Shown in pieces: positions 1 through 64,000 of a stretch of DNA of 64,000 nucleotides (positions are counted from its first letter, which is position 1; each line of letters starts with the position of its first letter). The stretch spans positions 114,451 to 178,450 of the forward strand of contig JANXXU010000007.1 in assembly GCA_025350465.1 (NCBI GenBank), read 5' to 3'. The position numbers were made by a program, and so were the translations under genes. Under the pieces are notes generated by a model, which was not told the DNA's origin, ran no database searches, and saw only the letters and a program-made list of their open reading frames with translations. The stretch is from Alphaproteobacteria bacterium (GTDB lineage: Bacteria > Pseudomonadota > Alphaproteobacteria > Micropepsales > Micropepsaceae).

Positions 1-180
1 GCGATCTTCGTAGTCGTGGAACGTTTGAATGTAGGGATGGTTGGAGGGCAGACCCTTATAGAAGCCCGCGTCGAAGTGGAGCTTGGTCGCTTGGAATCCC
101 AGAATGACAGTCGCGATCGCGATCGCTGCCAGAACCAGGACGCGCCCACGGAAGAAAATCGTCTCGAGAAATCTAATCAT
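1..180 (-). CDS. RND/MMPL-type exporter, N-terminal fragment (cut by window edge)
   Basis: The reverse strand opens with ATG at 180 and reads to the window edge without a stop, so it is absent from the ORF track. The 60 visible residues are a short basic N-terminus (MIRFLETIFFRGR), one hydrophobic segment (about residues 14-31) and the start of a periplasmic domain (TKLHFDAGFYKGLPSNHPYI). This head is what I know from large RND-superfamily/MMPL exporters of proteobacteria, which are often paired with an outer-membrane lipoprotein sorting factor. Only the first membrane segment and domain start can be seen, so the substrate is unknown. It is divergent from the diiron protein at 779. Confidence 0.7.
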   Translation of the reverse strand, partial: MIRFLETIFFRGRVLVLAAIAIATVILGFQATKLHFDAGFYKGLPSNHPYIQTFHDYEDR

Positions 181-688
181 GAACTTCCGTTTACTCCCTC
201 GGAGAGCGCACTCTGACGGTGCGTCTCAAGCGTTACCAACCGGCAGCGGCAGCCACGGACAATGCGCGATACGCATCCAACCGCGTCGTGCCGAATTCCA
301 TCGTTTCGTCGGGAAAAAGGATGCCCCTGTGGTCGCGGCGGGCGCCAATTCTGCGAGGCGAACACGCTGCCGCGACTCGACTGTCCACTGGTGTGTCCTT
401 CCCCCCTCAGGCGCACAGGTCCGCGTCACCTCCCCAAGCGACGCGCCCTTCGGGCCCTCCGCGCGCCATCGACGCCGGCAAACGCAGTCAAGCCCAACCA
501 CTTCCTCTAACACATTCATGATGCCGTCGCCAAAGCCTGGACTCGAATCATGCTGAAGAGCCGAGGAGTGTGGGCGCTGTGCCGCAGTCGTGGTTTGGCC
601 GGCACGCTTGGTCGGCGAACCGGCCGTTCAACATGACAGAGCGATTTTAAGGAGCTTCTAATTGTCTCGGCGCTAGAACCGGCAAAGC
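181..688. other. Intergenic stretch with no recognisable gene
   Basis: About 500 bases between the divergent exporter and the diiron protein. The overlapping track ORFs on both strands are Arg/Pro-rich, mutually antisense and lack ribosome binding sites or recognisable motifs. I see no gene here; it probably holds the exporter promoter and decayed sequence. Confidence 0.5.
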
Positions 689-717
689 TGACGCCAGCGT
701 CAAGTTAAAGTTGACGC
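689..717. promoter_or_regulatory. Palindromic operator cluster upstream of the diiron protein gene
   Basis: Three copies of the half-site TTGACGC/GCGTCAA are nested: TGACGC-CA-GCGTCA (689-702) and GCGTCAA-N7-TTGACGC (697-717), both perfect inverted repeats. The last TTGACG could double as a -35 box, with a weak CTAGAC -10 sixteen bases further on. This is the form expected of a dimeric repressor site (TetR- or GntR-like), but no regulator gene is adjacent and the cognate protein is unknown. Confidence 0.5.
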
Positions 718-778
718 ACATGTCACTTTTTGCTAGACGGCCGGCAGAGCAACGCCATTCGAGTGGGAGCGAATATTC

Positions 779-1897
779 ATGACTACGCTGCAGATCACCA
801 AGGATCAGGCCTACAACGCCGTCGATCCGACCGATTTCCCGGCCATGATGGAAGTGGAGCGCTATGGCGCGCGGTCTTCAGCCTTCGACAAGATTATCTC
901 TGCGACCCACGACCATTTCTGGGATCCGCTCGACAAGAAGTACATCGACTTCGCCGAGCCCTTCGACATCGAAAACGACCAGATTTTGCCCGACGAGTTC
1001 TTTCCGATCTTCCAGACTAAGTTCGGCGAGACACTGACGGCCAAGCAGAAAGTCAAGTTCGCCAACGAATCCGCGCGCTGGATTTTGTCGTCGATCCTGC
1101 ACGGCGAACAGGGAGCGTTGTCGCTGTCGGCGTCGCTCTGCCACATCCTGCGCGACCCCGGCGCACAAGAATACGCGGCCAATCAGGCGCGCGAGGAAGC
1201 GCGCCATGTGGCCGGCTTCTCGCGTTATGTGCAAGCGCGCTGGGGCAAGCCGCTGCCGGTCGGACCGACACTCGGAACGCTGTTGACCGAACTCGTGCTG
1301 GCGCCCGAGGTCTACAAGAAGATCGTCGGCATGCAGATGCTGGTCGAAGGTCTCGCGATGGGCGCCTTTGCGACGCTTTACACGAAGTCACGCGATCCGC
1401 TGCTCGTGCGACTCTGCCAGCTCGTCATGACGGACGAGGCCTTCCACCACAAATTCGGCAAGATCTGGGCCGATCGAACGATTCCGAAACTCTCCAAGCA
1501 GGAGCAGGAATTGGTCGAGGATTGGGCGGCGAGTTGCTTCCAGACGCTGCTCTTCAATCTGATCAACCCGGAGCAGATGAAGTCGGTCTATGCGCTGGTC
1601 GGAATCGATTGGCAGGAAGCGCAAGCCTCGCTGATGGACGCGATCTCCGACGACCTTCGGCGCGAGCGCATGCGCGAGGGCACGGATATCTTTCGCGTGC
1701 TGATCAAGACGCTGCTCAAGGCCGGTATCATCACCGACCGTACCAAGGCGTTCTACGCCATGTATGTCGACATGGAGGAACTCAAGGCCGAAGGCGACCG
1801 CATGATCGGCGACGATATCGCCGAAGAGGGCATCAAGTACCTTCAGACGATCAATTTCGGCTCAAAGAAGGGCGCGATGCTTCTCGCCGCCGAATGA
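779..1897 (+). CDS. Diiron ferritin-like / AurF-type oxygenase-like protein
   Basis: A 372-residue cytoplasmic protein with a four-helix ferritin-like core. The iron-ligand pattern is complete: E110 (HGEQ), E140/H143 (EEARH), E190 (LVEGL) and E220/H223 (DEAFHH). That is two ExxH motifs plus two single Glu, as in class I ribonucleotide reductase R2-like oxidases and AurF-type N-oxygenases. It is not an R2 by overall sequence, so the substrate is unknown. ATG at 779 has GGGAG nine bases upstream. It is divergent from an RND exporter and stands behind a palindromic operator, so a regulated role in lipid or envelope modification is possible (inference). Confidence 0.75.
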   Translation: MTTLQITKDQAYNAVDPTDFPAMMEVERYGARSSAFDKIISATHDHFWDPLDKKYIDFAEPFDIENDQILPDEFFPIFQTKFGETLTAKQKVKFANESARWILSSILHGEQGALSLSASLCHILRDPGAQEYAANQAREEARHVAGFSRYVQARWGKPLPVGPTLGTLLTELVLAPEVYKKIVGMQMLVEGLAMGAFATLYTKSRDPLLVRLCQLVMTDEAFHHKFGKIWADRTIPKLSKQEQELVEDWAASCFQTLLFNLINPEQMKSVYALVGIDWQEAQASLMDAISDDLRRERMREGTDIFRVLIKTLLKAGIITDRTKAFYAMYVDMEELKAEGDRMIGDDIAEEGIKYLQTINFGSKKGAMLLAAE

Positions 1898-1917
1898 AAT
1901 CTCATTCCTGATCGAAT

Positions 1918-1942
1918 AAGGGCGGCGCAGTGCCGCCCTTTC
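1918..1942. terminator. Bidirectional intrinsic terminator
   Basis: AAGGGCGGC-GCAGT-GCCGCCCTT forms a perfect 9-bp stem with A/T flanks on both sides. It lies between the convergent diiron protein gene and the beta-propeller gene and overlaps the latter's stop codon. Confidence 0.8.
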
Positions 1943-3243
1943 TATATGCCGGCCGCCGCAAGGCTGATGCAGGCGATATGCACCGGATCGAGCGGTACGG
2001 CGCCATCGCGCGTGCCGTCGTCTTTGAAGCGGCTCCATTGCGCATTGGCGACGACGCAAAAGTCGTTACCGGCAACCGTTCCCAGCGAAGGTTCAGGGAT
2101 GTTCGCGTCGTTTGCGGACAATACCCGTACGCGTGTCACCGCCGTCCCCGAGGCATCGAGCGAAATGGCAATGATGCGCTGTGGATTGATGCCGTTCTGC
2201 ACTGCGATCAGCGTGTCGTTGTGACGATAGAGTCCATCGATGCCGAGGAGCGTCGCGCCGTCGGCAAAGTCGATGGTTTGCAGCGCCTTCGTCTTCACAT
2301 CGATGAAGTGCAGGCCGGCGGAATAGTCGGCGACGATCAGATGCGAGCCGTCCGGCGTCGTCGTGACGCCCTGCAACGAGATGAAGTTTTCATTGCGCAG
2401 CCAAGGCGAAAGCGTTGAGCCGGCCGCATCGACGGCATAGATGACCGGCGCTATAGAGTCGGGCGCGAAGACATTTCCGTCGGCGGTCACGGCAACATCG
2501 CCTATGACACGTTCCTCGTCTGTCTTCGGGAGCAGTGCCGTCGAGAGCAAGTGTCCGTCGCCAAGGGCGAAGGAAAATACGCCGTTCGCCCCGCGATCCT
2601 CGGCACGGGGTTGCGCGTGCGGAACGGCACTTGAAGCGACCCAAAGGCGTTGACGTTTTCCGTCGACGGCAAGTCCGAAAGCGCCGAACAATCCGCTTGT
2701 CGGGGCGTTTGCGAATTGGCTTTGCCGGCCGTCGGGCGAGAGCGCTACGATTTTCCGCTGATCGACGCTGCTGACGAAGAACCGCTTCGTCGAAGGATCG
2801 AAGGCGACGCCCTCGGCAAGGAACGGCGCACCCGCAACAGTTGCAAAGACCGTCGACACTCCAACCGGCGCTCGAATGGCGTCGAATTTCGCAAGTACCG
2901 CCTTGAAGGCGGGTTGATCCTTCAAGGCGGCGAAAGCGGCATCGTGCTCAACATCGGCAATGAGGCCCATGTCCGCGTAGGCGGTGAGCGCGTCGATCGC
3001 TTCGGCGGATTTGCCGGCTTTGGCGGAGCTCGCCGCCAAATTATAAAGTGCTGTCGCAAGATGTGGACGCAAGGCGAGGGCGCCTGCAAAATCCTTCGCC
3101 GCTTCGGCGAAATTCCCGGCTTTGTAGGCGGCGATGCCCTGCAATTGCAGTTGATGCGCTTGCTGTGGCGAAGTATCGGCGTGCGCTAAAGTAGGCGAGA
3201 CGACGAATAGCGATGCAAAAACGAAGAGCAAATGCCGATACAT
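1942..3243 (-). CDS. Secreted TPR plus SMP-30/NHL-like beta-propeller protein
   Basis: The track start was moved 12 codons down to ATG 3243, which opens a clean signal peptide (MYRHLLFVFASLFVVSPTLAHA) and has GGGGAA upstream. After cleavage come about two TPR units (roughly residues 30-95: GIAAYKAGNFAEAAKDF and its repeat), then a beta-propeller of the SMP-30/NHL type with repeated blades such as GVAFDPSTKRFFVSS and GVTTTPDGSHLIVAD. It is probably periplasmic. Propellers of this kind include gluconolactonases and non-enzymatic binding proteins; no catalytic metal site can be assigned. It is divergent from mmcB. Confidence 0.65.
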   Translation of the reverse strand: MYRHLLFVFASLFVVSPTLAHADTSPQQAHQLQLQGIAAYKAGNFAEAAKDFAGALALRPHLATALYNLAASSAKAGKSAEAIDALTAYADMGLIADVEHDAAFAALKDQPAFKAVLAKFDAIRAPVGVSTVFATVAGAPFLAEGVAFDPSTKRFFVSSVDQRKIVALSPDGRQSQFANAPTSGLFGAFGLAVDGKRQRLWVASSAVPHAQPRAEDRGANGVFSFALGDGHLLSTALLPKTDEERVIGDVAVTADGNVFAPDSIAPVIYAVDAAGSTLSPWLRNENFISLQGVTTTPDGSHLIVADYSAGLHFIDVKTKALQTIDFADGATLLGIDGLYRHNDTLIAVQNGINPQRIIAISLDASGTAVTRVRVLSANDANIPEPSLGTVAGNDFCVVANAQWSRFKDDGTRDGAVPLDPVHIACISLAAAGI

Positions 3244-3356
3244 GAGTTTCCCCTGCCGTGTGCGGCCCCCGCTCATCAATTGCAGATGGGTACCAAGGCG
3301 CGCAATCTGCTAGCGGAAAATTGATCGCTTGCTCCTCAATCCGGGGGATATTTGGC

Positions 3357-3785
3357 GTGGAATATTTGGAATCGGGATTTGTAGCGCGCGGCGTCAGCCG
3401 CTTGATGCTTGAGCGCGGATATTCGCCGCTTGTCGAGTTCACCTTGCCGACGGGGCGCAGGCTGGACGTGGCGGCGGTTTCGGACTCGGGTGAAATCGTC
3501 GCCGTTGAAATCAAGGTTAGTCTCGCCGATCTGCGCGCCGACGAAAAATGGGTCGAGTATTTGGAGTTCTGCGATCGCTTCTATTTCGCGGTCCCGGAGA
3601 ATTTTCCCCAAGAGGCGTTGCCGGCGGAACATGGGCTCATCGTCGCCGACCGTTTCGGTGCCGCGATCATCCGCGACTCGGACCGGTCGCGCGTCGCCGG
3701 GGCCCGGCGCAAGGCGCTGCTCATTCGCTTTGCCCGCGTTGCCGCGGAACGCTTGGCGCGAGCGGCCGATCCCTTCGCGCCTTAA
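3357..3785 (+). CDS. mmcB: MmcB family DNA repair protein (putative endonuclease)
   Basis: About 142 residues. The track ORF begins upstream, but GTG 3357 carries GGGGGA eight bases before it and gives the family length. The core reads GRRLDVAAVSDSGEIVAVEIK, the D...E-x-K layout of the PD-(D/E)xK nuclease fold, followed by the FCDRFYFAVPENFP block that I associate with alphaproteobacterial MmcB. In Caulobacter MmcB belongs to the SOS-related mutagenesis/repair set. No LexA box was identified here. The gene lies 69 bases before hldE, on the same strand. Confidence 0.8.
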   Translation: MEYLESGFVARGVSRLMLERGYSPLVEFTLPTGRRLDVAAVSDSGEIVAVEIKVSLADLRADEKWVEYLEFCDRFYFAVPENFPQEALPAEHGLIVADRFGAAIIRDSDRSRVAGARRKALLIRFARVAAERLARAADPFAP

Positions 3786-3854
3786 CCTTTGTCTTAACGG
3801 AAACGGGCGGGTTTGGTTGATCGGAACGGCGCGCCGTGCTCAACATCGGCTCCC

Positions 3855-5339
3855 ATGGATCACACGCAAGCTCTAGGTCCGTTGCTCGAAAAACTCGCGT
3901 CGGTGCGGGTGCTCTGCATCGGCGACGTGATGCTGGATCGCTTCGTCTACGGGTCGGTGGATCGGGTATCGCCGGAAGCGCCGATTCCGGTCCTGCGGAT
4001 CGAGCGCGAAGCGCAAATGCTCGGAGGTGCCGGAAACGTCGTGCGCAACGTCGCGGCGCTGGGCGCACACGCTACTTTGATCGCGGTCGTCGGCGACGAT
4101 GACGCCGGCCGCGATATCGCGCGGCTTATCGCCAACGAGCCAAGTCTTGAAGCAAGCCTGATCACCGTTGCCGATCGTTCGACGACGGTGAAGCTGCGCT
4201 ATGTCGCGGGCAATCAACAACTCTTGCGCGCCGATCGCGAGCAATCGAACGCTCTCGAGCGCGAGACGAACGAGCGCGTGTGTGCCGCGGTCGAAGGCGA
4301 AATCGCCGACGCCGATGTTGTTGTCTTGTCCGACTACGCGAAGGGCGTTTTGTCGCCGGGCGTTGTCGCGCGCGTTGTTGCGATCGCGGCTCGGCACGCA
4401 AAGCCTGTCATCGCGGACCCCAAGACTGTCGATTTCGCGCGTTACAAGGGCGTCAACGTGCTGACGCCGAACGCGAAGGAACTTGCGGCCGCCACGGCGA
4501 TGGCCGTCGGCGACGACGCTTCCGCCGAAAGTGCGGCCCGCAAGGCGCTGGCGAGCGCCGCTGCCGACGCGGTCTTGGTGACACGGTCGGAGCGTGGAAT
4601 GACGCTAGTTGCGCGCGATGGCGGGACGCATCATTTTCCCGCCGAAGCGCGCGAGGTGTTCGACGTTTCGGGCGCAGGCGACACGGTGCTCGCCGTTCTT
4701 GGCCTTGCGCTTGGCGCCGGCGCGTCGATCGCGGATGCCGCAGCCTTTGCAAATCTCGCGGCAGGGATCGTGGTCTGCAAAGCGGGCACGGCGGTTGTGC
4801 GTCCCGACGAACTTTCCCAGGCACTTCACGCGGCCGATCTCAAGGGGCCCGAGGCGAAAATCAGAACGATTGATTCGGCGCTCGACCTGACCGAGCGATG
4901 GCGCACGCGTGGGCTCAAGATCGGCTTCACCAATGGCTGCTTCGATCTTATTCATACGGGCCATATCTCCATGCTGGCGCAAGCGCGCGCGGCGTGCGAC
5001 CGGCTGGTCGTCGGTCTCAATACGGATGCTTCCGTCAAGCGGTTGAAGGGCCCGACGCGCCCGGTCAACACCGAGATGGCGCGCGCCATCGTGCTTGCGG
5101 CGCTGGAGACGGTGGATCTGGTCGTTCTGTTCGACGAAGAAACGCCGATCAAATTGATCGAGGCGTTGCGTCCGGACGCGTTGATCAAGGGCGCCGACTA
5201 CAGCGTCGAGCAAGTCGTCGGTGCTTCATTCGTGCAGTCCTATGGCGGGCGTGTCGTGCTGGCGACGCTGATGCCGGGGCAAAGCACGAGCGGAACCATC
5301 GCACGCATGGGCCGCGTGCCGGCCGGTGCCAAGCCATGA
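3855..5339 (+). CDS. hldE: Bifunctional D-beta-D-heptose 7-phosphate kinase / heptose 1-phosphate adenylyltransferase
   Basis: Catalyses two steps of ADP-heptose synthesis for the LPS inner core: phosphorylation of D-glycero-D-manno-heptose 7-phosphate and adenylylation of the 1-phosphate. The N-terminal PfkB/ribokinase domain (about 1-325) has GGAGNVVRN and GAGDTV, the anion-hole motif. The C-terminal nucleotidyltransferase domain (about 345-494) has GCFDLIHTGH with the HxGH catalytic signature. ATG 3855 was preferred over the TTG used by the track; it gives 494 residues, near the family length. Its stop overlaps the start of hldD (ATGA), so the two genes are translationally coupled. Confidence 0.93.
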   Translation: MDHTQALGPLLEKLASVRVLCIGDVMLDRFVYGSVDRVSPEAPIPVLRIEREAQMLGGAGNVVRNVAALGAHATLIAVVGDDDAGRDIARLIANEPSLEASLITVADRSTTVKLRYVAGNQQLLRADREQSNALERETNERVCAAVEGEIADADVVVLSDYAKGVLSPGVVARVVAIAARHAKPVIADPKTVDFARYKGVNVLTPNAKELAAATAMAVGDDASAESAARKALASAAADAVLVTRSERGMTLVARDGGTHHFPAEAREVFDVSGAGDTVLAVLGLALGAGASIADAAAFANLAAGIVVCKAGTAVVRPDELSQALHAADLKGPEAKIRTIDSALDLTERWRTRGLKIGFTNGCFDLIHTGHISMLAQARAACDRLVVGLNTDASVKRLKGPTRPVNTEMARAIVLAALETVDLVVLFDEETPIKLIEALRPDALIKGADYSVEQVVGASFVQSYGGRVVLATLMPGQSTSGTIARMGRVPAGAKP

Positions 5340-6319
5340 TCCTGGTGACGGGTGGCGCCGGCTTCATCGGCTCCAATCTCGCGGCGGCGCTTGCCGAAGG
5401 CGGGCACGAGGTCGCGATCTGCGATCGATTGGGGCACGAGGAGAAATGGCGCAACGTCGCCAAGGTCGACCTCGCCGATATCGTCTCGCCCGAGGAGGCG
5501 CCACAGTGGCTCGAGCGGCATCGCCGCCGGATCGATGCCGTCATCCATATGGGCGCCGTCTCTTCGACGACCGAGCGCGACGTCGATTTGATCTTGCGCG
5601 AGAATTACCGCTTGTCGCGCGCGCTCTGGGAATTTTCGGCTCGCGAAAGCGCGCGCTTCATCTATGCGTCGTCGGCCGCGACCTACGGCGACGGCAGCGC
5701 CGGATTTGACGACGATGCGTCGCGCGCGTCGCTGGCGAAACTCACGCCGCTCAATCCATATGGCTGGTCGAAGCATTTGTTCGATCGCTTTGTCGCGTGC
5801 GAGGTCGCGCGCGGCGCGCCGTTGCCGAAACAATGGGCGGGGCTGAAGTTCTTCAACGTCTACGGGCCGAACGAGTATCACAAGGGCGCGATGAAGAGCG
5901 TGGTTGCGCAGGTCTTTCCGCGCGCCGCCGCGGGCGAAGCCGTGACGTTATTCCGCTCGCACAATCCGAAATTCGCCGACGGCGGGCAGATGCGCGACTT
6001 CATCTATGTGCGCGACTGCGGCGATGTCGTCGCGTGGCTTCTGAAAACACCGCGTGTCAACGGGCTGTTCAATTTGGGGACAGGGCAAGCGCGAACCTTC
6101 CTGGATCTGGCCCGCGCGGTATTCGCTGCGATCAACCGCAAGCCGAACATCGCTTACGTCGATACGCCCGCCGAAATTCGCGACAAATATCAATATTTTA
6201 CCGAGGCGCGCATGGAACGCTTGCGCAGCGCCGGCTACGGCGCGCCCTTCACCTCGCTTGAGGACGGCGTCAGCGATTATGTGCAGCGCTATCTAAGCGC
6301 CGCCGATCGCTACCGCTGA
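5336..6319 (+). CDS. hldD: ADP-L-glycero-D-manno-heptose 6-epimerase
   Basis: 327 residues. An extended SDR/NAD(P)-dependent epimerase that converts ADP-D,D-heptose to ADP-L,D-heptose, the last precursor step for LPS core. The Rossmann motif GGAGFIGSN is at residues 6-14, and the active-site tyrosine and lysine lie in NPYGWSKHLFD. The track ORF runs on from inside hldE in another frame; ATG 5336 overlaps the hldE stop by four bases and is the clear start. FNVYGPNEYHKG and QMRDFIYVRD match the family. Confidence 0.93.
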   Translation: MILVTGGAGFIGSNLAAALAEGGHEVAICDRLGHEEKWRNVAKVDLADIVSPEEAPQWLERHRRRIDAVIHMGAVSSTTERDVDLILRENYRLSRALWEFSARESARFIYASSAATYGDGSAGFDDDASRASLAKLTPLNPYGWSKHLFDRFVACEVARGAPLPKQWAGLKFFNVYGPNEYHKGAMKSVVAQVFPRAAAGEAVTLFRSHNPKFADGGQMRDFIYVRDCGDVVAWLLKTPRVNGLFNLGTGQARTFLDLARAVFAAINRKPNIAYVDTPAEIRDKYQYFTEARMERLRSAGYGAPFTSLEDGVSDYVQRYLSAADRYR

Positions 6320-6337
6320 AATCGACAGCAGCGCGTA

Positions 6338-6369
6338 CTTTCCTCCCCCGCAAGAGCGGAGGAAGAAAG
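6338..6369. terminator. Hairpin between convergent hldD and regA
   Basis: CTTTCCTCC and GGAGGAAGAAAG form an imperfect stem around a short loop in the 56-base gap between convergent genes. The arms resemble the ends of the CTTTCCTCCCC repeat family found at 13.4 and 27.2 kb, so this may be a minimal repeat tip serving as terminator. Confidence 0.45.
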
Positions 6370-6375
6370 AATCGC

Positions 6376-6927
6376 TTATTTCGGCGAGCGCTTGGCCAGG
6401 ATGCGCTGCAGCGTGCGGCGGTGCATGTTGAGGCGGCGCGCGGTCTCCGAGACGTTCTGACCGCACAGCTCGTAGACGCGCTGAATGTGCTCCCAACGCA
6501 CGCGGTCGGCCGACATCGGGTTTTCGGGCGGCGACGGTTTGGCGTCGCGCCGCGCCAACAATGCGTTTGCCACGTCATCGGCGTCGGCGGGTTTTGAAAG
6601 ATAGTCTACGGCGCCGTGCTTCACGGCCGCGACCGCGGTTGCGATGTTGCCGTAGCCCGTGAGCATTATGACGCGCGCATCCGGGCGCGCCTGGTGAAGG
6701 GCCTCGACGATGTCCAGGCCGTTTCCCGACGTGCCGAGGCGCAGGTCGACGACGGCAAAGGCGGGCGGCGACTTTCGTGCGACGAGCATCGCTTCCTCGG
6801 CGGTCTCGGCGGCGGTCACGACAAACCCCCGCGCTTCCATGGCACGCGCCAGGCGCTGACGAAACGGGGCGTCGTCATCGACGATCAGAAGGCTTCGATC
6901 CGGCAGCTCTTCCGCAGATAGGGCCAT
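6376..6927 (-). CDS. regA: RegA/PrrA/ActR-type redox response regulator
   Basis: 183 residues. Receiver domain (about 13-125) with acidic pocket DDD (17-19), phospho-acceptor D61 (VVDLRLG) and K in LSKPAD. A short linker leads to the Fis-like HTH (NVSETARRLNMHRRTLQRILAKR), whose last helix is nearly invariant in RegA/PrrA/ActR. The family controls aerobic/anaerobic switches: respiration, carbon and nitrogen fixation and, in phototrophs, pigment genes. ATG 6927 has AGAGGGG just upstream. It lies 89 bases downstream of the cognate kinase gene, without the usual sco/senC gene between them. Confidence 0.9.
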   Translation of the reverse strand: MALSAEELPDRSLLIVDDDAPFRQRLARAMEARGFVVTAAETAEEAMLVARKSPPAFAVVDLRLGTSGNGLDIVEALHQARPDARVIMLTGYGNIATAVAAVKHGAVDYLSKPADADDVANALLARRDAKPSPPENPMSADRVRWEHIQRVYELCGQNVSETARRLNMHRRTLQRILAKRSPK

Positions 6928-7016
6928 GAATCCCCTCTTGTCCCTTCAGGTGGCGGCTGGAATATAGGGTTGCCAAGGCCTCACGTCCAAGGCTTGTCTG
7001 CGATCGGCCAGTGCTG

Positions 7017-8375
7017 TTATCCCCTTGAAAGAACTGGCTGCTCCAGCGCGACGCGCGGCCAGCGAACGCTGACGACGGCGCCCCGGCGCGACGCGTTGGA
7101 AAAGTCGACCGCGCCACCGGTGCGCTCGATCAAAGTCTTGGCGATGAAGAAGCCGAGCCCCAGACCCGAGTGATTGTTGCGCTCGGCGGCATCGCTGCCT
7201 TCGCCTTGCATATTTTGAAGCCCGCCCCGTGTCGTCACATACGGCTCCCCTAAGCGTTCGAAGACGCTTGGATCGAAGCCCGGCCCGTCATCGGTAATCG
7301 TCATTTGAACCTCGATCGCGGTCCACACCGCTTCGATCGACACTGTGGTCACCGCAAAATCGACCGCGTTCTCGATCAGGTTTCCCAGGCCATGAATGAC
7401 CTCGGGCCGGCGGCGCACGGAAAACGAGCCCTCGCCATGCGCCGCGATCTTGATCTCAACGCCGAAGCCGCGATGCGGTTCGGCGATCTCGTCGAGGAGG
7501 GCGCCAAGAGGCAGGCGCTGCGCGGCCACGCCGTCGTCAGCCGCGTCGTGTTGCGCGAGCTTGCCAAGGATCTCGCGGCACCGTTCCGCTTGGCTGCGCA
7601 ACAGGCGGATGTCGTCGAACCACGGCGCATCCGGCGGCACTTCGCGTTCGAGCTCACGAGCGACGACCGCGATCGTGCCAAGCGGCGTTCCCAGTTCGTG
7701 CGCGGTGGCGGCGGCGAGCGCGCCCAAGTCCGACAAGCGTTGTTCGCGGGCGAGGGCGTCCTGCGCCGCGGCGAGAGCCGTCTGCATGCCGCGTGCTTCG
7801 TCAGCCGTGCGCCAGGCGTAGATCAACGTGAAGCCGATGCCGAGCGTCAGCGAAATCCAATTGCCGGCGAGATAGAACAACGGCAATTCGATCGGCTCAT
7901 TCGGATCCCAAGGCAACGGCCAATGCAGGAACGAAATCAGTGTGACACAGGCGAGTGTGAATCCGGCAAGACCGAGCGTCGCGGGCAAGCTCAGATTCGT
8001 CGCCGAGATCACGACCGGCGCGATGTAGAGCAGCGTGAACGGATTTTCGAGCCCGCCGGTCAGCATGAGCAGTGACGTCAGCTGAACGATGTCAAAGCTC
8101 AAATGGACGATCGCCTCGATCTCGGTCAACTGACGCGTCTGCGGGTAGAGGTAGGTCAGCGTCAGATTGAACAGCGCGCTCGCCGCGATCTCGGCGGCGC
8201 ACAGCTCGACGGGCAGATCGTAGCGCAAGCCCAGGAAGACGATGACGATCGCGGTCGCCTGCCCGGCAATGCCGAGCCAGCGCAAGAAGATCAGCGTTCG
8301 CAGGCGCACGCGCGGCGCAAGCGGTGTGCCGACGTCTCGCGCGGTGTAGGGAAGTGTCGCCGCCATGGCCGGCAT
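7017..8375 (-). CDS. regB: RegB/PrrB/ActS-type redox sensor histidine kinase
   Basis: 452 residues. About six membrane segments (27-185) are followed by a HisKA/HATPase module. The quinone-binding heptapeptide GGxxNPF is present as GGLENPF (107-113), the H-box is ATAHELGTPLG with H226, and the redox cysteine lies in RSQAERCREIL (C266). These match H225 and C265 of Rhodobacter RegB almost exactly. The ATP-binding domain has N-, G1 (DDGPGFDP) and G2 (GLGLGFFIAK) boxes. It should report membrane quinone and disulfide state to RegA, which is encoded next. ATG 8375 is used; ATG 8366 is an alternative three codons in. Confidence 0.92.
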   Translation of the reverse strand: MPAMAATLPYTARDVGTPLAPRVRLRTLIFLRWLGIAGQATAIVIVFLGLRYDLPVELCAAEIAASALFNLTLTYLYPQTRQLTEIEAIVHLSFDIVQLTSLLMLTGGLENPFTLLYIAPVVISATNLSLPATLGLAGFTLACVTLISFLHWPLPWDPNEPIELPLFYLAGNWISLTLGIGFTLIYAWRTADEARGMQTALAAAQDALAREQRLSDLGALAAATAHELGTPLGTIAVVARELEREVPPDAPWFDDIRLLRSQAERCREILGKLAQHDAADDGVAAQRLPLGALLDEIAEPHRGFGVEIKIAAHGEGSFSVRRRPEVIHGLGNLIENAVDFAVTTVSIEAVWTAIEVQMTITDDGPGFDPSVFERLGEPYVTTRGGLQNMQGEGSDAAERNNHSGLGLGFFIAKTLIERTGGAVDFSNASRRGAVVSVRWPRVALEQPVLSRG

Positions 8376-8448
8376 CAGTGAAACGGACGCGATGTCATGT
8401 CCAGGGCGCGCCTAGCGAGTTGCCCAAGCGGAATTGGTAAACGGGCGA

Positions 8449-9018
8449 TCAGGTCGCGCCTTTCTTCTTGAGCATCGCGACGACCGAGGGTTGACCGCTG
8501 CTGCGCGCGATTTCGAGCACGCTTGTGCCGGTTTGGTCCGCTTCGTTCGGATTGGCGCCGTGGTCAAGCAAGATTTTGGCGATATCTTCGCGGTGCGACC
8601 GAACAGCTTTGATCAAAGCGGTCTCGCGCAACGCGCCCTGCTTGTCGACATCCGCCTTCTTTTCCAGAAGGTAGGAGACAATCGCCGTGTCGCCGTTGGC
8701 CGCCGCCAGCGTCAGCGGCGTCGTCTCGTCGGTGCTTGCGATATCGACCCGCGCGCCCTGCTCAACGAGCAGCGTGACGATCTCGAGGCTGTGCATGGTG
8801 ACCGCGAGCACGAGGGCGGGTGTGCCGTCGCCCGCACGTTGGTTCGGCGTCGTTCCGTCGACGAGGGCCGCGTTCACCTTGTCGACCGCGCCGTCTTTGA
8901 TCGCCTCGATCAGGGGCGTTTCGCCAAACATGTCGGCGCGGGCGGGTGCCTGTGCGACCAGGGCGCCGCAAAGCGAAAGAAAGAGGCCTGCGGCAAGACG
9001 TTTGGCTGCGCAGTTCAT
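8449..9018 (-). CDS. Periplasmic ankyrin-repeat protein
   Basis: About 189 residues with a signal peptide (MNCAAKRLAAGLFLSLCGALVAQAPARA) followed by four to five ankyrin repeats (GETPLIEAIKDGAVDKV, TTPLTLAAANGDTAIVSYLL, ETALIKAVRSHREDIAKILL, GTSVLEIARSSGQPSVV). ATG 9018 is used; a TTG at 9030 has a better-spaced GAAAGG and could be the true start. Such exported ankyrin proteins are scaffolds, in some bacteria linked to catalase or oxidative-stress functions; the partner is unknown here. It is divergent from the PBP gene. Confidence 0.75.
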   Translation of the reverse strand: MNCAAKRLAAGLFLSLCGALVAQAPARADMFGETPLIEAIKDGAVDKVNAALVDGTTPNQRAGDGTPALVLAVTMHSLEIVTLLVEQGARVDIASTDETTPLTLAAANGDTAIVSYLLEKKADVDKQGALRETALIKAVRSHREDIAKILLDHGANPNEADQTGTSVLEIARSSGQPSVVAMLKKKGAT

Positions 9019-9196
9019 GGTGCGGTCCAAGGTTTAGACCTTTCAAAGGAGAGGCGAGGGCGCATGCTAGCAGGCGAAAGGCCGATATTGAACCGGTTCC
9101 CGCCTTAGGTGGTGGGTGACCGGCGACCCTTTCAGGGGCCATTAACGGCTCGAGTCCTAGAACGACATTTGGCGGATCAGGATCTGAGCGAAGGCA

Positions 9197-11191
9197 ATGA
9201 CTAAGGGTGGCGAGGGAAAGCGGCAAGGGCCGCCGCAAGCTCCTGCCCGCAAGCCGCGCAAAAAGCGTAAAGCGAGCGGAGAGGGCGGTCATTGGGGCTG
9301 GCGCGTTGCGCATTACGGCGCGCTGACCTGCGTCTGGTCCACAGTCATTGTCGCCGGTGTACTGGCGTTTTTCGCCGCCGATTTGCCGTCCACCGAAGGG
9401 CTGCGCCGGCAAGACACGACGCATGCGGTGACTCTGCTGGACGCCAAGGGTCGCTTAATCGCGCGTCGCGGCATCGATGCAGGGATGCCCGTCACACTCG
9501 GTGATCTGCGGCCTTACGTGCCGCAAGCGGTGATCGCGACGGAGGACCGCCGGTTCTATTCCCATTTCGGTGTCGACCCGTGGGGCTTGGGCCGCGCGAT
9601 GTGGGTGAATTTCGAAGCCGGCCATATCGTGCAAGGCGGCTCGACCATTACCCAGCAACTCGCCAAGAACTTGTTTCTCGAGCCCGCGCGCACGCTGTCG
9701 CGCAAGGTGCAGGAAGCACTTCTCGCGGTTTACCTCGAGATGTCGTTCTCCAAGGACGAGATCCTCGCGCTTTATCTCAACCGCGTCTATTTCGGCGCAG
9801 GCGCTTACGGCATCGACGCGGCGTCGCGGCGCTATTTCAACAAGCCGGCATCGAAGCTTTCGATGATCGAGGCGGCGATCCTCGCCGGCCTCTTGAAGGC
9901 GCCGACACGCTATTCGCCGATCAACGGCATCGAATTGGCGCAAGCTCGCGCAACGCTCGTGCTCGACGCGATGGTCGAAGCGGGCTTTATCAACGCGGCG
10001 CAGAAGGACGAGGCGATCCGCACCCGGCCGAAGCTTGCGACGGCGCCGACGATCCAAGGCAACCAATATTTCGCCGATTGGGTGATGGAGCATTTGCCCG
10101 GTTTTGTCGGCCGGCCGGCCAGCGACCTCATCGTCCAGACGACGCTCGATCTCGACATGCAGCGCGAGGCGGAGACAGCGGTGCAGAACGTCTTGCGCGA
10201 CAAGGGCCCGGGCACGGGCGCGGAACAAGCGGCGCTTATCGCCATCGCGACCGACGGCGCTGTGCGTGCGATGGTCGGCGGACGCTCCTATACGCAGTCG
10301 GAGTTCAACCGGGCAACTCTGGCGCGCCGCCAGCCGGGTTCGGCGTTCAAGCCGTTCGTCTTTCTGACGGCGCTTGAGAACGGCCGCACGCCTGCCTCGC
10401 GTGTGGTCGATGCGGCCGTTACCTATCGCGGTTGGACGCCGGAGAATTTCGACGAGAAACACGACGGCGAGATGTCGCTGACGCAAGCGCTCGCCCGCTC
10501 GATCAACACGATTGCCGTTCGCCTGTGTCTGGAGCTCGGACCGGAGAATGTCGCCGCAACCGCCCGCCGGCTCGGCATCACGTCGCCGCTCAATCCCGTG
10601 CCGTCGTTGGCCCTTGGCACGTCGGAGGTGACGCTCACCGAACTGACGAACGCTTATCTGCCGTTCGCGACCGCGGGGCGCGGCGCGATCGCTCACAGCA
10701 TCCAAAGCGTGCGCTCTGTGAACGGCGACGTGCTTTACGCGCGCGCCGGATCGGGGCCAGGCCAAGTCATCAATGCGAACGAAGCGGGCGCGATGAACCG
10801 GATGCTGTCGGAAGCGATGCGCTCAGGCACCGGCAAGTCGGCGGCGCTCGCCTTTCGCCCGGCGGCCGGCAAGACCGGCACATCCCAAGAATTTCGCGAC
10901 GCTTGGTTCGTCGGTTATTCCGCGCAGCTTGTCACCGGCGTTTGGGTTGGGAACGACGAAGCCAAGCCGATGAAGAAAGTCACCGGCGGCACGATCCCGG
11001 CGCAGATCTGGAAGACGTTCATGGAAGCGGCGACCGCGAACGACCCGGTGGTCGCGCTGCCCGGCACAAACATCGTCGACGAAGCGCCGCGTGTGGCCGC
11101 CAACGATGCGGGCACTTCGGCCTTCGATCAACTGCTGTCGTCGCTCTTCGAAGCCAAGCCCGCGCCCAAGCCAAAACCGGCGACGAACTAG
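9197..11191 (+). CDS. Penicillin-binding protein 1A (bifunctional transglycosylase/transpeptidase)
   Basis: 664 residues of class A PBP. A basic cytoplasmic tail (RKPRKKRKAS) and one membrane anchor (about 42-62) lead to a GT51 glycosyltransferase with catalytic E116 (ATEDRRFYSHFGVD) and GGSTITQQLAKN. The transpeptidase has SxxK at S382 (GSAFKPF), SxN at 435-437 (SIN) and KTGTS at 559-563. It polymerises and cross-links peptidoglycan in the periplasm. The C-terminus is a short Pro/Lys tail. The length is shorter than E. coli PBP1A, lacking its OB-like insert, as is common in alphaproteobacterial paralogues. The adjacent genes are not cell-wall genes. Confidence 0.92.
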   Translation: MTKGGEGKRQGPPQAPARKPRKKRKASGEGGHWGWRVAHYGALTCVWSTVIVAGVLAFFAADLPSTEGLRRQDTTHAVTLLDAKGRLIARRGIDAGMPVTLGDLRPYVPQAVIATEDRRFYSHFGVDPWGLGRAMWVNFEAGHIVQGGSTITQQLAKNLFLEPARTLSRKVQEALLAVYLEMSFSKDEILALYLNRVYFGAGAYGIDAASRRYFNKPASKLSMIEAAILAGLLKAPTRYSPINGIELAQARATLVLDAMVEAGFINAAQKDEAIRTRPKLATAPTIQGNQYFADWVMEHLPGFVGRPASDLIVQTTLDLDMQREAETAVQNVLRDKGPGTGAEQAALIAIATDGAVRAMVGGRSYTQSEFNRATLARRQPGSAFKPFVFLTALENGRTPASRVVDAAVTYRGWTPENFDEKHDGEMSLTQALARSINTIAVRLCLELGPENVAATARRLGITSPLNPVPSLALGTSEVTLTELTNAYLPFATAGRGAIAHSIQSVRSVNGDVLYARAGSGPGQVINANEAGAMNRMLSEAMRSGTGKSAALAFRPAAGKTGTSQEFRDAWFVGYSAQLVTGVWVGNDEAKPMKKVTGGTIPAQIWKTFMEAATANDPVVALPGTNIVDEAPRVAANDAGTSAFDQLLSSLFEAKPAPKPKPATN

Positions 11192-11235
11192 CGGTCTTTT
11201 TCTTTCACACGTTGCTCGAAGCCTGACAAAGAATT

Positions 11236-11354
11236 GTCATGCCCGCGGAGGCGGGCACCCAGCAACGAAGTTTGCGCAGAGAGACGTGACAGTCCCGGTG
11301 GAAAAAAGACTCTCGTTTAGAGAGGCTAGATTCCCGCCTTCGCGGGAATGACAA
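11236..11354. repeat. Composite palindromic repeat (GTCATTCCCGC family)
   Basis: The left part TGTCATGCCCGCGGAGGCGGGC and the right part ATTCCCGCCTTCGCGGGAATGACA are each hairpins and are inverted relative to one another, giving a composite palindrome of about 118 bases just after the PBP gene. A single copy of the same unit lies at 29757-29783. This is a REP/BIME-like intergenic element and may also act as a terminator. Confidence 0.65.
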
Positions 11355-11398
11355 CCGTGGAAGGTGGTTCCTTAAGTGCAAGCCGGTTCGGCTAGTCC

Positions 11399-12127
11399 TT
11401 ATTCCGTACGTTGGCGTCGCGAGGGCTTTTGCGCCATATAGCGGTGCAGCTCGGCGCCGTTTTGGCGGAGCCAGACTTGCGCGGTTTCCGCTTCTTCGCG
11501 GCCGACCAAGCGATCGACGATACGCCAGAAACGGCTTGAGTGATTCATCTCTTTCAGATGGGCCACCTCGTGCGCGGCGACGTAGTTCAATACGAAATTC
11601 GGCGCCAGGATCAGGCGCCACGAGAACGACATCGCACCGCTTGTCGAGCATGAGCCCCAGCGGCTCGAGGCGTCGCGCACCGTGATGCGGCGCGGCGCCA
11701 CGTCGAGCGCGGTCGCATGCGCTTGCACACGGCGCGAGACGTGCTGGCGTGCTTGCTTCTTGAGCCAGTCTTCGATGCGGCGCGGCGCGTGCTCGCGCTG
11801 GCCGGATACGCGCAGCGTCGGCTTCGCCCCGTCGTTGTCGAGCCAAACGCCGCCGCGCTCACCCGGCGCGAGGCGGATCGGATAGATCTCGCCCTTGAAG
11901 AGGATCGAGTTGCCGGGCTCGAAGTAAACCGGCGCCGGCACCTTGGCGAGGCGCCCCGCGATCCAGTCTTCTTCAGCCCGCGCAAAATCGAGCGCGCGGT
12001 TGACCGAGCGTTCGCTTGGCGCGACGACCGCGATCTCACCGGTCGAGGGATGGACCTTGACGATCAGACGCCGGGCGCGCGGGTTCAGCCGTACTTTGAC
12101 CGATACGGATTTGCCGCCGATCTTCAT
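11399..12127 (-). CDS. YgjP/DUF45-type zinc metallopeptidase-like protein
   Basis: About 242 residues from ATG 12127; ATG 12196 (265 residues) is possible. The track start inside the opposite VOC gene is not credible. The N-terminal half carries the PRARRLIVKVHPSTGEIAVVAP block of the family. The C-terminal half has RWGSCS and the zinc motif HExxH in AAHEVAHLKEMNHS with a downstream FW region, as in YgjP/SprT-like peptidases. It is predicted cytoplasmic; the biological substrate is unknown. It is divergent from the VOC gene. Confidence 0.82.
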   Translation of the reverse strand: MKIGGKSVSVKVRLNPRARRLIVKVHPSTGEIAVVAPSERSVNRALDFARAEEDWIAGRLAKVPAPVYFEPGNSILFKGEIYPIRLAPGERGGVWLDNDGAKPTLRVSGQREHAPRRIEDWLKKQARQHVSRRVQAHATALDVAPRRITVRDASSRWGSCSTSGAMSFSWRLILAPNFVLNYVAAHEVAHLKEMNHSSRFWRIVDRLVGREEAETAQVWLRQNGAELHRYMAQKPSRRQRTE

Positions 12128-12238
12128 CGTCTCTTCGCGCGAGCGCCGCTTCACTTGTCTCTTAATCCTTTGACCAACCACCTGCGCCAACGCCATGCTT
12201 GCCCCGGTGACCCACCGCCCGAACCTCGATCTCAGACC

Positions 12239-12664
12239 ATGACGGACCGCCCGCGTTTCCATTTGGCCTTTCCCGTCCACGACCTGGACAAGACGCGCGC
12301 CTTCTACGGCGATGTGCTCGGTTGTCCTGAGGGCCGATCGGCTGCCGAGTGGGTCGATTTCGACTTCTTCGGACATCAGATCGTCGCCCATTTGACAGGG
12401 GAGGTGGGGCGGGGGGAAGTGGCAAATGAGGTTGACGGCGACCAAGTTCCGGTTCGCCATTTTGGGGTCGTATTAACCCTCGAAAAATGGCGCGAAATAG
12501 CCGACCGGCTGCGTAACTCTAATGTACAATTTTTGGTTGAGCCGCATACTCGCTTCAAAGGCGAAGCGGGAGAACAAGCCACGCTTTTCGTGCTCGATCC
12601 CTCTGGTAATGCTTTGGAATTCAAGGCTTTCGCTGACGATCGCATGGTCTTCGCCAAGACCTGA
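12239..12664 (+). CDS. VOC-superfamily (glyoxalase/dioxygenase-like) protein
   Basis: 141 residues. Two betaalphabetabetabeta half-modules of the vicinal oxygen chelate fold: the first begins RFHLAFPVHDLDKTRAFYGDVLG, the second ends LFVLDPSGNALEFKAF. Potential metal ligands are H8 (first strand), the His of VRHFGVV and the Glu of ALEFKAF. The ATG at 12239 was picked because the track ORF starts hundreds of bases upstream inside the opposite gene. The enzyme activity cannot be inferred from sequence alone. It is convergent with the HAD gene. Confidence 0.8.
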   Translation: MTDRPRFHLAFPVHDLDKTRAFYGDVLGCPEGRSAAEWVDFDFFGHQIVAHLTGEVGRGEVANEVDGDQVPVRHFGVVLTLEKWREIADRLRNSNVQFLVEPHTRFKGEAGEQATLFVLDPSGNALEFKAFADDRMVFAKT

Positions 12665-12698
12665 GCGGCACAACCTCACGGTGTTAAGGAACGTATGG

Positions 12699-13328
12699 TT
12701 AACGAAGCGTGAACCCTGTCGCAGCCTCTAAATCGGCAAGTGCCTGGTCGCCCGATTGCACCTTGATCGTCACCATTCCCATGTCGCGTGCCGGCTTCAG
12801 GTTGATGCCGAGATCGTCGAGATAAACGCAAGCCTTCGGATCGACGCCGAGGGCGTCTGTCATCAGCGCATAGATGCGCGGATCGGGTTTGCGCAAACCG
12901 ACCTTCGAGGACTCGATCACGTGATGGAAGAGAGCCATCACGCGCTCCATCTCCGACGAGCGCCAGGACGATGTTTTCTTCTCGTCCTTGACGTTGTTGG
13001 TGATGCAGCCGGTCTTGGTGCGGGCACGAATGTGCTCGAGCGCCTTGACCATGCTCGGCCTGATCGCCCCTTGCAGGCAAGCGAGGACGTCATGGCCGCG
13101 CAGCTCATGGCCAGCGGCGCGCGCCTCCGTGGCGAATGCCTGGTCGAAGGCATCGAGATCGATATCGGAGCGCTCGAATTGGGCCCACGCATTCTCGTGC
13201 GGGTTCGTCGAATTGATCCGGCGAATGAAGTTTTCCGGCAAGCCGCGCTCGCGTTCAAGCGTGGCAAAGGCCTCGAACGGCGACTCGGTGATGACGCCCC
13301 CGAAGTCGAAGATGACGGCTTGGATCAT
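12699..13328 (-). CDS. HAD-superfamily hydrolase (HAD-IA, haloacid dehalogenase-like)
   Basis: 209 residues from ATG 13328 (MIQAVIFDFGG). The track ORF runs 93 codons further into repeat DNA. Motif I is DFGGVI, motif II TNN (GCITNNV), motif III K in SSKVGLRKPDP and motif IV YLDDLG. Motif I has DxGG, lacking the second Asp of phosphatases, as in the epoxide-hydrolase-N-terminal/ACAD10-like branch of HAD proteins. Activity on small phosphoesters is therefore uncertain. The gene starts next to a CTTTCCTCCCC-type repeat. Confidence 0.8.
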   Translation of the reverse strand: MIQAVIFDFGGVITESPFEAFATLERERGLPENFIRRINSTNPHENAWAQFERSDIDLDAFDQAFATEARAAGHELRGHDVLACLQGAIRPSMVKALEHIRARTKTGCITNNVKDEKKTSSWRSSEMERVMALFHHVIESSKVGLRKPDPRIYALMTDALGVDPKACVYLDDLGINLKPARDMGMVTIKVQSGDQALADLEAATGFTLR

Positions 13329-13379
13329 GGTGTGGCTCGTGCTGTCGCGCTTGCTACCCTCGCATAGCACGGCCCGGCG

Positions 13380-13592
13380 TCCTCTTTCCTCCCTCGCGTG
13401 TTCGCGGGGGAGGGGGACCGCGCAGCGGCCGCCTTCGCTAAAGCTACGGCGCCCTAAGTTGCAAACACTTGCCCGCCGAAGCATTCGCGGAGGCGGGTGG
13501 AGGGGGCGGAAGGCATGCGCTGACTTCCCCCCTCCGTCACTCGCCTTCGGCTCGTGCCACCTCCCCCGTGAAGAACAGGGGAGGAAAGCTGC
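13380..13592. repeat. Long imperfect palindromic element (CTTTCCTCCCC family, copy 1)
   Basis: The ends TCTTTCCTCCCTCGCGTG and CAGGGGAGGAAAGC are inverted repeats; inside are CGCGGGGGAGG and a GGAGGCGGGTGGAGG / CCCCCCTCCGTC pairing. The same architecture and end sequence recur at 27228-27396. It has no ORF with coding character. It fills most of the gap between the HAD gene and the next CDS, which otherwise shows nothing. Confidence 0.65.
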
Positions 13593-13667
13593 TTCATTGG
13601 CGTTCATCTCGTGGCGGCCACGTAGACGGCTGTGTCAAGGTCTCGTAATGCGGGCGCCGCGCCCGGA

Positions 13668-14024
13668 TTAAGTCTCGCGCTTCAGCGCAAAGGCTGTGTC
13701 TGTTTTTCCTGGCTCGCGGATCACGATGTGCGCCGTGGTTTCGCTGTCGCGCGTCAGCGTGGCGCTGCCCGACGGCCAAGTGATCGTGACGACGCCGGCT
13801 GGCGAAACAGCAGAGTGCGTGTCGGCGAGATAGTCGCCGCGCCAGTAAAGACCGATGAGCTCGTTGCCGGCGAAGATGATTTGCGCGCCATTGCCGTTGG
13901 CCCAGTTCCCGACCCATGTCCCGTCCCAGCCCGATCGTTGCGTGTCGCTCGCCCAACCTGGGATAGGAGCGATCGTCACATACGCGCACATCGCAAGCAG
14001 CAATGCGGTGATCGAGAATTTCAT
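13668..14024 (-). CDS. Small exported protein of unknown function
   Basis: 118 residues from ATG 14024, which has GAAGGA seven bases upstream; the track start is 19 codons earlier. Signal peptide MKFSITALLLAMCAYVTIAPIPGWA, then a beta-rich domain (WDGTWVGNWANGNGAQIIFAGNELIGLYWRGDY, then WPSGSATLTRD) resembling small periplasmic barrel-like domains that I cannot place in a named family. It is divergent from the GFA gene at 14140. Confidence 0.65.
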   Translation of the reverse strand: MKFSITALLLAMCAYVTIAPIPGWASDTQRSGWDGTWVGNWANGNGAQIIFAGNELIGLYWRGDYLADTHSAVSPAGVVTITWPSGSATLTRDSETTAHIVIREPGKTDTAFALKRET

Positions 14025-14139
14025 AACCATGTCCTTCGACAACAGCGTGGCGGATTCATGATACGCCTGCCTCTCACGCATAGCATGGCGTGGCGACTGT
14101 TGTCGGTATCGATGAATTCTCTAGCGGTGGAGACTGCCG

Positions 14140-14499
14140 ATGTTCGACGGGACGTGCCATTGCGGCGCGGTGCGTTTCTCTGTCTCGGAAGCGCCGCAAT
14201 GGCTGACGCGATGCAATTGCAGCTCTTGCCGGCGTCGCGGCGGATTGTGGGCGCATTTCGGCAGCGACAAGATTTCGCTGACCTTCGAGCCCGACGTGGT
14301 CATCCGCTATATTTGGGGCGACAAGACGCTCGCCAACGTCTTCTGCAAGACCTGCGGCTGCACCACGCATTGGGAAAATCTCGACACGACGCCCGGCGCG
14401 CGCATGGGGCTGAACTTCAACATGTGCGAGCCCAAGGCGATCGAAGGCTTGCGCATCCGCCACTTCGACGGCGCCGATACATGGGAATATTTGGACTGA
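14140..14499 (+). CDS. GFA-family (Gfa/CENP-V-like) zinc protein
   Basis: 119 residues. It has the full cysteine set of the glutathione-dependent formaldehyde-activating-like fold: CHC (GTCHCGAVRF), CNCSSC (RCNCSSCRRRGG) and CKTCGC (VFCKTCGCTTHW). ATG 14140 has GGAG eight bases upstream. Members bind two zinc ions; most have no proven glutathione or formaldehyde activity, so only the fold is asserted. Confidence 0.85.
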   Translation: MFDGTCHCGAVRFSVSEAPQWLTRCNCSSCRRRGGLWAHFGSDKISLTFEPDVVIRYIWGDKTLANVFCKTCGCTTHWENLDTTPGARMGLNFNMCEPKAIEGLRIRHFDGADTWEYLD

Positions 14500-14527
14500 C
14501 GAGCGCGCACTCCATTCCTTGTGCCGT

Positions 14528-14800
14528 TCAATTCAACCGGCGCTCGTTGGCCGCGCTGCGGCGGAAAGCGGACAGGCGTTCGTTGGTGTCGTCGGCGTGA
14601 ACGAGTTCGAGCACGGTGCCGAGCGCTTCGCCGACTCGGTGAACTTGATCGCGAAGATCGTTCAGTCCCGGCTCGTTCGCGTTCGACGGGCCACGGTTGA
14701 AACGCTCGATCAGTTCGCAGGCGAGGCACAAAGCGAGTCCCGATTGGATCGCCAAAGCCTCCGTTCGCCTCAGCGTTTCGGCCAGTTCGTCCGGCAACAT
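14528..14800 (-). CDS. Small helical protein of unknown function
   Basis: 90 residues from ATG 14800 with TGGAG seven bases upstream. The composition is normal for this genome rather than shadow-like: amphipathic helices (LAETLRRTEALAIQSGLALCLACELIERF and DLRDQVHRVGEALGTVLELVHADD). No membrane segment, signal peptide or known motif. It is probably a real cytoplasmic gene; competing ORFs on the other strand look weaker. Confidence 0.5.
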   Translation of the reverse strand: MLPDELAETLRRTEALAIQSGLALCLACELIERFNRGPSNANEPGLNDLRDQVHRVGEALGTVLELVHADDTNERLSAFRRSAANERRLN

Positions 14801-15213
14801 TCGTCATCTCCAGTGCGTGAAGGTGACCAATGATGTTCATGCTATGTTCTATCGGTCAAGCGCTGACGAAAAATGTACACAGCAAAACTCAGCCCCGGTT
14901 CCTATGAACGCGGAAATGAGAATCTACTCAGAGGCAATAATCTTTGCCGGTGATCGAACGCGGCTCCAAGTTAATAGGCCCGCAGTGCGCGATTTCGCGC
15001 CCGATATTTGCGCTGTGGCGGAAGCACGGGCTGAGAAGAACGCGGAAGACAAGTCCGGCGCCCAAACGGCAGCGCTTCGCTGTCGCTCATTGCGCAACTC
15101 ACGCATGACAACGCGCGCCTCGACCTTCGCCGCACGCACTTGAAGTGGTCGGGGCGGTGTGAAACCTTGCGGCGCCAACGGCTTGCTTCCCGTCCCCCCT
15201 CGCCGGAGACTTC
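14801..15213. other. Intergenic region upstream of sdhC
   Basis: About 410 bases without a convincing gene: the track ORFs here are short, unordered and lack ribosome binding sites. It presumably contains the sdhCDA promoter, but I cannot pick a -35/-10 pair or operator with confidence. Confidence 0.5.
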
Positions 15214-15618
15214 ATGGCTGAACACAAATCCGCCGCACGACCGATGTCACCGAATTGGCAGATCTATCGCTGGCCTCTCTCGATGGGGGTATCGATTCTC
15301 CACCGCGTCACCGGGTTCGGACTTGCGCTGGGCACGCTTATCCTCGCCTGGTGGCTTGTCGCGGCGGCGCTGGGGCCCGAGGCTTACGGCACATTTCAAG
15401 CGGTCGCCTATCACTGGTTCGGGCGGCTGATCCTCTTCGGCTTCACGCTCGCGCTCGTCTTTCACATGCTGAACGGCGTGCGTCACTTGTTCTGGGATGC
15501 GGGTTTCGGCTTTGCGCTGCCGACGGCGAACCGCACCGGCATCGCCGTTTACGGGCTGACGATCGTCATCACCTGGATCATCTGGGCGCTGGCCTATCAT
15601 TCGATGGGGAAGCTCTGA
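15214..15618 (+). CDS. sdhC: Succinate dehydrogenase cytochrome b556 subunit
   Basis: 134 residues with three membrane helices. The signature RPMSPNWQIYRWPLSMGVSI and SILHRVTGF is the quinone-site region, and the heme-ligand His lies in FHMLNGVRHLFWD. It anchors complex II in the inner membrane and helps form the ubiquinone site and heme b. The stop overlaps the sdhD start (TGATG), so the pair is coupled. Confidence 0.93.
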   Translation: MAEHKSAARPMSPNWQIYRWPLSMGVSILHRVTGFGLALGTLILAWWLVAAALGPEAYGTFQAVAYHWFGRLILFGFTLALVFHMLNGVRHLFWDAGFGFALPTANRTGIAVYGLTIVITWIIWALAYHSMGKL

Positions 15619-15992
15619 TGAGTTTGCGAACGCCGCTCGCCCGCGCGCAGGGTCTTGGATCGGCCAAGTCGGGCGTCACGCATTTTTGGCGCCAGCGGGC
15701 GACGGCGGTGGCTCTCGTGCCGCTGACCTTGTGGTTCGTCTGGACAGTCGCGCGCTACACCGGCGCCGAACATTTCGAGGTGAAGCATTTCTTCGCCAAC
15801 CCGATCAATGCGAGCCTGATGCTGCTCTTCGTGCTGGCCGGGCTCTATCACATGGCGCTCGGCGTTCAGGTGATCATCGAGGACTACATTCCGCGCGAGG
15901 GCATGAAGCTCGCGCTGCTGCTGCTCAGCCAATTCGCGGCGTTCGCCGTCGCCGTCATTTGCGTGCTCGCGATCCTGCGGCTCGCGCTCTAG
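15618..15992 (+). CDS. sdhD: Succinate dehydrogenase membrane anchor subunit
   Basis: 124 residues, three membrane helices. The heme-ligand region is LYHMALGVQVIIEDYI, with H in the second helix and the D-Y pair near the quinone pocket. N-terminal HFWRQRATAVALVPL is typical. It overlaps sdhC by one base and lies 27 bases before sdhA, forming sdhC-sdhD-sdhA; sdhB is not next. Confidence 0.93.
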   Translation: MSLRTPLARAQGLGSAKSGVTHFWRQRATAVALVPLTLWFVWTVARYTGAEHFEVKHFFANPINASLMLLFVLAGLYHMALGVQVIIEDYIPREGMKLALLLLSQFAAFAVAVICVLAILRLAL

Positions 15993-16019
15993 AACCTTCG
16001 CATCGGAAACGGCAACGCC

Positions 16020-17807
16020 ATGCCCGCCTATCCCATTACCGATCATACGTTCGATGTCGTCGTCGTCGGCGCCGGGGGGTCGGGCCTACGTGCGACCCTC
16101 GAAGCCGCGCGCCACGGGCTGACCGTCGCCAACATCACCAAAGTTTTCCCGACGCGCAGCCACACCGTCGCGGCGCAAGGCGGCATCTCGGCCTCGCTCG
16201 GCAACATGGAGCCCGACGATTGGCGTTGGCACATGTACGACACCGTCAAGGGCTCGGACTGGCTCGGCGATCAGGACGCGATCGAATATCTCTGCCGGCA
16301 TGCGCCGGAGGCCGTCTACGAGCTCGAACATTTCGGCGTCCCGTTCAGCCGCACTGAAGACGGTAAGATTTATCAGCGCGCCTTCGGCGGTATGACGAAG
16401 AATTTCGGCGAAGCGCCGATCCAGCGCACCTGCGCGGCGGCCGATCGCACGGGTCACGCGATCCTGCATTCGCTCTATGCGCAGAGCCTGCGTCACGACG
16501 CGGTGTTCTTCATCGAATATATCGCGCTCGATCTGATCATGGAGGAGGGGCGCTGCCGCGGCGTCATGGCGTGGTCGCTCGACGACGGTTCGATCCACCG
16601 CTTCCGGGCGCAACGAGTGATCATCGCGACGGGCGGTTACGGACGCGCCTATTTCACGACCACGCAAGCCCACACCTGCACTGGCGACGGCAACGCGATG
16701 GTGTTGCGCGCAGGTTTGCCGCTGCAGGACATGGAGTTCGGTCAGTTCCATCCGACCGGCGTCTACGGCGCGGGCGTGCTGATCACTGAGGGCGCGCGCG
16801 GCGAAGGTGCATATCTGACGAACGCGGCGGGCGAGCGATTTATGGAGCGCTATGCGCCGCACGCCAAAGACCTCGCCTCACGCGACGTCGTTTCGCGCGC
16901 CATGACGTTGGAGATCCGCGAAGGCCGTGGCTGCGGGCCGAACAAGGAATACATCCATCTGCATCTCAGTCATCTCGACCCGAAGATCATCCACGAACGT
17001 CTGCCGGGCATCACCGAATCGGCGCGCATCTTCGCCGGCGTCGATGTGACCAAGCAGCCGATCCCGGTGCTGCCGACCATGCATTACAGCATGGGCGGTA
17101 TTCCGACGAATTATCACGGCGAAGCGCTGACGCTGAAGGACGGTAATCCGGACTCCGTCGTGCCCGGCTTGATGGCGATCGGCGAAGCGGCTTGCGTGTC
17201 GGTACACGGCGCCAATCGCTTGGGCTCGAACTCGCTGACGGACCTCGTCGTCTTCGGGCGCGCCGCGGGATTGAAGTGCGCCGCCGACGTGAAGCCGAAG
17301 GAACGGCAAGTGGAGTGGGCCAAGGATGCGGGCGACGCGGCGCTGGCGCGTTTCGATCGCTTCCGCAACGCCAAGGGCAAGACGCCGACGGCGGCGCTGC
17401 GCCTCAAGATGCAGAAGGTGATGCAGAACAATTGCCCGATCTTCCGCACGGGCGACGTGCTGCGCCAAGGTCAAGTCGCGATCCGCGAAGCGTGGAGCGG
17501 CATGAGCGACATCGCCGTTTCTGATCGCTCGATGATCTGGAACTCGGATCTCGTCGAGACGCTCGAGTTCGACAATCTGATCGCGCAGGCGATCGTAACG
17601 ATGGACAGCGCGGCGAATCGCAAGGAATCGCGCGGCGCCCATGCGCGCGAAGACTTCCCCAAGCGCGACGACGACAACTGGATGAAGCACACGCTTTCGT
17701 GGTTCGACTCGAAGACCGCGAAGGTGACCCTCGAGTACCGCCCGGTGCATACGAACACGCTCTCCAACGACATCCAATACATCGCACCGAAGGCACGCGT
17801 GTATTGA
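16020..17807 (+). CDS. sdhA: Succinate dehydrogenase flavoprotein subunit
   Basis: 595 residues. FAD-binding GAGGSGLRA near residue 18 and the covalent-flavin histidine in [10 protein letters not shown]. The substrate site includes [11 protein letters not shown] and the catalytic arginine region [20 protein letters not shown]. The C-terminal domain ends with [11 protein letters not shown], usual for the family. It oxidises succinate to fumarate in the TCA cycle at the cytoplasmic face of complex II. The partner iron-sulfur subunit is encoded 8.6 kb downstream. Confidence 0.95.
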
Positions 17808-17814
17808 GGGGGCC

Positions 17815-18285
17815 ATGACCCCTGACCTCATTCTGAGATATCTTCCGCTGCTCTTTCCGTTCTTCTTCGCGGCGATGTGGCTCGGAGTGACCACGCTCCT
17901 CGGATTTCTGTCCGGCTGGTTCGCGTTGATGGAGCAATATCCGGATCGAGACGAAAAGCCTCTCCTCCAATTGAACTGGCAATCGGGGATGATGGGCGGC
18001 ATCGGCGTCAACATGCGCAATATTTTGAAGATCGGCGTGTGTCCCTCGGGCCTGCGCATCGGGATGCTGCGCGTCTTCGGCTTGTTCTGCCGCGATTTTT
18101 TCGTGCCTTGGCGCGATATCAGCGCAGCGAAGAAGGACTGGTTCTTCGGGCCGATGACGGAGCTGCGCTTCGGCAAAACGGGAATGGGACGGCTTTTGAT
18201 CTACGCCAAGACCGCGGAACGGTTGACCATAGCTGCAAAGGGTTGGCCCGAAATCGGCAATGCACTGAAGGAATCGAAATCGTAA
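17815..18285 (+). CDS. Conserved-looking membrane-anchored protein, unknown function
   Basis: 156 residues, starting seven bases after sdhA with GAGGGGG before the ATG. One or two N-terminal membrane helices (about 7-38, LPLLFPFFFAAMWLGVTTLL) precede a soluble beta-rich domain (GVNMRNILKIGVCPSGLRIGMLRVF, then FVPWRDISAAK and RLTIAAKGWPEIGNAL) that looks like a PH-like or YcxB-like domain. Its place behind sdhA suggests co-transcription, not necessarily function. Confidence 0.65.
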   Translation: MTPDLILRYLPLLFPFFFAAMWLGVTTLLGFLSGWFALMEQYPDRDEKPLLQLNWQSGMMGGIGVNMRNILKIGVCPSGLRIGMLRVFGLFCRDFFVPWRDISAAKKDWFFGPMTELRFGKTGMGRLLIYAKTAERLTIAAKGWPEIGNALKESKS

Positions 18286-18295
18286 GGTGTAGCCA

Positions 18296-18709
18296 ATGAC
18301 ACTCAATCTCGACCCGGTCTGGACGACGACGCTGCCGATCAAGATTCATTTGGCGACGGTGTTGCCCGCGTTCGCGATCGGCACGTATCAGATTTTCGTG
18401 TCGCAGAAGGGCGCGCCGCTTCATCGGGCATTGGGCTATGTCTATCTGACGCTGATGTCGATCACGGCGGTGACCACACTTTTTATTCATTCGGTCATGC
18501 CGAACGGCCCGTTCTTCGGGTTCAGCCCGATCCACTTGTTCGTCCCGCTGACGCTCTTCAGCGTCGTCGGGGCGTTGCGCGGGGCGTGGACGCACAATGT
18601 GAGGATGCACCAGCGTTCGATGATCGGGCTCTATGTCGGCGGACTATTGATCGCGGGCGGGCTGACGTTCTTGCCCGGCCGGTTGATGTATCAGATCTTC
18701 TTCGGTTGA
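18296..18709 (+). CDS. DUF2306-type four-helix membrane protein
   Basis: 137 residues with four membrane helices. The motifs KGAPLHRALGYVYL and RMHQRSMIGLYVGGL match the repeated H-R-x-x-G/M pattern of DUF2306 membrane proteins, whose histidines have been suggested to bind heme or metal. The function is unknown. AAGG lies nine bases before the ATG. It lies 10 bases after the preceding gene and eight before the next. Confidence 0.75.
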   Translation: MTLNLDPVWTTTLPIKIHLATVLPAFAIGTYQIFVSQKGAPLHRALGYVYLTLMSITAVTTLFIHSVMPNGPFFGFSPIHLFVPLTLFSVVGALRGAWTHNVRMHQRSMIGLYVGGLLIAGGLTFLPGRLMYQIFFG

Positions 18710-18716
18710 CGCTCCT

Positions 18717-19133
18717 GTGCAGCTGCTCGCCGGTTTTCTCAGTGCCCGCGAAGCGCACATCTTCAAGACCCGGCTTGAGGCCAGCAATATCGGCGCCTTC
18801 ATTCAGGGCGAAGATTTCGTAAACATGTATTGGCCGTTCGCGATGGCGATCGGCGGGGTGCGCGTCTATGTCGTGGAGGCGGATCTCGAGTGCGCCCACG
18901 CCGTCATCGCCGACTGCCTCGCGGGCCGCTATCGGCGCGAGCTCGAAGCCGAATTCGGCGACCTCGACGACACCAAATGCCCGCGCTGCGGTTCGGCCTC
19001 GTTCAAAAGCCGCAGCAGCCGTCTCGACATGGCGATGCTCGCTGCAACATTCTTCTTATCCGGCATAATTTTTCCCGCACGGGCGCGCGTCCATGTATGC
19101 GACGCGTGCGGCCATCGCTGGCACGACGATTGA
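18717..19133 (+). CDS. DUF2007-domain protein with C-terminal zinc ribbon
   Basis: 138 residues starting at GTG. The N-terminal ferredoxin-like domain (LLAGFLSAREAHIFKTRLEASNIGAFIQGE, then VRVYVVEADLECAHAVI) is DUF2007, described as a putative signal-transducing domain. A split zinc ribbon follows: CPRCGS (about 82-87) and CDACGHRW near the end. Between the two CxxC pairs lies a hydrophobic stretch (MAMLAATFFLSGIIF) that could be a membrane helix. It is the last gene of the sdhCDA run and convergent with the thiolase. Confidence 0.72.
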   Translation: MQLLAGFLSAREAHIFKTRLEASNIGAFIQGEDFVNMYWPFAMAIGGVRVYVVEADLECAHAVIADCLAGRYRRELEAEFGDLDDTKCPRCGSASFKSRSSRLDMAMLAATFFLSGIIFPARARVHVCDACGHRWHDD

Positions 19134-19167
19134 TCGCCTTGGGGCGGCTAGGTATCGTGTTTTGCGC

Positions 19168-20313
19168 CTAGACCTTCTCCAACACATGTACCGCGCACGC
19201 CGAGCCCGCGCCGACGACATGCGTCAGGCCGATGCGTGCGCCTTCGACCTGGCGCCGGCCGGCTTCGCCGCGCAGATGCGTCGTCACCTCGTAGATATTG
19301 GCGATGCCCGTGGCGCCAAGCGGATGGCCCTTCGACAAGAGACCGCCGGAGACGTTGACCGGAATGCGCCCGCCCAATGCCGTTTCGCCGCTGTCGATCA
19401 GGCGGCCGGCTTCGCCGTCCTTGCATAGACCCAGATTCTCATAGTGTACGATCTCCGCTGTCGCAAAGCAGTCGTGGAGTTCGACCAAATCGACGTCGTC
19501 GGGACCAAGGCCCGCCATCTCGTACGCCGTCTTGGCGGCGAGGCGCGTCACCGGGTTGAAATCCATGGCGGCCAGATTGTGCTTGGACCACGGATCGCTC
19601 GAGAGCGCCGAGGCGCGCACGCGCACGGCGCGCTTCATCAGGCCGAGCTCCTTTGCCTTCTTCTCCGAACACAGCACCGCGGCCGCCGAGCCGTCGACGT
19701 TCACCGAGCACATGAGCTTCGTGTTCGGGTAGGAGATCATTTCGGCGTTCATCACTTCCTCGAGCGGCGTTTCGACCTGATACATCGCCTTCGGGTTCAA
19801 CGTCGAATGGTGATGGTTCTTCACCGACACCTTGGCGAACTGCTCGAAGGTCGTGCCGTATTTGCGCGAATGCTCAAGGCCCACATGCGCGAAGACCGAC
19901 GGCATCGTCCCTGAGCCGAGCAGGCCTTCGGTCGGGATGCCTTCATCCTTGCCGCCACCGCCGCCGAGAAGCCCTTTGCCCATTTGCTCGACGCCGACGC
20001 AGAGGACGAGGTCGTAGAGGCCCGCCTTGATCGCCGTCCACCCTTCGCGCAAGGCGGTCGCGCCGGTGGCGCAAGCATTCGCGGTGTTGACGACGGGCAC
20101 GCCCGTTTGGCCGATCTGCTTCAAGATGCGCTGACCGACGCCGGCGCTCGCTTGAAACAGATTGCCGCAATAGACGGCCTGCATATCGGCGATGGTCAGA
20201 CCGCAATCCGCAAGCGCGAGCAGGGCCGCTTCCGCGCCGAGGTCGTCGACGGTGCGCTCCGGGAAGCGGCCGAACTTGATCATGTCCGTGCCGACTACAT
20301 AGACGTCGCTCAT
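19168..20313 (-). CDS. SCP-x/acetyl-CoA acetyltransferase-like thiolase
   Basis: 381 residues from ATG 20313 (MSDVYVVGTDM), with GGAG upstream; the track start is 25 codons earlier. The active-site cysteine lies in NTANACATGATAL, and the catalytic histidines in LVELHDCF and SKGHPLGATG. It belongs to the thiolase-like branch that works with a DUF35 OB-fold partner, in sterol side-chain or acyl-CoA retro-aldol/thiolytic steps, rather than FadA/AtoB. The partner gene is directly upstream (13-base gap), supporting that assignment. The substrate is unknown. Confidence 0.85.
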   Translation of the reverse strand: MSDVYVVGTDMIKFGRFPERTVDDLGAEAALLALADCGLTIADMQAVYCGNLFQASAGVGQRILKQIGQTGVPVVNTANACATGATALREGWTAIKAGLYDLVLCVGVEQMGKGLLGGGGGKDEGIPTEGLLGSGTMPSVFAHVGLEHSRKYGTTFEQFAKVSVKNHHHSTLNPKAMYQVETPLEEVMNAEMISYPNTKLMCSVNVDGSAAAVLCSEKKAKELGLMKRAVRVRASALSSDPWSKHNLAAMDFNPVTRLAAKTAYEMAGLGPDDVDLVELHDCFATAEIVHYENLGLCKDGEAGRLIDSGETALGGRIPVNVSGGLLSKGHPLGATGIANIYEVTTHLRGEAGRRQVEGARIGLTHVVGAGSACAVHVLEKV

Positions 20314-20326
20314 GGGTTTTTCTCCG

Positions 20327-20755
20327 TCAGGCGGGAATGAAGAAATAGGCGAGATATTTGTTGCCGGCCTTGTCCGAGCGTCCGGCATCGCGGAAGACGA
20401 CCTTGACCGGCATATCGAATCTGAGCTTCGCGATATCGGGCTCGATATCGACCAGGTTGCCCTTGAGCGTGCCGCCGCCGTCGAGATCGACGATCGCCGA
20501 GATGAACGGCACCTTCACGCCCGGAAAATTTCGATGCACGACGGTGAAATTGTAGAGCTTACCGGCGTTGGCGAGCTTCTCAGCCTTCAGCGTGCCGATT
20601 TTCGTGCATTTGGGGCAAGCGCGGCGCGGCTCCATGAAAACTTCTTTGCACGCGGCGCAGCGATGCCCTTCGAGGTAAGGCTCGCCATGTTCGGGAATCT
20701 TGATGAAAGGCACCGCGGGTTTGGGCAGTGCGCTCGTCGTCGGGGCAGCGGACAT
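20327..20755 (-). CDS. Zn-ribbon / OB-fold (DUF35) thiolase partner
   Basis: 142 residues. Rubredoxin-like zinc ribbon with two CxxC pairs (RCAACKEVF, RACPKCTKIG), followed by an OB fold (GKLYNFTVVHRNFPGVKVPF, then GTLKGNLVDIEP). These proteins act as acyl-CoA-binding or scaffolding subunits for the neighbouring thiolase. The ATG at 20755 is used; the track's first residue is a TTG one codon upstream. Confidence 0.85.
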   Translation of the reverse strand: MSAAPTTSALPKPAVPFIKIPEHGEPYLEGHRCAACKEVFMEPRRACPKCTKIGTLKAEKLANAGKLYNFTVVHRNFPGVKVPFISAIVDLDGGGTLKGNLVDIEPDIAKLRFDMPVKVVFRDAGRSDKAGNKYLAYFFIPA

Positions 20756-20855
20756 CAAAAGGTCACTCCGTGATCGGCGAAGCTTACGCCGGCCGAACGC
20801 GGACCTGCCAGATGCTTGTGGCGCCGTTGACGCTACGACAATCGAGACCGGCTGG

Positions 20856-22676
20856 TCATGGTGTGCCCAACCCGAGCGTCAACAGCACGGGGACCAGCAC
20901 GGCGATCAAGGCTTCGCCGGCGATGAAGCCAGAGGCCAGCGGTACCAAGTAGGTTTTCGCCGAATTCGGGGCGGTCGCCATCCAGACTGTGCCGATGATG
21001 CCGCCGACGAAGATCGTCGACACGGCGACGAACGGCAGCAGGAGGCCGAGGCTGAGACCGGTCGATGAGGGGACCACCGGCCGGAGCTTCGGACTTTGTT
21101 CAATGAGCGCGAAAACGATACCGAGAACGATGGCGATCGCGGCGGCGATCAGCGCGGTGTGCGGGATGTTGCCGACGCCGCCGACAAGGGCCTCGGCAAA
21201 ACCCGCGGCGCGGCGCGCGGTCGGCGCGGCGAGTTGGGCGTGCTCGCCGACAATGCCATACGTGCTCACCAATATCGGATAAGTCCAGGCGAGCGCGGCG
21301 GCGCCGACGGGCGCGCCGATCAGCTGCGCGATCGTCATCGCTGCCGGCGTCGAGCCGATCAGATGGCCGGTCTTGTAGTCCTGCATCAAACCTTCTGAGG
21401 TCGAGGCGATGGTGCCGGTTGTCGCGTTGCCCATGATGTTGGCGTTGATGTTGCCGGGCGCGATCGCGGCGAACAGGCCCTGCATCATGTTCGACAGCGC
21501 ACTGATCGGACCCCAATTGGTTTCGCCGAGGGCGCGCAAGCCCACCAACATCAGCGGGACGGAGAGCACGATCGCGATCAACGACATCCACACCGGCAAA
21601 CCGAAATAGAGGTTCTGCAGAAAGCAGACCAGGCCCGCAAGCGCGACGATGCCGATGACGATGACGCTGAGCGGAAGATCGCCGCTCGAGGCACTGGCGC
21701 TGGCGAGCCCGCGAAACGCCTCGACCAGCAAGCGCCAACGCACGACGAGGATCGTCATACCGGCGGCGACAATCATGCCGATCGCAGGCCACATGATCCA
21801 GAACAGCACGGCGGTGCGCGTCGGGTGGTCGGGCAGGACGCCGTTGGTCACCAGCTCATACGGCGCCAGGATCCAACCGATCGTGCCGCCGACGAGCAGC
21901 CAGAGCGTGATCCGCAAACCGATGATCATGCCGCTGCCGATGTTGAGCAGGCTGTAGGAAACGCCCACGCCCATCTTGGCGACGACAAAGGAGGCGCCGA
22001 CGACGCCGAGCGTCAACGCGCCGGGGTTCCAGCCCTCGGGGATGAAGGCAAACATCTTGGCGTCTTCGCGAAAGAACATCAGAAGGGCGGAGAGGGCCAT
22101 GCCGATGCCGAGCACGATCGCAGCGCGGCGTGCTTGATCCCACGCGAGGTCGCCTTTCGCGGTGCCGCGCGGCGGGTCGAGCACTTTCAGCGTTTCGGCC
22201 GCGGCGATGCCGTCCGGGAAGGCCAGGTTTTCGTCGACAACGAAATGCTTGCGCATCGGGACGGACAAGAGAATGCCCAACCCCGAGAGCGAAGTCAGCC
22301 AAATGAACGTCTGCAGCGGCGTCGGATTGAGGTGGAAGCTGACAATCTTGGAATCGCGCAGCATGTCGAACGAGGCGAGCACGATGCACATGAAGGCCGT
22401 CTGCGCCGCGCTGGTGCCGGCCGTCTGAACGATGTTGTTCTGCCAGCGGTCGTAACTCTTGCGCGAAATGACGCTCAGAATGACGAACCCGAAGAACGCT
22501 GCGACGATCGAGACGTTCGGCCCGAAGCCGATTTTCAGCACCATGTAGGGGTACGAAACCCCCATGAAGGCCGCCACGATGATTGCGGCGAAGATCGACT
22601 GCACCGTCAATTCGGAGCCGCGAACATGTGTTTCGCTGCCTGAAATCGCTTCGCCCGCTTGCACTGCATCGTCCAT
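20856..22676 (-). CDS. OPT-family oligopeptide/metal-chelate transporter
   Basis: 606 residues with roughly 14-16 hydrophobic segments. The N-terminal ELTVQSIFAAIIVAAFMGVSYPYMVLKIG and the downstream NINANIMGNATTGTIASTSEGLMQDYKTGHLIG block are OPT-family signatures. Inner-membrane uptake of peptides or metal chelates is likely; the substrate cannot be told. The start at ATG 22676 fits the short acidic cytoplasmic N-terminus. It runs in the same direction as the OB-fold gene, 100 bases upstream of it. Confidence 0.85.
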   Translation of the reverse strand: MDDAVQAGEAISGSETHVRGSELTVQSIFAAIIVAAFMGVSYPYMVLKIGFGPNVSIVAAFFGFVILSVISRKSYDRWQNNIVQTAGTSAAQTAFMCIVLASFDMLRDSKIVSFHLNPTPLQTFIWLTSLSGLGILLSVPMRKHFVVDENLAFPDGIAAAETLKVLDPPRGTAKGDLAWDQARRAAIVLGIGMALSALLMFFREDAKMFAFIPEGWNPGALTLGVVGASFVVAKMGVGVSYSLLNIGSGMIIGLRITLWLLVGGTIGWILAPYELVTNGVLPDHPTRTAVLFWIMWPAIGMIVAAGMTILVVRWRLLVEAFRGLASASASSGDLPLSVIVIGIVALAGLVCFLQNLYFGLPVWMSLIAIVLSVPLMLVGLRALGETNWGPISALSNMMQGLFAAIAPGNINANIMGNATTGTIASTSEGLMQDYKTGHLIGSTPAAMTIAQLIGAPVGAAALAWTYPILVSTYGIVGEHAQLAAPTARRAAGFAEALVGGVGNIPHTALIAAAIAIVLGIVFALIEQSPKLRPVVPSSTGLSLGLLLPFVAVSTIFVGGIIGTVWMATAPNSAKTYLVPLASGFIAGEALIAVLVPVLLTLGLGTP

Positions 22677-22815
22677 TTGGCGGCTTCCCTCTCTCAGAAG
22701 GCGGGACCCTAGCGAACCCTGATCGACAAGGGCAACATCGACTGCGTCTTTGGCGTGATCACGTCCTGCTGACAGGTATGGGCTGATCGGCGCGGCAAGC
22801 TCATTTGCGGTAGAG

Positions 22816-23325
22816 GTGTTGGTGAAGACGGTCAGAAAAGGCGGCGTCGCTCAGAACGCAGTTGCAGCATGGGTGACGGGAAGCTGCCTGTGCGGCGACG
22901 TGGAGTTGGAGATCGGCTTTCCCGCGCGCTGGGCGTGGCACGATCATTCGGCCGCCAGCCGGCACGCTCACGGCGCGGCCTATGCGACCTATGTCGGCAG
23001 CTGGCGCTCGCGCTTTCGCATCACGAAGGGCGGCGCCAAGATCACCCGCTTCGAAGACAAGGCGACGCGCACCGTCAGAAGTTTTTGCAAGCGCTGCGGG
23101 ACGCCGTTGATGTACGAGCGCGGCCACTCGCCGCAGATGGTGAATGTGCCGCGCGCTTTGTTCGCAAATCGCACCGGCCGCGAACCGCTCTATCACATCG
23201 GCATTCAGGAGCTGCAGGAGTGGACTTACACCGGCGAGAAGCTCGTGCCTCTCAAAGGGTTTCCGGGCGTCGTGTGGACGGGACCGAAGCGGAAGAAACG
23301 GCTCGATCTTGCCGACATGCTGTGA
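22816..23325 (+). CDS. GFA-like protein with part of the cysteine set replaced
   Basis: About 169 residues from GTG 22816 (TTG 22819 and GTG 22822 are close alternatives). It keeps CLCGDVEL and FCKRCGTPLMYER of the GFA/CENP-V-like fold, but the middle CxCxxC is replaced by the His-rich WAWHDHSAASRHAHGAAYATYVG. One zinc site is therefore lost or uses His/Asp ligands. The rest (SWRSRFRITKGGAKITRFED) is ordinary for the family. The function is unknown. Confidence 0.75.
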   Translation: MLVKTVRKGGVAQNAVAAWVTGSCLCGDVELEIGFPARWAWHDHSAASRHAHGAAYATYVGSWRSRFRITKGGAKITRFEDKATRTVRSFCKRCGTPLMYERGHSPQMVNVPRALFANRTGREPLYHIGIQELQEWTYTGEKLVPLKGFPGVVWTGPKRKKRLDLADML

Positions 23326-23334
23326 GCCGCGCCG

Positions 23335-26034
23335 TCACTTGCCCCGATAGTACGCCGAGATCTCGTTGCCCTTGGCGGCGCGCCAGGAGACGCAGCGGTC
23401 GATGGCTTCGAGCGCGTTGGCGAGCACGCGCGATGAGCCCGCGAGTTGCGGGATCATCGGTTTGAAGAAGCCTTCGAGCGCTTGGTGCTCTTCCGCCGAG
23501 CAGAGTTTCTCGCCGTAAGAAATGAAGGTGGTGCGGTATTCAGACGGTATGGGCGCGCTGATGGCGGCGAAATTCGTCTTGAGCCAGGCAAACGATTCGT
23601 CGCGCCGGTCGGGATCGGCGAAGAGCGCGCGCATGTAGCTGCGGCCTTCGCGCAGGCGCAGGACGCCGGAGACGAAGAAGGCTTCAACCTCCTTGATCGA
23701 GTCTTCGTCGCGCGCGGCGGTCAAGGCGATGGCGGCGTCGGTCCGGAATTGCTGATCGCCGGAGGCTTTGATCGCGGCGATGACGTCGCGCACGGCTTGC
23801 GCGCCACCCGAGTTGACGGCCGCCCACAACGCTGTGGGGCGCAATTCGGGCGGTAGGCCGCCGTTTGCGGCCGGCGCGCGCATATAGGCCAAACCTTTGC
23901 TGGCGAGCGTCGAAACGGTTGCGGGATCTTGCGCTTCCTTGGTCATGAGTTCGGCGAGGGAGGCGCGCAGCAGTGTCGTGGCGGCCGGCTCGCGCGGTTT
24001 CGGGGCGAGCCCGACTTTTGCCATGCGCGGCGTGAGAAGCGCGCGCAGCTTGGTGCGGTACGCAGCCGTGGCCTTCTCGTCCAACAGATCGCCGCGCAGT
24101 TCGGTCAGAAAGAGACCGGCAACCTGGACGACATCCCACTCGCCCTTTGCCGCGAGGTGTTCCAACGTCGCGGCATAGGTTGCGCCATCCGTCTCGCCGG
24201 CACGGAATGCGGCGCGCAGGCTATGCAAGGTCGATATCTGCTCGGCCGGCGTCAGCGCGTCGATGCGCGAGAGCAATGTTTTCCACTCGTCGGCTGAGAG
24301 CGCGAAGCGGTAATAGCCGGCGCCGCCGGCGTTCGGCATCCACGCCGTCGTGCAGCGCGTGATCAACGCCAGCGTCTGCTTGGGTTGATCGAGTATGAGA
24401 CACGTCGATGTCTTGCCGTTCAAGTCGCGCAGACAGACGGGCACGCGCCACACGCGCGTGTCTGCGTTGGAGCTGCGCCCATATGGCGATTGCGACAACT
24501 CGATGGTCGTCTTGTTGTTCTCGCAGGCCGCATGCATACGTACGAGCGGTACGCCCGGTTGATTCAAAAACGTCTCGAAGGCGGGGACGATCTCGGGGTG
24601 GCCCGACCCTTGGGCTAGCGATTCCATGAAGTCGTGAACGTCGGCGGTGGCGTTGGCGAAGCGGTCGATGTGGTGGCGCACGCCGTCGCGAAACTTGTCG
24701 TCGCCCAGATAGCCTTCAAACATGGCGAGCACGCCGCCGCCTTTCGAATAGGTCAGCCCGTCGAAAGCATTGAAGATGTCGCCGGTGTCCTTGATCTCCT
24801 GGCGGATCGCACGAGCGGACGACAAAGCATCATGGTCCATCACCTCCATCTCGTCGCGCAAGGTTTCGCGATCGTATTCGCCCTTCGGGAAGAGCTTCGC
24901 CGCAATCTTGTTTTCCATCCAGGTGGCGAACGACTCGTTCAACCAAATGTCGTTCCACCATTTCGGCGTAACGAGATCGCCGAACCATTGATGCGACAAC
25001 TCGTGCGAATGAATGAGGGTGTGGGTGCGCAGCTGCTGCAGCGAAGCATGCTCGTCGAGCAGCATGCCGCGCTCGGCATAAGTAATGGCGCCGGCGTTCT
25101 CCATGCCGCCTGCCGCAAAATTCGGCGGCGTGATCAGGTCGAGCTTGGGGAAGGGGAATGGCCGGCCGAAATAGTCCTCGAGTGTCGTGACGATCGGCGC
25201 CGTATGCGCGAGCGCGTAGCGAATCTGCTGACCTTTGCCTTTGACGGTGACGCCGCGCAGGGGGATCGGGTGATCGCGCAGTTTGGATTTCGGGATTGCT
25301 GGGCCGTCGACGACGTCGTAGGGCCCGACCGCCATTTCGATCAGATAGGTCGGCAGCGGCACGGTCGTGGCAAACGTCACGCGCTGAATGCCGCTCATCA
25401 CGACTTCGCTGGCAGGCAAGGTGTTGGAGATCACTTGATCGGTCGGCCGCGCCGAGATGGTGATGTCGAACGGCGTCTTGAAACCCGGCTCGTCGAAGCA
25501 GGGAAAGGCGCGCCGCGCCGAGATTGCTTCGAACTGGGTCCAAACGTAGTGCTCGCCGCTGTCGAGCTGGCGCGTCAGGCCGATGGGCGCGTCGTTGAAA
25601 GCGGCATCGAAGTCGAGCACCAGCGTCGCGCGGCCGGCCGGCACTTCTTTCTCGAAACTCAGGCGCGCCACGCCGGTCGGGTGGACCTGTGCGTAGGTGC
25701 CGGCGATAGTCGTACCGTCGGCGATTTCGGCCTGGACCAGCGTGACGTTCAGATCCTTGCCGTGGAGGTAGATTGTCTTGGCGGCCTTCGCGAGCGTCAC
25801 GTCGATGCGCACCATTCCGGAATAGCGCGGCAGATCGGGCCGGATCGTCAGAGCAAGCGTGTAGCGCGCCGGCACCACGGCGTCGCCGAGTCGGCCCAAG
25901 GGGGCGTTCGCATCGCTTGCCGGAGATGGGGCAGTGGCAGCCGGAGGTGCTTTTGGCGCCTTATTCTCAGAGGGACCGCAGGCGGCGATGGCGAGGGCCG
26001 CTATCAAAGCAACAAGGAAGCGTGGCGCCCGCAT
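23335..26034 (-). CDS. M1-family aminopeptidase, lipoprotein
   Basis: 899 residues. Lipobox LAIAACG puts the lipidated cysteine at C19, followed by an Ala/Pro-rich tether (to about 45), so the enzyme is membrane-tethered in the periplasm. The exopeptidase motif GGMEN is at 309-313, the zinc motif HELSH at 344-348 and the third ligand E367 in LNESFATW. The C-terminal half is the ERAP1-like helical domain (about 560-890). It should remove N-terminal residues from peptides. The nearby OPT transporter could take up the products (inference from proximity only). Confidence 0.92.
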   Translation of the reverse strand: MRAPRFLVALIAALAIAACGPSENKAPKAPPAATAPSPASDANAPLGRLGDAVVPARYTLALTIRPDLPRYSGMVRIDVTLAKAAKTIYLHGKDLNVTLVQAEIADGTTIAGTYAQVHPTGVARLSFEKEVPAGRATLVLDFDAAFNDAPIGLTRQLDSGEHYVWTQFEAISARRAFPCFDEPGFKTPFDITISARPTDQVISNTLPASEVVMSGIQRVTFATTVPLPTYLIEMAVGPYDVVDGPAIPKSKLRDHPIPLRGVTVKGKGQQIRYALAHTAPIVTTLEDYFGRPFPFPKLDLITPPNFAAGGMENAGAITYAERGMLLDEHASLQQLRTHTLIHSHELSHQWFGDLVTPKWWNDIWLNESFATWMENKIAAKLFPKGEYDRETLRDEMEVMDHDALSSARAIRQEIKDTGDIFNAFDGLTYSKGGGVLAMFEGYLGDDKFRDGVRHHIDRFANATADVHDFMESLAQGSGHPEIVPAFETFLNQPGVPLVRMHAACENNKTTIELSQSPYGRSSNADTRVWRVPVCLRDLNGKTSTCLILDQPKQTLALITRCTTAWMPNAGGAGYYRFALSADEWKTLLSRIDALTPAEQISTLHSLRAAFRAGETDGATYAATLEHLAAKGEWDVVQVAGLFLTELRGDLLDEKATAAYRTKLRALLTPRMAKVGLAPKPREPAATTLLRASLAELMTKEAQDPATVSTLASKGLAYMRAPAANGGLPPELRPTALWAAVNSGGAQAVRDVIAAIKASGDQQFRTDAAIALTAARDEDSIKEVEAFFVSGVLRLREGRSYMRALFADPDRRDESFAWLKTNFAAISAPIPSEYRTTFISYGEKLCSAEEHQALEGFFKPMIPQLAGSSRVLANALEAIDRCVSWRAAKGNEISAYYRGK

Positions 26035-26117
26035 TGGCGAGGTCCTTCAGGCCGAGAAAAATTCGCAATCGACTGTATTGGCCCTCGAGCGTGCTGCGTC
26101 AACATCTCGCGACTCTC

Positions 26118-26362
26118 GACTCCCCTCTCTCTTCCACCTTTGGAAGGGAGAGGGGATGGGGGTGAGGGAAGGAGCCCCGCAAGGCGGCCGCGTCTGACAT
26201 TTCGCCACAAGAACGATGCCAGCAATTCTCAAGTTCGACTGCGTTTGAACGAGACGCCCCACGGCCTAACGGAGCGCACCGCTCTCATGCACAACTTGTC
26301 GCGACGGCCATCCCTCACCCCCGGCCCCTCTTCCTTCCAAAGGAGGAAGAGAGAGGGGTGAA
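26118..26362. repeat. Paired CCCTCACCCC-type palindromic repeats (copy pair 1)
   Basis: Two hairpin units face each other: CCCCTCTCTCTTCC...GGAAGGGAGAGGGG followed by ATGGGGGTGAGGG, and CATCCCTCACCCCC followed by CCCTCTTCCTTCC...GGAGGAAGAGAGAGGGG. The same inverted pair recurs at 48917-49105. It occupies most of the 410-base gap between the aminopeptidase gene and sdhB; nothing else is evident there. Confidence 0.65.
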
Positions 26363-26444
26363 TGAGGCGCGTTGCAGCACCGCCAACCAAACGCTAAACC
26401 GTAGCGACACGTTATCCTTCGCCCGAATCGCGAGAGTGGTGCCC

Positions 26445-27224
26445 ATGGTCAAATTCGCCTTGCCGAAGAACTCCAAGATCACCAAGGGCAAAGAGTGGCC
26501 GGCGCCCGCGGACGCGAAAGAGACGCGCGAGTTCAAGGTCTATCGCTATGATCCGGACTCGGGCGCGAACCCGCACCTCGACAGCTATACCGTCGATCTT
26601 GGCACCTGCGGGCCGATGGTCTTGGACGCGCTGATCAAGATCAAGAACGAGACCGATTCCACGTTGACGTTCCGCCGCTCGTGCCGCGAGGGCGTGTGCG
26701 GTTCGTGCGCGATGAACATCGACGGCTCGAACACGCTCGCCTGCACAAAGGCGATCGAGGATGTGAAGGGCACGGTCAAGATTTATCCGCTGCCGAGCAT
26801 GGCGGTCGTCAAGGACCTCGTGCCCGACATGACCCATTTTTATGCACAGTACGCCTCGATCGAGCCGTGGCTGCACACGGTGTCGCCCACGCCCGAGCGC
26901 GAGTGGAAGCAATCGCCGGAAGATCGAGCGAAGCTCGACGGGCTCTACGAATGCATTTTGTGCGCCTGCTGCTCGACCTCATGCCCGAGCTATTGGTGGA
27001 ATCAGGATCGCTATCTGGGGCCGGCGGCGTTGCTGCAAGCGCAACGCTGGCTCGCCGACAGCCGTGACGAGGCGACCGGCGAGCGGCTCGATAACCTCGA
27101 AGATCCGTTCCGCCTCTATCGCTGCCACACGATCATGAACTGCGCGAGCGCCTGCCCGAAAGGCCTCAATCCGGCAAAGGCCATCGCCGAAATCAAACAG
27201 ACGATGGTGAAGCGCTCGATCTAA
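26445..27224 (+). CDS. sdhB: Succinate dehydrogenase iron-sulfur subunit
   Basis: 259 residues from ATG 26445 ([12 protein letters not shown]); the track start 29 codons upstream lies in repeat DNA. [2Fe-2S] ligands CREGVCGSC plus a later C; [4Fe-4S] and [3Fe-4S] ligands in [16 protein letters not shown] and [17 protein letters not shown]. It passes electrons from SdhA flavin to the quinone site. It stands apart from sdhCDA by several unrelated genes on both strands, so it must be transcribed separately. Confidence 0.95.
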
Positions 27225-27227
27225 ATC

Positions 27228-27396
27228 TTTCTCCCCCCGTTCTCACGGGGGAAGTGGCCGAGCGAAGCGAGGTCGAAGCGGGTAAGTCAAAGCCTAGCTT
27301 CCGCCCCCTCTGTCTCGCCGCAAATCGTTCGTGTTCTTCCGTTGATTCCAATGGGGCTCGACACCTCCCCCGCGAATTCGCAGGGGAGGAAAGATG
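27228..27396. repeat. Long imperfect palindromic element (CTTTCCTCCCC family, copy 2)
   Basis: The left arm CTTTCTCCCCCCGTTCTCACG with AAGTGGCCGAGC pairs with the right arm read in reverse (CTTTCCTCCCCTGCGAATTCG, then GGTGTCGAGC). It is the same design as the element at 13380-13592. It fills the gap between convergent sdhB and bioA and could terminate both. Confidence 0.65.
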
Positions 27397-27405
27397 TTGG
27401 CGGGG

Positions 27406-28671
27406 TCACGTGCTTTCGCGAACGACTTTGACCATCGTCGCCGCCAGACGCTGAAGATCGTCGTCGGTGATGACGAAGGGCGGCGTTGTGTAGACGATGT
27501 TGTTGAAGGGGCGGATCCAGACGCCTTCTTCGACGAAGCGGGCGCGTAACGCTTCGCGGTCGATGCGCTCGAGCTCGATGACGCCGATGGCGCCCTTCAC
27601 CCGCACGTCGCGCACGCCTGGCAGGCCGCGCGCAGGTTCTAAGCCCGCACGAAGTTGCGCCTCGATGCGCTTGATCTGCCGGATGCGCGGCTCGCGCTCG
27701 AAGAGGTCGAGCGAAGCGTTGGCGGCGGCGCAGGCGAGCGCGTTGCCCATGAAGGTCGGGCCGTGCATCAGCGCGCGGGCGGGGTCGTCGGAGAGGAAGG
27801 CCTCGAAGATGCGATCGCTGGCAACCGTCGCGGCGAGCGGCGCGGTGCCGCCGGTCAGCGCTTTGCCGAGGCAGACGATGTCGGGAACAACGCCCGCTTG
27901 CTCCATCGCGAACATCGTGCCGGTGCGGCCGAAACCGGTGAAGATTTCGTCGAGGATGAAAATCACGCCGTGGCGGCGCGCGGTTTCGGCGATGCGAGCC
28001 AAGACTTCGGGCTCGTGAAATTTCATGCCGCCGGCGCCTTGGACGAGCGGCTCGACGATGACGGCGGCAATCGAACGGCGCTCGCGGCCGAGCAGGTCGT
28101 CGAGGGCGCGCGTCGTCGCCGCGTCACGCGGCAGATCGACGATGAACTGCTCGGCGAGCGCACCCTTGAACAGCGAATGCATGCCCTCGTCGGGATCGCA
28201 GATCGCCATCGTGGCGAACGTGTCGCCGTGATAGCCGCCCTTGAAGCTCACGATCTTGTGGCGGCCGCGCTCGCCGCGATTGATCCAAAATTGCAGCGCC
28301 ATCTTCAGCGCGACTTCGACGGCGACCGATCCCGAGTCGGAGAAGAACACGCGGTTGAGATCGCCGGGGAGCAGCGCGGCCAGGCGCTTCGCGAGCGTGA
28401 AGGCCTGTTCGTGCGCCAAGCCGCCGAGCATCACATGCGGCAACGTTTCGAGCTGGCGTGCGACGCATTCGCGAATGTGGGGGTGATTGTAACCGTGCGC
28501 CATCGTCCACCACGAGGCGACGCCGTCGATCAACTCGCGGCCATCGGCAAGCTTCAATCGCGCGCCGTGGCCGCCCACAACCGGGATCGGCAGGCTCGCG
28601 GTTTTCATTTGCGCATAGGGCAGCCAGATATGCGGCCAGCCCGCCGCCAACCACTCAGGCGGTTTGCTCAT
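27406..28671 (-). CDS. bioA: Adenosylmethionine-8-amino-7-oxononanoate aminotransferase
   Basis: 421 residues from ATG 28671, which overlaps the bioB stop by four bases; the track ORF runs 128 codons into bioB in another frame. Class III PLP fold: N-terminal [17 protein letters not shown], the Asp of [11 protein letters not shown] and the PLP lysine in CLGKALTGG. It transfers the amino group of SAM to 8-amino-7-oxononanoate (KAPA), giving DAPA, the third step of biotin ring assembly. Confidence 0.95.
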
Positions 28672-29666
28672 GCCTCCATCGGGCGGATGCCGAGCTTCGA
28701 CCATAAGGCGTCGTCTTTTTCCTTGGCCGGGTTCTTGGTCGTGAGCAGTTTCGCGCCGATGAAAATCGAATTGGCGCCGGCGAGGAAACACAAAGCCTGC
28801 AGCTCCTCGCTCATGTGCTCGCGCCCGGCGGAGAGTCGCACCACGGAGTCCGGCATCATGATTCGCGCCGCGGCGATCGTCCGCACGAACTCGAAGCCTT
28901 CGATCGGCGTCGAATCGCCGAGCGGCGTGCCCTTGATCTGCATCAGCGCGTTGATCGGCACGGACTCCGGATGCTTCGGCAGATTGGCGAGCGTCACCAG
29001 CATGCCGATGCGGTCGTCGCGCCCTTCGCCCATGCCGACGATGCCGCCGCAGCACACCGCCATGCCGGCGTCGCGCACGTGGGCCAATGTGTCGAGCCGA
29101 TCTTGCATCGTGCGTGTCGTGATGACCTTGGCGTAGTACTCAGGCCCCGTGTCGATATTGTGATTGTAGAAATCGAGGCCGGCTTCAGCGAGGCGTTCGG
29201 CTTGCGGCTTGGTCAGCATGCCGAGCGTCATGCAGGTTTCGAGGCCTTGGTCTTTCACCGTCTTGACCATGGCGCAGATCGTATCGATGTCGCGGTCCTT
29301 GGGCTCGCGCCACGCCGCGCCCATGCAGAAACGCGAGGCGCCGCCGGCTTTGGCTTGCACGGCGGCGGCCGCCACTTCTTCAACCGCCATCAGCTTGGTC
29401 GCCTTGAGGCCGGTGTCGAAATGCGCCGACTGACTGCAATAGCCGCAATCCTCGGGGCAGCCGCCGGTCTTGATCGACAGCAAGGTCGACATCTGAACTT
29501 CGTTGGCATCGAAGTGGCGCCGATGAATCGTCTGCGCGCGATGGATGAGATCGGCGAAGGGCAGGGCAAACAATTGCGTGACTTCGCCCATCGTCCAATC
29601 GTGGCGAATGACCATGTCGTCTCTAGCCGGCGCGGACTTGAGGCCGCGCGCCAAATCGATGTTCAT
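28668..29666 (-). CDS. bioB: Biotin synthase (radical SAM)
   Basis: 332 residues. The radical SAM cluster CxxxCxxC is C70/C74/C77 ([16 protein letters not shown]), and [12 protein letters not shown] and the C-terminal AGREHM region carry the auxiliary [2Fe-2S] site features. It inserts sulfur into dethiobiotin. ATG 29666 is used; ATG 29615 (MVIRHDW) would give 315 residues and is also plausible. It is the first gene of bioB-bioA, divergent from bioF-bioD across a 181-base gap. Confidence 0.94.
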
Positions 29667-29756
29667 GAAGCTGGTCCAGGTTTTCTGCAGGAAATCAGCG
29701 AGCTGCGCAGCATAGGGTGAGGCGGCCGCGCGTCAAGGCGAAGACCTAAAACCGCT

Positions 29757-29783
29757 TGTCATTCCCGCGCAGGCGGGAATGAC
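29757..29783. repeat. GTCATTCCCGC palindromic repeat in the bioB-bioF gap
   Basis: GTCATTCCCGC-GCAG-GCGGGAATGAC is a near-perfect inverted repeat of the same family as 11236-11354. It lies in the divergent bio promoter region, so it could act as hairpin or operator, but its presence elsewhere argues for a dispersed repeat. Confidence 0.6.
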
Positions 29784-29847
29784 AGTTGGAGGGAACGGCG
29801 AAGCGGCGGCGTTTCAATTGTGAGCTGGGGCGCATAAAGTGCGATCC

Positions 29848-31005
29848 ATGACCTCACTCGACGAATTCGCGCGCTCCAAGCTTGGCGAGGCCGAGGCGCG
29901 GGCGCTCAAGCGCTCGCTCGCGGAGACTGCGCATGCGCCAGGCCAGCGCGTTCTGCGCGGCGGGCGAAACTTCGTTTCGTTTTGCGCCAATGATTATCTG
30001 GGACTTGCGCAGCACCCGGCCTTGAAGGCGGCGGCGAAGCGCGCTGTCGACGAGTACGGGGCGGGCGCGGGCGCATCGCGGCTCGTCACCGGTAACCATC
30101 CGCTCTATGCGGAGCTCGAAGCGAAGCTGGCCGCGCTCAAGCAGACCGAAGCGGCGCTCGTTTTCGGCTCGGGATATCTCGCCAATGTCGGCGTCGTTCC
30201 GGCGCTGGTCGGTGCAGGCGATCTGATCTTGGCCGATGAACTGGCGCATGCTTGCTTGATTTCAGGCGCGCGCCTTTCGGGGGCGCGCGTAGTTCTATTT
30301 CGCCACAACGATGTCGACGATCTGCGCGCGAATCTTGCGCACGAGCGCAGCGCAGCGCGGCATTGCCTCGTTCTTACCGAAGGCGTCTTCAGCATGGATG
30401 GCGATCTGGCGCCGCTCGGCGAGATCGCCCGCGTAGCGCTTGCGCATCGGGCGTGGCTCATGACCGACGACGCGCACGGGTTCGGTGTCGTCGGAAACGG
30501 ACGAGGTTCGGCCACGCAGTGGAACGTTACGCCGGATTTGCAAATGGGCACGCTGTCGAAGGCGGTCGGGAGCTACGGCGGCTATGTCTGCGCGAGCCGC
30601 GCTGTCGTCGAGCTTCTGGTCACACGCGCGCGGTCGCTGATCTATGCGACGGCACTGCCCGCGCCGACGATCGCTGCGGCAATCGCGGGCGTCGACATCA
30701 TTGCGAGCGACACGGCGCTCTGCGCCAAGCCACTTGCGCATGCGCGTGCCTTCGCGCGTGCGGCGGGCTTACCGGTGCCGGCGTCTTCCATCGTGCCGCT
30801 GCTCCTCGGTTCGCCGGACGCCGCGCTCGCTGCGTCACGCCTGCTCGAGGACGAAGGATTCCTGGTGGTGGCGATCCGCCCGCCGACCGTGCCTGAAGGA
30901 ACGGCGCGGTTGCGATTCAGTTTCGCCGCAGACCACGCGATGGAAGACATTCTCAGATTGGCCGAGATCGTCCGGACACACATCTTGGCGCGCCGCGCGG
31001 CTTGA
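29848..31005 (+). CDS. bioF: 8-amino-7-oxononanoate synthase
   Basis: 385 residues from ATG 29848 (a GTG three codons upstream is used by the track). PLP-dependent alpha-oxoamine synthase: FCANDYLGLAQHP, the GSGYLANVGVV block, Asp in MTDDAHGFGVVG and PLP lysine in MGTLSKAVGSYGG. It condenses pimeloyl-ACP/CoA with alanine, the first committed step of the ring. It lies four bases upstream of bioD. No bioC/bioH/bioZ is in the window, so the pimeloyl source must be encoded elsewhere. Confidence 0.94.
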   Translation: MTSLDEFARSKLGEAEARALKRSLAETAHAPGQRVLRGGRNFVSFCANDYLGLAQHPALKAAAKRAVDEYGAGAGASRLVTGNHPLYAELEAKLAALKQTEAALVFGSGYLANVGVVPALVGAGDLILADELAHACLISGARLSGARVVLFRHNDVDDLRANLAHERSAARHCLVLTEGVFSMDGDLAPLGEIARVALAHRAWLMTDDAHGFGVVGNGRGSATQWNVTPDLQMGTLSKAVGSYGGYVCASRAVVELLVTRARSLIYATALPAPTIAAAIAGVDIIASDTALCAKPLAHARAFARAAGLPVPASSIVPLLLGSPDAALAASRLLEDEGFLVVAIRPPTVPEGTARLRFSFAADHAMEDILRLAEIVRTHILARRAA

Positions 31006-31009
31006 AGCG

Positions 31010-31678
31010 ATGAGGCCGATTTTCATCACCGCGACCGGAACCGACGTCGGCAAAACCTACGTTACCTGCGCCTTGATCCGCGCCCTCAAACGCGCGGACG
31101 TTGAGGTTGCCGCATACAAACCCATCATCAGCGGGTTCGACGCGGACGAAGTTGCGGCCAGCGATACTGGGCGGATTCTCGCAACGCTCGGCCGGCGCTC
31201 CGACAGTCAATCGGTCGCGACGATTTCGCCTTGGCGCTATCGCGCCCCGCTATCGGCCGAAATCGCAGCAGAACGCGAGGGGCGAACGGTGCCGTTCGAC
31301 GAGGTGACCGCCTTTTGCAAAGAAGCGGCCGCACGCGCGCCGGGGGTCTGTTTGATCGAAGGCGTAGGTGGCGTGATGTCGCCGATCGATCGTACGCGGA
31401 CGAACCTGGACCTGATTGTCGCGCTGAAGGCAAGACTGCTCCTCGTGGCGGGAAGCTATTTGGGAACAATCTCGCATGTTTTGACCGCCGTTGAAGCACT
31501 GCACGTTGCAGGCGCCGATACCTTGGCCATCGTGCTCTCGGAGTCTCTATCCTCGCCGGTCGCGCTCGATGAGATCTCGAAGCGTATGGCCAGCTTCACG
31601 CGCGTGCCGATCGTTGCCATCGCGCGCGGCGAGGAGGCGCCGCCGGCGCTCGTCGATCTCATTGAAGCTAGGGCTTGA
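31010..31678 (+). CDS. bioD: Dethiobiotin synthetase
   Basis: 222 residues from ATG 31010, four bases after the bioF stop; the track ORF extends back through bioF. P-loop FITATGTDVGKTYV at the N-terminus, IEGVGGVMSPID as the DAPA/carbamate-site loop, and a TSN-like later region. It closes the ureido ring of dethiobiotin with ATP and CO2. The 3' end overlaps the convergent L,D-transpeptidase gene by 11 bases. Confidence 0.93.
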   Translation: MRPIFITATGTDVGKTYVTCALIRALKRADVEVAAYKPIISGFDADEVAASDTGRILATLGRRSDSQSVATISPWRYRAPLSAEIAAEREGRTVPFDEVTAFCKEAAARAPGVCLIEGVGGVMSPIDRTRTNLDLIVALKARLLLVAGSYLGTISHVLTAVEALHVAGADTLAIVLSESLSSPVALDEISKRMASFTRVPIVAIARGEEAPPALVDLIEARA

Positions 31679-32168
31679 TCTCGATCGGCGTCCCGACGGG
31701 GACCAGCGTGTAGATTTCCTCGATCTCGGTATTGCGTACGCCGATGCAGCCCGCGGTCCAATCGGGATGGCTGCCGGCATCTTGTATTTCTTCAATGAAC
31801 TCGGGCGTGCCGTGAATGGCAATCAGGCCGCCCAAGCGAATGCCGTGCAGCTTCGCCGCGAGGCGGTCGCTCTTGTTTGGATATGAAATGTGCAGCGCGC
31901 GATGGAATTCGCTGGCAGGGTTCTTCGCGTCGATGATGTAGCTGCCTTCGGGCGTTCGATCGTCTCCGCCGCTCTCCTTGTTACCCGGGGGGCCGACGCC
32001 AATGGCGACACGGTAGGTCTTAACCACTTTTCCCGCCGCGAACAGCGTCAGAATGTGCGCGGACTTCTCGACAATAATACGATCGACCTTGGCGAAGCTC
32101 TCGGCCTCAGCGAAGCCGGACGCCGCGATGAACGCGAGGATCTGGGCGACAAAGCAAATAACACGCAT
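31668..32168 (-). CDS. L,D-transpeptidase (YkuD family), exported
   Basis: 166 residues. Signal peptide MRVICFVAQILAFIAASGFAEA, then the YkuD domain with the catalytic pattern H119 (LIAIHGT) and C141 (DWTAGCIGVRN). It is a minimal single-domain form, like proteins annotated YafK/ErfK, that may make 3-3 peptidoglycan links or attach or cleave cell-wall proteins. It lacks a LysM domain. No good Shine-Dalgarno site precedes the ATG. Confidence 0.88.
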   Translation of the reverse strand: MRVICFVAQILAFIAASGFAEAESFAKVDRIIVEKSAHILTLFAAGKVVKTYRVAIGVGPPGNKESGGDDRTPEGSYIIDAKNPASEFHRALHISYPNKSDRLAAKLHGIRLGGLIAIHGTPEFIEEIQDAGSHPDWTAGCIGVRNTEIEEIYTLVPVGTPIEIKP

Positions 32169-32361
32169 TTGGAGGTTTCTTGAAAAAAGCCCTACCTATC
32201 GTCGCAGGCGTTGGCAGCGACCGCAAAGTTGCCATGATGTGCGCATTGCCGCAATCTCCGGCAATTCAGTCATGCTAGGTTCAGGTCAATCATGTGACTT
32301 CTAGCATCTCTCGCACACGGCTCGAGCCGTTGCGCAACACCGAAACAAGAGGACTGCAAGT

Positions 32362-33159
32362 ATGCGACTTACGACTGCGCTCAGCGTCGCCGTGATCTCA
32401 GGCGCGCTATCACTTATTGGTGGAACTGCAAGCGCTGACCCATCGCCGGGCGGAAGCTACCGCGCCACCTGTAACGGCATCAATGCCGAGCGAGGCACGC
32501 TGTCTGCCACATGTCGCACGCGCGACGGCCGTTGGAACGACACCGAGCTCGATCGCTATCGCGATTGCTCGGGCGACATCGCCAATATCGACGGGCAGCT
32601 ACGCTGCTCGCGCGGCGAAGACGACGGCGACCGCTGGGGCGGCGATCGTGGCCACGGTGACGATGGCGACCGGGGCGACGATCATGGCGGCGGCTGGACG
32701 CCGCGCGGCTCCTACCACGAGACGTGCCGCAACGAAGGAGCCAGTCACGGAACGCTGAGGGCTGAGTGTCGCGATCGCTCGGGGCGCTGGCGCTACTCGG
32801 AGCTCGAGAACTTCCGCTCGTGCGACGGCGACATCTACAACGACAGCGGCATACTTCGCTGCCGGCATGGCGACGACGACCGTTCGGGCGACCGCGGCTA
32901 CGGCCGGGCGCAGATCACGCTCTACAAGGACTCCGACTATCGCGGAAGCTCGCGCACATTCGACAGTGACGTCCCGGATTTGAACTCATACGGATTCGGG
33001 AACGCCGCTTCGAGCGCCAATGTGCGCGGCGGTGCGTGGCAGCTCTGCAGTCGGCCCTACTATCGCGGCCGCTGCGTAACCATCGACCGCAATGTCAGGA
33101 ACTTCGACGGAACCGGGCTGAACGACGAGATCGAGTCGCTTCGCCCGCTCCGGCGTTAG
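32362..33159 (+). CDS. Secreted double CVNH plus beta/gamma-crystallin protein
   Basis: 265 residues. Signal peptide (1-25), then two cyanovirin-N homology units: 31-82 (GSYRATCNGINAERGTLSATC) and 116-167 (GSYHETCRNEGASHGTLRAEC), each with four cysteines (C37/51/69/82 and C122/136/154/167). A Gly/Asp/Arg linker (84-112) separates them. Residues 183-263 are a beta/gamma-crystallin unit with two Greek-key halves (ITLYKDSDYRGSSRTF, WQLCSRPYYRGRCVTI). CVNH domains bind mannose glycans and beta/gamma-crystallin units often bind calcium, so an envelope or extracellular glycan-binding protein is likely (inference). AGAGGA lies nine bases before the ATG. It stands alone. Confidence 0.85.
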   Translation: MRLTTALSVAVISGALSLIGGTASADPSPGGSYRATCNGINAERGTLSATCRTRDGRWNDTELDRYRDCSGDIANIDGQLRCSRGEDDGDRWGGDRGHGDDGDRGDDHGGGWTPRGSYHETCRNEGASHGTLRAECRDRSGRWRYSELENFRSCDGDIYNDSGILRCRHGDDDRSGDRGYGRAQITLYKDSDYRGSSRTFDSDVPDLNSYGFGNAASSANVRGGAWQLCSRPYYRGRCVTIDRNVRNFDGTGLNDEIESLRPLRR

Positions 33160-33195
33160 GCCCCTCGCGGAGCACGCGCCGAATTTGCTAGGGTT

Positions 33196-33233
33196 AGAGA
33201 GGCCGGGTGTGGGACATCCGGCCTCTCTCCGTT
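33196..33233 (+). terminator. Terminator-like hairpin after the CVNH/crystallin gene
   Basis: AGAGAGGCCGG pairs perfectly (11 bp) with CCGGCCTCTCT around an 11-base loop, followed by TCCGTTT. The T-tract is weak but the stem is strong. Confidence 0.6.
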
Positions 33234-33269
33234 TCCCGCACCCTGTCGGCGCAATAAGGAGCCTGGCCA

Positions 33270-34130
33270 ATGGCGAACAAACACGCGTCCGGTCCGCAAG
33301 ACCTCGTCCTTGATCGGCGCAAGTTCGCGGTCACCGCACTCGGTGCCGGATTTGCGCTCTCGGTGCAACCCGTTTCCGCCGAGACGATAACGACCGACGC
33401 GAACGGCTTGACCGCGGGGGAAGTGAAGATCCCGGTGACCGACGGCGAAATCCCCGCCTACCGGGCGATGCCGGCCGGCGGCAATAACCTAGCCACGATT
33501 TTGGTCGTGCATGAAATTTTCGGCGTGCATGAATGGGTCAAAGACATCTGCAGACGCTTCGCCAAGCAAGGCTATCTCGCGGTCGCGCCCTATCTCTACG
33601 CGCGCCAAGGCGATGCAGCCCAATACACGGACATTCAGAAGCTGGTCACTGAACTTGTTTCCAAGGTCGGCGACGAGGGTGTGCTCAGCGATCTCGATGC
33701 GACGGCGAAATGGAGTGCCGGCAACGGCGGCAATCCGGCGAAGCTCGGCGTCACCGGCTTTTGCTGGGGCGGACGCATCACCTGGCTCTGCACAGCCCGT
33801 AACCCGAACATCAAAGCAGGCGTTGCGTGGTACGGCGGTCTCGTGCGGCGCGAAGGCGACACAAAGCCCAAACATCCCGTCGATGTGGCGGGCGATATCA
33901 AAGGGCGCGTGCTCGGACTCTATGGCGGGTTGGATAAGGGGATTCTTGCGCCACACATCGAGGCGATGCGCGCGGCGCTCAAAGCCGCGGGCGACACTAA
34001 ATCGGAAATCATCGTCTTTCCGGAAGCCGATCATGGCTTCTTGGCGGATTATAGGCCGAGCTACAACGAGGCGGCGGCCAAGGCCGGCTGGGCGAAATGC
34101 CTCGAATGGTTCAAAGCGCACGGAGTCTGA
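33270..34130 (+). CDS. Dienelactone hydrolase family protein, Tat-exported
   Basis: 286 residues. A Tat-type signal ([18 protein letters not shown]) near residue 15 is followed by an alpha/beta-hydrolase of the carboxymethylenebutenolidase family with nucleophile C165 (GFCWGGR), Asp in YGGLDKGI and His in EADHGF. E36-type partner HEIFGVHEW is also present. The substrate is probably a lactone or small ester in the periplasm. AAGGAG precedes the ATG. It is followed five bases on by the aldo/keto reductase. Confidence 0.88.
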
Positions 34131-34135
34131 CGTTC

Positions 34136-35077
34136 ATGGAATATCGCCAGTTAGGGCATTCGGGCCTCAAAGTTTCCGCCGTCGGTCTCGGGTGCAATAA
34201 TTTCGGACGGCGCTGCTCGGAAGAAGAAACGCGCGGCGTGGTCCACAAGGCGCTCGACCTTGGCGTCACGATGTTCGATACGGCCGATTTCTATTCAGCC
34301 GGTTTGTCGGAGGAGTTTCTCGGCAAGGCGCTGGGCGCGCGGCGCAAGGATATCGTGCTGGCGACCAAATTCGGCTTGCCGCTGCGCCAGGGTGCCTATG
34401 AGGGCGGCGCGTCGCGGCGCTACATCATGGTGGCGATCGAGGCGAGCCTAAAGCGCCTCGGCACGGACTATATCGATCTCTACCAATTGCATTTTCCGGA
34501 TGCGAAAACGCCGATCGAGGAGACGCTGTCGGCGCTCGATTCGCTCCAGCGCGCCGGCAAGATTCGTTATGCAGGCTCGTCGAATTTCAACGGTTGGCAA
34601 CTGGCGGACGCCGCATGGACGGCACGGACGAAGGGTCTTGGGCCGTTCATTTCGGCACAGAACCACTACAACCTGCTCGACCGGCGCATCGAGCGCGAAG
34701 TGGTGCCGGCGGCCGAAGCGTTCGGCGTCGGCGTCATTCCCTATTTCCCGCTCGCATCGGGCCTACTCACGGGCAAGTACAAACGCGGTGCGCCGGTGCC
34801 GAACGACTCGCGCGCAGCGGCAAATCCCGATGCCGCGAGGCGTATGCTGAGCGATGAAAATTTCGCGACCGTCGAGAAGCTCGAGGACTTTGCGCGGAGC
34901 CGCAGCAAAGGCATTCTTGACGTCGCCGTGAGCTGGCTTCTCGGTCAAAGGCAGGTCGCCACCGTCATCGCCGGCGCGACGAAGCCCGAGCAGGTTGAGG
35001 CCAACGTCCAGGCCGGCGCGTGGGAGATGCCGCGCGCCGACTGGGAGGAAATCAACAAATTGACCCTGCGATTGTGA
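34136..35077 (+). CDS. Aldo/keto reductase (voltage-channel beta / YghZ-like branch)
   Basis: 313 residues from ATG 34136. TIM-barrel NADPH oxidoreductase: the catalytic tetrad is D and Y in FDTADFYS, K in LATKFG and H in LYQLHFPD. The C-terminal cofactor region is VIAGATKPEQVEAN. It probably reduces small aldehydes. Its stop overlaps, as GTGA, the start of the MFS-kinase gene, so dienelactone hydrolase, reductase and kinase may share a transcript. Confidence 0.9.
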   Translation: MEYRQLGHSGLKVSAVGLGCNNFGRRCSEEETRGVVHKALDLGVTMFDTADFYSAGLSEEFLGKALGARRKDIVLATKFGLPLRQGAYEGGASRRYIMVAIEASLKRLGTDYIDLYQLHFPDAKTPIEETLSALDSLQRAGKIRYAGSSNFNGWQLADAAWTARTKGLGPFISAQNHYNLLDRRIEREVVPAAEAFGVGVIPYFPLASGLLTGKYKRGAPVPNDSRAAANPDAARRMLSDENFATVEKLEDFARSRSKGILDVAVSWLLGQRQVATVIAGATKPEQVEANVQAGAWEMPRADWEEINKLTLRL

Positions 35078-37830
35078 ACTCTCACGACCCCAACGCCGAA
35101 GCTGAGTTCCAGCAAGCTGTCGCGAAAAACCTGACTCGCAATTACGTGAGCCAGCTGATGCACGGCATGTTGGCGATGACGGGCTTTCGGCTCGTGAACA
35201 CGCCGACCTTTGTGCCGGTGTATCTCTACGTGCTGTCCGGTTCGCCGATGGTGGTGGGCGCAGTTCTTGCCGCGCAACAATTGGGCGCCTTCGCCTCGAG
35301 CCTGATCGGCGTCACGATGATCGAGCATCGACGCCGGATTCTGCCGCTGGGCTTTCTCTATGGCTGGATGATGCGGCTCGCCGTCTTAGGCTTGGCGCTT
35401 GTCTCGTTCTTCGTGCCGCAACCCTATTCGCTTTGGGCTTTCGCGTTCTGCCTCGGCCTGCTTGGTGTCTTCTCCGGCATGCAGAATGTGCTGTGGAATG
35501 TGCTCCTGACCAAGACTATTCCCGCCAACCGGCGCGGCATGCTGATCGGGGCGCGAAATTTCCTCGGCGGCATGACGGCTTCGGCAGTCGCCTATGGCGG
35601 GGGAATTCTCGTCCAGCAAAATGCCTTCGGCAACGGTTACGCGACGACGTTTCTGGTGGCCTTCGTGCTGACGGCACTCGGCTTGACGCTGCTTAATCTG
35701 GTGCGCGAGCCGGACGCGCCGGCGGTGCGCCCGATGTCGAGCGTGCGGCAACGAATTCTCGATGTGCCGCTGATCTTGAAAGAGGATCGGCAATTCGCGC
35801 TTTATTTTTTCGCGCAGGCCTTGGCGACGTTGGGCACGCTGGCGCTGCCGTTCTATATCCTGTTTGCCGGCAAGAGACTTGGTCTCACCGGCGAAACCTT
35901 GGGCATGCTGTCGCTGGCCCTGCTTCTCTCGCAAACCGCAGCGAATTTGGTCTGGGGCTGGATCGCGGATCGCGCCGGTTTCAAGACGGTGTTCGTGCCG
36001 GCGCTGTTCTTCTGGGCCGGCTCGACGATCGCTCTCGCATTCTCCGCAACGCCGCTCTCGATCCTTTTGTGTTTCATCGGCATCGGCGCCGGCAATGCCG
36101 GGTATCAGATCGCCTCGCAGAACATGGTCATGGAGTTCGGGACGCGCGCCGATCTCCCGTTGCGTTTGGGGATGGTTAACTCGGCGCAATCTTTGGTGAT
36201 GGCAATAGGTCCGCTGCTCGGCGGCGAACTCATTCAAACCTTGGGCTACGAAGCTGTTTTTGCAGCAGCCGCGCTTGCTATGTTGGCTGCCGCTGTCATG
36301 CTGCTGGTCTATGTTCATGAGCCGCGGCGAAGGTCCCTGGGGGAGGGGATTGTCGATGCGAGCCAGGGTTTGACGATGAGTGTGAGTGAGGAAAGCGCGA
36401 GTTTCCCCGGCGCTACGGGACAACAGGGCACGGCGCGCCGCCAAACGAAGGCGGCCGGACGGGTTCCAGCGGCAACGACGCAGCGCTCACCCCTTAGGGT
36501 TCGTGCCGGCGATATTACTTGGACGCTTGTTCCTGCCCTTGGCGCTTTGGCGATCCTAGCCCTATGGAGCCCCGCGCAGTGGTTCTTCTGTTTGGTGCTG
36601 GCGGTTGCGATTGCCGCGGTTGCCTTCGCGCGATTGGGTTTTGTTCGCAGTTTGCCGGGACCTGCGGTTGCGGTCGCAGCTTCCGCTGCCGCCGACGCGA
36701 GCGGCGGCGAGACTGCCTTCACCCGCTCGCCGGATGATTTTTCGATCGCCGACGTCGTACAGCGCCTGCCGGATCCGGTGATCGTCACCGATCAAAACGG
36801 CCGCATCGTCGCAGCAAACGCCGCCCTTGAAAATCTGTTCGGCGTCGCTGAGCCGCGAAAGCATCTGGCGAGCATCATTCGCGCGCCACAGGTGCTCGAG
36901 GCTCTCGATGCGGCGCTGGCCGGAAAGGGTTCGCAGCGCGCCGAGTTCTCGATGATCTCGACGCCGGAGCAGAATTTTCAGGCCTATATCGCACCCGTCG
37001 AAGGCGAAGAAGGACACCCGCGCGCCGCCCTCATCGTGCTGCAGGACATGACGAAGGCAAAACGCGTCGAACAGATGCGCGCGGACTTCGTCGCCAATGC
37101 CAGCCACGAGTTGCGCACGCCGCTCGCCTCGCTCACCGGTTTCATCGACACGTTGCGCGGGCACGCGAAGGACGATCCCGAAGCGCAGGAACGCTTCCTG
37201 GGAATCATGGCGGAACAAGCCGCGCGCATGCGCCGCTTGATCGACGACCTCCTGTCGCTGAGCCGCATCGAATTGAACGAACATGTGCGTCCGTCGGGCA
37301 GCATCAATTTGGGCGACGTCATCGAGGAGGTGACGAACGCGCTGACCCCGGTTGCGGAAGCGGCAAACATGACGATGGATCTCGTCGAGCCCTCATCGCT
37401 GCCGAACGTGGCGGGCGATCGCGAGGAACTGATTCAGGTTTTCCAGAACCTCGTCGACAACGCGATCAAATATGGCAAGCCCGGCATGCCGATTACGGTC
37501 GAGTTGGGCACAAGGCGCGCCGGCCCCGGCGAGGCCGGGCCTTCTCCGGCCGTCTACGTCGCGGTCAAAGATCACGGCGAAGGCATCGCCCGCGAACATA
37601 TTCCGCGGCTGACCGAGCGGTTTTATCGCGTGGACGTCAGACGCAGCCGGGCGATCGGCGGCACCGGGCTTGGCCTTGCGATCGTCAAACATATTCTGAA
37701 CCGTCACCGCGGGCGCCTCGCCATCGAAAGCAAAGTCGGCGAAGGCTCGACGTTTACCGTGTTCTTGCCGCTCGCGACGGAATCGGGACCGGCGGAAACG
37801 ATGCCGGCAGGCCTCCTGACTGCTTCCTAG
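35074..37830 (+). CDS. MFS transporter fused to PhoR-like histidine kinase
   Basis: 918 residues from GTG 35074, overlapping the upstream stop (GTGA); the track uses a GTG 18 codons earlier inside that gene. Residues about 25-415 are a 12-helix MFS protein (NRRGMLIGARNFLGG, DRAGFKTVF). A charged linker (416-480) leads to two further helices (481-523), as at the start of PhoR, then PAS (557-662), HisKA with H678 (NASHELRTPL) and HATPase with N796 (NLVDNAIKYG), FYRVD and GGTGLGLAIVK. No stop separates the halves. phoU and phoB follow, so this is the local PhoR, with the MFS part as likely input or transporter module (inference). An in-frame ATG at 36376 could give a free kinase. Confidence 0.85.
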   Translation: MNSHDPNAEAEFQQAVAKNLTRNYVSQLMHGMLAMTGFRLVNTPTFVPVYLYVLSGSPMVVGAVLAAQQLGAFASSLIGVTMIEHRRRILPLGFLYGWMMRLAVLGLALVSFFVPQPYSLWAFAFCLGLLGVFSGMQNVLWNVLLTKTIPANRRGMLIGARNFLGGMTASAVAYGGGILVQQNAFGNGYATTFLVAFVLTALGLTLLNLVREPDAPAVRPMSSVRQRILDVPLILKEDRQFALYFFAQALATLGTLALPFYILFAGKRLGLTGETLGMLSLALLLSQTAANLVWGWIADRAGFKTVFVPALFFWAGSTIALAFSATPLSILLCFIGIGAGNAGYQIASQNMVMEFGTRADLPLRLGMVNSAQSLVMAIGPLLGGELIQTLGYEAVFAAAALAMLAAAVMLLVYVHEPRRRSLGEGIVDASQGLTMSVSEESASFPGATGQQGTARRQTKAAGRVPAATTQRSPLRVRAGDITWTLVPALGALAILALWSPAQWFFCLVLAVAIAAVAFARLGFVRSLPGPAVAVAASAAADASGGETAFTRSPDDFSIADVVQRLPDPVIVTDQNGRIVAANAALENLFGVAEPRKHLASIIRAPQVLEALDAALAGKGSQRAEFSMISTPEQNFQAYIAPVEGEEGHPRAALIVLQDMTKAKRVEQMRADFVANASHELRTPLASLTGFIDTLRGHAKDDPEAQERFLGIMAEQAARMRRLIDDLLSLSRIELNEHVRPSGSINLGDVIEEVTNALTPVAEAANMTMDLVEPSSLPNVAGDREELIQVFQNLVDNAIKYGKPGMPITVELGTRRAGPGEAGPSPAVYVAVKDHGEGIAREHIPRLTERFYRVDVRRSRAIGGTGLGLAIVKHILNRHRGRLAIESKVGEGSTFTVFLPLATESGPAETMPAGLLTAS

Positions 37831-37868
37831 CAGCCGAGTTCCGGGTTTCTGGCCGCCGGATTCCGGTC

Positions 37869-37897
37869 GTGTCATAAATCTGCTATCGAACTGTCAC
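37869..37897 (+). promoter_or_regulatory. Pho box: three PhoB half-sites at 11-base spacing
   Basis: GTGTCAT-AAAT-CTGCTAT-CGAA-CTGTCAC: heptamers begin at 37869, 37880 and 37891, exactly 11 bases apart with 4-base A/T-leaning spacers, matching the CTGTCAT direct-repeat PhoB consensus. It lies about 90 bases before phoU, so phoU-phoB is likely autoregulated by PhoB from its own promoter. Confidence 0.72.
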
Positions 37898-37987
37898 ATT
37901 GAGATTGCGCACCATCGGTAGTTAGCGGGCCAACAGCTACGGGCCAGCGGTTGCGCTGCGCTGGGCCGCGGCTCGAAGGAGGCACTT

Positions 37988-38707
37988 GTGGCCGACCACA
38001 TCGTCAAATCGTTCCAAGATCAACTCGATGCATTGAGCACAGGGCTCGTGCAAATGGGCGGCTTGTGCGAAACGCAGCTCGCCAACGCGATCGAAGCGAT
38101 CATTCGGCGCGACTCGGTGCTCGCCGAACAAACAATCGCTTCGGATCAAAGGATCGACGCACTCGAACAACAGATCGAGCAGCAGGCCGTTCGACTCCTC
38201 GCATTGCGACAGCCAATGGCCGGCGACCTGCGTGAAACTTTGGCCGGCCTCAAGATCTCGGCCGATCTCGAACGCATCGGCGACCTTGCCAAGAATGTGG
38301 CGAAGCGGGCTTTGGTGCTCGCTCGCGACGCACCCGATCCGAGCTTGGCGCAAGGGCTCGCGCGCATGGGGCGCCAGGCGCTCGGGCAGGTGAAGAACGT
38401 GCTCGATGCCTATGCGCGGCGCGACGCCGGCGCGGCGATCACGGTTTGGCGGCGCGATGAGGAGATCGATGAACTCTACAACTCGCTCTTCCGCGTACTC
38501 CTGACCTACATGATGGAAGATCCCCGCAAGATCGGGCAATCGACGCACCTCCTGTTCATCGCCAAGAATTTCGAGCGCGTCGGCGATCATGCGACCAACA
38601 TCGCGGAGACGGTGCATTATCTCGTCACCGGAACGCGCATCACCGATCAACGACCCAAGAGCGACACGACGTCGACGACGACCATTGCATACGACCCGAA
38701 ACATTGA
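37988..38707 (+). CDS. phoU: Phosphate signalling regulator PhoU
   Basis: 239 residues from GTG 37988 with a strong AAGGAGG five bases upstream. All-helical two-repeat PhoU fold; each repeat carries the metal-binding signature, DLERIGDLAKNVAKR in the first and NFERVGDHATNIAE in the second. In classical systems PhoU relays Pst transporter status to PhoR. No pstSCAB genes are present here, so its partner may be the MFS domain fused to the kinase (inference). phoB follows after 22 bases. Confidence 0.94.
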   Translation: MADHIVKSFQDQLDALSTGLVQMGGLCETQLANAIEAIIRRDSVLAEQTIASDQRIDALEQQIEQQAVRLLALRQPMAGDLRETLAGLKISADLERIGDLAKNVAKRALVLARDAPDPSLAQGLARMGRQALGQVKNVLDAYARRDAGAAITVWRRDEEIDELYNSLFRVLLTYMMEDPRKIGQSTHLLFIAKNFERVGDHATNIAETVHYLVTGTRITDQRPKSDTTSTTTIAYDPKH

Positions 38708-38729
38708 CGCAACGAACGGATATTGCCGC

Positions 38730-39437
38730 ATGAGCATCGCCAAGAAGCCCCTGGTCCTCGTCGTCGAAGACGAGATGCCGCTGACGACGCTGCTGCGGTA
38801 CAATTTGGAGAAGGAAGGCTACCGCGTAAGCGAGGCTCGCGACGGCGAAGAGGCCATGATGATGGCCGACGAAGAAATGCCGGACCTCACGCTGCTCGAT
38901 TGGATGCTGCCTAAAATTTCGGGGATCGAAGTTTGCCGCCGTCTGCGCGGACGCGCCGAATCGCGCAACATGCCGATCATCATGCTGACCGCGCGCGGCG
39001 AGGAGAGCGACCGTATTCGCGGGCTCGATACGGGCGCAGACGACTACATCACCAAGCCGTTCTCGATGACGGAACTGCTGGCGCGCGTGCGAGCGGTGCT
39101 GCGCCGGATAAGACCTGCGCTTGCCGAAGACGTTGCAACGTTCGGCGATATCATCGTCGATCGCTCCGCTCACCGCGTGCGCCGCGGGCCAAAGGACATC
39201 CATCTGGGGCCGACGGAATACCGGTTGCTCGACCATTTCATGCAACATCCCGGACGCGTCTTCAGCCGGGAACAATTGCTCGACGCCGTGTGGGGCTCGG
39301 ATGTCTACGTCGAAGCACGTACCGTCGACGTGCATATCGGGCGTCTGCGCAAGGCACTGAACGTCCCCGGGCAAACCGATCCGATTCGCACCGTGAGATC
39401 GGCCGGCTACGCGCTCGACGAGTCGTTCAAGGGTTAG
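38730..39437 (+). CDS. phoB: Phosphate regulon response regulator PhoB
   Basis: 235 residues from ATG 38730; the track begins 47 codons upstream inside phoU. OmpR/PhoB type: receiver (1-120) with acidic E13-D14 pocket, phospho-acceptor D57 (LLDWMLP) and K in YITKPFS. Winged-helix DNA-binding domain (about 135-232) with LGPTEYRLLDHFMQHPGRVFSREQLL and ARTVDVHIGRLRKAL. It should bind the box at 37869. The adjacent kinase is the fused PhoR. Confidence 0.94.
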   Translation: MSIAKKPLVLVVEDEMPLTTLLRYNLEKEGYRVSEARDGEEAMMMADEEMPDLTLLDWMLPKISGIEVCRRLRGRAESRNMPIIMLTARGEESDRIRGLDTGADDYITKPFSMTELLARVRAVLRRIRPALAEDVATFGDIIVDRSAHRVRRGPKDIHLGPTEYRLLDHFMQHPGRVFSREQLLDAVWGSDVYVEARTVDVHIGRLRKALNVPGQTDPIRTVRSAGYALDESFKG

Positions 39438-39454
39438 GCTTCTCAGTAGAAGCA

Positions 39455-39540
39455 ATTCTCGCTGGTACCGCCCCCGCAGCGGGCTACCGCATTCACGGAA
39501 ATGATTCTCACTGTTACCGCCCCACAGCGGGGGCGGTAAC
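39455..39540. repeat. Two tandem palindromic units after phoB
   Basis: Unit 1 ATTCTCGCTGGTACCGCCCC...GGGCTACCG (39455-39489) and unit 2 ATTCTCACTGTTACCGCCCC-ACAGC-GGGGGCGGTAAC (39504-39540) are related in sequence; unit 2 is a near-perfect hairpin. Not seen elsewhere in the window. Confidence 0.55.
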
Positions 39541-39586
39541 AGGGCATATTTGGGAATGCCGTCAGCGACGGCGCTCCCAGGCAACG

Positions 39587-39619
39587 AAAAAGGGGCTGCC
39601 CCCGCGGACAGCCCCTTTT
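39587..39619. terminator. Strong bidirectional terminator between phoB and gcrA
   Basis: AAAAAGGGGCTG-CCCCCGCGGA-CAGCCCCTTTT: an 11-bp stem with A-run on the left and T-run on the right, serving both convergent genes. Confidence 0.88.
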
Positions 39620-39641
39620 CGCAGACCCCTCTGTCTCGGCT

Positions 39642-40118
39642 TTAGGTATTCGCTAAGTAACGGCGAAAATCGCGATCGCGATCGCGGTCCCGGCGGCCTT
39701 GGGCCGGCTGGAACGCTTTGATCGAATGCGCTTCGCAATAGGGCGAGCCGACTTTCGGCGTGTGCCCGCAGAAGTGGAATTCATTGGTCGAAGGATCGCC
39801 GATCGGCCATTTGCACATCCGATCGGAAATCGTCAGCACCGTCGTCTTGTTGCCGTTGGCGTCGACGACAGGGTCAGCCTCGACAATCGGTGCCTGAACG
39901 ATCTGCATCGGCCGGGGACGCGCCATACGGCGGGCGACGGCCATCCGTGGACGCTCGGCGCGCGCAGGCGTTGCGCGGCCCGCGAGCCCCAATCTATGCA
40001 CCTTGCCGATAACGGCATTGCGGGTGACGCCGCCGAGTTGGCGTGCGATTTGGCTGGCACTCAGACCTTCAGTCCAGAGCTGCTTGAGTTGCTCGACGCG
40101 TTCTTCCGTCCAGCCCAT
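39642..40118 (-). CDS. gcrA: GcrA cell-cycle regulator
   Basis: 158 residues. The N-terminal DNA-binding domain MGWTEERVEQLKQLW, then GLSASQIARQLGGVTRNAVIGKVHRLGL is diagnostic for GcrA. The C-terminal CKWPIGDP and FCGHTPKVGSPYCEAH block is the sigma70-interacting domain. In Caulobacter GcrA acts at CcrM-methylated GANTC promoters to drive S-phase genes. ATG 40118 has GGAGGG seven bases upstream. The gene stands alone. Confidence 0.95.
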   Translation of the reverse strand: MGWTEERVEQLKQLWTEGLSASQIARQLGGVTRNAVIGKVHRLGLAGRATPARAERPRMAVARRMARPRPMQIVQAPIVEADPVVDANGNKTTVLTISDRMCKWPIGDPSTNEFHFCGHTPKVGSPYCEAHSIKAFQPAQGRRDRDRDRDFRRYLANT

Positions 40119-40364
40119 TGTAAGTCCCTCCGCGTGGACAGGCGTTGGTTAACGCCACATACAGTATGGGCTTCATGGCGACACACAAGATCAATTAATG
40201 AGCGCAAGATGTAGTTATTGGGGATTGTGCTTCTTCAATCACAGATAGTTAACGGGCTGCTGCGGTTGCGTTGACACGTGCGGCGCGCGTTTCGGATACT
40301 GGATTTTTGGAAAAGTCCGGGCGGCGTGCCGGTTTGGTCGACGCTTCCCTAAGGAAAGCCCCCC

Positions 40365-41561
40365 GTGATCACGCCGCTGCTCCCGACTTACTCCCGGGCC
40401 GATATCGCGTTCGAGCGGGGCGAAGGCCCTTATTTGTACTCAACCACAGGCGAGCGATTCCTCGACTTCGGCGGGGGTATCGCGGTCAACGTGCTGGGCT
40501 ACACCCATCCGCATTTGGTTGCGGCATTGACGGCGCAGGCCGGCAAACTCTGGCACACGTCCAATCTCTACCGCGTGCCTGGGCAAGAGCAACTCGCCGA
40601 GCGCCTGGTCGGTGCGACGTTTGCCGATACAGTCTTCTTCGGCAATTCGGGGGCCGAGGCCGTCGAGTGTTCGATCAAGATGGCGCGCAAATATCATGCG
40701 GCGCGCGGCGAGCCACAGTGCTACCGGCTGATCACGGTCGAGGGCGCCTTCCACGGACGAACGCTTGCCACGATCGCCGCCGGCGGCCAGAAAAAATATC
40801 TCGAGGGCTTCGGGCCCAAGGTTGAAGGCTTCGATCAAGTGCCGTTCGGCGATCATGAGGCGCTAAAGCGTGCGATCGGACCCGAAACCGCCGGCATTCT
40901 CATTGAACCCATTCAAGGTGAGGGCGGCATTCGTCCGCTCGGTTGGGATTATCTGCGCGAGTTGCGCGCGCTCTGTGACGAGCACGGGTTGCTGCTCGTG
41001 CTCGACGAGATCCAAACGGGCTTCGGGCGCACGGGAAAACTGTTCGCGCATGAATGGGCGGGAATTACACCCGACATCATGGCAATCGCGAAAGGCTTGG
41101 GCGGCGGCTTTCCGGTGGGCGCCTGTCTTGCGACGGAGCGCGCCGCCGCGGGCATGACAAGCGGCACACACGGCTCCACATTCGGCGGCAATCCACTGGC
41201 GATGGCAGTGGGCAATGCAGTGCTCGACATCGTGCTTGCGCCGGGATTCTTGGAACACGTCAACCGCATCGCGAATTATCTCCGGCAGCAACTTTCGATG
41301 ATTGCGGACAAACATCGCAGCATCATCGAAGATGTGCGCGGCGAAGGGTTGATGCTCGGCCTCAAGTGCAAGGTGGCGAACACCGACGTGGTGAACGCCC
41401 TGCGCGAGCGCGGATTGCTCAGCGTCGGTGCAGGCGACAACATCGTGCGCCTTCTGCCGCCGCTCATCATCGATGAAACGCAGGTGCGCGAGGCAATCGC
41501 GATCATCAACGATGCTTGCGGCGCGCTTGCCTATCAGCCGGCAAAGGACGCGGCGAAATGA
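40365..41561 (+). CDS. argD: Acetylornithine aminotransferase
   Basis: 398 residues from GTG 40365 with AAGGAA eight bases upstream. Class III PLP aminotransferase: [44 protein letters not shown] and the PLP lysine in [14 protein letters not shown]. It converts N-acetylglutamate semialdehyde to N-acetylornithine in arginine synthesis, possibly also serving lysine synthesis. It overlaps argF by four bases (ATGA). Confidence 0.93.
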
Positions 41562-42520
41562 ACGCCCCCGGCATTGCGCGCGGTCCGAAGCATTTCCTGG
41601 ATCTCGACGCGTTCGACGCGGCAACGCTGCGCCGGATGATCGACGACGCGCGGCGCATGAAGGAGGCACGCGCGGGCCGCCCCAAAGGAGCGCCGGACGA
41701 CACGACGCCGCTCACCGGACGCATGCTGGCGCTGATTTTCGAAAAGCCGTCGACGCGAACACGAATCTCCTTCGAAATGGGAATGCGTCAGCTCGGCGGG
41801 CAGACCATGTTCCTCGACGGGCGCGACATGCAATTCGGTCACGGCGAGACCGTCGGCGATACGGCGCGCGTTCTGTCGCGCTACGTAGACGGGGTCATGT
41901 TGCGCACCAAGCGCCACCAAGCGCTCGTCGAACTCGCTGCGACCGCGACGATCCCCGTCATCAACGGCCTGACGGATCGCACGCATCCTTGTCAGCTGCT
42001 CGCCGACGTCATGACGTTCGAAGAGCATCGCGGACCGATCAAAGGGCGCGTGGTGACTTGGTCGGGCGCCGGCAACAATGTCTGCGCTTCGTGGATTCAG
42101 GCGGCGGTTCGTTTCGGCTTCGAGCTGCGCATCGCCGCGCCCGAAGAACTCGAGCCCGACGCCGCACTCCTCAAATGGGCGAAAGCCGAGGGCGGGCACG
42201 TCAATATCGTGCGAGATCCTTATGAGGCCGCTTCGGGCTCGGACGCACTTGTGACCGACACCTGGGTGCAAATGTCGGAATCCGATCAGCTCGGCGAGGG
42301 TGGCGCACGCTCGCGCCACAACATGCTGGTGCGCTATCGCGTCGACGATAAGCTGATGAAAGCGGCGAAGCGCGACGCCATCTTCATGCACTGCCTGCCG
42401 GCTCATCGCGGCGAAGAAGTGACCGACACCGTGCTCGACGGCGCGCAATCCGTTGTTTTCGATGAGGCGGAAAACCGCTTGCACACGCAAAAGAGCGTGC
42501 TGTTGTGGGCGATGTCGTGA
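41558..42520 (+). CDS. argF: Ornithine carbamoyltransferase
   Basis: 320 residues from ATG 41558. Carbamoyl-phosphate motif STRTR ([14 protein letters not shown]), HPCQ ([14 protein letters not shown]) and the ornithine-binding [11 protein letters not shown]. The SMG-like loop region ([11 protein letters not shown]) is typical of OTCases rather than aspartate transcarbamoylases. It is translationally coupled to argD before it and, through GTGA, to hslO after it. Confidence 0.95.
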
Positions 42521-43437
42521 CTGACGGCGACTTCGCGCAGAGCTTTCAGATCGAAGGCATGAACGTCCGCGGGCGCGTCGTTCATTTGACGAGCGTCGCG
42601 GATCGGGTTCTGGGCGCCCACAATTATCCGGACATCGTCTCCGGGGTGGTTGCGGAGGCGTTGACGCTTGCCGCGCTCCTGGGCGCGTCACTCAAATTCA
42701 ACGGCATGCTGACTCTGCAAACGCGCAGCGACGGGCCGGTTCGCATGATCGTCGCCGACTACATGACGCCCGGCGTATTGCGCGCTTGCGCAACATTTGA
42801 CCGGGAGGCGGTTGAGGGGCTCGGTCCCAGTCCAAGCTTCGGTGCGCTTGCCGGTGCAGGATCGCTGGCGATCACGATCGATCCCGGCGAGGACATGGAG
42901 CGTTACCAGGGCATCGTGCCGCTCGATGACCGCGGCCTTGCCCACAGCGCCGTCAGTTACTTTGAACGTTCGGAGCAGATACCAACGGCGATCAAGGTCG
43001 CTGCGGCGATGCTGCATACCAAAGGTGGCCAGCCTGGGTGGCGGGCAGGCGGTATCATGATCCAGAATCTGGCGGCGCTCGGCGGCAACGCGCCCGTCAT
43101 GGCGAGCGGCGATGCCGAGGAAGCGTGGACCCGCGCCTCGATCTTGTTTGCGACGATCGATCAATTGGAACTGGTCGACCCGCAGGTCGAAAGCGAGCGA
43201 TTGCTCTACCGGCTCTACCATGAAGACGGCGTGCGGGCGTTCGCGCACCAACCGCTATCGTTCGGTTGCCGCTGCAGCGCGGAGCGCGTAGTGCGTGTGT
43301 TGTCGAGCTATTCGCGCGACGAGCTGAGCGATCTTGTCGAGGCCGACGGCTTGATCAGAGCGACCTGCGAGTTTTGCTCGGCGTCCTATCGCTTCAAGCC
43401 CGGTGAACTCGCCGAGACTCAGTTCGCGCGGACGTGA
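42517..43437 (+). CDS. hslO: Hsp33 redox-regulated chaperone
   Basis: 306 residues from GTG 42517, whose GTGA overlaps the argF stop; the track uses a GTG four codons earlier. The zinc/redox switch is intact: CxC (FGCRCSAERV) and CxxC (TCEFCSASYRF) near the C-terminus. Oxidation releases zinc and activates a holdase against protein aggregation. Its coupling to arg genes is a known arrangement in alphaproteobacteria and need not imply a shared role. It overlaps convergent argE by 19 bases. Confidence 0.93.
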   Translation: MTDGDFAQSFQIEGMNVRGRVVHLTSVADRVLGAHNYPDIVSGVVAEALTLAALLGASLKFNGMLTLQTRSDGPVRMIVADYMTPGVLRACATFDREAVEGLGPSPSFGALAGAGSLAITIDPGEDMERYQGIVPLDDRGLAHSAVSYFERSEQIPTAIKVAAAMLHTKGGQPGWRAGGIMIQNLAALGGNAPVMASGDAEEAWTRASILFATIDQLELVDPQVESERLLYRLYHEDGVRAFAHQPLSFGCRCSAERVVRVLSSYSRDELSDLVEADGLIRATCEFCSASYRFKPGELAETQFART

Positions 43438-44582
43438 TCGACGAGGCGCTGCATGAACGCGACGCAAGCGTCGATTTGTTCGAGCGCGACAAACTCATCC
43501 GGCTTGTGTGCTTGAAGGATGCTGCCCGGACCGCAGACAACGGCGGGAATTCCGGCTTCCTGAAATAGGCCCGCCTCGGTGCCGTAGGAAACGGCCTCCG
43601 CGCTGTTACGGCCCGAGAGCTGGCGGGCGAGCGCTTCGGCCGGGCAATCCTTTGCCGGTTTCAAAGGTGGGACGCGGGCGCCGGCAACCGTTGCGATATC
43701 GACTTCGGCGGCGATGCGGCGCAAGCCCGGCAGCACGTCCTCGCGGGAATGGCGCACAAAGCGCTCGGCGATCTCATCCTCATCCGTGCCCGGCAGGCAG
43801 CGATACTCCCACTGGAACGTGCATTCGCGCGCGAGAATGTTGAGCGCCGTGCCGCCGTGAACGACGGACGATTGCACGGTGGTGTAAGGCGGATCGAAGC
43901 GACCGCTCGCGTCGCCGCGCCGGCGCATTTCTTCGGCCAGCGTCTCCAGATAGACGATCAGTTCTGCGGCCACCATGACGGCGTTGACGCCCTTGTCGGT
44001 GTGGCTTGAATGCGATTCACGGCCCGTGACCGTCGTGCGAAAGGCGCGAATGCCTTTGTGCGCATTGACGACCTGCATGTCGCTGGGTTCGCCGATGATG
44101 ACGAGGCGCGGCGTCGGCAAATCTTGCGCGATGCGCGCAATCATCGGACGCACGCCGAGGCAACCGATTTCTTCGTCATAAGAGAGCGCGATATGGATCG
44201 GGGTCCGCGGTCGAGCCGCGACGAACGCCGGCACCGAGGCAAGCGCGATCGCACAGAAACTTTTCATGTCGCAGGTCCCGCGGCCGAAAAGCTTGCCGTC
44301 GCGTTCGACAATCTTGAACGGGTCGCTGGTCCATTGCTGACCGTCGACCGGTACGACGTCGGTGTGGCCCGACAAAACGATGCCGCCGGGCTCGTCAGGT
44401 CCGATCGTTACGTAGAGATTGGCTTTGGTGCCTTTAGCGTTGGGTACCAGCAGGGGTTTCAGGCCATGACCTTTGAGATAGTCAGCGGCGAAATCGATCA
44501 GGCCGAGATTGGAATCGCGGCTCGTCGTATCGAACGACACGAGCCGATCGATCATTTCACGCGGCGAATAAGTGGCGCCCAT
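43419..44582 (-). CDS. argE: Acetylornithine deacetylase
   Basis: 387 residues of the M20 metallohydrolase family. Metal ligands and catalytic residues: H in VLSGHTDVVPVDG, bridging D in GRGTCDMKSF, the EE pair in SYDEEIGCLG, and a late His in ILQAHKPDEF. Dimerisation domain about 180-290. It releases ornithine for ArgF. It converges with argD-argF-hslO, so two of the arg steps flank it on the opposite strand. It lies 12 bases downstream of folE. Confidence 0.9.
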   Translation of the reverse strand: MGATYSPREMIDRLVSFDTTSRDSNLGLIDFAADYLKGHGLKPLLVPNAKGTKANLYVTIGPDEPGGIVLSGHTDVVPVDGQQWTSDPFKIVERDGKLFGRGTCDMKSFCAIALASVPAFVAARPRTPIHIALSYDEEIGCLGVRPMIARIAQDLPTPRLVIIGEPSDMQVVNAHKGIRAFRTTVTGRESHSSHTDKGVNAVMVAAELIVYLETLAEEMRRRGDASGRFDPPYTTVQSSVVHGGTALNILARECTFQWEYRCLPGTDEDEIAERFVRHSREDVLPGLRRIAAEVDIATVAGARVPPLKPAKDCPAEALARQLSGRNSAEAVSYGTEAGLFQEAGIPAVVCGPGSILQAHKPDEFVALEQIDACVAFMQRLVDHVRAN

Positions 44583-44594
44583 CTGGCAGGCGTC

Positions 44595-45236
44595 CTAGGC
44601 GGTGAGGGTCGAGCTCGGGTTGCCGATAATGGTCAAGAACTCGCGCCGCGTCAGCGGGTCTTGGCGAAATGCGCCCAGCATCGTCGACGTCACCATGGTC
44701 ACGCCCGGCTTATGAACGCCGCGCGTCGTCATGCATTGATGCTGCGCTTCGATCACCACGGCGACGCCTTTGGGCTCCAACACCTTTTGGATGGTGTTGG
44801 CGATTTGGGCGTTCATTTTTTCCTGGACCTGGAGGCGACGCGCATAGGACTCCACAACGCGCGCCAGCTTGGAAATGCCGACGACTTTGTTGGTGGGTAG
44901 ATAGCCGACATGGGCCCTGCCGATGATCGGCGCCAAGTGATGTTCGCAATGCGATTCGAAGCGGATATCGCGCAGCACGATCATCTCGTCGTAGCCGTCG
45001 ACCTCCTTGAAGGTTCGCTTCATGTATTCTTCGGGATCTTCAGCATAGCCCGAGAACCAGTCCTCATAGGCGCGGGCGACGCGGGCCGGCGTATCGCGCA
45101 GGCCTTCCCGCGTCGGGTCGTCGCCGGCCCAGCGCAGCAGCGTCTCGACTGCTTGCTCGGCTTCGTCGCGCGAGGGGCGCGTGCCGTTCGACTTCGCGGG
45201 CTTTGTATTGTTCTGACGGCGGACGGCGATGGTCAT
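44595..45236 (-). CDS. folE: GTP cyclohydrolase I
   Basis: 213 residues. Zinc ligands and active site: C/H in [12 protein letters not shown] and C in [10 protein letters not shown], plus the [18 protein letters not shown] block. It converts GTP to 7,8-dihydroneopterin triphosphate, the entry to folate and, in many bacteria, queuosine. The N-terminal 25 residues are a basic extension of low conservation. Confidence 0.95.
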
Positions 45237-45362
45237 TGCACAGGCTCCCAGCGGTTTCGCGCAAGAAACCTAAATTGGTTCCATCTCACGCGCCGCTCAC
45301 GGTTTCGCGCCATCATTAGGCACGAAACGCAACCCTAGATAAAGGGAGTCGCTTCTATCGTT

Positions 45363-45755
45363 TCAATGCACCATCCGCGCTTCGTGCGGGGAATCGAGCG
45401 GGAACAACGGGATGTCGACCTGAAAGGTCTCACCGCTCGCCGTTTGCATTTGGTAAGCGCCCAACATCATTCCCGAAGGTGTTTCCAGCGGCGTGCCGCT
45501 CTTGTACTCAAAACTCTCGCCGGGACGTAAAATAGGCTGCTGACCAATTACGCCGGCGCCGCGTACTTCGATGGTGCGGCCGTTGGCATCGATGATGCGC
45601 CAGAATCGCGCACGCAGCTGCACCGTATCGGCGCCGCCGTTTTCGATGAGCACCGTATAGGCCCAAAAGAAGTGACTGTTGTCCGGCGCCGATTGATCGG
45701 CGAGATATGCCGGCTCGACCGAAACTGTGATCTCACGCGTGACACGCCGAAACAT
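45363..45755 (-). CDS. apaG: ApaG protein
   Basis: 130 residues from ATG 45755, chosen because GGGAGG lies eight bases upstream and it gives the family length; the track starts 21 codons earlier. Immunoglobulin-like beta fold (FFWAYTVLIENGGADTVQLRARFWRI, then VIGQQPILRPGESFEYKSG and GMMLGAYQM). It is linked to Co2+/Mg2+ homeostasis in enterobacteria; the mechanism is unsettled. Same strand as osmC and metZ. Confidence 0.92.
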   Translation of the reverse strand: MFRRVTREITVSVEPAYLADQSAPDNSHFFWAYTVLIENGGADTVQLRARFWRIIDANGRTIEVRGAGVIGQQPILRPGESFEYKSGTPLETPSGMMLGAYQMQTASGETFQVDIPLFPLDSPHEARMVH

Positions 45756-45826
45756 GGCGCCACCTCCCACCCTGACATCGGCCGCCGCAACGTTAACGGC
45801 CGTCTTACCCTTGTCCATAATACGCC

Positions 45827-46276
45827 TTACTCATGTTCAACGGTGACGTCCGTCTTCACCGAAAGGGCGATGAAGCAATTTTCGTGCGCGAGGTGATGCA
45901 TCTCGGCAATCTCTTCGGCAGATGGTTTACGCTCACCGCCAAATGCGACGCGCGGTCGCAGGATGACGTGGCTCACCCACAGTTTTCCGCCATCGTTCTT
46001 GGTCATCCGGCCAACGGCTTGGTCATCGTAACTATCTACGGTGAAGCGCTTGCGCGATGCAATCGCGAGAAATGTCAGCATATGACAGGTCGACAGGGAG
46101 GCAACGAAGGCCTCTTCGGGATTCGGCCGCTCGGCGTCGCCTTTGAATTCGGGCGCCCCAGACCAGGGTACGATCTGCCCACCGCCGAAGCGCACCTCAT
46201 GGCCGCGGTTGTAGTCGTCATAGGCGAACGACACCGTCTGGCGCCGCCATGTCGTCGTTGCTCGATGCTCGCTCAT
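45827..46276 (-). CDS. OsmC/Ohr-family peroxiredoxin-like protein
   Basis: 149 residues. OsmC fold with the two redox cysteines in STCHMLTFL (about C64) and ENCFIALSV (about C134); central helix NPEEAFVASLS. Thiol-dependent reduction of organic hydroperoxides is likely. The start lies two bases after the metZ stop, so it is co-transcribed and under the same SAM-II control (inference). Confidence 0.88.
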   Translation of the reverse strand: MSEHRATTTWRRQTVSFAYDDYNRGHEVRFGGGQIVPWSGAPEFKGDAERPNPEEAFVASLSTCHMLTFLAIASRKRFTVDSYDDQAVGRMTKNDGGKLWVSHVILRPRVAFGGERKPSAEEIAEMHHLAHENCFIALSVKTDVTVEHE

Positions 46277-46278
46277 AT

Positions 46279-47472
46279 TCAGATCGCTCTCAGGCTTTGT
46301 GCCAAATCCTCGGCGATGTCGGCCGGATCTTCCAATCCAACCGAGAGGCGCAACATGCTCTCAGTGACGCCCAGCTCCGCTCGCGCCTGGGGTGTGAGGC
46401 GAAAATGAGTCGTCGTCGCAGGATGCGTGATCAGCGATTTGGCATCACCCAGATTGTTCGAGATATCGACAAGTTTTAGACGACGCATGACGTTGAACGC
46501 TGCATCCTTTCCGCCCGCGACATCGAACGTCACGATCGAGCCGCCCAAGCCCATCTGTGCACGAGCGAGCGCGTGTTGGGGATGATCGGGGCGCCCCGGA
46601 TAGACGACGCGCGTGACGTTTTTCTCGCGCGCCAGCGTGTCGGCAATGGCGGCGGCGTGTTCGCACATGGCGCGCACGCGCAGGTCCAAGGTCTCGAGCG
46701 CCTTGACCAGCACCCAGGCGTTGAACGGGCTCATCGATGGGCCGGTGTTGCGCAGAAATATCTGCAAGTGATCCTTCAGAAATTTTTCGTCGCACAGAAT
46801 AACGCCGCCCAGACAGCGGCCTTGCCCGTCGATGTGCTTGGTCGCCGAATAGACAATAATATCGGCGCCGTATTCCATCGGGCGCTGCAGGATTGGGGTC
46901 GCGAAGACATTGTCGACGATCAGCCGAGCGCCGCCGCGATGGGCGATGTCGGCAACCGCGCGCAGATCGATGATCTCCAAGGTCGGATTTGCGGGCGTCT
47001 CGAGAAACAGAACTTTCGTATTCGGTTTCATAGCCGCGCGCCATGCATCGAGGCTGCGCCCGTCGATTAACGTCGAGGTAACGCCAAAGCGCGGCAGCAC
47101 GTCCTCGATGACATAGCGGCAGCCGCCGAACATGGCGCGCGCGGCGACGACGTGGTCGCCTTGCTTGAGATGGCAGAGGAGGGCGGCGGTGACGGCGGCC
47201 ATGCCGGTCGCGGTGGCGCGGGCGACGGGCGCGCCTTCGATCAGCGCCATGCGTTCCTCGAAGGTCGAGACCGTCGGATTGCCGAAGCGAGAATACATGT
47301 AGCCCGCTTCTTCGCCTTTGAAGCGCGCCTCGGCGCTCTCGGGCGTCGCATAAGCGTAGCCCGAGGTCAGATACATCGCCTCGGAGGTCTCACCGTGTTC
47401 GGAGCGTTTCAATCCGCCGCGCACGAGGCGCGTCTTTAGTCCGTAACGGCGTCCCGGTTCCAGTTCACCCAT
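46279..47472 (-). CDS. metZ: O-succinylhomoserine sulfhydrylase
   Basis: 397 residues from ATG 47472 with GAGGGA seven bases upstream; the track start would read through the leader terminator. Cys/Met-metabolism PLP family: YSRFGNPTVSTFEERMALIEGA, PLP lysine in YSATKHIDGQGR, and LETPANPTLEIIDL. It makes homocysteine directly from O-succinylhomoserine and sulfide. A SAM-II riboswitch precedes it, as expected for this gene in alphaproteobacteria. osmC follows. Confidence 0.93.
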   Translation of the reverse strand: MGELEPGRRYGLKTRLVRGGLKRSEHGETSEAMYLTSGYAYATPESAEARFKGEEAGYMYSRFGNPTVSTFEERMALIEGAPVARATATGMAAVTAALLCHLKQGDHVVAARAMFGGCRYVIEDVLPRFGVTSTLIDGRSLDAWRAAMKPNTKVLFLETPANPTLEIIDLRAVADIAHRGGARLIVDNVFATPILQRPMEYGADIIVYSATKHIDGQGRCLGGVILCDEKFLKDHLQIFLRNTGPSMSPFNAWVLVKALETLDLRVRAMCEHAAAIADTLAREKNVTRVVYPGRPDHPQHALARAQMGLGGSIVTFDVAGGKDAAFNVMRRLKLVDISNNLGDAKSLITHPATTTHFRLTPQARAELGVTESMLRLSVGLEDPADIAEDLAQSLRAI

Positions 47473-47499
47473 CGCTCTGTCCCTCGGCCGCTTCGGCGA

Positions 47500-47535
47500 A
47501 AGAAAAACCCCGTGCTTGGGGCCCAAGCCGGGGTT
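47500..47535 (-). terminator. Riboswitch-controlled intrinsic terminator in the metZ leader
   Basis: On the minus strand AACCCCGGCTTGG pairs with CCAAGCACGGGGTT, followed by TTTCTTT. It sits between the SAM-II aptamer and metZ. Its 5' arm (CAACCC) can instead pair with GGGTTG at 47557-47552, directly after the aptamer, giving an antiterminator. Confidence 0.8.
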
Positions 47536-47554
47536 GAACGATGATTGCGTGCAA

Positions 47555-47617
47555 CCCGGCCGTTTAGCTGCTTTTTATACGTGGCCGCGAAGCTGGCCGG
47601 CTCAAATCGCCACGTGG
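47555..47617 (-). promoter_or_regulatory. SAM-II riboswitch
   Basis: Minus strand: P1 ACGTGGC (47615-47609) pairs with GCCACGT (47585-47579); the loop GATTTGAG follows; pseudoknot P2 CCGGCC (47600-47595) pairs with GGCCGG (47561-47556); the A-rich bridge TATAAAAAGCAGCTAAA is conserved. This is the classic H-type pseudoknot of SAM-II, known upstream of metA/metX/metZ in alphaproteobacteria. SAM binding should hold GGCCGGG in P2 and let the downstream terminator form. Confidence 0.92.
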
Positions 47618-47719
47618 CGCAACCTTAAGGCGCGAATGGCGTGCGGGTCAATCGCGCGCACGGGGGATATCAAGTCGCAGGCGCTTTGAGGCGCCGGGTG
47701 CTTGGCCTAAAACTCACGC

Positions 47720-48862
47720 ATGGTGCAGGAAGGACCATTGTTCGGCGGCCCGGAAGATACGGCTGAAGCCAATCGCGGTCACTCGACGGGCATTTTGCCG
47801 GCGAGTCATCTGCGCGGCATGATTCATCGCGGGCGCATTCAGGCGCTGACGCCGATCGAGGATGCGCAGATTCAACCGGCAAGCTTGGACCTGCGGCTCG
47901 GCGCGGTGGCGTGGCGCATTCGCGCGAGCTTCTTGCCCGGGCCCGACACGACGGTGAAACAGCGCATCGATCAGATCGCGCTGCATCAAATCGATTTGAC
48001 GAAGGGCGCCGTGTTCGAAGCGGGGTGCGTTTACGTGGTGCCGCTCTTGGAGAGCGTGTCGCTCGGCTATCGGGTCTCGGGTATCGCCAACCCGAAGAGT
48101 TCGACCGGCCGGCTCGACGTGTTCACGCGCCTCATCACCGACGGCGCACGCGAGTTCGATCGCATCGAGCCCGGCTACGAAGGTCCGCTTTATGCCGAAG
48201 TCAGTCCGCGCACGTTTTCGATTTTGGTTCGCGAGGGATCGAGACTCAATCAATTGCGGTTGCGGCGGGGCTCGCCGCCGTTTTCCGATACCGAATTACG
48301 GCGTCTGCAAGAAGATCGCCGCATCGTTGCGGGCGACGCCGACATCAACGACGGCATCGCGCTGACCGTCGATCTCAAAGGCATCGCCGGCCATGAACTC
48401 GTCGGCTACCGCGCGAAGCGTCACGCGGGGCTCGTCGACATCGACAAGCCGTCGGCGCATGACGTCGCCGATTTTTGGGAGCCGATCCGCGCTCGCTCCG
48501 ACGCGACGATGGTTCTAGACCCGAACGAATTTTACATTCTGGCGTCGCGCGAGGCGGTTTCCATTCCGCCGGAGTATGCGGCCGAGATGGTGCCCTACAA
48601 TCCGCTCGTCGGCGAGTTTCGTGTGCATTATGCGGGCTTCTTCGATCCGGGTTTCGGTTATTCGGACGCGGGCGGCGCCGGTTCGCGTGCCGTGCTCGAG
48701 GTGCGCAGCCACGAGGTGCCGTTCATCCTCCAGCACGGCCAGACGATCGGGCGCCTGGTGTTCGAGCGGCTGACCGAGCCGCCGGAGCGCGTCTACGGCC
48801 AAGGCATCGGCTCGCACTATCAGGCGCAAGGCCTGAAGTTGTCGAAGCACTTCCGGATTTAG
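47720..48862 (+). CDS. dcd: 2'-deoxycytidine 5'-triphosphate deaminase, long form
   Basis: 380 residues, about twice the length of E. coli Dcd. The first half has IQPASLDLRLG and GIANPKSSTGRLDVF (the SSxGR nucleotide-binding motif). The second half (about 210-380) repeats the dUTPase-like fold (FYILASREAVSIPPEYAAEMVPY, FFDPGFGYS). The product, dUTP from dCTP, feeds thymidylate synthesis. This tandem form is common in alphaproteobacteria. ATG 47720 lies divergently behind the SAM-II leader. Confidence 0.85.
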   Translation: MVQEGPLFGGPEDTAEANRGHSTGILPASHLRGMIHRGRIQALTPIEDAQIQPASLDLRLGAVAWRIRASFLPGPDTTVKQRIDQIALHQIDLTKGAVFEAGCVYVVPLLESVSLGYRVSGIANPKSSTGRLDVFTRLITDGAREFDRIEPGYEGPLYAEVSPRTFSILVREGSRLNQLRLRRGSPPFSDTELRRLQEDRRIVAGDADINDGIALTVDLKGIAGHELVGYRAKRHAGLVDIDKPSAHDVADFWEPIRARSDATMVLDPNEFYILASREAVSIPPEYAAEMVPYNPLVGEFRVHYAGFFDPGFGYSDAGGAGSRAVLEVRSHEVPFILQHGQTIGRLVFERLTEPPERVYGQGIGSHYQAQGLKLSKHFRI

Positions 48863-48916
48863 GAAGGCATCCGTCATGCCCGGCTTGGACCGGTGGCTGT
48901 TGCCCAAACTTGTCGT

Positions 48917-49105
48917 CTCCCTCGCCCTTCCCACTTTCGGGAAGGGAGAGGGTCGGGGTGAGGGATGGGCATCGCGCAATGGCCAACATAGAGATTTGCG
49001 CAAACGCCGGTGCAATTCCATTTCGTCCGTATACGGCATAATGGCCATCCCTCACCCCCAAGCCCCTCTCCCTTCCGAAAAGATGGAAGGGAGAGGGGTG
49101 AATGA
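48917..49105. repeat. Paired CCCTCACCCC-type palindromic repeats (copy pair 2)
   Basis: The unit CCCTCGCCCTTCCCACTTTCGGGAAGGGAGAGGG with GGGGTGAGGGATGG faces the unit CATCCCTCACCCCC with CCCTCTCCCTTCC...GGAAGGGAGAGGGG. The design and sequence equal the pair at 26118-26362. It fills the gap between the dcd and radical SAM genes; no gene is seen there. Confidence 0.65.
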
Positions 49106-49172
49106 TTTGCGCCCGAGGGCATGCATGCCCGGCCATGGCGATCCTTAGGGTCAAGACGGCAGTGCAAGAGCG

Positions 49173-50141
49173 CTAGGCCTTACAGCTGCCGCCGCCGAGA
49201 ACGCAGAATTTTGCGCAGTGAGGGTGGTTGAGCTTCACCGGTGCGAGCGCGTCGGCGAGGTTTGCGCCCAATTGGAATTGCGGATCGTAAGGTAGAAGCG
49301 TGCAGGCGAGTACAGCGGGCTCCGCCGCGCCCTGGCGTTTCACGATCATGCGGCTCGAGGCGCACATCACATCGTCGGGGCTCTTGTTGAGGATGCGCCA
49401 GCAATCGACGGTGATCTCGGGCACGTCGACGCGCGGATCCATCTCCGGGAAAATAACCAGCGCCGCATGATCATCGGCGTCGACTGCGATCGCTTCGCGC
49501 TCAAAGAGGCGGCGGTAGCCTTCGCGCATGTCGGCGTCGCCGTCGCCCCATAGAAGGCGACCGGCAATCGCCAGCCGGAAATTGTGCTCACCCAACCAGC
49601 GCAAGCCGGAAAGGGTTTCGGCAAAACTGTCCGGCCCACGTTCCTCGTCGTGCAGATCGGCGCGCCAATGATCGAGGCTCACGCGCAGCGTTAGCTGGCC
49701 GCGATATCGCGCGTTGAGATCGACAAGTGCCTGCTGGAGGCGCGGACGCATCATCGGCTTCATCGCGTTGGTCAGAACCAGCACGTCGTAACCGCGGCCC
49801 AGCGCGAGCTCGAGCATCGCGACAATCTCGGGATTCATGAAGGGTTCGCCGCCGGTGAAGCCGATCGTCTTGGGGCGGCGGCTCAGCGCCTCGGCCTCGT
49901 CGAGGTAGCGCGCCACATCGGCGGACGTGAAATAGGCCAGACGATCGTTGCTCGGCGACGACTCGATGTAGCAATTGGCGCACGTGATGTTGCAGAGCGT
50001 GCCGGTGTTGAACCAGAGCGTCTCGAGGCGCTTCAGCGCAACGGTCGCGCGCCGTTCACCCTTCGCCGTCGCGTCCGGGTCTTTGAATTTCGCCGGGTCG
50101 AGCGGCTTGAACGGAGGTTTGAGGGTTGCCGATTGGTTCAT
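49173..50141 (-). CDS. Radical SAM protein of unknown function with C-terminal Cys cluster
   Basis: 322 residues. The radical SAM cluster CxxxCxxC is C50/C54/C57 (LCNITCANCYIE), and the SAM-binding GGEPFMNPEI follows. The C-terminus carries HCAKFCVLGGGSC (C309/C313/C320) plus single cysteines in DCW, MCASS and LACTLL, which could ligate an auxiliary iron-sulfur cluster as in SPASM-like proteins. No substrate peptide or cofactor gene is next to it, so the reaction is unknown. The stop lies after a repeat element. Confidence 0.82.
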   Translation of the reverse strand: MNQSATLKPPFKPLDPAKFKDPDATAKGERRATVALKRLETLWFNTGTLCNITCANCYIESSPSNDRLAYFTSADVARYLDEAEALSRRPKTIGFTGGEPFMNPEIVAMLELALGRGYDVLVLTNAMKPMMRPRLQQALVDLNARYRGQLTLRVSLDHWRADLHDEERGPDSFAETLSGLRWLGEHNFRLAIAGRLLWGDGDADMREGYRRLFEREAIAVDADDHAALVIFPEMDPRVDVPEITVDCWRILNKSPDDVMCASSRMIVKRQGAAEPAVLACTLLPYDPQFQLGANLADALAPVKLNHPHCAKFCVLGGGSCKA

Positions 50142-50195
50142 TGCGGTTCGCAGCCTAACAGGGCTTGAACGCTCATTGCCACAGCGCCGTTCCGC

Positions 50196-50283
50196 TCACG
50201 GCAAGGTGAAGTCGATCGAGACCTGGAAGGTGACCTCTCTGCGCGGCGGCCGATACCTCCACGATTTGATCGCAGGGATAGCC
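50196..50283 (-). pseudogene. Remnant of a TonB-like gene 3' end
   Basis: Read on the minus strand this encodes AAIPAIKSWRYRPPRREV, then TFQVSIDFTLP and a TGA, the same C-terminus as the intact gene at 59776-60180. The last 43 coding-side bases differ by one; similarity then fades and there is no start codon. Similarity continues about 17 bases beyond the stop, so it is a DNA duplication rather than convergent coding. It lies just downstream of the beta-glucosidase gene. Confidence 0.75.
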
Positions 50284-50333
50284 GCGTTCTCGTTTCGGCT
50301 CGGACCCCAAACGCCAAACTCTATGCCGCGTGT

Positions 50334-51644
50334 TCAAATTCTGTTGGCGCGGGCGATGGCGCCGAGATGGCGGGCGCTGGGTTTGAGCGTGCGTTTGAAG
50401 GTCTTAAGGTCGACGGCGGCCAGGCCGAAATGTTTGCTGAAGCCCGACGTCCATTCGAAATTGTCGAGAAGCGACCAGTAGAGATAGCTGTGCACCGGGA
50501 TACCGTCGGCGAGGCAATCGCTCAGGCTGGCAAGTGCTTGGTCGATGAAGGTGACGCGGCGCGCATCGTCGTCGGTCGCGATCCCGCTTTCGGTCACATA
50601 GATCGGTTTGCCGATCGCCGCATGCGCCCAGCGGATCGTGTTGCCTAACGCTTGCGGGTAAAATTCGTAGCCGGCGTCCGTGATTTCCGCCCCCGGCGGC
50701 GGCGGCACGATTCCGTTCTCGTCGACCAGAAAGCGCGTGTAGGTCTGCACGCCGATAAAGTCCGCATGTGTGCGCGCGACCTCGATCCAATCGCCGTAGA
50801 GGCGGTCGCGCCACTTGTCGGCATTCGATTGCGGTCCCGTCGTCTGAATGTCCTGCGTCGTCAGCGTGAGGCCGACGGGAAGATGAGGCTGCGCCGCCTT
50901 GATCGCGGCGTAGGCCTTGCGATGCGCCTCTTGCAGCAGCGGCGTCGTGATCGCGGGGTCGGAGAAGGCGAGGCTTGCGAATTTCGGCGAGCCCGTCGCG
51001 GCGGCGGCCGCTTCCATCATCGCCTTGGCGGCAGGATTCGATGCGGCATTCGGCGCGAAGAACCGCACCAAGTACTGGATGTTGGCTTCGTTGAACGTGG
51101 TCGCGCGGTGCATCAAGTGGCCCAGGTGCTCGGCCACCTTCGCGCAGTATCTGGCGAAGAGATCGGGCGCGTCCGGTTCGTCGAAGCCGCCGCGCGCGGC
51201 GAACCAAATCGGCGTGGTGAAGTGGTTGAACGTCACCACAGGCTTCAAGCCGTGCGCGCGGCACGTCTCAAGCACTTGTGCGTAGTGGTCGAGTTCCGCG
51301 TTCGAAAACGACCCTTCGCTGGGTTCGATGCGCGCCCATTCGATGCCGAAGCGGTAGCAGTTGAAGCCGAGCTTCGCGGCAATTGCGATATCTTCGGCGT
51401 AGCGGTGGTAACTGTCGCACGCATCGCCGGAGCGTTCCTTGAATAGGGTTGGTTTGACGTTTTCGCGGATCCAGGCGTCGCTGTTGGTGTTGTTGCCTTC
51501 GCTTTGGTAGGCCGAGATCGCCGTCCCCCAGAGGAAATCCTTGGGGAAGGTTCGCTCACCTGGCGCGCCGGCCTTGTTTTGGCGACCGGCGCCGAGGCTG
51601 AGCGCGGCGCCCGCGGCAATGACGCGGCGACGAGAGATGTTCAT
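50334..51644 (-). CDS. GH1 beta-glucosidase, exported (Tat-like signal)
   Basis: 436 residues. Twin-arginine-like start NISRRRVIAAGAALSLGAG, then a GH1 TIM barrel. Acid/base E186 in TFNEAN (the usual motif is TFNEP) and nucleophile E352 in VTESGIA (usual TENG). FLWGTAISAYQSEG and YWSLLDNFEWTSGFSKHFGL are standard family ends. It should cleave beta-glucosides in the periplasm. ATG 51644 has AGAGGAA six bases upstream. It is divergent from the TonB-dependent receptor with a shared 235-base regulatory gap. Confidence 0.9.
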   Translation of the reverse strand: MNISRRRVIAAGAALSLGAGRQNKAGAPGERTFPKDFLWGTAISAYQSEGNNTNSDAWIRENVKPTLFKERSGDACDSYHRYAEDIAIAAKLGFNCYRFGIEWARIEPSEGSFSNAELDHYAQVLETCRAHGLKPVVTFNHFTTPIWFAARGGFDEPDAPDLFARYCAKVAEHLGHLMHRATTFNEANIQYLVRFFAPNAASNPAAKAMMEAAAAATGSPKFASLAFSDPAITTPLLQEAHRKAYAAIKAAQPHLPVGLTLTTQDIQTTGPQSNADKWRDRLYGDWIEVARTHADFIGVQTYTRFLVDENGIVPPPPGAEITDAGYEFYPQALGNTIRWAHAAIGKPIYVTESGIATDDDARRVTFIDQALASLSDCLADGIPVHSYLYWSLLDNFEWTSGFSKHFGLAAVDLKTFKRTLKPSARHLGAIARANRI

Positions 51645-51809
51645 GGGTCGTTCCTCTGCGGCTCAGGCGGCGGAAGTGCGTTCGCCGGGTCTTCGCGGTG
51701 CCGACGCAATGTCTGGATTCTGCGATCAGCGCGGGATCCACGCGCTTTCCTTAAGTCTCCATAGCGCAACACAGGCCGTCAAAGATATTCGCTATCGAGA
51801 GAATTAATA

Positions 51810-51838
51810 TTGACAGCATTGTGAGTAGAGGTTCAATT
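51810..51838 (+). promoter_or_regulatory. Possible promoter of the TonB-dependent receptor
   Basis: TTGACA (51810-51815) is a perfect -35 hexamer; at 17 bases spacing TCAATT is a poor -10. It lies in a locally A/T-rich stretch between divergent genes. No clear operator palindrome was found in the gap. Confidence 0.3.
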
Positions 51839-51879
51839 TTGAGGCAAGCGCCGCAGTGCGCAGGCAAGGGGAGGGGATC

Positions 51880-54156
51880 ATGAAGAACTACGCATTGTGG
51901 GCGAGTGCGTCTGTGCTCGCGCTGGGGTGGGGCGGCACGGCGATGGCGGACGGAGCGGCGTCGCCGACCGCAAGCGGTGCAGGCACGTCGTCGACGCAAC
52001 AACCGGCGCAAGCCGCGCCAGGCACGGCGAAAGCCGAAGACGATCAGAAAGTCGAAAAGGTCGTCGTCACGGCGGAGCGGCGCAAAACTTCCGCGCAGAA
52101 GACGCCGATCTCGGTGACGGTGCTCACGGGCGATGATCTCGCCAACAAGGGCGTCACGATCGTCGATCAGCTGCAGTTCGTTGCGCCCGGCACGACGATC
52201 GACAATTTCGGCCAAGGCATCGACTTCAACATTCGCGGCATCGGCAAGGGCGAACACAACTCGCAAACGTTGACCGGCGTCATCACCTTCCGTGACGGCG
52301 TCGCCACGTTCCCTGGCTACTTCACAGAAGAGCCGTACTACGACATCGCGCGGGTCGAGATTCTGCGCGGTCCGCAAGATATTTTCGGCGGTCAGAACGC
52401 AACCGGCGGCGCCGTCTTTGTCACCACGAACAGTCCCGACATCGGCGGCGGCACGCACGGCTACATCGCGGGCCAAGTCGGCAACTACAGCGACGTCGGA
52501 CTACAAGGCGCGGTAAACCTGCCGATATCGGACACAGTGGCGGCGCGCGTCGCCTTCAACGCTGAGTCGCGCGACAGCTTCTACAATATCTCGGGTCCGT
52601 GGACCGGCGGTGACGGTGCACTAAACCTAGGCAGCGGGCGCGTCAGCGTGCTCTGGGAGCCGAGTTCTCAGCTTTCCGTGTTGTTCAAGACCGACTACAG
52701 CTACCTAGACATGGGCGCCTATCCGGCAGGTCCGGTGCTGGCGCCGAACGATCTCTTCGACCTCTCGGCCAACGCCGAGATGCGCGCGCTTGACCGGCTC
52801 GTGCGCTCGACGCTGAAAGTCGACTACGTCTTCGACAGCGGCATCACGCTGCGTTCCATCAGCGGCTATCAGTTCGGCATTACGCAATATCGCGCCGATC
52901 TTGACGGCACCAGCGCCGGGAACACCACCTTCCGCGACTCCGTCGACGAAACGATTTGGTCGCAAGAAGTGAACCTGGTGTCGCCGGACGAGGGACCGCT
53001 GACCTGGTTGCTCGGCGCTTATTTCCAGACTGACCAGTACAACTTCCCTCCGGGTCAGTTCTCTATCGGCTTACCGCCCGGAAGTCCGTTTTCCGAATAC
53101 AACCTGCAAGGCACCAATCCGACCCAAGCCGAAGCGGTGTTCGGCCAGATCGGGTATGAGTTTCTTCCGGGCCTTCAGACGCAAGTTGGTGCGCGCTACA
53201 CCGATGCGCGCACGACCAACCACGTGCTTATCTACCAATTCAGTCCTGTTCCGCTAAAGACCGATCAGACGGATAAGTTCCAAAACCTCTCCGGGAAGAT
53301 TTCGCTGAACTGGACTGTCGATGAACACAATTTCCTCTACGCTTTCTATGCCACCGGCTTTAAGCCCGGCGGCCTGAACGTCCCCGTCGGTGCGGCCACG
53401 CCGGCGCCGTTCGATTCCGAAAAGGTGAAGGAATACGAAGTGGGCTGGAAGGCCGGCTTCTTCAACGGTCACCTGCGTACGCAACTCGACGCGTATTACA
53501 ACGAATACGACGATTTCCAAGTTATCGTCGGATTCCCGAACTTTCCGACGTTTGGCTTCGAACTCAACGTTCCCAATACGACCAAGATGTATGGTGGCGA
53601 ACTGCAAGCCGAAGCCGTGTTCGGTGCGTTCTCGCTCGACGCGGGAATGGGCGTACTGCACAGCGAGCTCGGCGACTTCTTTGCCGTGGATCCACGGAAC
53701 CCGGTGCCTTCGGGGGCACCGTTCTTCATCCCATTCTTTGCGCAGTGCGACGTAAAGCTTGGTGCGACCGGCATCAACGCTTTCTACGTTGCCCAGATGG
53801 CCCCGTATTGCCACGCCCTGGGCGGCAAGGAGCAAACCTATGCGCCCACGTTCACCTTCAACCTCGGGATGCAGTACGCCTTCGACATCGGCGGGGGCGA
53901 TACGCTGACACCCCGCCTCAACTACGGTCACGTTTCCAAGCAATGGGCGACGCTGTTCGAGAATGCGGCGCTCGGCGACAAGGTCGAGTCGCGCGACATC
54001 TTCAACGTGCAACTTGCTTGGGCGCATGACGACATCATCGCGACGCTCTACGGCACCAACATCACCGACCAACACTATGTCGCCGCCGTGAACTCCGGCC
54101 TGGATTTCGCCGGCGCGCCGCGTCAGTTCGGTATTCGCGTGGTGAAGGCGTTCTAA
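51880..54156 (+). CDS. TonB-dependent outer-membrane receptor
   Basis: 758 residues from ATG 51880, with GGGGAGGGG upstream; the track start is eight codons earlier. Signal peptide (1-23), then a Ser/Thr/Gln/Pro-rich stretch, TonB box-like VEKVVVTAERR (about 55-65), plug domain (about 70-185, ISVTVLTGDDLANKG, RVEILRGPQDIFGGQNATGGAV) and a 22-strand barrel ending in the terminal Phe (VVKAF). It belongs to the branch common in oligotrophic alphaproteobacteria that imports plant or sugar conjugates. Neighbours suggest a glycoside or ester substrate (inference). Confidence 0.93.
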   Translation: MKNYALWASASVLALGWGGTAMADGAASPTASGAGTSSTQQPAQAAPGTAKAEDDQKVEKVVVTAERRKTSAQKTPISVTVLTGDDLANKGVTIVDQLQFVAPGTTIDNFGQGIDFNIRGIGKGEHNSQTLTGVITFRDGVATFPGYFTEEPYYDIARVEILRGPQDIFGGQNATGGAVFVTTNSPDIGGGTHGYIAGQVGNYSDVGLQGAVNLPISDTVAARVAFNAESRDSFYNISGPWTGGDGALNLGSGRVSVLWEPSSQLSVLFKTDYSYLDMGAYPAGPVLAPNDLFDLSANAEMRALDRLVRSTLKVDYVFDSGITLRSISGYQFGITQYRADLDGTSAGNTTFRDSVDETIWSQEVNLVSPDEGPLTWLLGAYFQTDQYNFPPGQFSIGLPPGSPFSEYNLQGTNPTQAEAVFGQIGYEFLPGLQTQVGARYTDARTTNHVLIYQFSPVPLKTDQTDKFQNLSGKISLNWTVDEHNFLYAFYATGFKPGGLNVPVGAATPAPFDSEKVKEYEVGWKAGFFNGHLRTQLDAYYNEYDDFQVIVGFPNFPTFGFELNVPNTTKMYGGELQAEAVFGAFSLDAGMGVLHSELGDFFAVDPRNPVPSGAPFFIPFFAQCDVKLGATGINAFYVAQMAPYCHALGGKEQTYAPTFTFNLGMQYAFDIGGGDTLTPRLNYGHVSKQWATLFENAALGDKVESRDIFNVQLAWAHDDIIATLYGTNITDQHYVAAVNSGLDFAGAPRQFGIRVVKAF

Positions 54157-54165
54157 TGAAACTTT

Positions 54166-54206
54166 GTCGGCCGCCGCGCCCAACCGCCGGCGGCCGACTT
54201 TTTTTA
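54166..54206 (+). terminator. Intrinsic terminator after the receptor gene
   Basis: GTCGGCCGCCG pairs perfectly with CGGCGGCCGAC (11 bp) followed by seven T. A strong rho-independent terminator that separates the receptor from the CoA ligase transcript. Confidence 0.9.
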
Positions 54207-54228
54207 CTAACGTTCGATCCGTAGGGCC

Positions 54229-55827
54229 ATGCAAGCTTACAGTCTGACGATCGACAAATTTCTCGACCACGCCGCCAAATGGTCGGGCGAACGCGAGATC
54301 GTCACAGCCGATGCGGGCCAACCGACGCGACGCATCGGCTACGCCGCGTTGAGGGACCGCAGCAATCGTCTCTCCGGCGCATTGCTGTCGCTGGGCTTAG
54401 GGCCCGGAGAGCGCATCGGCACCATGGCGTGGAACACGCAGCATCATTTCGAGATGTACTATGCGGCGATGGGGGCGGGCCTTGTGTGCCACACCCACAA
54501 TCCGCGCCTGACCGTCGCGCACCTCGCGGCCATGATCAACGAAGCGGAAAATCACGCGCTCGCCGTTTCGTACGACCTCGCGCCGTTGGTCATGGAACTC
54601 GTGCCGCGCTGTCCGACGCTCGAAAACATCATCCTTATGGACGGCAAAGCGGACTCCGTCAGCGGCCTTGACCGGCTCAAGGCGGAAATCTGGACGCACG
54701 AAGCCTTGCTCGCGGGGCGCGGCGCGCCGTCGCGCTGGGGCGACTTCGACGAGAACGCGCCGGCGGGCCTTTGCTACACGTCGGGCACGACGGGCAGGCC
54801 GAAGGGCGTGCTCTACACGCACCGCTCGAACTACCTGCACACCCTGCGCGCGTTGCAGGCAGGCTCGATGGCCGTCACCGGCAGCGACGTCATCTTGGCC
54901 GCCGTGCCGATGTTCCACGCCAACGGTTGGGGCCTGCCGTTCGCAGCGCCCGCGGTCGGCGCAAAGCTCGTTCTACCGGGCCGCCACACCGACGGCGCCA
55001 GCCTCGCGAGACTTATGCGCGAGGAAGGCGTGACGGTCGCGGTCGGCGTTCAAACCGTTTGGCTCGGCGTGCTCGACTTTCTCGACTCCACCGGTGGTGA
55101 GTTGCCGCAGCTGAAGCGCGTGCTCATCGGCGGCTCGAAGTGCCCCGATGCGCTGATCCGCCGTATGGAAGAACGCCTCGGCGTGCGCGTCCAGACGAGC
55201 TGGGGTATGACCGAGCTTTCGCCCTTAGGCACGATCGCACCCGCCGACGAAGCATCGTCTGAAAGCTCCGGCCGGCCGCCGATGGGTCTCGACCTCAAAC
55301 TCACCGACGTGAACGGCGTCGCGCTGAAACAGCAGCGCGGCCCGGTCGGCCACCTCAAAGTCAAAGGCGCGAGCGTCGTCGCGCGCTACTTCAAGGCCGA
55401 GGTCGACGCGCTGGATGCGGAAGGCTATTTCGACACCGGCGACCTCGCGACGATCGATCGCGACGGCAATCTCACCATCTGCGGGCGCTCTAAAGATTTG
55501 ATCAAGTCCGGCGGCGAGTGGATCAACCCGGCCGAGATCGAAGACATCGTCGGGCGCGACCCCGCGGTCGGTCTCGTCGCCGTCATCGGACGCACGGACG
55601 AAAAGTGGGGCGAGCGGCCCGTCCTCATCATGGAGCCGCGGCGCGGGCAATCGCTCGATGCCGAGGCATTGCTCCGCTCCCTGCGCGGCAAGGTGGCGGA
55701 TTGGTGGATTCCCGATCAGGTGTTGTGGATCGAATCCATGCCGCTGGCCGCGACCGGCAAGATCGACAAAAACCGGCTGCGCGCCGACTACGCCAGCGGG
55801 TCGATTTCAGCTCACGGAGGCAAATAG
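54229..55827 (+). CDS. Acyl-CoA ligase (AMP-binding, fatty/aryl acid type)
   Basis: 532 residues of the ANL superfamily. ATP-binding YTSGTTGRPKGVLYTHRS, PMFHANGWGLPF, SWGMTELSPLG, the hinge region YFDTGDLATIDRDGNL and the C-terminal lysine in PLAATGKIDKNRLR. It activates a carboxylic acid as the CoA thioester via the acyl adenylate. The closest character is the medium/long-chain acyl or methylmercaptopropionate-like ligases; the true acid is unknown. It is followed three bases on by the TetR regulator. Confidence 0.9.
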   Translation: MQAYSLTIDKFLDHAAKWSGEREIVTADAGQPTRRIGYAALRDRSNRLSGALLSLGLGPGERIGTMAWNTQHHFEMYYAAMGAGLVCHTHNPRLTVAHLAAMINEAENHALAVSYDLAPLVMELVPRCPTLENIILMDGKADSVSGLDRLKAEIWTHEALLAGRGAPSRWGDFDENAPAGLCYTSGTTGRPKGVLYTHRSNYLHTLRALQAGSMAVTGSDVILAAVPMFHANGWGLPFAAPAVGAKLVLPGRHTDGASLARLMREEGVTVAVGVQTVWLGVLDFLDSTGGELPQLKRVLIGGSKCPDALIRRMEERLGVRVQTSWGMTELSPLGTIAPADEASSESSGRPPMGLDLKLTDVNGVALKQQRGPVGHLKVKGASVVARYFKAEVDALDAEGYFDTGDLATIDRDGNLTICGRSKDLIKSGGEWINPAEIEDIVGRDPAVGLVAVIGRTDEKWGERPVLIMEPRRGQSLDAEALLRSLRGKVADWWIPDQVLWIESMPLAATGKIDKNRLRADYASGSISAHGGK

Positions 55828-55830
55828 GCG

Positions 55831-56547
55831 GTGGATTTGACTCAGACGACCTTCCCGGAACAAAAAGGAGGGATGTCAAAAACTGCAACCGTTAAGCGCC
55901 CTCGCCGCACCAAGGCAGAGCAGCGCGCCGCGAGTCTGGAGCAGATCCTCGATGCGGCGGAATATCTGTTCTCCAAGCACGGCCTTGATGGCGTGACCCT
56001 GCGCGACGTGGCTGAGCGCGTCGGCATCCACACGACGCTGCTTCACTATTATTTCAAGGACAAGACCAATCTGTTCGAAGAGGTCTTCGCGCGTCGTGCA
56101 CCTGTCACCAGCGGCCGGCGCATGGTGGCTTTGGATCAGTACGAGGCGTCGTGCGGCGGCAAGCCGACCGTCGAGGGCGCGCTGCACGCGTTCTTGGACA
56201 CCGACCTCGATCTTTACTACCAGGGCGGTGAAGGCATGATGAACTACGCCGCCTTTGGCGCCCGCGCCAGCAACACGGTCGAAGGCGCGGTGCTGATGGA
56301 CCTTCACTTCGACCCTGTCGTCTTGAAACTGGTCAGCATCCTGAAGCGCGCGCTTCCCGATTACACCGACGAGGACATCTTCTGGGGCTACCACTTCGTG
56401 ACCGGCGCCCTGATGAACACCCTCGCAAACACAGGCCGCATCGATCGTCTGTCGGGCGGCATCTGCCGCTCAAGCGATTTCCCCGCGGTCAAGAAGCGCA
56501 TGGCCAAGTTCATGGCCGCCGGCTTCTTAGCGCTAAAGCACAAGTAA
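55831..56547 (+). CDS. TetR-family transcriptional regulator
   Basis: 238 residues from GTG 55831, three bases after the ligase stop with GGAGG ten bases upstream; ATG 55873 is a common-looking start but its GGAGG is too close. N-terminal HTH (AEQRAASLEQILDAAEYLFSKHGLDGVTLRDVAERVGIHTTLLHYYFKDK) and an all-helical ligand domain. It probably represses the cluster in response to a CoA-ester or the free acid. No palindrome upstream of the ligase was found. Confidence 0.85.
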   Translation: MDLTQTTFPEQKGGMSKTATVKRPRRTKAEQRAASLEQILDAAEYLFSKHGLDGVTLRDVAERVGIHTTLLHYYFKDKTNLFEEVFARRAPVTSGRRMVALDQYEASCGGKPTVEGALHAFLDTDLDLYYQGGEGMMNYAAFGARASNTVEGAVLMDLHFDPVVLKLVSILKRALPDYTDEDIFWGYHFVTGALMNTLANTGRIDRLSGGICRSSDFPAVKKRMAKFMAAGFLALKHK

Positions 56548-56597
56548 CAAACAAGAGTGCGTCATGACCGGGCCTGACCCGGCCATGACAGGTTTGC

Positions 56598-58235
56598 TTA
56601 CTGGCAGCGCGTCGTCGGCAGCTTCGGCGAGGCGAGGCCCGTCTGCCAATTCCACGGCATGTCGCCGTTGGCGCGGCGGCGGCACATGGCCTCTTCGTGC
56701 AGCGCATACATGCCCGGAAAAATACGGTCCGCCACGTGCGGCGCGTCGCTGAACTTCATGTAGGCGTCGTTCGCGGCGTACGCGGGCCAATCTGGCGCAT
56801 TCGCCGCGCGCGGCGTGCCGGCGCGCGCAAAGCTCGTCCAATAGTCGAGCATCGCATCCGAGAGCGCCTTCTCCTGCGCTGTCGCCGGAATCTTCGGCCA
56901 ATATTGCGGCGTGCGATCGAGCGCGCCGAACACATAAGGCAACTCACTGGCGTGGAACGCATGAAGGCCCGCGCTATCGGCTTCCGGATAGCCGTGATCC
57001 CAGAGATAGAGGAACGACGGCACGCCCAGCGCCGCTTGCTTTTTGGCCAGCCGCTCGGCGGTCCAGCCATAGAGCGCATCACGCGTCGTCGCGAAGATGC
57101 TCTCTTGCATGTTGGCGCTTGGATAAAGGCGCAGGAATTCGCCCGCAAGATCGCCGTAGCGGTCGCGAATGGTGCTCTCATAGTCGGAGGCGCTGGCGGG
57201 AACGGCCGGTGCAAGGACGGTGAGCGACCGGATCTCGCCGCTGTTGAAGCCGGCGAGCAGCGGCACCTTCGCCTGCTCACCGCGATCGAACACCTCGACG
57301 AGCTGGCGCGGCAAAAGCTTGCCGTCGATCGTCCCGAACGGCGAGAAGTGCGCGGCGACGGCGCTATTGGTCAGCGTCTCCGCATCCATCGCGCGCATGT
57401 CGGCAATGCCGCTCGCGGCCAGCGTGGTGGCGAGCCGCTTGCCCGCCAGCTCCGACGCCGTTTCGCCGAACTTGTTCTCCTTGAGTTCAGGCGTTGAGAT
57501 CATGTAGGCGCTCTCGGCGATCGCTTTGCTGAACAGCCCGCGCGCGTAAGGCGAGGCCATCAGATACATGACGCTGAGGCCGCCCGCGGACTCGCCCGCG
57601 ATCGTCACGTTTGAGGGATCGCCGCCGAACGCCTCGATGTTATGCTTGACCCAGCTCAGCGCTTGGATCTGATCGAGCAAGCCGTAGTTGCCCGAGACGC
57701 CTTGCGGTGACTCGGCGCTCAGCTGCGGATGCGCCAGATAGCCGAGCACGCCGAGCCGATAGTTGAAGGAGACGAAGATGACGCCGCGCTGCGCCAGCTT
57801 CGCGCCGTCATACAGCATTTCTTTGCTCGCGCCGGTGACCAGCGCGCCGCCGTAGATCCAAACGAACACCGGCGCCTTCTTCGCATCGGCCGGCACCCAA
57901 ACGTTGAGTGTGAGGCAATCCTCGCTTATCGGCTCGATGTTTTGCGCATAGATATTCTTGACGTGCCAAACCGGTTGAATGCACGCCGGTCCGAAATCCT
58001 TCGCCGCTCTGACGCCGGTCCACGGCGCCATCGGTATAGGCGGGCGCCAGCGTCTACCGCCGAGCGGCGGCACGGCGAACGGGACGCCCTTGAAGACGCG
58101 CAGCGTGCCGTCGGTGGTGCCCTCGATGAAGCCTGACGGTGTATTCACGACCGGTCCATCGGCATGTGCCGGCGCTGCCAGCGCCGCGCAGACAGCAACC
58201 ACGAACCCAGCGACCAGACGATGAGGCGAAATCAT
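56598..58235 (-). CDS. Type-B carboxylesterase, exported
   Basis: 545 residues. Signal peptide (1-25), then an alpha/beta-hydrolase with nucleophile S216 (AGESAGGLS), the conserved SEDCLTLNVWVP and oxyanion-hole WIYGGALV; a late His lies in HAFHASELPYVFG. It hydrolyses carboxylic esters in the periplasm. Its start overlaps the stop of the MFS gene by four bases (ATGA), so transporter and esterase are coupled. Confidence 0.92.
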   Translation of the reverse strand: MISPHRLVAGFVVAVCAALAAPAHADGPVVNTPSGFIEGTTDGTLRVFKGVPFAVPPLGGRRWRPPIPMAPWTGVRAAKDFGPACIQPVWHVKNIYAQNIEPISEDCLTLNVWVPADAKKAPVFVWIYGGALVTGASKEMLYDGAKLAQRGVIFVSFNYRLGVLGYLAHPQLSAESPQGVSGNYGLLDQIQALSWVKHNIEAFGGDPSNVTIAGESAGGLSVMYLMASPYARGLFSKAIAESAYMISTPELKENKFGETASELAGKRLATTLAASGIADMRAMDAETLTNSAVAAHFSPFGTIDGKLLPRQLVEVFDRGEQAKVPLLAGFNSGEIRSLTVLAPAVPASASDYESTIRDRYGDLAGEFLRLYPSANMQESIFATTRDALYGWTAERLAKKQAALGVPSFLYLWDHGYPEADSAGLHAFHASELPYVFGALDRTPQYWPKIPATAQEKALSDAMLDYWTSFARAGTPRAANAPDWPAYAANDAYMKFSDAPHVADRIFPGMYALHEEAMCRRRANGDMPWNWQTGLASPKLPTTRCQ

Positions 58236-59527
58236 CGGGATGCATCTCCGGCTTTAGGGCCCTCGCGTCGAAGCACGAGCGCCAGGATGAGGAAGAGGAT
58301 GACGGCCAAACCGTAGAACGGCGTGAGCGTGTAGAGGGCGATTTGCAGCGAGTGATCGGGATGGCTTGCGCGGAAATAATCGCTGGCCGCGCCAACATAA
58401 GTCGGTCCGAACCCGAGGCCGATCATGTTCATGATCAGCAGCAGCAACGCGCCCGACATGACGCGCTGATCCGGCCGCACCGACTCCTGAACAAGCGTAA
58501 CCGCCGATGAGAGATAGAAATAGTTGAGAAACGTCGGACCGATCAGGAAGATCGCGGCGAGAGGCCAAGTGGGCGCCCACACAAAACCGAGATAGAACGG
58601 GACAGCAAGGACAAGCGATGCGGCCGGAAGCAGCGCATAGGCCACCTTCGATCGCCGGGTGAACCGGTCGATCATGCGGCCGGAAACGAAAATGCCCGCG
58701 CTCATCGCGATGCCCACGATCAGCGCGTAATAGACGGCGACTTGATTGAGCGTCATGCCCTTTTCGCGCATCAGAAAGAGGACCGTGAAATTGCCGGCGC
58801 CGTAGGTGATGAATTGGGTGGCGCCGCTGCCGAGCGCAACGAGCACGAGGGTGGGCCTAGAAAAGAACATCGCCAACGTTTGCCCGAAGCTCGACTTTTG
58901 CTCCGTCACCGCGGCGCGATCGAGACCCCCGCGACGCGGTTCGCGCACGATGAGGATGACCGCCAACGCCGCGAATAGACCCATCGCGCCGAGGATGAGA
59001 AATGCTTCGCGCCAACCGAAGGCGGCCGCGATGGACGCACCGAAAGCCACTCCGAGCGCTGCGCCGATCGGCGGACCGAGGTTGAAGAGACCGAGTGCCG
59101 TTCCGCGGCGACCCGGCGGGAAATAGTCGGAGATGATGGCGTACGAAGGCGGGACGCCACCGGCCTCGCCGACGCCGACAGCCATCCGCGCCAGGACAAG
59201 TTGCGGGTAGGTCGCCGCAAGCCCGCAGCCCATCGTCGCTGCGCTCCACAGCGCGCAGGCGAGCGAGAGCACGCGGACGCGATTGGTCCTGTCGGCCAGC
59301 CAGCCGACTGGAATGGAAATGAAGCAGTAAAAGAGAGCGAAGTAGAGGCCGCCGATCAAGCCGAGCTGGCTGTCGGACACATGCAAAGTGTCCTGGATCG
59401 GCTTGGCCAGGATCGACAGCAATTGCCGGTCCAAGAAGTTCAGGACGTAGACAAAGCACAACACGCCAAGAACAACCCAGGCTCCTGCGCCTGGGCTGGC
59501 CGGCGTTGAAGACTTGTCTGCGGCCAT
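58232..59527 (-). CDS. MFS transporter (spinster-like branch)
   Basis: 431 residues with 12 membrane helices. N-terminal YVLNFLDRQLLSILAKPIQ and the loop motif GWLADRTNRVRVLSL, then GVGEAGGVPPSYAIISDYFPPGRRGTALGL, the pattern of spinster-family MFS proteins common in sphingomonads and relatives. Substrate uptake or product export for the esterase/ligase pathway is plausible. First gene of the two-gene minus-strand operon. Confidence 0.88.
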   Translation of the reverse strand: MAADKSSTPASPGAGAWVVLGVLCFVYVLNFLDRQLLSILAKPIQDTLHVSDSQLGLIGGLYFALFYCFISIPVGWLADRTNRVRVLSLACALWSAATMGCGLAATYPQLVLARMAVGVGEAGGVPPSYAIISDYFPPGRRGTALGLFNLGPPIGAALGVAFGASIAAAFGWREAFLILGAMGLFAALAVILIVREPRRGGLDRAAVTEQKSSFGQTLAMFFSRPTLVLVALGSGATQFITYGAGNFTVLFLMREKGMTLNQVAVYYALIVGIAMSAGIFVSGRMIDRFTRRSKVAYALLPAASLVLAVPFYLGFVWAPTWPLAAIFLIGPTFLNYFYLSSAVTLVQESVRPDQRVMSGALLLLIMNMIGLGFGPTYVGAASDYFRASHPDHSLQIALYTLTPFYGLAVILFLILALVLRREGPKAGDASR

Positions 59528-59758
59528 CGCTTAGCGGCCGCGCTTGCGGCGGGACCTGCTCTGAGCAGTCCGAAGTCGACCTCGAGCGAACGCCGCGCCA
59601 CGCGCAACGGCCTTTTTCTGCACCACACCCTCCCCATTCGGTCGATCGTTGGTCGTCGACCTTGCGACGCATCATGCAGGTCTCTCGCCGGAGGGTCAAT
59701 ACTCACTATCGTGTGCGTGAATATCCTCGATGACTTCGGGATTTGGGCTTTGCTGCTG

Positions 59759-59863
59759 TCACATCGCGGCTGCGCTCAAGGCAAGGTGAAGTCGATCGAG
59801 ACCTGGAAGGTGACCTCTCGGCGCGGAGGGCCGTACTTCCACGATTTGACCGAGGCGAGGGCG
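59759..59863. repeat. Right copy of the TonB-gene 3' end direct repeat
   Basis: Matches 50179-50283 at a constant offset of 9580 bases. Identity is highest around the stop codon (one difference in 43 bases) and runs past it by about 17 bases, then falls off. Both copies are in the same orientation and bracket the catabolic cluster. Confidence 0.7.
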
Positions 59864-60180
59864 GCTTCCTCAAACCAGCCTTCAGGCACGGCCTCGATCA
59901 CTTCCGCCTTTGCGACATGGCCGTCGGGCGCAATCGTCACGGCAATCCTGACGCTTCCCTCGACGTCGGCAAGCATCGCGCGTTCAGGATATTCCGGTGC
60001 GCGTTTGTAGAGCGGTGTGTCGATGATCTCCTTGTCGGTCGGCGCAGGAATATTCGAGGCGTGCGCCGACGGAGCGACCGTCGCCGATACCGCGTGCAAC
60101 GACGCCGCCGAACAAACTGCCGCCAGCGCGATGACTATCGTTATCCGCACCGGCGGGGCGAGGATCGATTTGTTGATCAC
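59776..60180 (-). CDS. Short TonB C-terminal-domain protein
   Basis: 134 residues from GTG 60180, 12 bases after padR. One N-terminal hydrophobic segment (about 12-32), a short spacer and the TonB C-terminal domain: EYPERAMLADVEGSVRIAVTIAPDGHVAKAEVI, then FEEAALASVKSWKYGPPRREV. It lacks the long Pro/Lys linker of energising TonB, so it may be a local accessory rather than the main transducer. PadR-controlled by position. Confidence 0.8.
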   Translation of the reverse strand: MINKSILAPPVRITIVIALAAVCSAASLHAVSATVAPSAHASNIPAPTDKEIIDTPLYKRAPEYPERAMLADVEGSVRIAVTIAPDGHVAKAEVIEAVPEGWFEEAALASVKSWKYGPPRREVTFQVSIDFTLP

Positions 60181-60192
60181 CCGACAATGATA

Positions 60193-60750
60193 TCAGAAGG
60201 ACGAGCGCCGCGTCGTGGTTAGCTCGGTGTCTCGTTTCTTGAGGTTCGCCTCGATCCACTTCAAGCGCAGATCTTGCAGCGCGATGTACAAGCTCGTCAT
60301 GGTTGCATCGCCTGCGTCGAGCGAGGGCAGTTCGCGCAGGAGCTCGGCGCGGCGCTTGTCGATGCGACGCTTCAGTTCTTTCATCAATTTGCGCTGCATT
60401 GCCGGCGGTAAGACCGACCAGAATCCGGCACGCGTGCGGAAGGGATCGAGGCCCGGACCGAGCGCACGATCCGCATCGCACAACCATTGATCGTGGGCGG
60501 CTTGACCCGACGGCGTCAGCCGGTAGGTGCGTGTACCGCGTCCATCCTGCTCGGCCTGCTGCCTGATCAATCCGTTAGCCTGAAGCCGGTTGACGGCCGG
60601 ATAGACCGCGCCGGCACTGCCGCTCCACTCGGCGGAGCGCGAGGCGAGGAATATTTGGCGTACGCGATAAGCCGTGCAGTTCGGCTCGAGGCGAACGACG
60701 CCAAGCATGGCGCCCTCCAGCTCGGTCAATTTCGCTCGCGGTTTTGTCAT
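60193..60750 (-). CDS. PadR-family transcriptional regulator
   Basis: 185 residues. N-terminal winged helix (TELEGAMLGVVRLEPNCTAYRVRQIFL, then GAVYPAVNRLQANGLIRQQ and GTRTYRLTPSGQ), with a C-terminal coiled-helix domain (about 120-175, KRRIDKRRAELLREL). It is first in a padR-tonB operon and divergent from the CPBP protease gene. The perfect palindrome at 60761-60777, 11 bases before its ATG, is the likely autoregulatory site. Confidence 0.88.
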   Translation of the reverse strand: MTKPRAKLTELEGAMLGVVRLEPNCTAYRVRQIFLASRSAEWSGSAGAVYPAVNRLQANGLIRQQAEQDGRGTRTYRLTPSGQAAHDQWLCDADRALGPGLDPFRTRAGFWSVLPPAMQRKLMKELKRRIDKRRAELLRELPSLDAGDATMTSLYIALQDLRLKWIEANLKKRDTELTTTRRSSF

Positions 60751-60760
60751 TTGCCTGAAA

Positions 60761-60777
60761 TAGTACGATTAGTACTA
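60761..60777. promoter_or_regulatory. Palindromic operator between padR and the CPBP gene
   Basis: TAGTAC-GATTA-GTACTA is a perfect inverted repeat with a five-base spacer, in the only regulatory gap between the two divergent genes. Its size and position suit a PadR dimer controlling both directions; binding is inferred. Confidence 0.55.
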
Positions 60778-60826
60778 AATGGCAACATCGAGCGGGCGCC
60801 GGTTGCGTTCGAATGAGGAGGGCATG

Positions 60827-61552
60827 ATGACGAACACAATCGGGCGGTGGGCCGATCTCATCGAGGTCGCCGCCGTCTGCGTCCTGCAGCAATATTTTGC
60901 CATGTGGGTGGTGGCACTGGCTTTGACGGCCGGCATCGTTTTGCCGAACATGCCGATGCTCAAGCACACTTATTTGGCTTTTGTGTTCGTTCTCCTCCTG
61001 TTGGTTTGGGTAAAGCTGCGCGGTGAGAACTGGTCCGCGTTCGGCTTGGTCGCGCCGCGACGGTGGGCCCGCTATTTGGCTTTCGGTGTGGCGTTGGCTG
61101 TCGCCGACGTCCTGCTCGACGGCGTCGTGAGGTCTCTATCGACACCGCTGATCGTGAGTTGGACCGGGGCCGATCCGCATCTCGACGCGAAGGCGTTTGC
61201 GGAGATCAAAGGGAATCTTCCGCTTTATCTCATGATCGTGCCGGCGGTCTGGCTCTTTGCGGGGTTCGGCGAGGAGTTTCTCTTCCGCGGCTATTTGCTG
61301 ACGCGCCTCGCGCAAATTTTCGGCGGCAGCAACGCCGCCTGGGTCTTTGCCGTCATCGGTCAGGCCATCGCATTTGCGCTCGCCCATTTCTATCAAGGAC
61401 CCGTCGGCATGTTTCCGATCGCGATCGGGGCACTCTTAAACGGCGCTGCCTCGGTCGTGTGGGGGAGAAATTTGTGGCCGGTGATGGTCGCTCACGGGCT
61501 TGTCGATACGCTCGGCTTCACCATCCTTTACCTCGGCATGCCGTTGTCATGA
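60827..61552 (+). CDS. CPBP-family intramembrane glutamic protease
   Basis: 241 residues from ATG 60827, with AGGAGG five bases upstream; the track ATG at 60779 abuts the operator and lacks a site. About seven membrane helices. CPBP/Abi motifs are present: EExxxR in GFGEEFLFRGYLL, HFYQG (FxxxH-type) and GHGLVD-like VAHGLVDTLG. It is related to CAAX prenyl-endoprotease Rce1 and to bacteriocin self-immunity proteins. Role unknown. Likely controlled by the divergent padR. Confidence 0.85.
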   Translation: MTNTIGRWADLIEVAAVCVLQQYFAMWVVALALTAGIVLPNMPMLKHTYLAFVFVLLLLVWVKLRGENWSAFGLVAPRRWARYLAFGVALAVADVLLDGVVRSLSTPLIVSWTGADPHLDAKAFAEIKGNLPLYLMIVPAVWLFAGFGEEFLFRGYLLTRLAQIFGGSNAAWVFAVIGQAIAFALAHFYQGPVGMFPIAIGALLNGAASVVWGRNLWPVMVAHGLVDTLGFTILYLGMPLS

Positions 61553-61653
61553 CCTCGTGCCTTCCAACCTTGGCCTGTTCCTGGGCCGCCTGCATCATCG
61601 ATACAAAAGATGCGCCAGCGCGAAAGATTCTAATATTTGGGAGGGACAGCTAA

Positions 61654-61866
61654 CTAGGCTTTGCAGCTGATTTCATATGCGCCGGAGCCTTGGGCGTCCT
61701 TCGCATGGTAGCAATGTTGAGAGCCGTCATCGTTGACGCACTGTTTCCAATACCACCCGCCTTCTTGCCACAACCAACTCGTGCAAGAGGCTTCAGCCGA
61801 TGCGGCCGCGCAGAAAGTCAAGGATGCAATCAACGCAAACAATACGTTGAGAAAATGACGGCGCAT
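61654..61866 (-). CDS. Small secreted Cys-rich protein
   Basis: 70 residues from ATG 61866 with GAGAGG six bases upstream; the track start lies 39 codons before. Signal peptide MRRHFLNVLFALIASLTFCAAASA, then a 46-residue domain rich in aromatic and cysteine residues (CTSWLWQEGGWYWKQCVNDDGSQHCYH, C near the end). Not assigned to a family. Confidence 0.65.
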   Translation of the reverse strand: MRRHFLNVLFALIASLTFCAAASAEASCTSWLWQEGGWYWKQCVNDDGSQHCYHAKDAQGSGAYEISCKA

Positions 61867-61903
61867 CAACGGCCTCTCTTGTTTGCAGCATATCTCAACT
61901 GGC

Positions 61904-62293
61904 TCAGAACGCGGGCTTCGGTGGTTGATCCGAAACGTTGCATGTACCCGTGTACGGACTGTCTTCGGTCTCCTCGCCTCCATTGCGGAACGACAGGTAA
62001 GCGCCCTTGGTCATGCGGCTAACTTGAACCTCGATTTCGACGCCGTTGAACCCGGTCATATAGGCGATCACGTACTCCGCCGAGACCGAGCCGCGGGTCA
62101 CGGTGTAATCCGCGCCTTGGATTTTGATCACAGTAGGTTTGTTCGTGCCGTCGAACCAAAATCCGATCGCTTCGGTAATGCCGGTCTGACCCGTCACCTT
62201 GCAATCGAGATAAATCGGCGCGGCACGAGCCATGCCGCTCCAACCAAAACTCGCTATAAACGTCGCCGCGCAGATTGTGTATGTCAACTTCAT
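61904..62293 (-). CDS. Exported protein of unknown function
   Basis: 129 residues from ATG 62293 with GGGGGAG six bases upstream; the track starts 18 codons earlier. Signal peptide MKLTYTICAATFIASFGWSGMARA, then a beta-rich domain (YLDCKVTGQTGITEAIGFWFDG, IQGADYTVTRGSV, GEETEDSPYTGTCNV) with two cysteines likely disulfide-linked. Not in a family I recognise. It lies 37 bases upstream of the small Cys-rich gene on the same strand. Confidence 0.65.
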   Translation of the reverse strand: MKLTYTICAATFIASFGWSGMARAAPIYLDCKVTGQTGITEAIGFWFDGTNKPTVIKIQGADYTVTRGSVSAEYVIAYMTGFNGVEIEVQVSRMTKGAYLSFRNGGEETEDSPYTGTCNVSDQPPKPAF

Positions 62294-62598
62294 GCACGTC
62301 TCCCCCGCGATGCGAACCGCTTTGTACCCTCGTATCCAAATTACCATTCTCTACTGCAGCCGCAACATTAACATCTCGAGCAGCCTATGTGCGACGTGAC
62401 CTGAACCCCAACTCTGACCTCAGCCCCGAATTCTCCTCCAGATTAATTGCGCAGGCGGTGACGCTGCGCCGAGCGAGATGATGCACGAGAGCGCACTCAT
62501 GGCGTATGACTAGGTGATCCAGATCTAGGGGAAGCGCGCATTTAGATTTTGTTGCCGAAATCGCGTCATCATGGTCCCGATGGCGGTGGAGGTGCGGC
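62294..62598. other. Intergenic region without a gene
   Basis: 305 bases between divergent small genes. The short track ORFs here lack ribosome binding sites and coding character; I see no repeat or clear promoter. Confidence 0.45.
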
Positions 62599-63012
62599 AT
62601 GCAAACTTTGAAGATCATATTCGGCGTGATCGGGGCACTTTTCCCCGTCGTCTATTGCGGCGGTCTCCTTTACTACTTCCTCGAAATCAGCGGATCGGTG
62701 CACGAAGCAGAGACGAACGGCCTGGGTCCGACCCTACTGGGCCTGGGAGCGGTCGGTCTGCTTTTCTGCATTCCGCTCATCGTGAAGATCGTCGGGATTT
62801 TCGCCGGACCGCGTTCACCCGGATCGGGCGGACGCGGTGGCCCGAACGCGTCGACGCATGACGGCGAAGGCGAGTTCGACGCCGATGCGGTGGTTGCCCG
62901 CTATATGGCGAGGCGATCCACGGACGCCGCCCCTGGCTCGCCGGCGGCACGTCCCGCACACAAAGGCGGCGGACCTGCGAATGGCCCCAGCTTCGGTCGC
63001 AGAATCAAGTGA
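62599..63012 (+). CDS. Small two-helix membrane protein, unknown
   Basis: 137 residues from ATG 62599 with GGAGG seven bases upstream. Two membrane helices (about 5-30 and 44-68), then a Gly/Pro/Ala-rich cytoplasmic tail ending in basic residues (GPSFGRRIK). A conserved-looking DADAVVARYMARR segment in the tail resembles short interaction helices. The function is unknown. Confidence 0.65.
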   Translation: MQTLKIIFGVIGALFPVVYCGGLLYYFLEISGSVHEAETNGLGPTLLGLGAVGLLFCIPLIVKIVGIFAGPRSPGSGGRGGPNASTHDGEGEFDADAVVARYMARRSTDAAPGSPAARPAHKGGGPANGPSFGRRIK

Positions 63013-63214
63013 TCCATCGGCGCTTTTTGACTGGCGCCTTAGGCAAGACGCGAACCCCCGTGCGGCTCTCGCACAACCTGTCGTTTGCGTCGACCGCAAC
63101 CTAACGTTTGCGTCGGTTTGATTTCAACAGGCGACGACTGCAGTTGGCTTGCGCCGCGGTCGGCCGCGAGTTAGCAGTTTCGTCCTCACACTCACTCAGA
63201 TTCGGTTGCGCACC

Positions 63215-63676
63215 ATGGGCCGGAAAATTTTGCGTCTAATCATGTTGGCCGCATCGGCATCGGCAACGGTCTCCTCAGCTGCCTGGGCGGCGCAAGGCGA
63301 CTTGGTGGTGCATGTCCGAAACTTGTCGCCCGCCGGCGGCATCCTCAGGTTGGGTGTTTATGACGAAGCGAATTATCCCAATGACGACTCCAACCCTGTC
63401 GCGTCTGCGGATGCGGACATTTCGGGCGCTGAAGTGACCGTCGTTCTCCACGGCATCCGGCCGGGAGATTATGCCATCGAAGCGTTTCAGGACGTGCATC
63501 GCGACGGAAAAATGGACACGAGCTTGCTTGGCATTCCGCAGGAGCCGTTCGGCTTCTCGCGCGATGTCCGCCCAAGTTTGGCAAAGCCGTCGTTCTCGAG
63601 CGTCAAGTTTACGATCTCACCGGGCGAAAATATTCAAACGATCCACTTACAGAGTGGGATTTCGCTGGTCCCCTAG
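63215..63676 (+). CDS. DUF2141 family exported protein
   Basis: 153 residues from ATG 63215; the track starts 22 codons earlier. Signal peptide (1-26) then the DUF2141 beta-sandwich: GDLVVHVRNLSPAGGILRLGVYD, then GIRPGDYAIEAFQDVHRDGKMDTSLLGIPQEPFGFS. This is the typical YxVxxFxDxNxNGxLD..GxPxEPxGFS pattern. The role is unknown, probably periplasmic. Confidence 0.85.
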   Translation: MGRKILRLIMLAASASATVSSAAWAAQGDLVVHVRNLSPAGGILRLGVYDEANYPNDDSNPVASADADISGAEVTVVLHGIRPGDYAIEAFQDVHRDGKMDTSLLGIPQEPFGFSRDVRPSLAKPSFSSVKFTISPGENIQTIHLQSGISLVP

Positions 63677-63831
63677 TGCGCTCGCAGGACCGCCCCGCGT
63701 CATCGCTTGGCGCACAAATCGCGGCCGAAAGCTTGATGCCTACCCTGGCGGCGAAGCGCGCGGCGCTTTGGGTCCGTCACGCTTCACATGTGGTGGCTCA
63801 AAATGCTATCAAAGCGCTATTGCGAGCGCAC

Positions 63832-63905
63832 GCGGGTGTAGCTCAATGGTAGAGCAGAAGCTTCCCAAGCTTACGACGAGGGTTCGATTCCCTTCACCCG
63901 CTCCA
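63832..63905 (+). tRNA. tRNA-Gly (anticodon CCC)
   Basis: Full cloverleaf: acceptor GCGGGTG/CACCCGC, D-arm GCTC-AATGGTA-GAGC, anticodon loop TTCCCAA giving CCC, T-arm GAGGG-TTCGATT-CCCTT, discriminator T and encoded CCA. The first anticodon-stem pair is a G-A mismatch, also seen in other alphaproteobacterial copies as far as I recall. Confidence 0.95.
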
Positions 63906-63906
63906 G

Positions 63907-63934
63907 TCTTCGCTCGCGGAACGCAGAGCGAAGA
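63907..63934 (+). terminator. Hairpin directly after tRNA-Gly
   Basis: TCTTCGCTC pairs perfectly with GAGCGAAGA around a 10-base loop, starting one base past CCA. The following TTGTCC is a poor T-tract, so it may be a processing or weak termination hairpin. Confidence 0.4.
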
Positions 63935-64000
63935 TTGTCCGCCGTAGCCCCTTCGGCGAAGGCGGACTCTGCGCCGCCGGCGAGCTTCGTTTGGCGCACG

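Follow-up and report, generated by a model that had tools for sequence, protein, structure and literature searches.

The closest described systems are lectins of the cyanovirin-N (CVNH) type, the beta/gamma-crystallins and one biofilm adhesin that contains both a lectin and a crystallin module. In cyanovirin-N (CV-N), site A comprises residues 1-38/90-101 and site B residues 39-89, with both sequence repeats contributing (PMC4926178), so that an isolated half may need a partner. Fungal type III CVNH-LysM lectins such as MoCVNH-LysM carry an insert between their CVNH repeats (PMC4392113, PMC4926178). Beta/gamma-crystallins from microbes and lower animals (PF00030; vibrillin, 2bv2) have two Greek keys per domain; the canonical calcium motif of the family is N/D-N/D-x-x-S/T-S, and vibrillin has two such motifs and binds calcium (PMC3551895). 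RbmC of Vibrio cholerae is a biofilm adhesin that combines a beta-prism lectin with a beta/gamma-crystallin and has been described as a "double-sided tape" that joins matrix polysaccharide to other surfaces (PMC10903470).

Here we analyzed a protein of 265 residues encoded in a 64,000-nucleotide stretch of alphaproteobacterial DNA (the window, meaning that whole stretch), in which CVNH-type repeats and a beta/gamma-crystallin domain occur in a single chain. The protein is like CV-N and microvirin (MVN; PF08881) in its half-repeat alignment, first cysteine pair and N-x-D-G hairpin, but differs from CV-N in an extra cysteine pair that brackets the hairpin in each repeat (C69/C82, C154/C167), in a four-residue insertion ahead of the hairpin, in a 33-residue linker where CV-N has a tight hinge, in the added crystallin domain and in a copy number that is free among its relatives. 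It shares an insert between the CVNH repeats with MoCVNH-LysM; here, however, the insert is a disordered linker rather than a LysM domain (Pfam gave no LysM match between the repeats), each repeat has four cysteines, and relatives show odd repeat counts. Its crystallin domain likewise has two Greek keys, but unlike in vibrillin both calcium motifs are broken. With RbmC it would share a secreted design of joined lectin and beta/gamma-crystallin modules, a parallel in design only, as RbmC has no CVNH repeats and the window protein has no beta-propeller or beta-prism. No description of the CVNH and beta/gamma-crystallin combination was found among the open-access papers searched, where the four co-occurrences of the two seem, by title, incidental. 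The families themselves are known; what is new is the behavior of the half-repeat and its fusion to a calcium-free crystallin.

Gene structure and predicted export

An earlier note, made from the sequence, had placed an open reading frame of 265 residues at 32362-33159, and it is present exactly there on the + strand, with the following features around it.

32347-32353, + strand: probable ribosome-binding site AAGAGGA, 8 nt upstream of the ATG, from the sequence
32362-33159, + strand: CVNH-repeat/beta-gamma-crystallin protein, 265 aa; intact open reading frame, conserved in relatives
32362-32436, + strand: probable Sec signal peptide, residues 1-25, judged by eye; the structural model has low confidence at this N-terminus
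33196-33228, + strand: perfect 15-bp hairpin without a T run, possible transcription end (z -2.6; 111-nt intergenic stretch)

The N-terminus reads MRLTTALSVAVISGALSLIGGTASA|DP and, judged by eye, resembles a Sec signal. The downstream hairpin begins 36 bases past the stop and, together with AAGAGGA 8 nt upstream of the start, indicates that the transcript probably comprises this single gene. The reading frame is not a product of chance, since its cysteines and its syntenic position are conserved in eight other genomes. The putative signal peptide and the domain families described below uphold the view of the earlier note that the product is an exported, lectin-like protein, in the sense that both export and sugar binding are predicted.

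Two four-cysteine repeats equivalent to one CVNH domain

The N-terminal two thirds of the protein are organized as follows.

32452-32607, + strand: four-cysteine CVNH half-repeat 1, residues 31-82 (repeat HMM 74 bits; aligns with CV-N residues 2-49)
32608-32706, + strand: disordered Gly/Asp/Arg linker, residues 83-115, 33 aa (pLDDT below 50 at 85-111; 8-131 aa in relatives)
32707-32862, + strand: four-cysteine CVNH half-repeat 2, residues 116-167 (repeat HMM 75 bits; aligns with the second half of CV-N, ETCRN)
32863-32910, + strand: short disordered linker, residues 168-183, from the model; site of the third repeat in three-repeat relatives

The earlier note had proposed profile searches for its two families, and both CVNH and Crystall score above their cut-offs. 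Pfam CVNH (PF08881) matches residues 33-165 with 41.3 bits against a cut-off of 24.5 (E 2.8e-10), and NCBIfam mannose-binding lectin NF052356 remains below its cut-off in the profile search of this protein (50.2 bits against 80). The CVNH profile crosses both repeats in one pass, from position 1 to 101 of 102, and in a phmmer comparison with PDB sequences each repeat resembles one half (about 48 aa) of cyanovirin-N and also of the mannan-binding lectin 2y1s. The "two CVNH domains" of the earlier note are thus two four-cysteine CVNH-type repeats (C37, C51, C69 and C82; C122, C136, C154 and C167), each being half a domain; by sequence comparison, the pair is one CVNH domain's worth, split by 33 aa. 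The term "bivalent" is plausible from two repeats, but two canonical CVNH domains, with four sites, are absent. The Gly/Asp/Arg linker that the note had described between the repeats is present and disordered in the model; RTX-like calcium binding by this linker was considered and rejected, as no regular nonapeptide was visible by eye.

The single pass of the profile through both repeats also counts in favor of the two repeats exchanging strands to form one CVNH unit; canonical CV-N and type III lectins operate in this manner (PMC4926178, PMC4392113), and the window protein has exactly two repeats. We regard this arrangement as rather unlikely, and one point against it comes from a fold comparison with the predicted structure. 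The AlphaFold2 model of the protein, computed with 10 sequences, has a mean pLDDT of 79, with values of about 83-94 in the repeats and about 84-96 in the crystallin, while the linkers at 85-111 and 171-180 fall below 50. The model shows the five-strand half-CVNH pattern twice with high confidence (in repeat 1, strands 37-43, 46-52, 58-64, 72-76 and 79-83), followed by a beta/gamma-crystallin fold, which agrees with what the earlier note had proposed to check by structure prediction. In a viral fold library, the two best matches of the model are CVNH proteins: one of 111 aa superposes over 57 columns at 1.6 Å, and one of 181 aa, which spans both window repeats, gives an rmsd of 15 Å over 157 columns (Foldseek), suggesting that the repeats of the model are not arranged as one rigid unit. 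In the fold search against the PDB, the best 50 matches listed are crystallins. A three-repeat relative that we also modeled is similar, at lower confidence (pLDDT 71).

Copy number of the repeats among relatives

We built a repeat profile from 60 repeats; since four cysteines were a condition of the search, their presence in all 60 is not in itself evidence. In 35 complete proteins, four-cysteine repeats occur in one (n=5), two (n=11), three (n=16), four (n=2) or five (n=1) copies, the number being odd in 22 of the 35; these sequences, like those behind the calcium-motif figures given below, are related rather than independent, and no p-value is attached to copy-number parity. Loci that are incomplete at their ends contain arrays of at least 12, and the linkers between four-cysteine repeats span 8-131 residues. 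The single-copy proteins represent three separate lineages: L096, the weakest case, which has no Pfam match of its own; L107-L109, which belong to one genus and count as one lineage; and L110, where the lone repeat lies beside a crystallin domain and exceeds the CVNH cut-off. Repeats with two cysteines or few (L072, L092, L102, L106, L111) always come in pairs, and the linkers are short wherever both halves scored; for one half of L106 and one of L111, which were below the length filter, the count was taken from the domain table. L105 is intermediate, with repeats of 3 and 4 cysteines.

As copies come in odd as well as even numbers, the four-cysteine repeat seems to need no intramolecular partner, and the half-repeat is probably a self-standing bead; strand exchange between two molecules is a possible alternative pairing. 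Exchange between the two repeats of one chain is made less likely by three repeats in seven of the eight syntenic orthologs, by one repeat in five proteins and five in another, and by linkers that vary from 8 to 131 aa.

Two further architectures were observed among these loci. Open frames of 1228-1336 aa at L076, L077, L099 and L100 (G015, G020 and G023) consist largely of four-cysteine half-repeats, with at least 12 in a row, and L106:1474-2886 (- strand) encodes a glycosyl hydrolase family 18 (chitinase/EndoS-like) domain together with a cysteine-poor CVNH domain.

Conservation of sugar-site residues

We take the sugar contacts of CV-N to be E41, N42, D44, E56, T57, T75, R76 and Q78. On this list, window residues N75 and D77 in repeat 1 are identical to the aligned N42 and D44, and E120, T121 and R139 in repeat 2 to E56, T57 and R76; these site B residues are kept in both halves, a point in favor of the two repeats forming one unit. 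A74, D138 and G141 differ from the aligned E41, T75 and Q78, and the window repeats may for this reason have lost sugar binding. At three positions aligned with CV-N contacts, N, D/N and T/S are kept in about 90% of the 60 repeats, a conservation that may be structural. We infer sugar binding by the window protein from its family and from this partial conservation of site residues.

Genomic context and distribution

Eight further genomes of the genus have the gene at this conserved locus, in the order divergent L,D-transpeptidase, gene, dienelactone hydrolase and MFS-histidine kinase gene.

31668-32168, - strand: divergent L,D-transpeptidase (YkuD) neighbor (PF03734; synteny in eight relatives)

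Among the syntenic orthologs, seven of eight have three repeats and one (L042) has two, as in the window protein. By tree and identity, the window repeats correspond to ortholog repeats 1 and 2, the nearest relative of repeat 2 being repeat 2 of the orthologs, and the third repeat type is missing. The closest paralogue within the genome, with three repeats and a crystallin domain, is 58% identical over residues 24-264. Of the genomes sampled, CVNH matches occur in 10 of 11 from the genus (the source genome included), in 25 of 96 from the order and in 12 of 389 from the class, a distribution that amounts to a lineage-centered expansion. A scan of genome contigs with the window protein alone gave no match, and the same scan with an alignment gave nine CVNH-crystallin relatives, all of them alphaproteobacterial MAGs. 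A mobile-element origin was dropped, since phage and plasmid collections gave just distant, mostly single-domain matches.

An explanation without sugar binding, in which the CVNH and crystallin parts would give the envelope stable, disulfide-rich modules with a structural or protective role, perhaps at peptidoglycan together with the L,D-transpeptidase, appears improbable. It would fit the conservation of that divergent neighbor in eight relatives, the partial retention of sugar-site residues and a crystallin that lacks calcium motifs. However, the biotin synthesis, dienelactone hydrolase and MFS-histidine kinase neighbors are also kept, a pattern that fits a stable region better than a pathway, and the roughly 90% retention of the three contact-aligned positions in 60 repeats speaks for sugar binding to the extent that it is not structural. 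No functional link to the L,D-transpeptidase is claimed, as its synteny is kept, but equally so for other neighbors.

Two observations concern the downstream genes. The 936-aa frame at 35020-37830 (+ strand) encodes an MFS transporter (MFS_1, 2.2e-29) fused to a histidine kinase of PAS-HisKA-HATPase architecture; it is one stretch in several relatives, and in G004 (L040) the halves match as separate overlapping pieces. An aldo/keto reductase at 34139-35077 (+ strand) separates the dienelactone hydrolase from the MFS-kinase gene; none of the eight syntenic relatives gave a match at this position.

A crystallin domain without canonical calcium motifs

32911-33153, + strand: beta/gamma-crystallin domain with two Greek keys, residues 184-264 (PF00030; fold match 2bv2)
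32998-33015, + strand: position of calcium motif 1, GNAASS, first residue not N/D, from the sequence
33121-33138, + strand: position of calcium motif 2, NDEIES, fifth residue not S/T, from the sequence

Pfam Crystall (PF00030) matches residues 184-262 with 56.7 bits against a cut-off of 25 (E 2.7e-15), and in the fold search the modeled domain superposes on the Ciona crystallin 2bv2 with a TM of 0.92 and an rmsd of 1.1 Å, confirming the two-Greek-key domain of the earlier note. The idea that this domain belongs instead to the I36 peptidase inhibitors, which share its fold, and that the protein guards the cell from proteases is very improbable, because the Inhibitor_I36 match (E 5.4e-4) reaches 20.3 bits, under its cut-off of 21.1, whereas Crystall, at 56.7 against 25, is well above its own.

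Sixteen further distinct crystallin domains are fused to such repeats among the relatives, so the combination is not unique to the window protein. Among the 17 distinct crystallin domains in fusion with CVNH repeats, 16 lack the canonical calcium motif, versus 7 of 31 unfused domains from the same searches (Fisher 1.7e-6, with the kinship of the sequences not corrected for). This loss is not absolute, since both canonical motifs are present in L110, a single-repeat protein outside the 17, and likewise in L054. The calcium-stabilized module suggested by the earlier note is unsupported, both window motifs being broken (GNAASS, NDEIES) and loss being the rule in fused relatives. In a separate observation, L054:5485-7308 (- strand) encodes a five-repeat protein whose crystallin, with its canonical calcium motifs, lies between CVNH repeats 1 and 2.

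In the tree, the crystallin at 32911-33153 (+ strand) is placed outside the clade that its syntenic orthologs form (99/100), and its nearest relative is the paralogue in the same genome (65%); the window repeats, by contrast, fit the orthologs. This placement may reflect an old conversion or a basal position in the tree; a recent gene conversion from the paralogue does not fit an identity of just 65%.

Proposed mode of action and implications

The reading that we prefer, and consider evenly balanced, is that the protein is an exported, multivalent glycan binder or cross-linker, made of beads and a calcium-independent crystallin cap, that acts on envelope or matrix polysaccharide. The signal peptide would be removed on export, leaving two beads of 52 residues at opposite ends of a flexible 33-residue linker, with the compact crystallin domain after the second bead. 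Each bead would be a CVNH unit of half size, formed by a three-strand sheet and a hairpin, with two predicted disulfides. One shallow sugar site per bead would allow two glycan chains to be bridged, or one surface to be bound with avidity. The crystallin would be a Greek-key cap that needs no calcium and forms a stable C-terminal module, possibly serving self-association or a second surface contact, and the most likely target would be the cell's own envelope or matrix polysaccharide. More tentatively, and with somewhat less than even confidence, we propose that the four-cysteine half-repeat, some 52 residues long, is a lectin bead in its own right. The second disulfide would staple its hairpin and make strand exchange of the CV-N type unnecessary, and bacteria would string such beads in any number from one to at least 12, adding a calcium-free crystallin cap in the window protein; we infer the autonomy of the bead.

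The census predicts that a lone four-cysteine repeat folds and that a lone two-cysteine repeat does not. The CVNH-crystallin protein would stand alongside RbmC as a second lectin-crystallin design. Cyanovirin-type lectins are of interest both for their antiviral use and as a model system for strand exchange. Should the half-repeat fold by itself, it would represent a disulfide-stapled lectin bead of very small size and would reveal how the exchanged fold originated or broke up.
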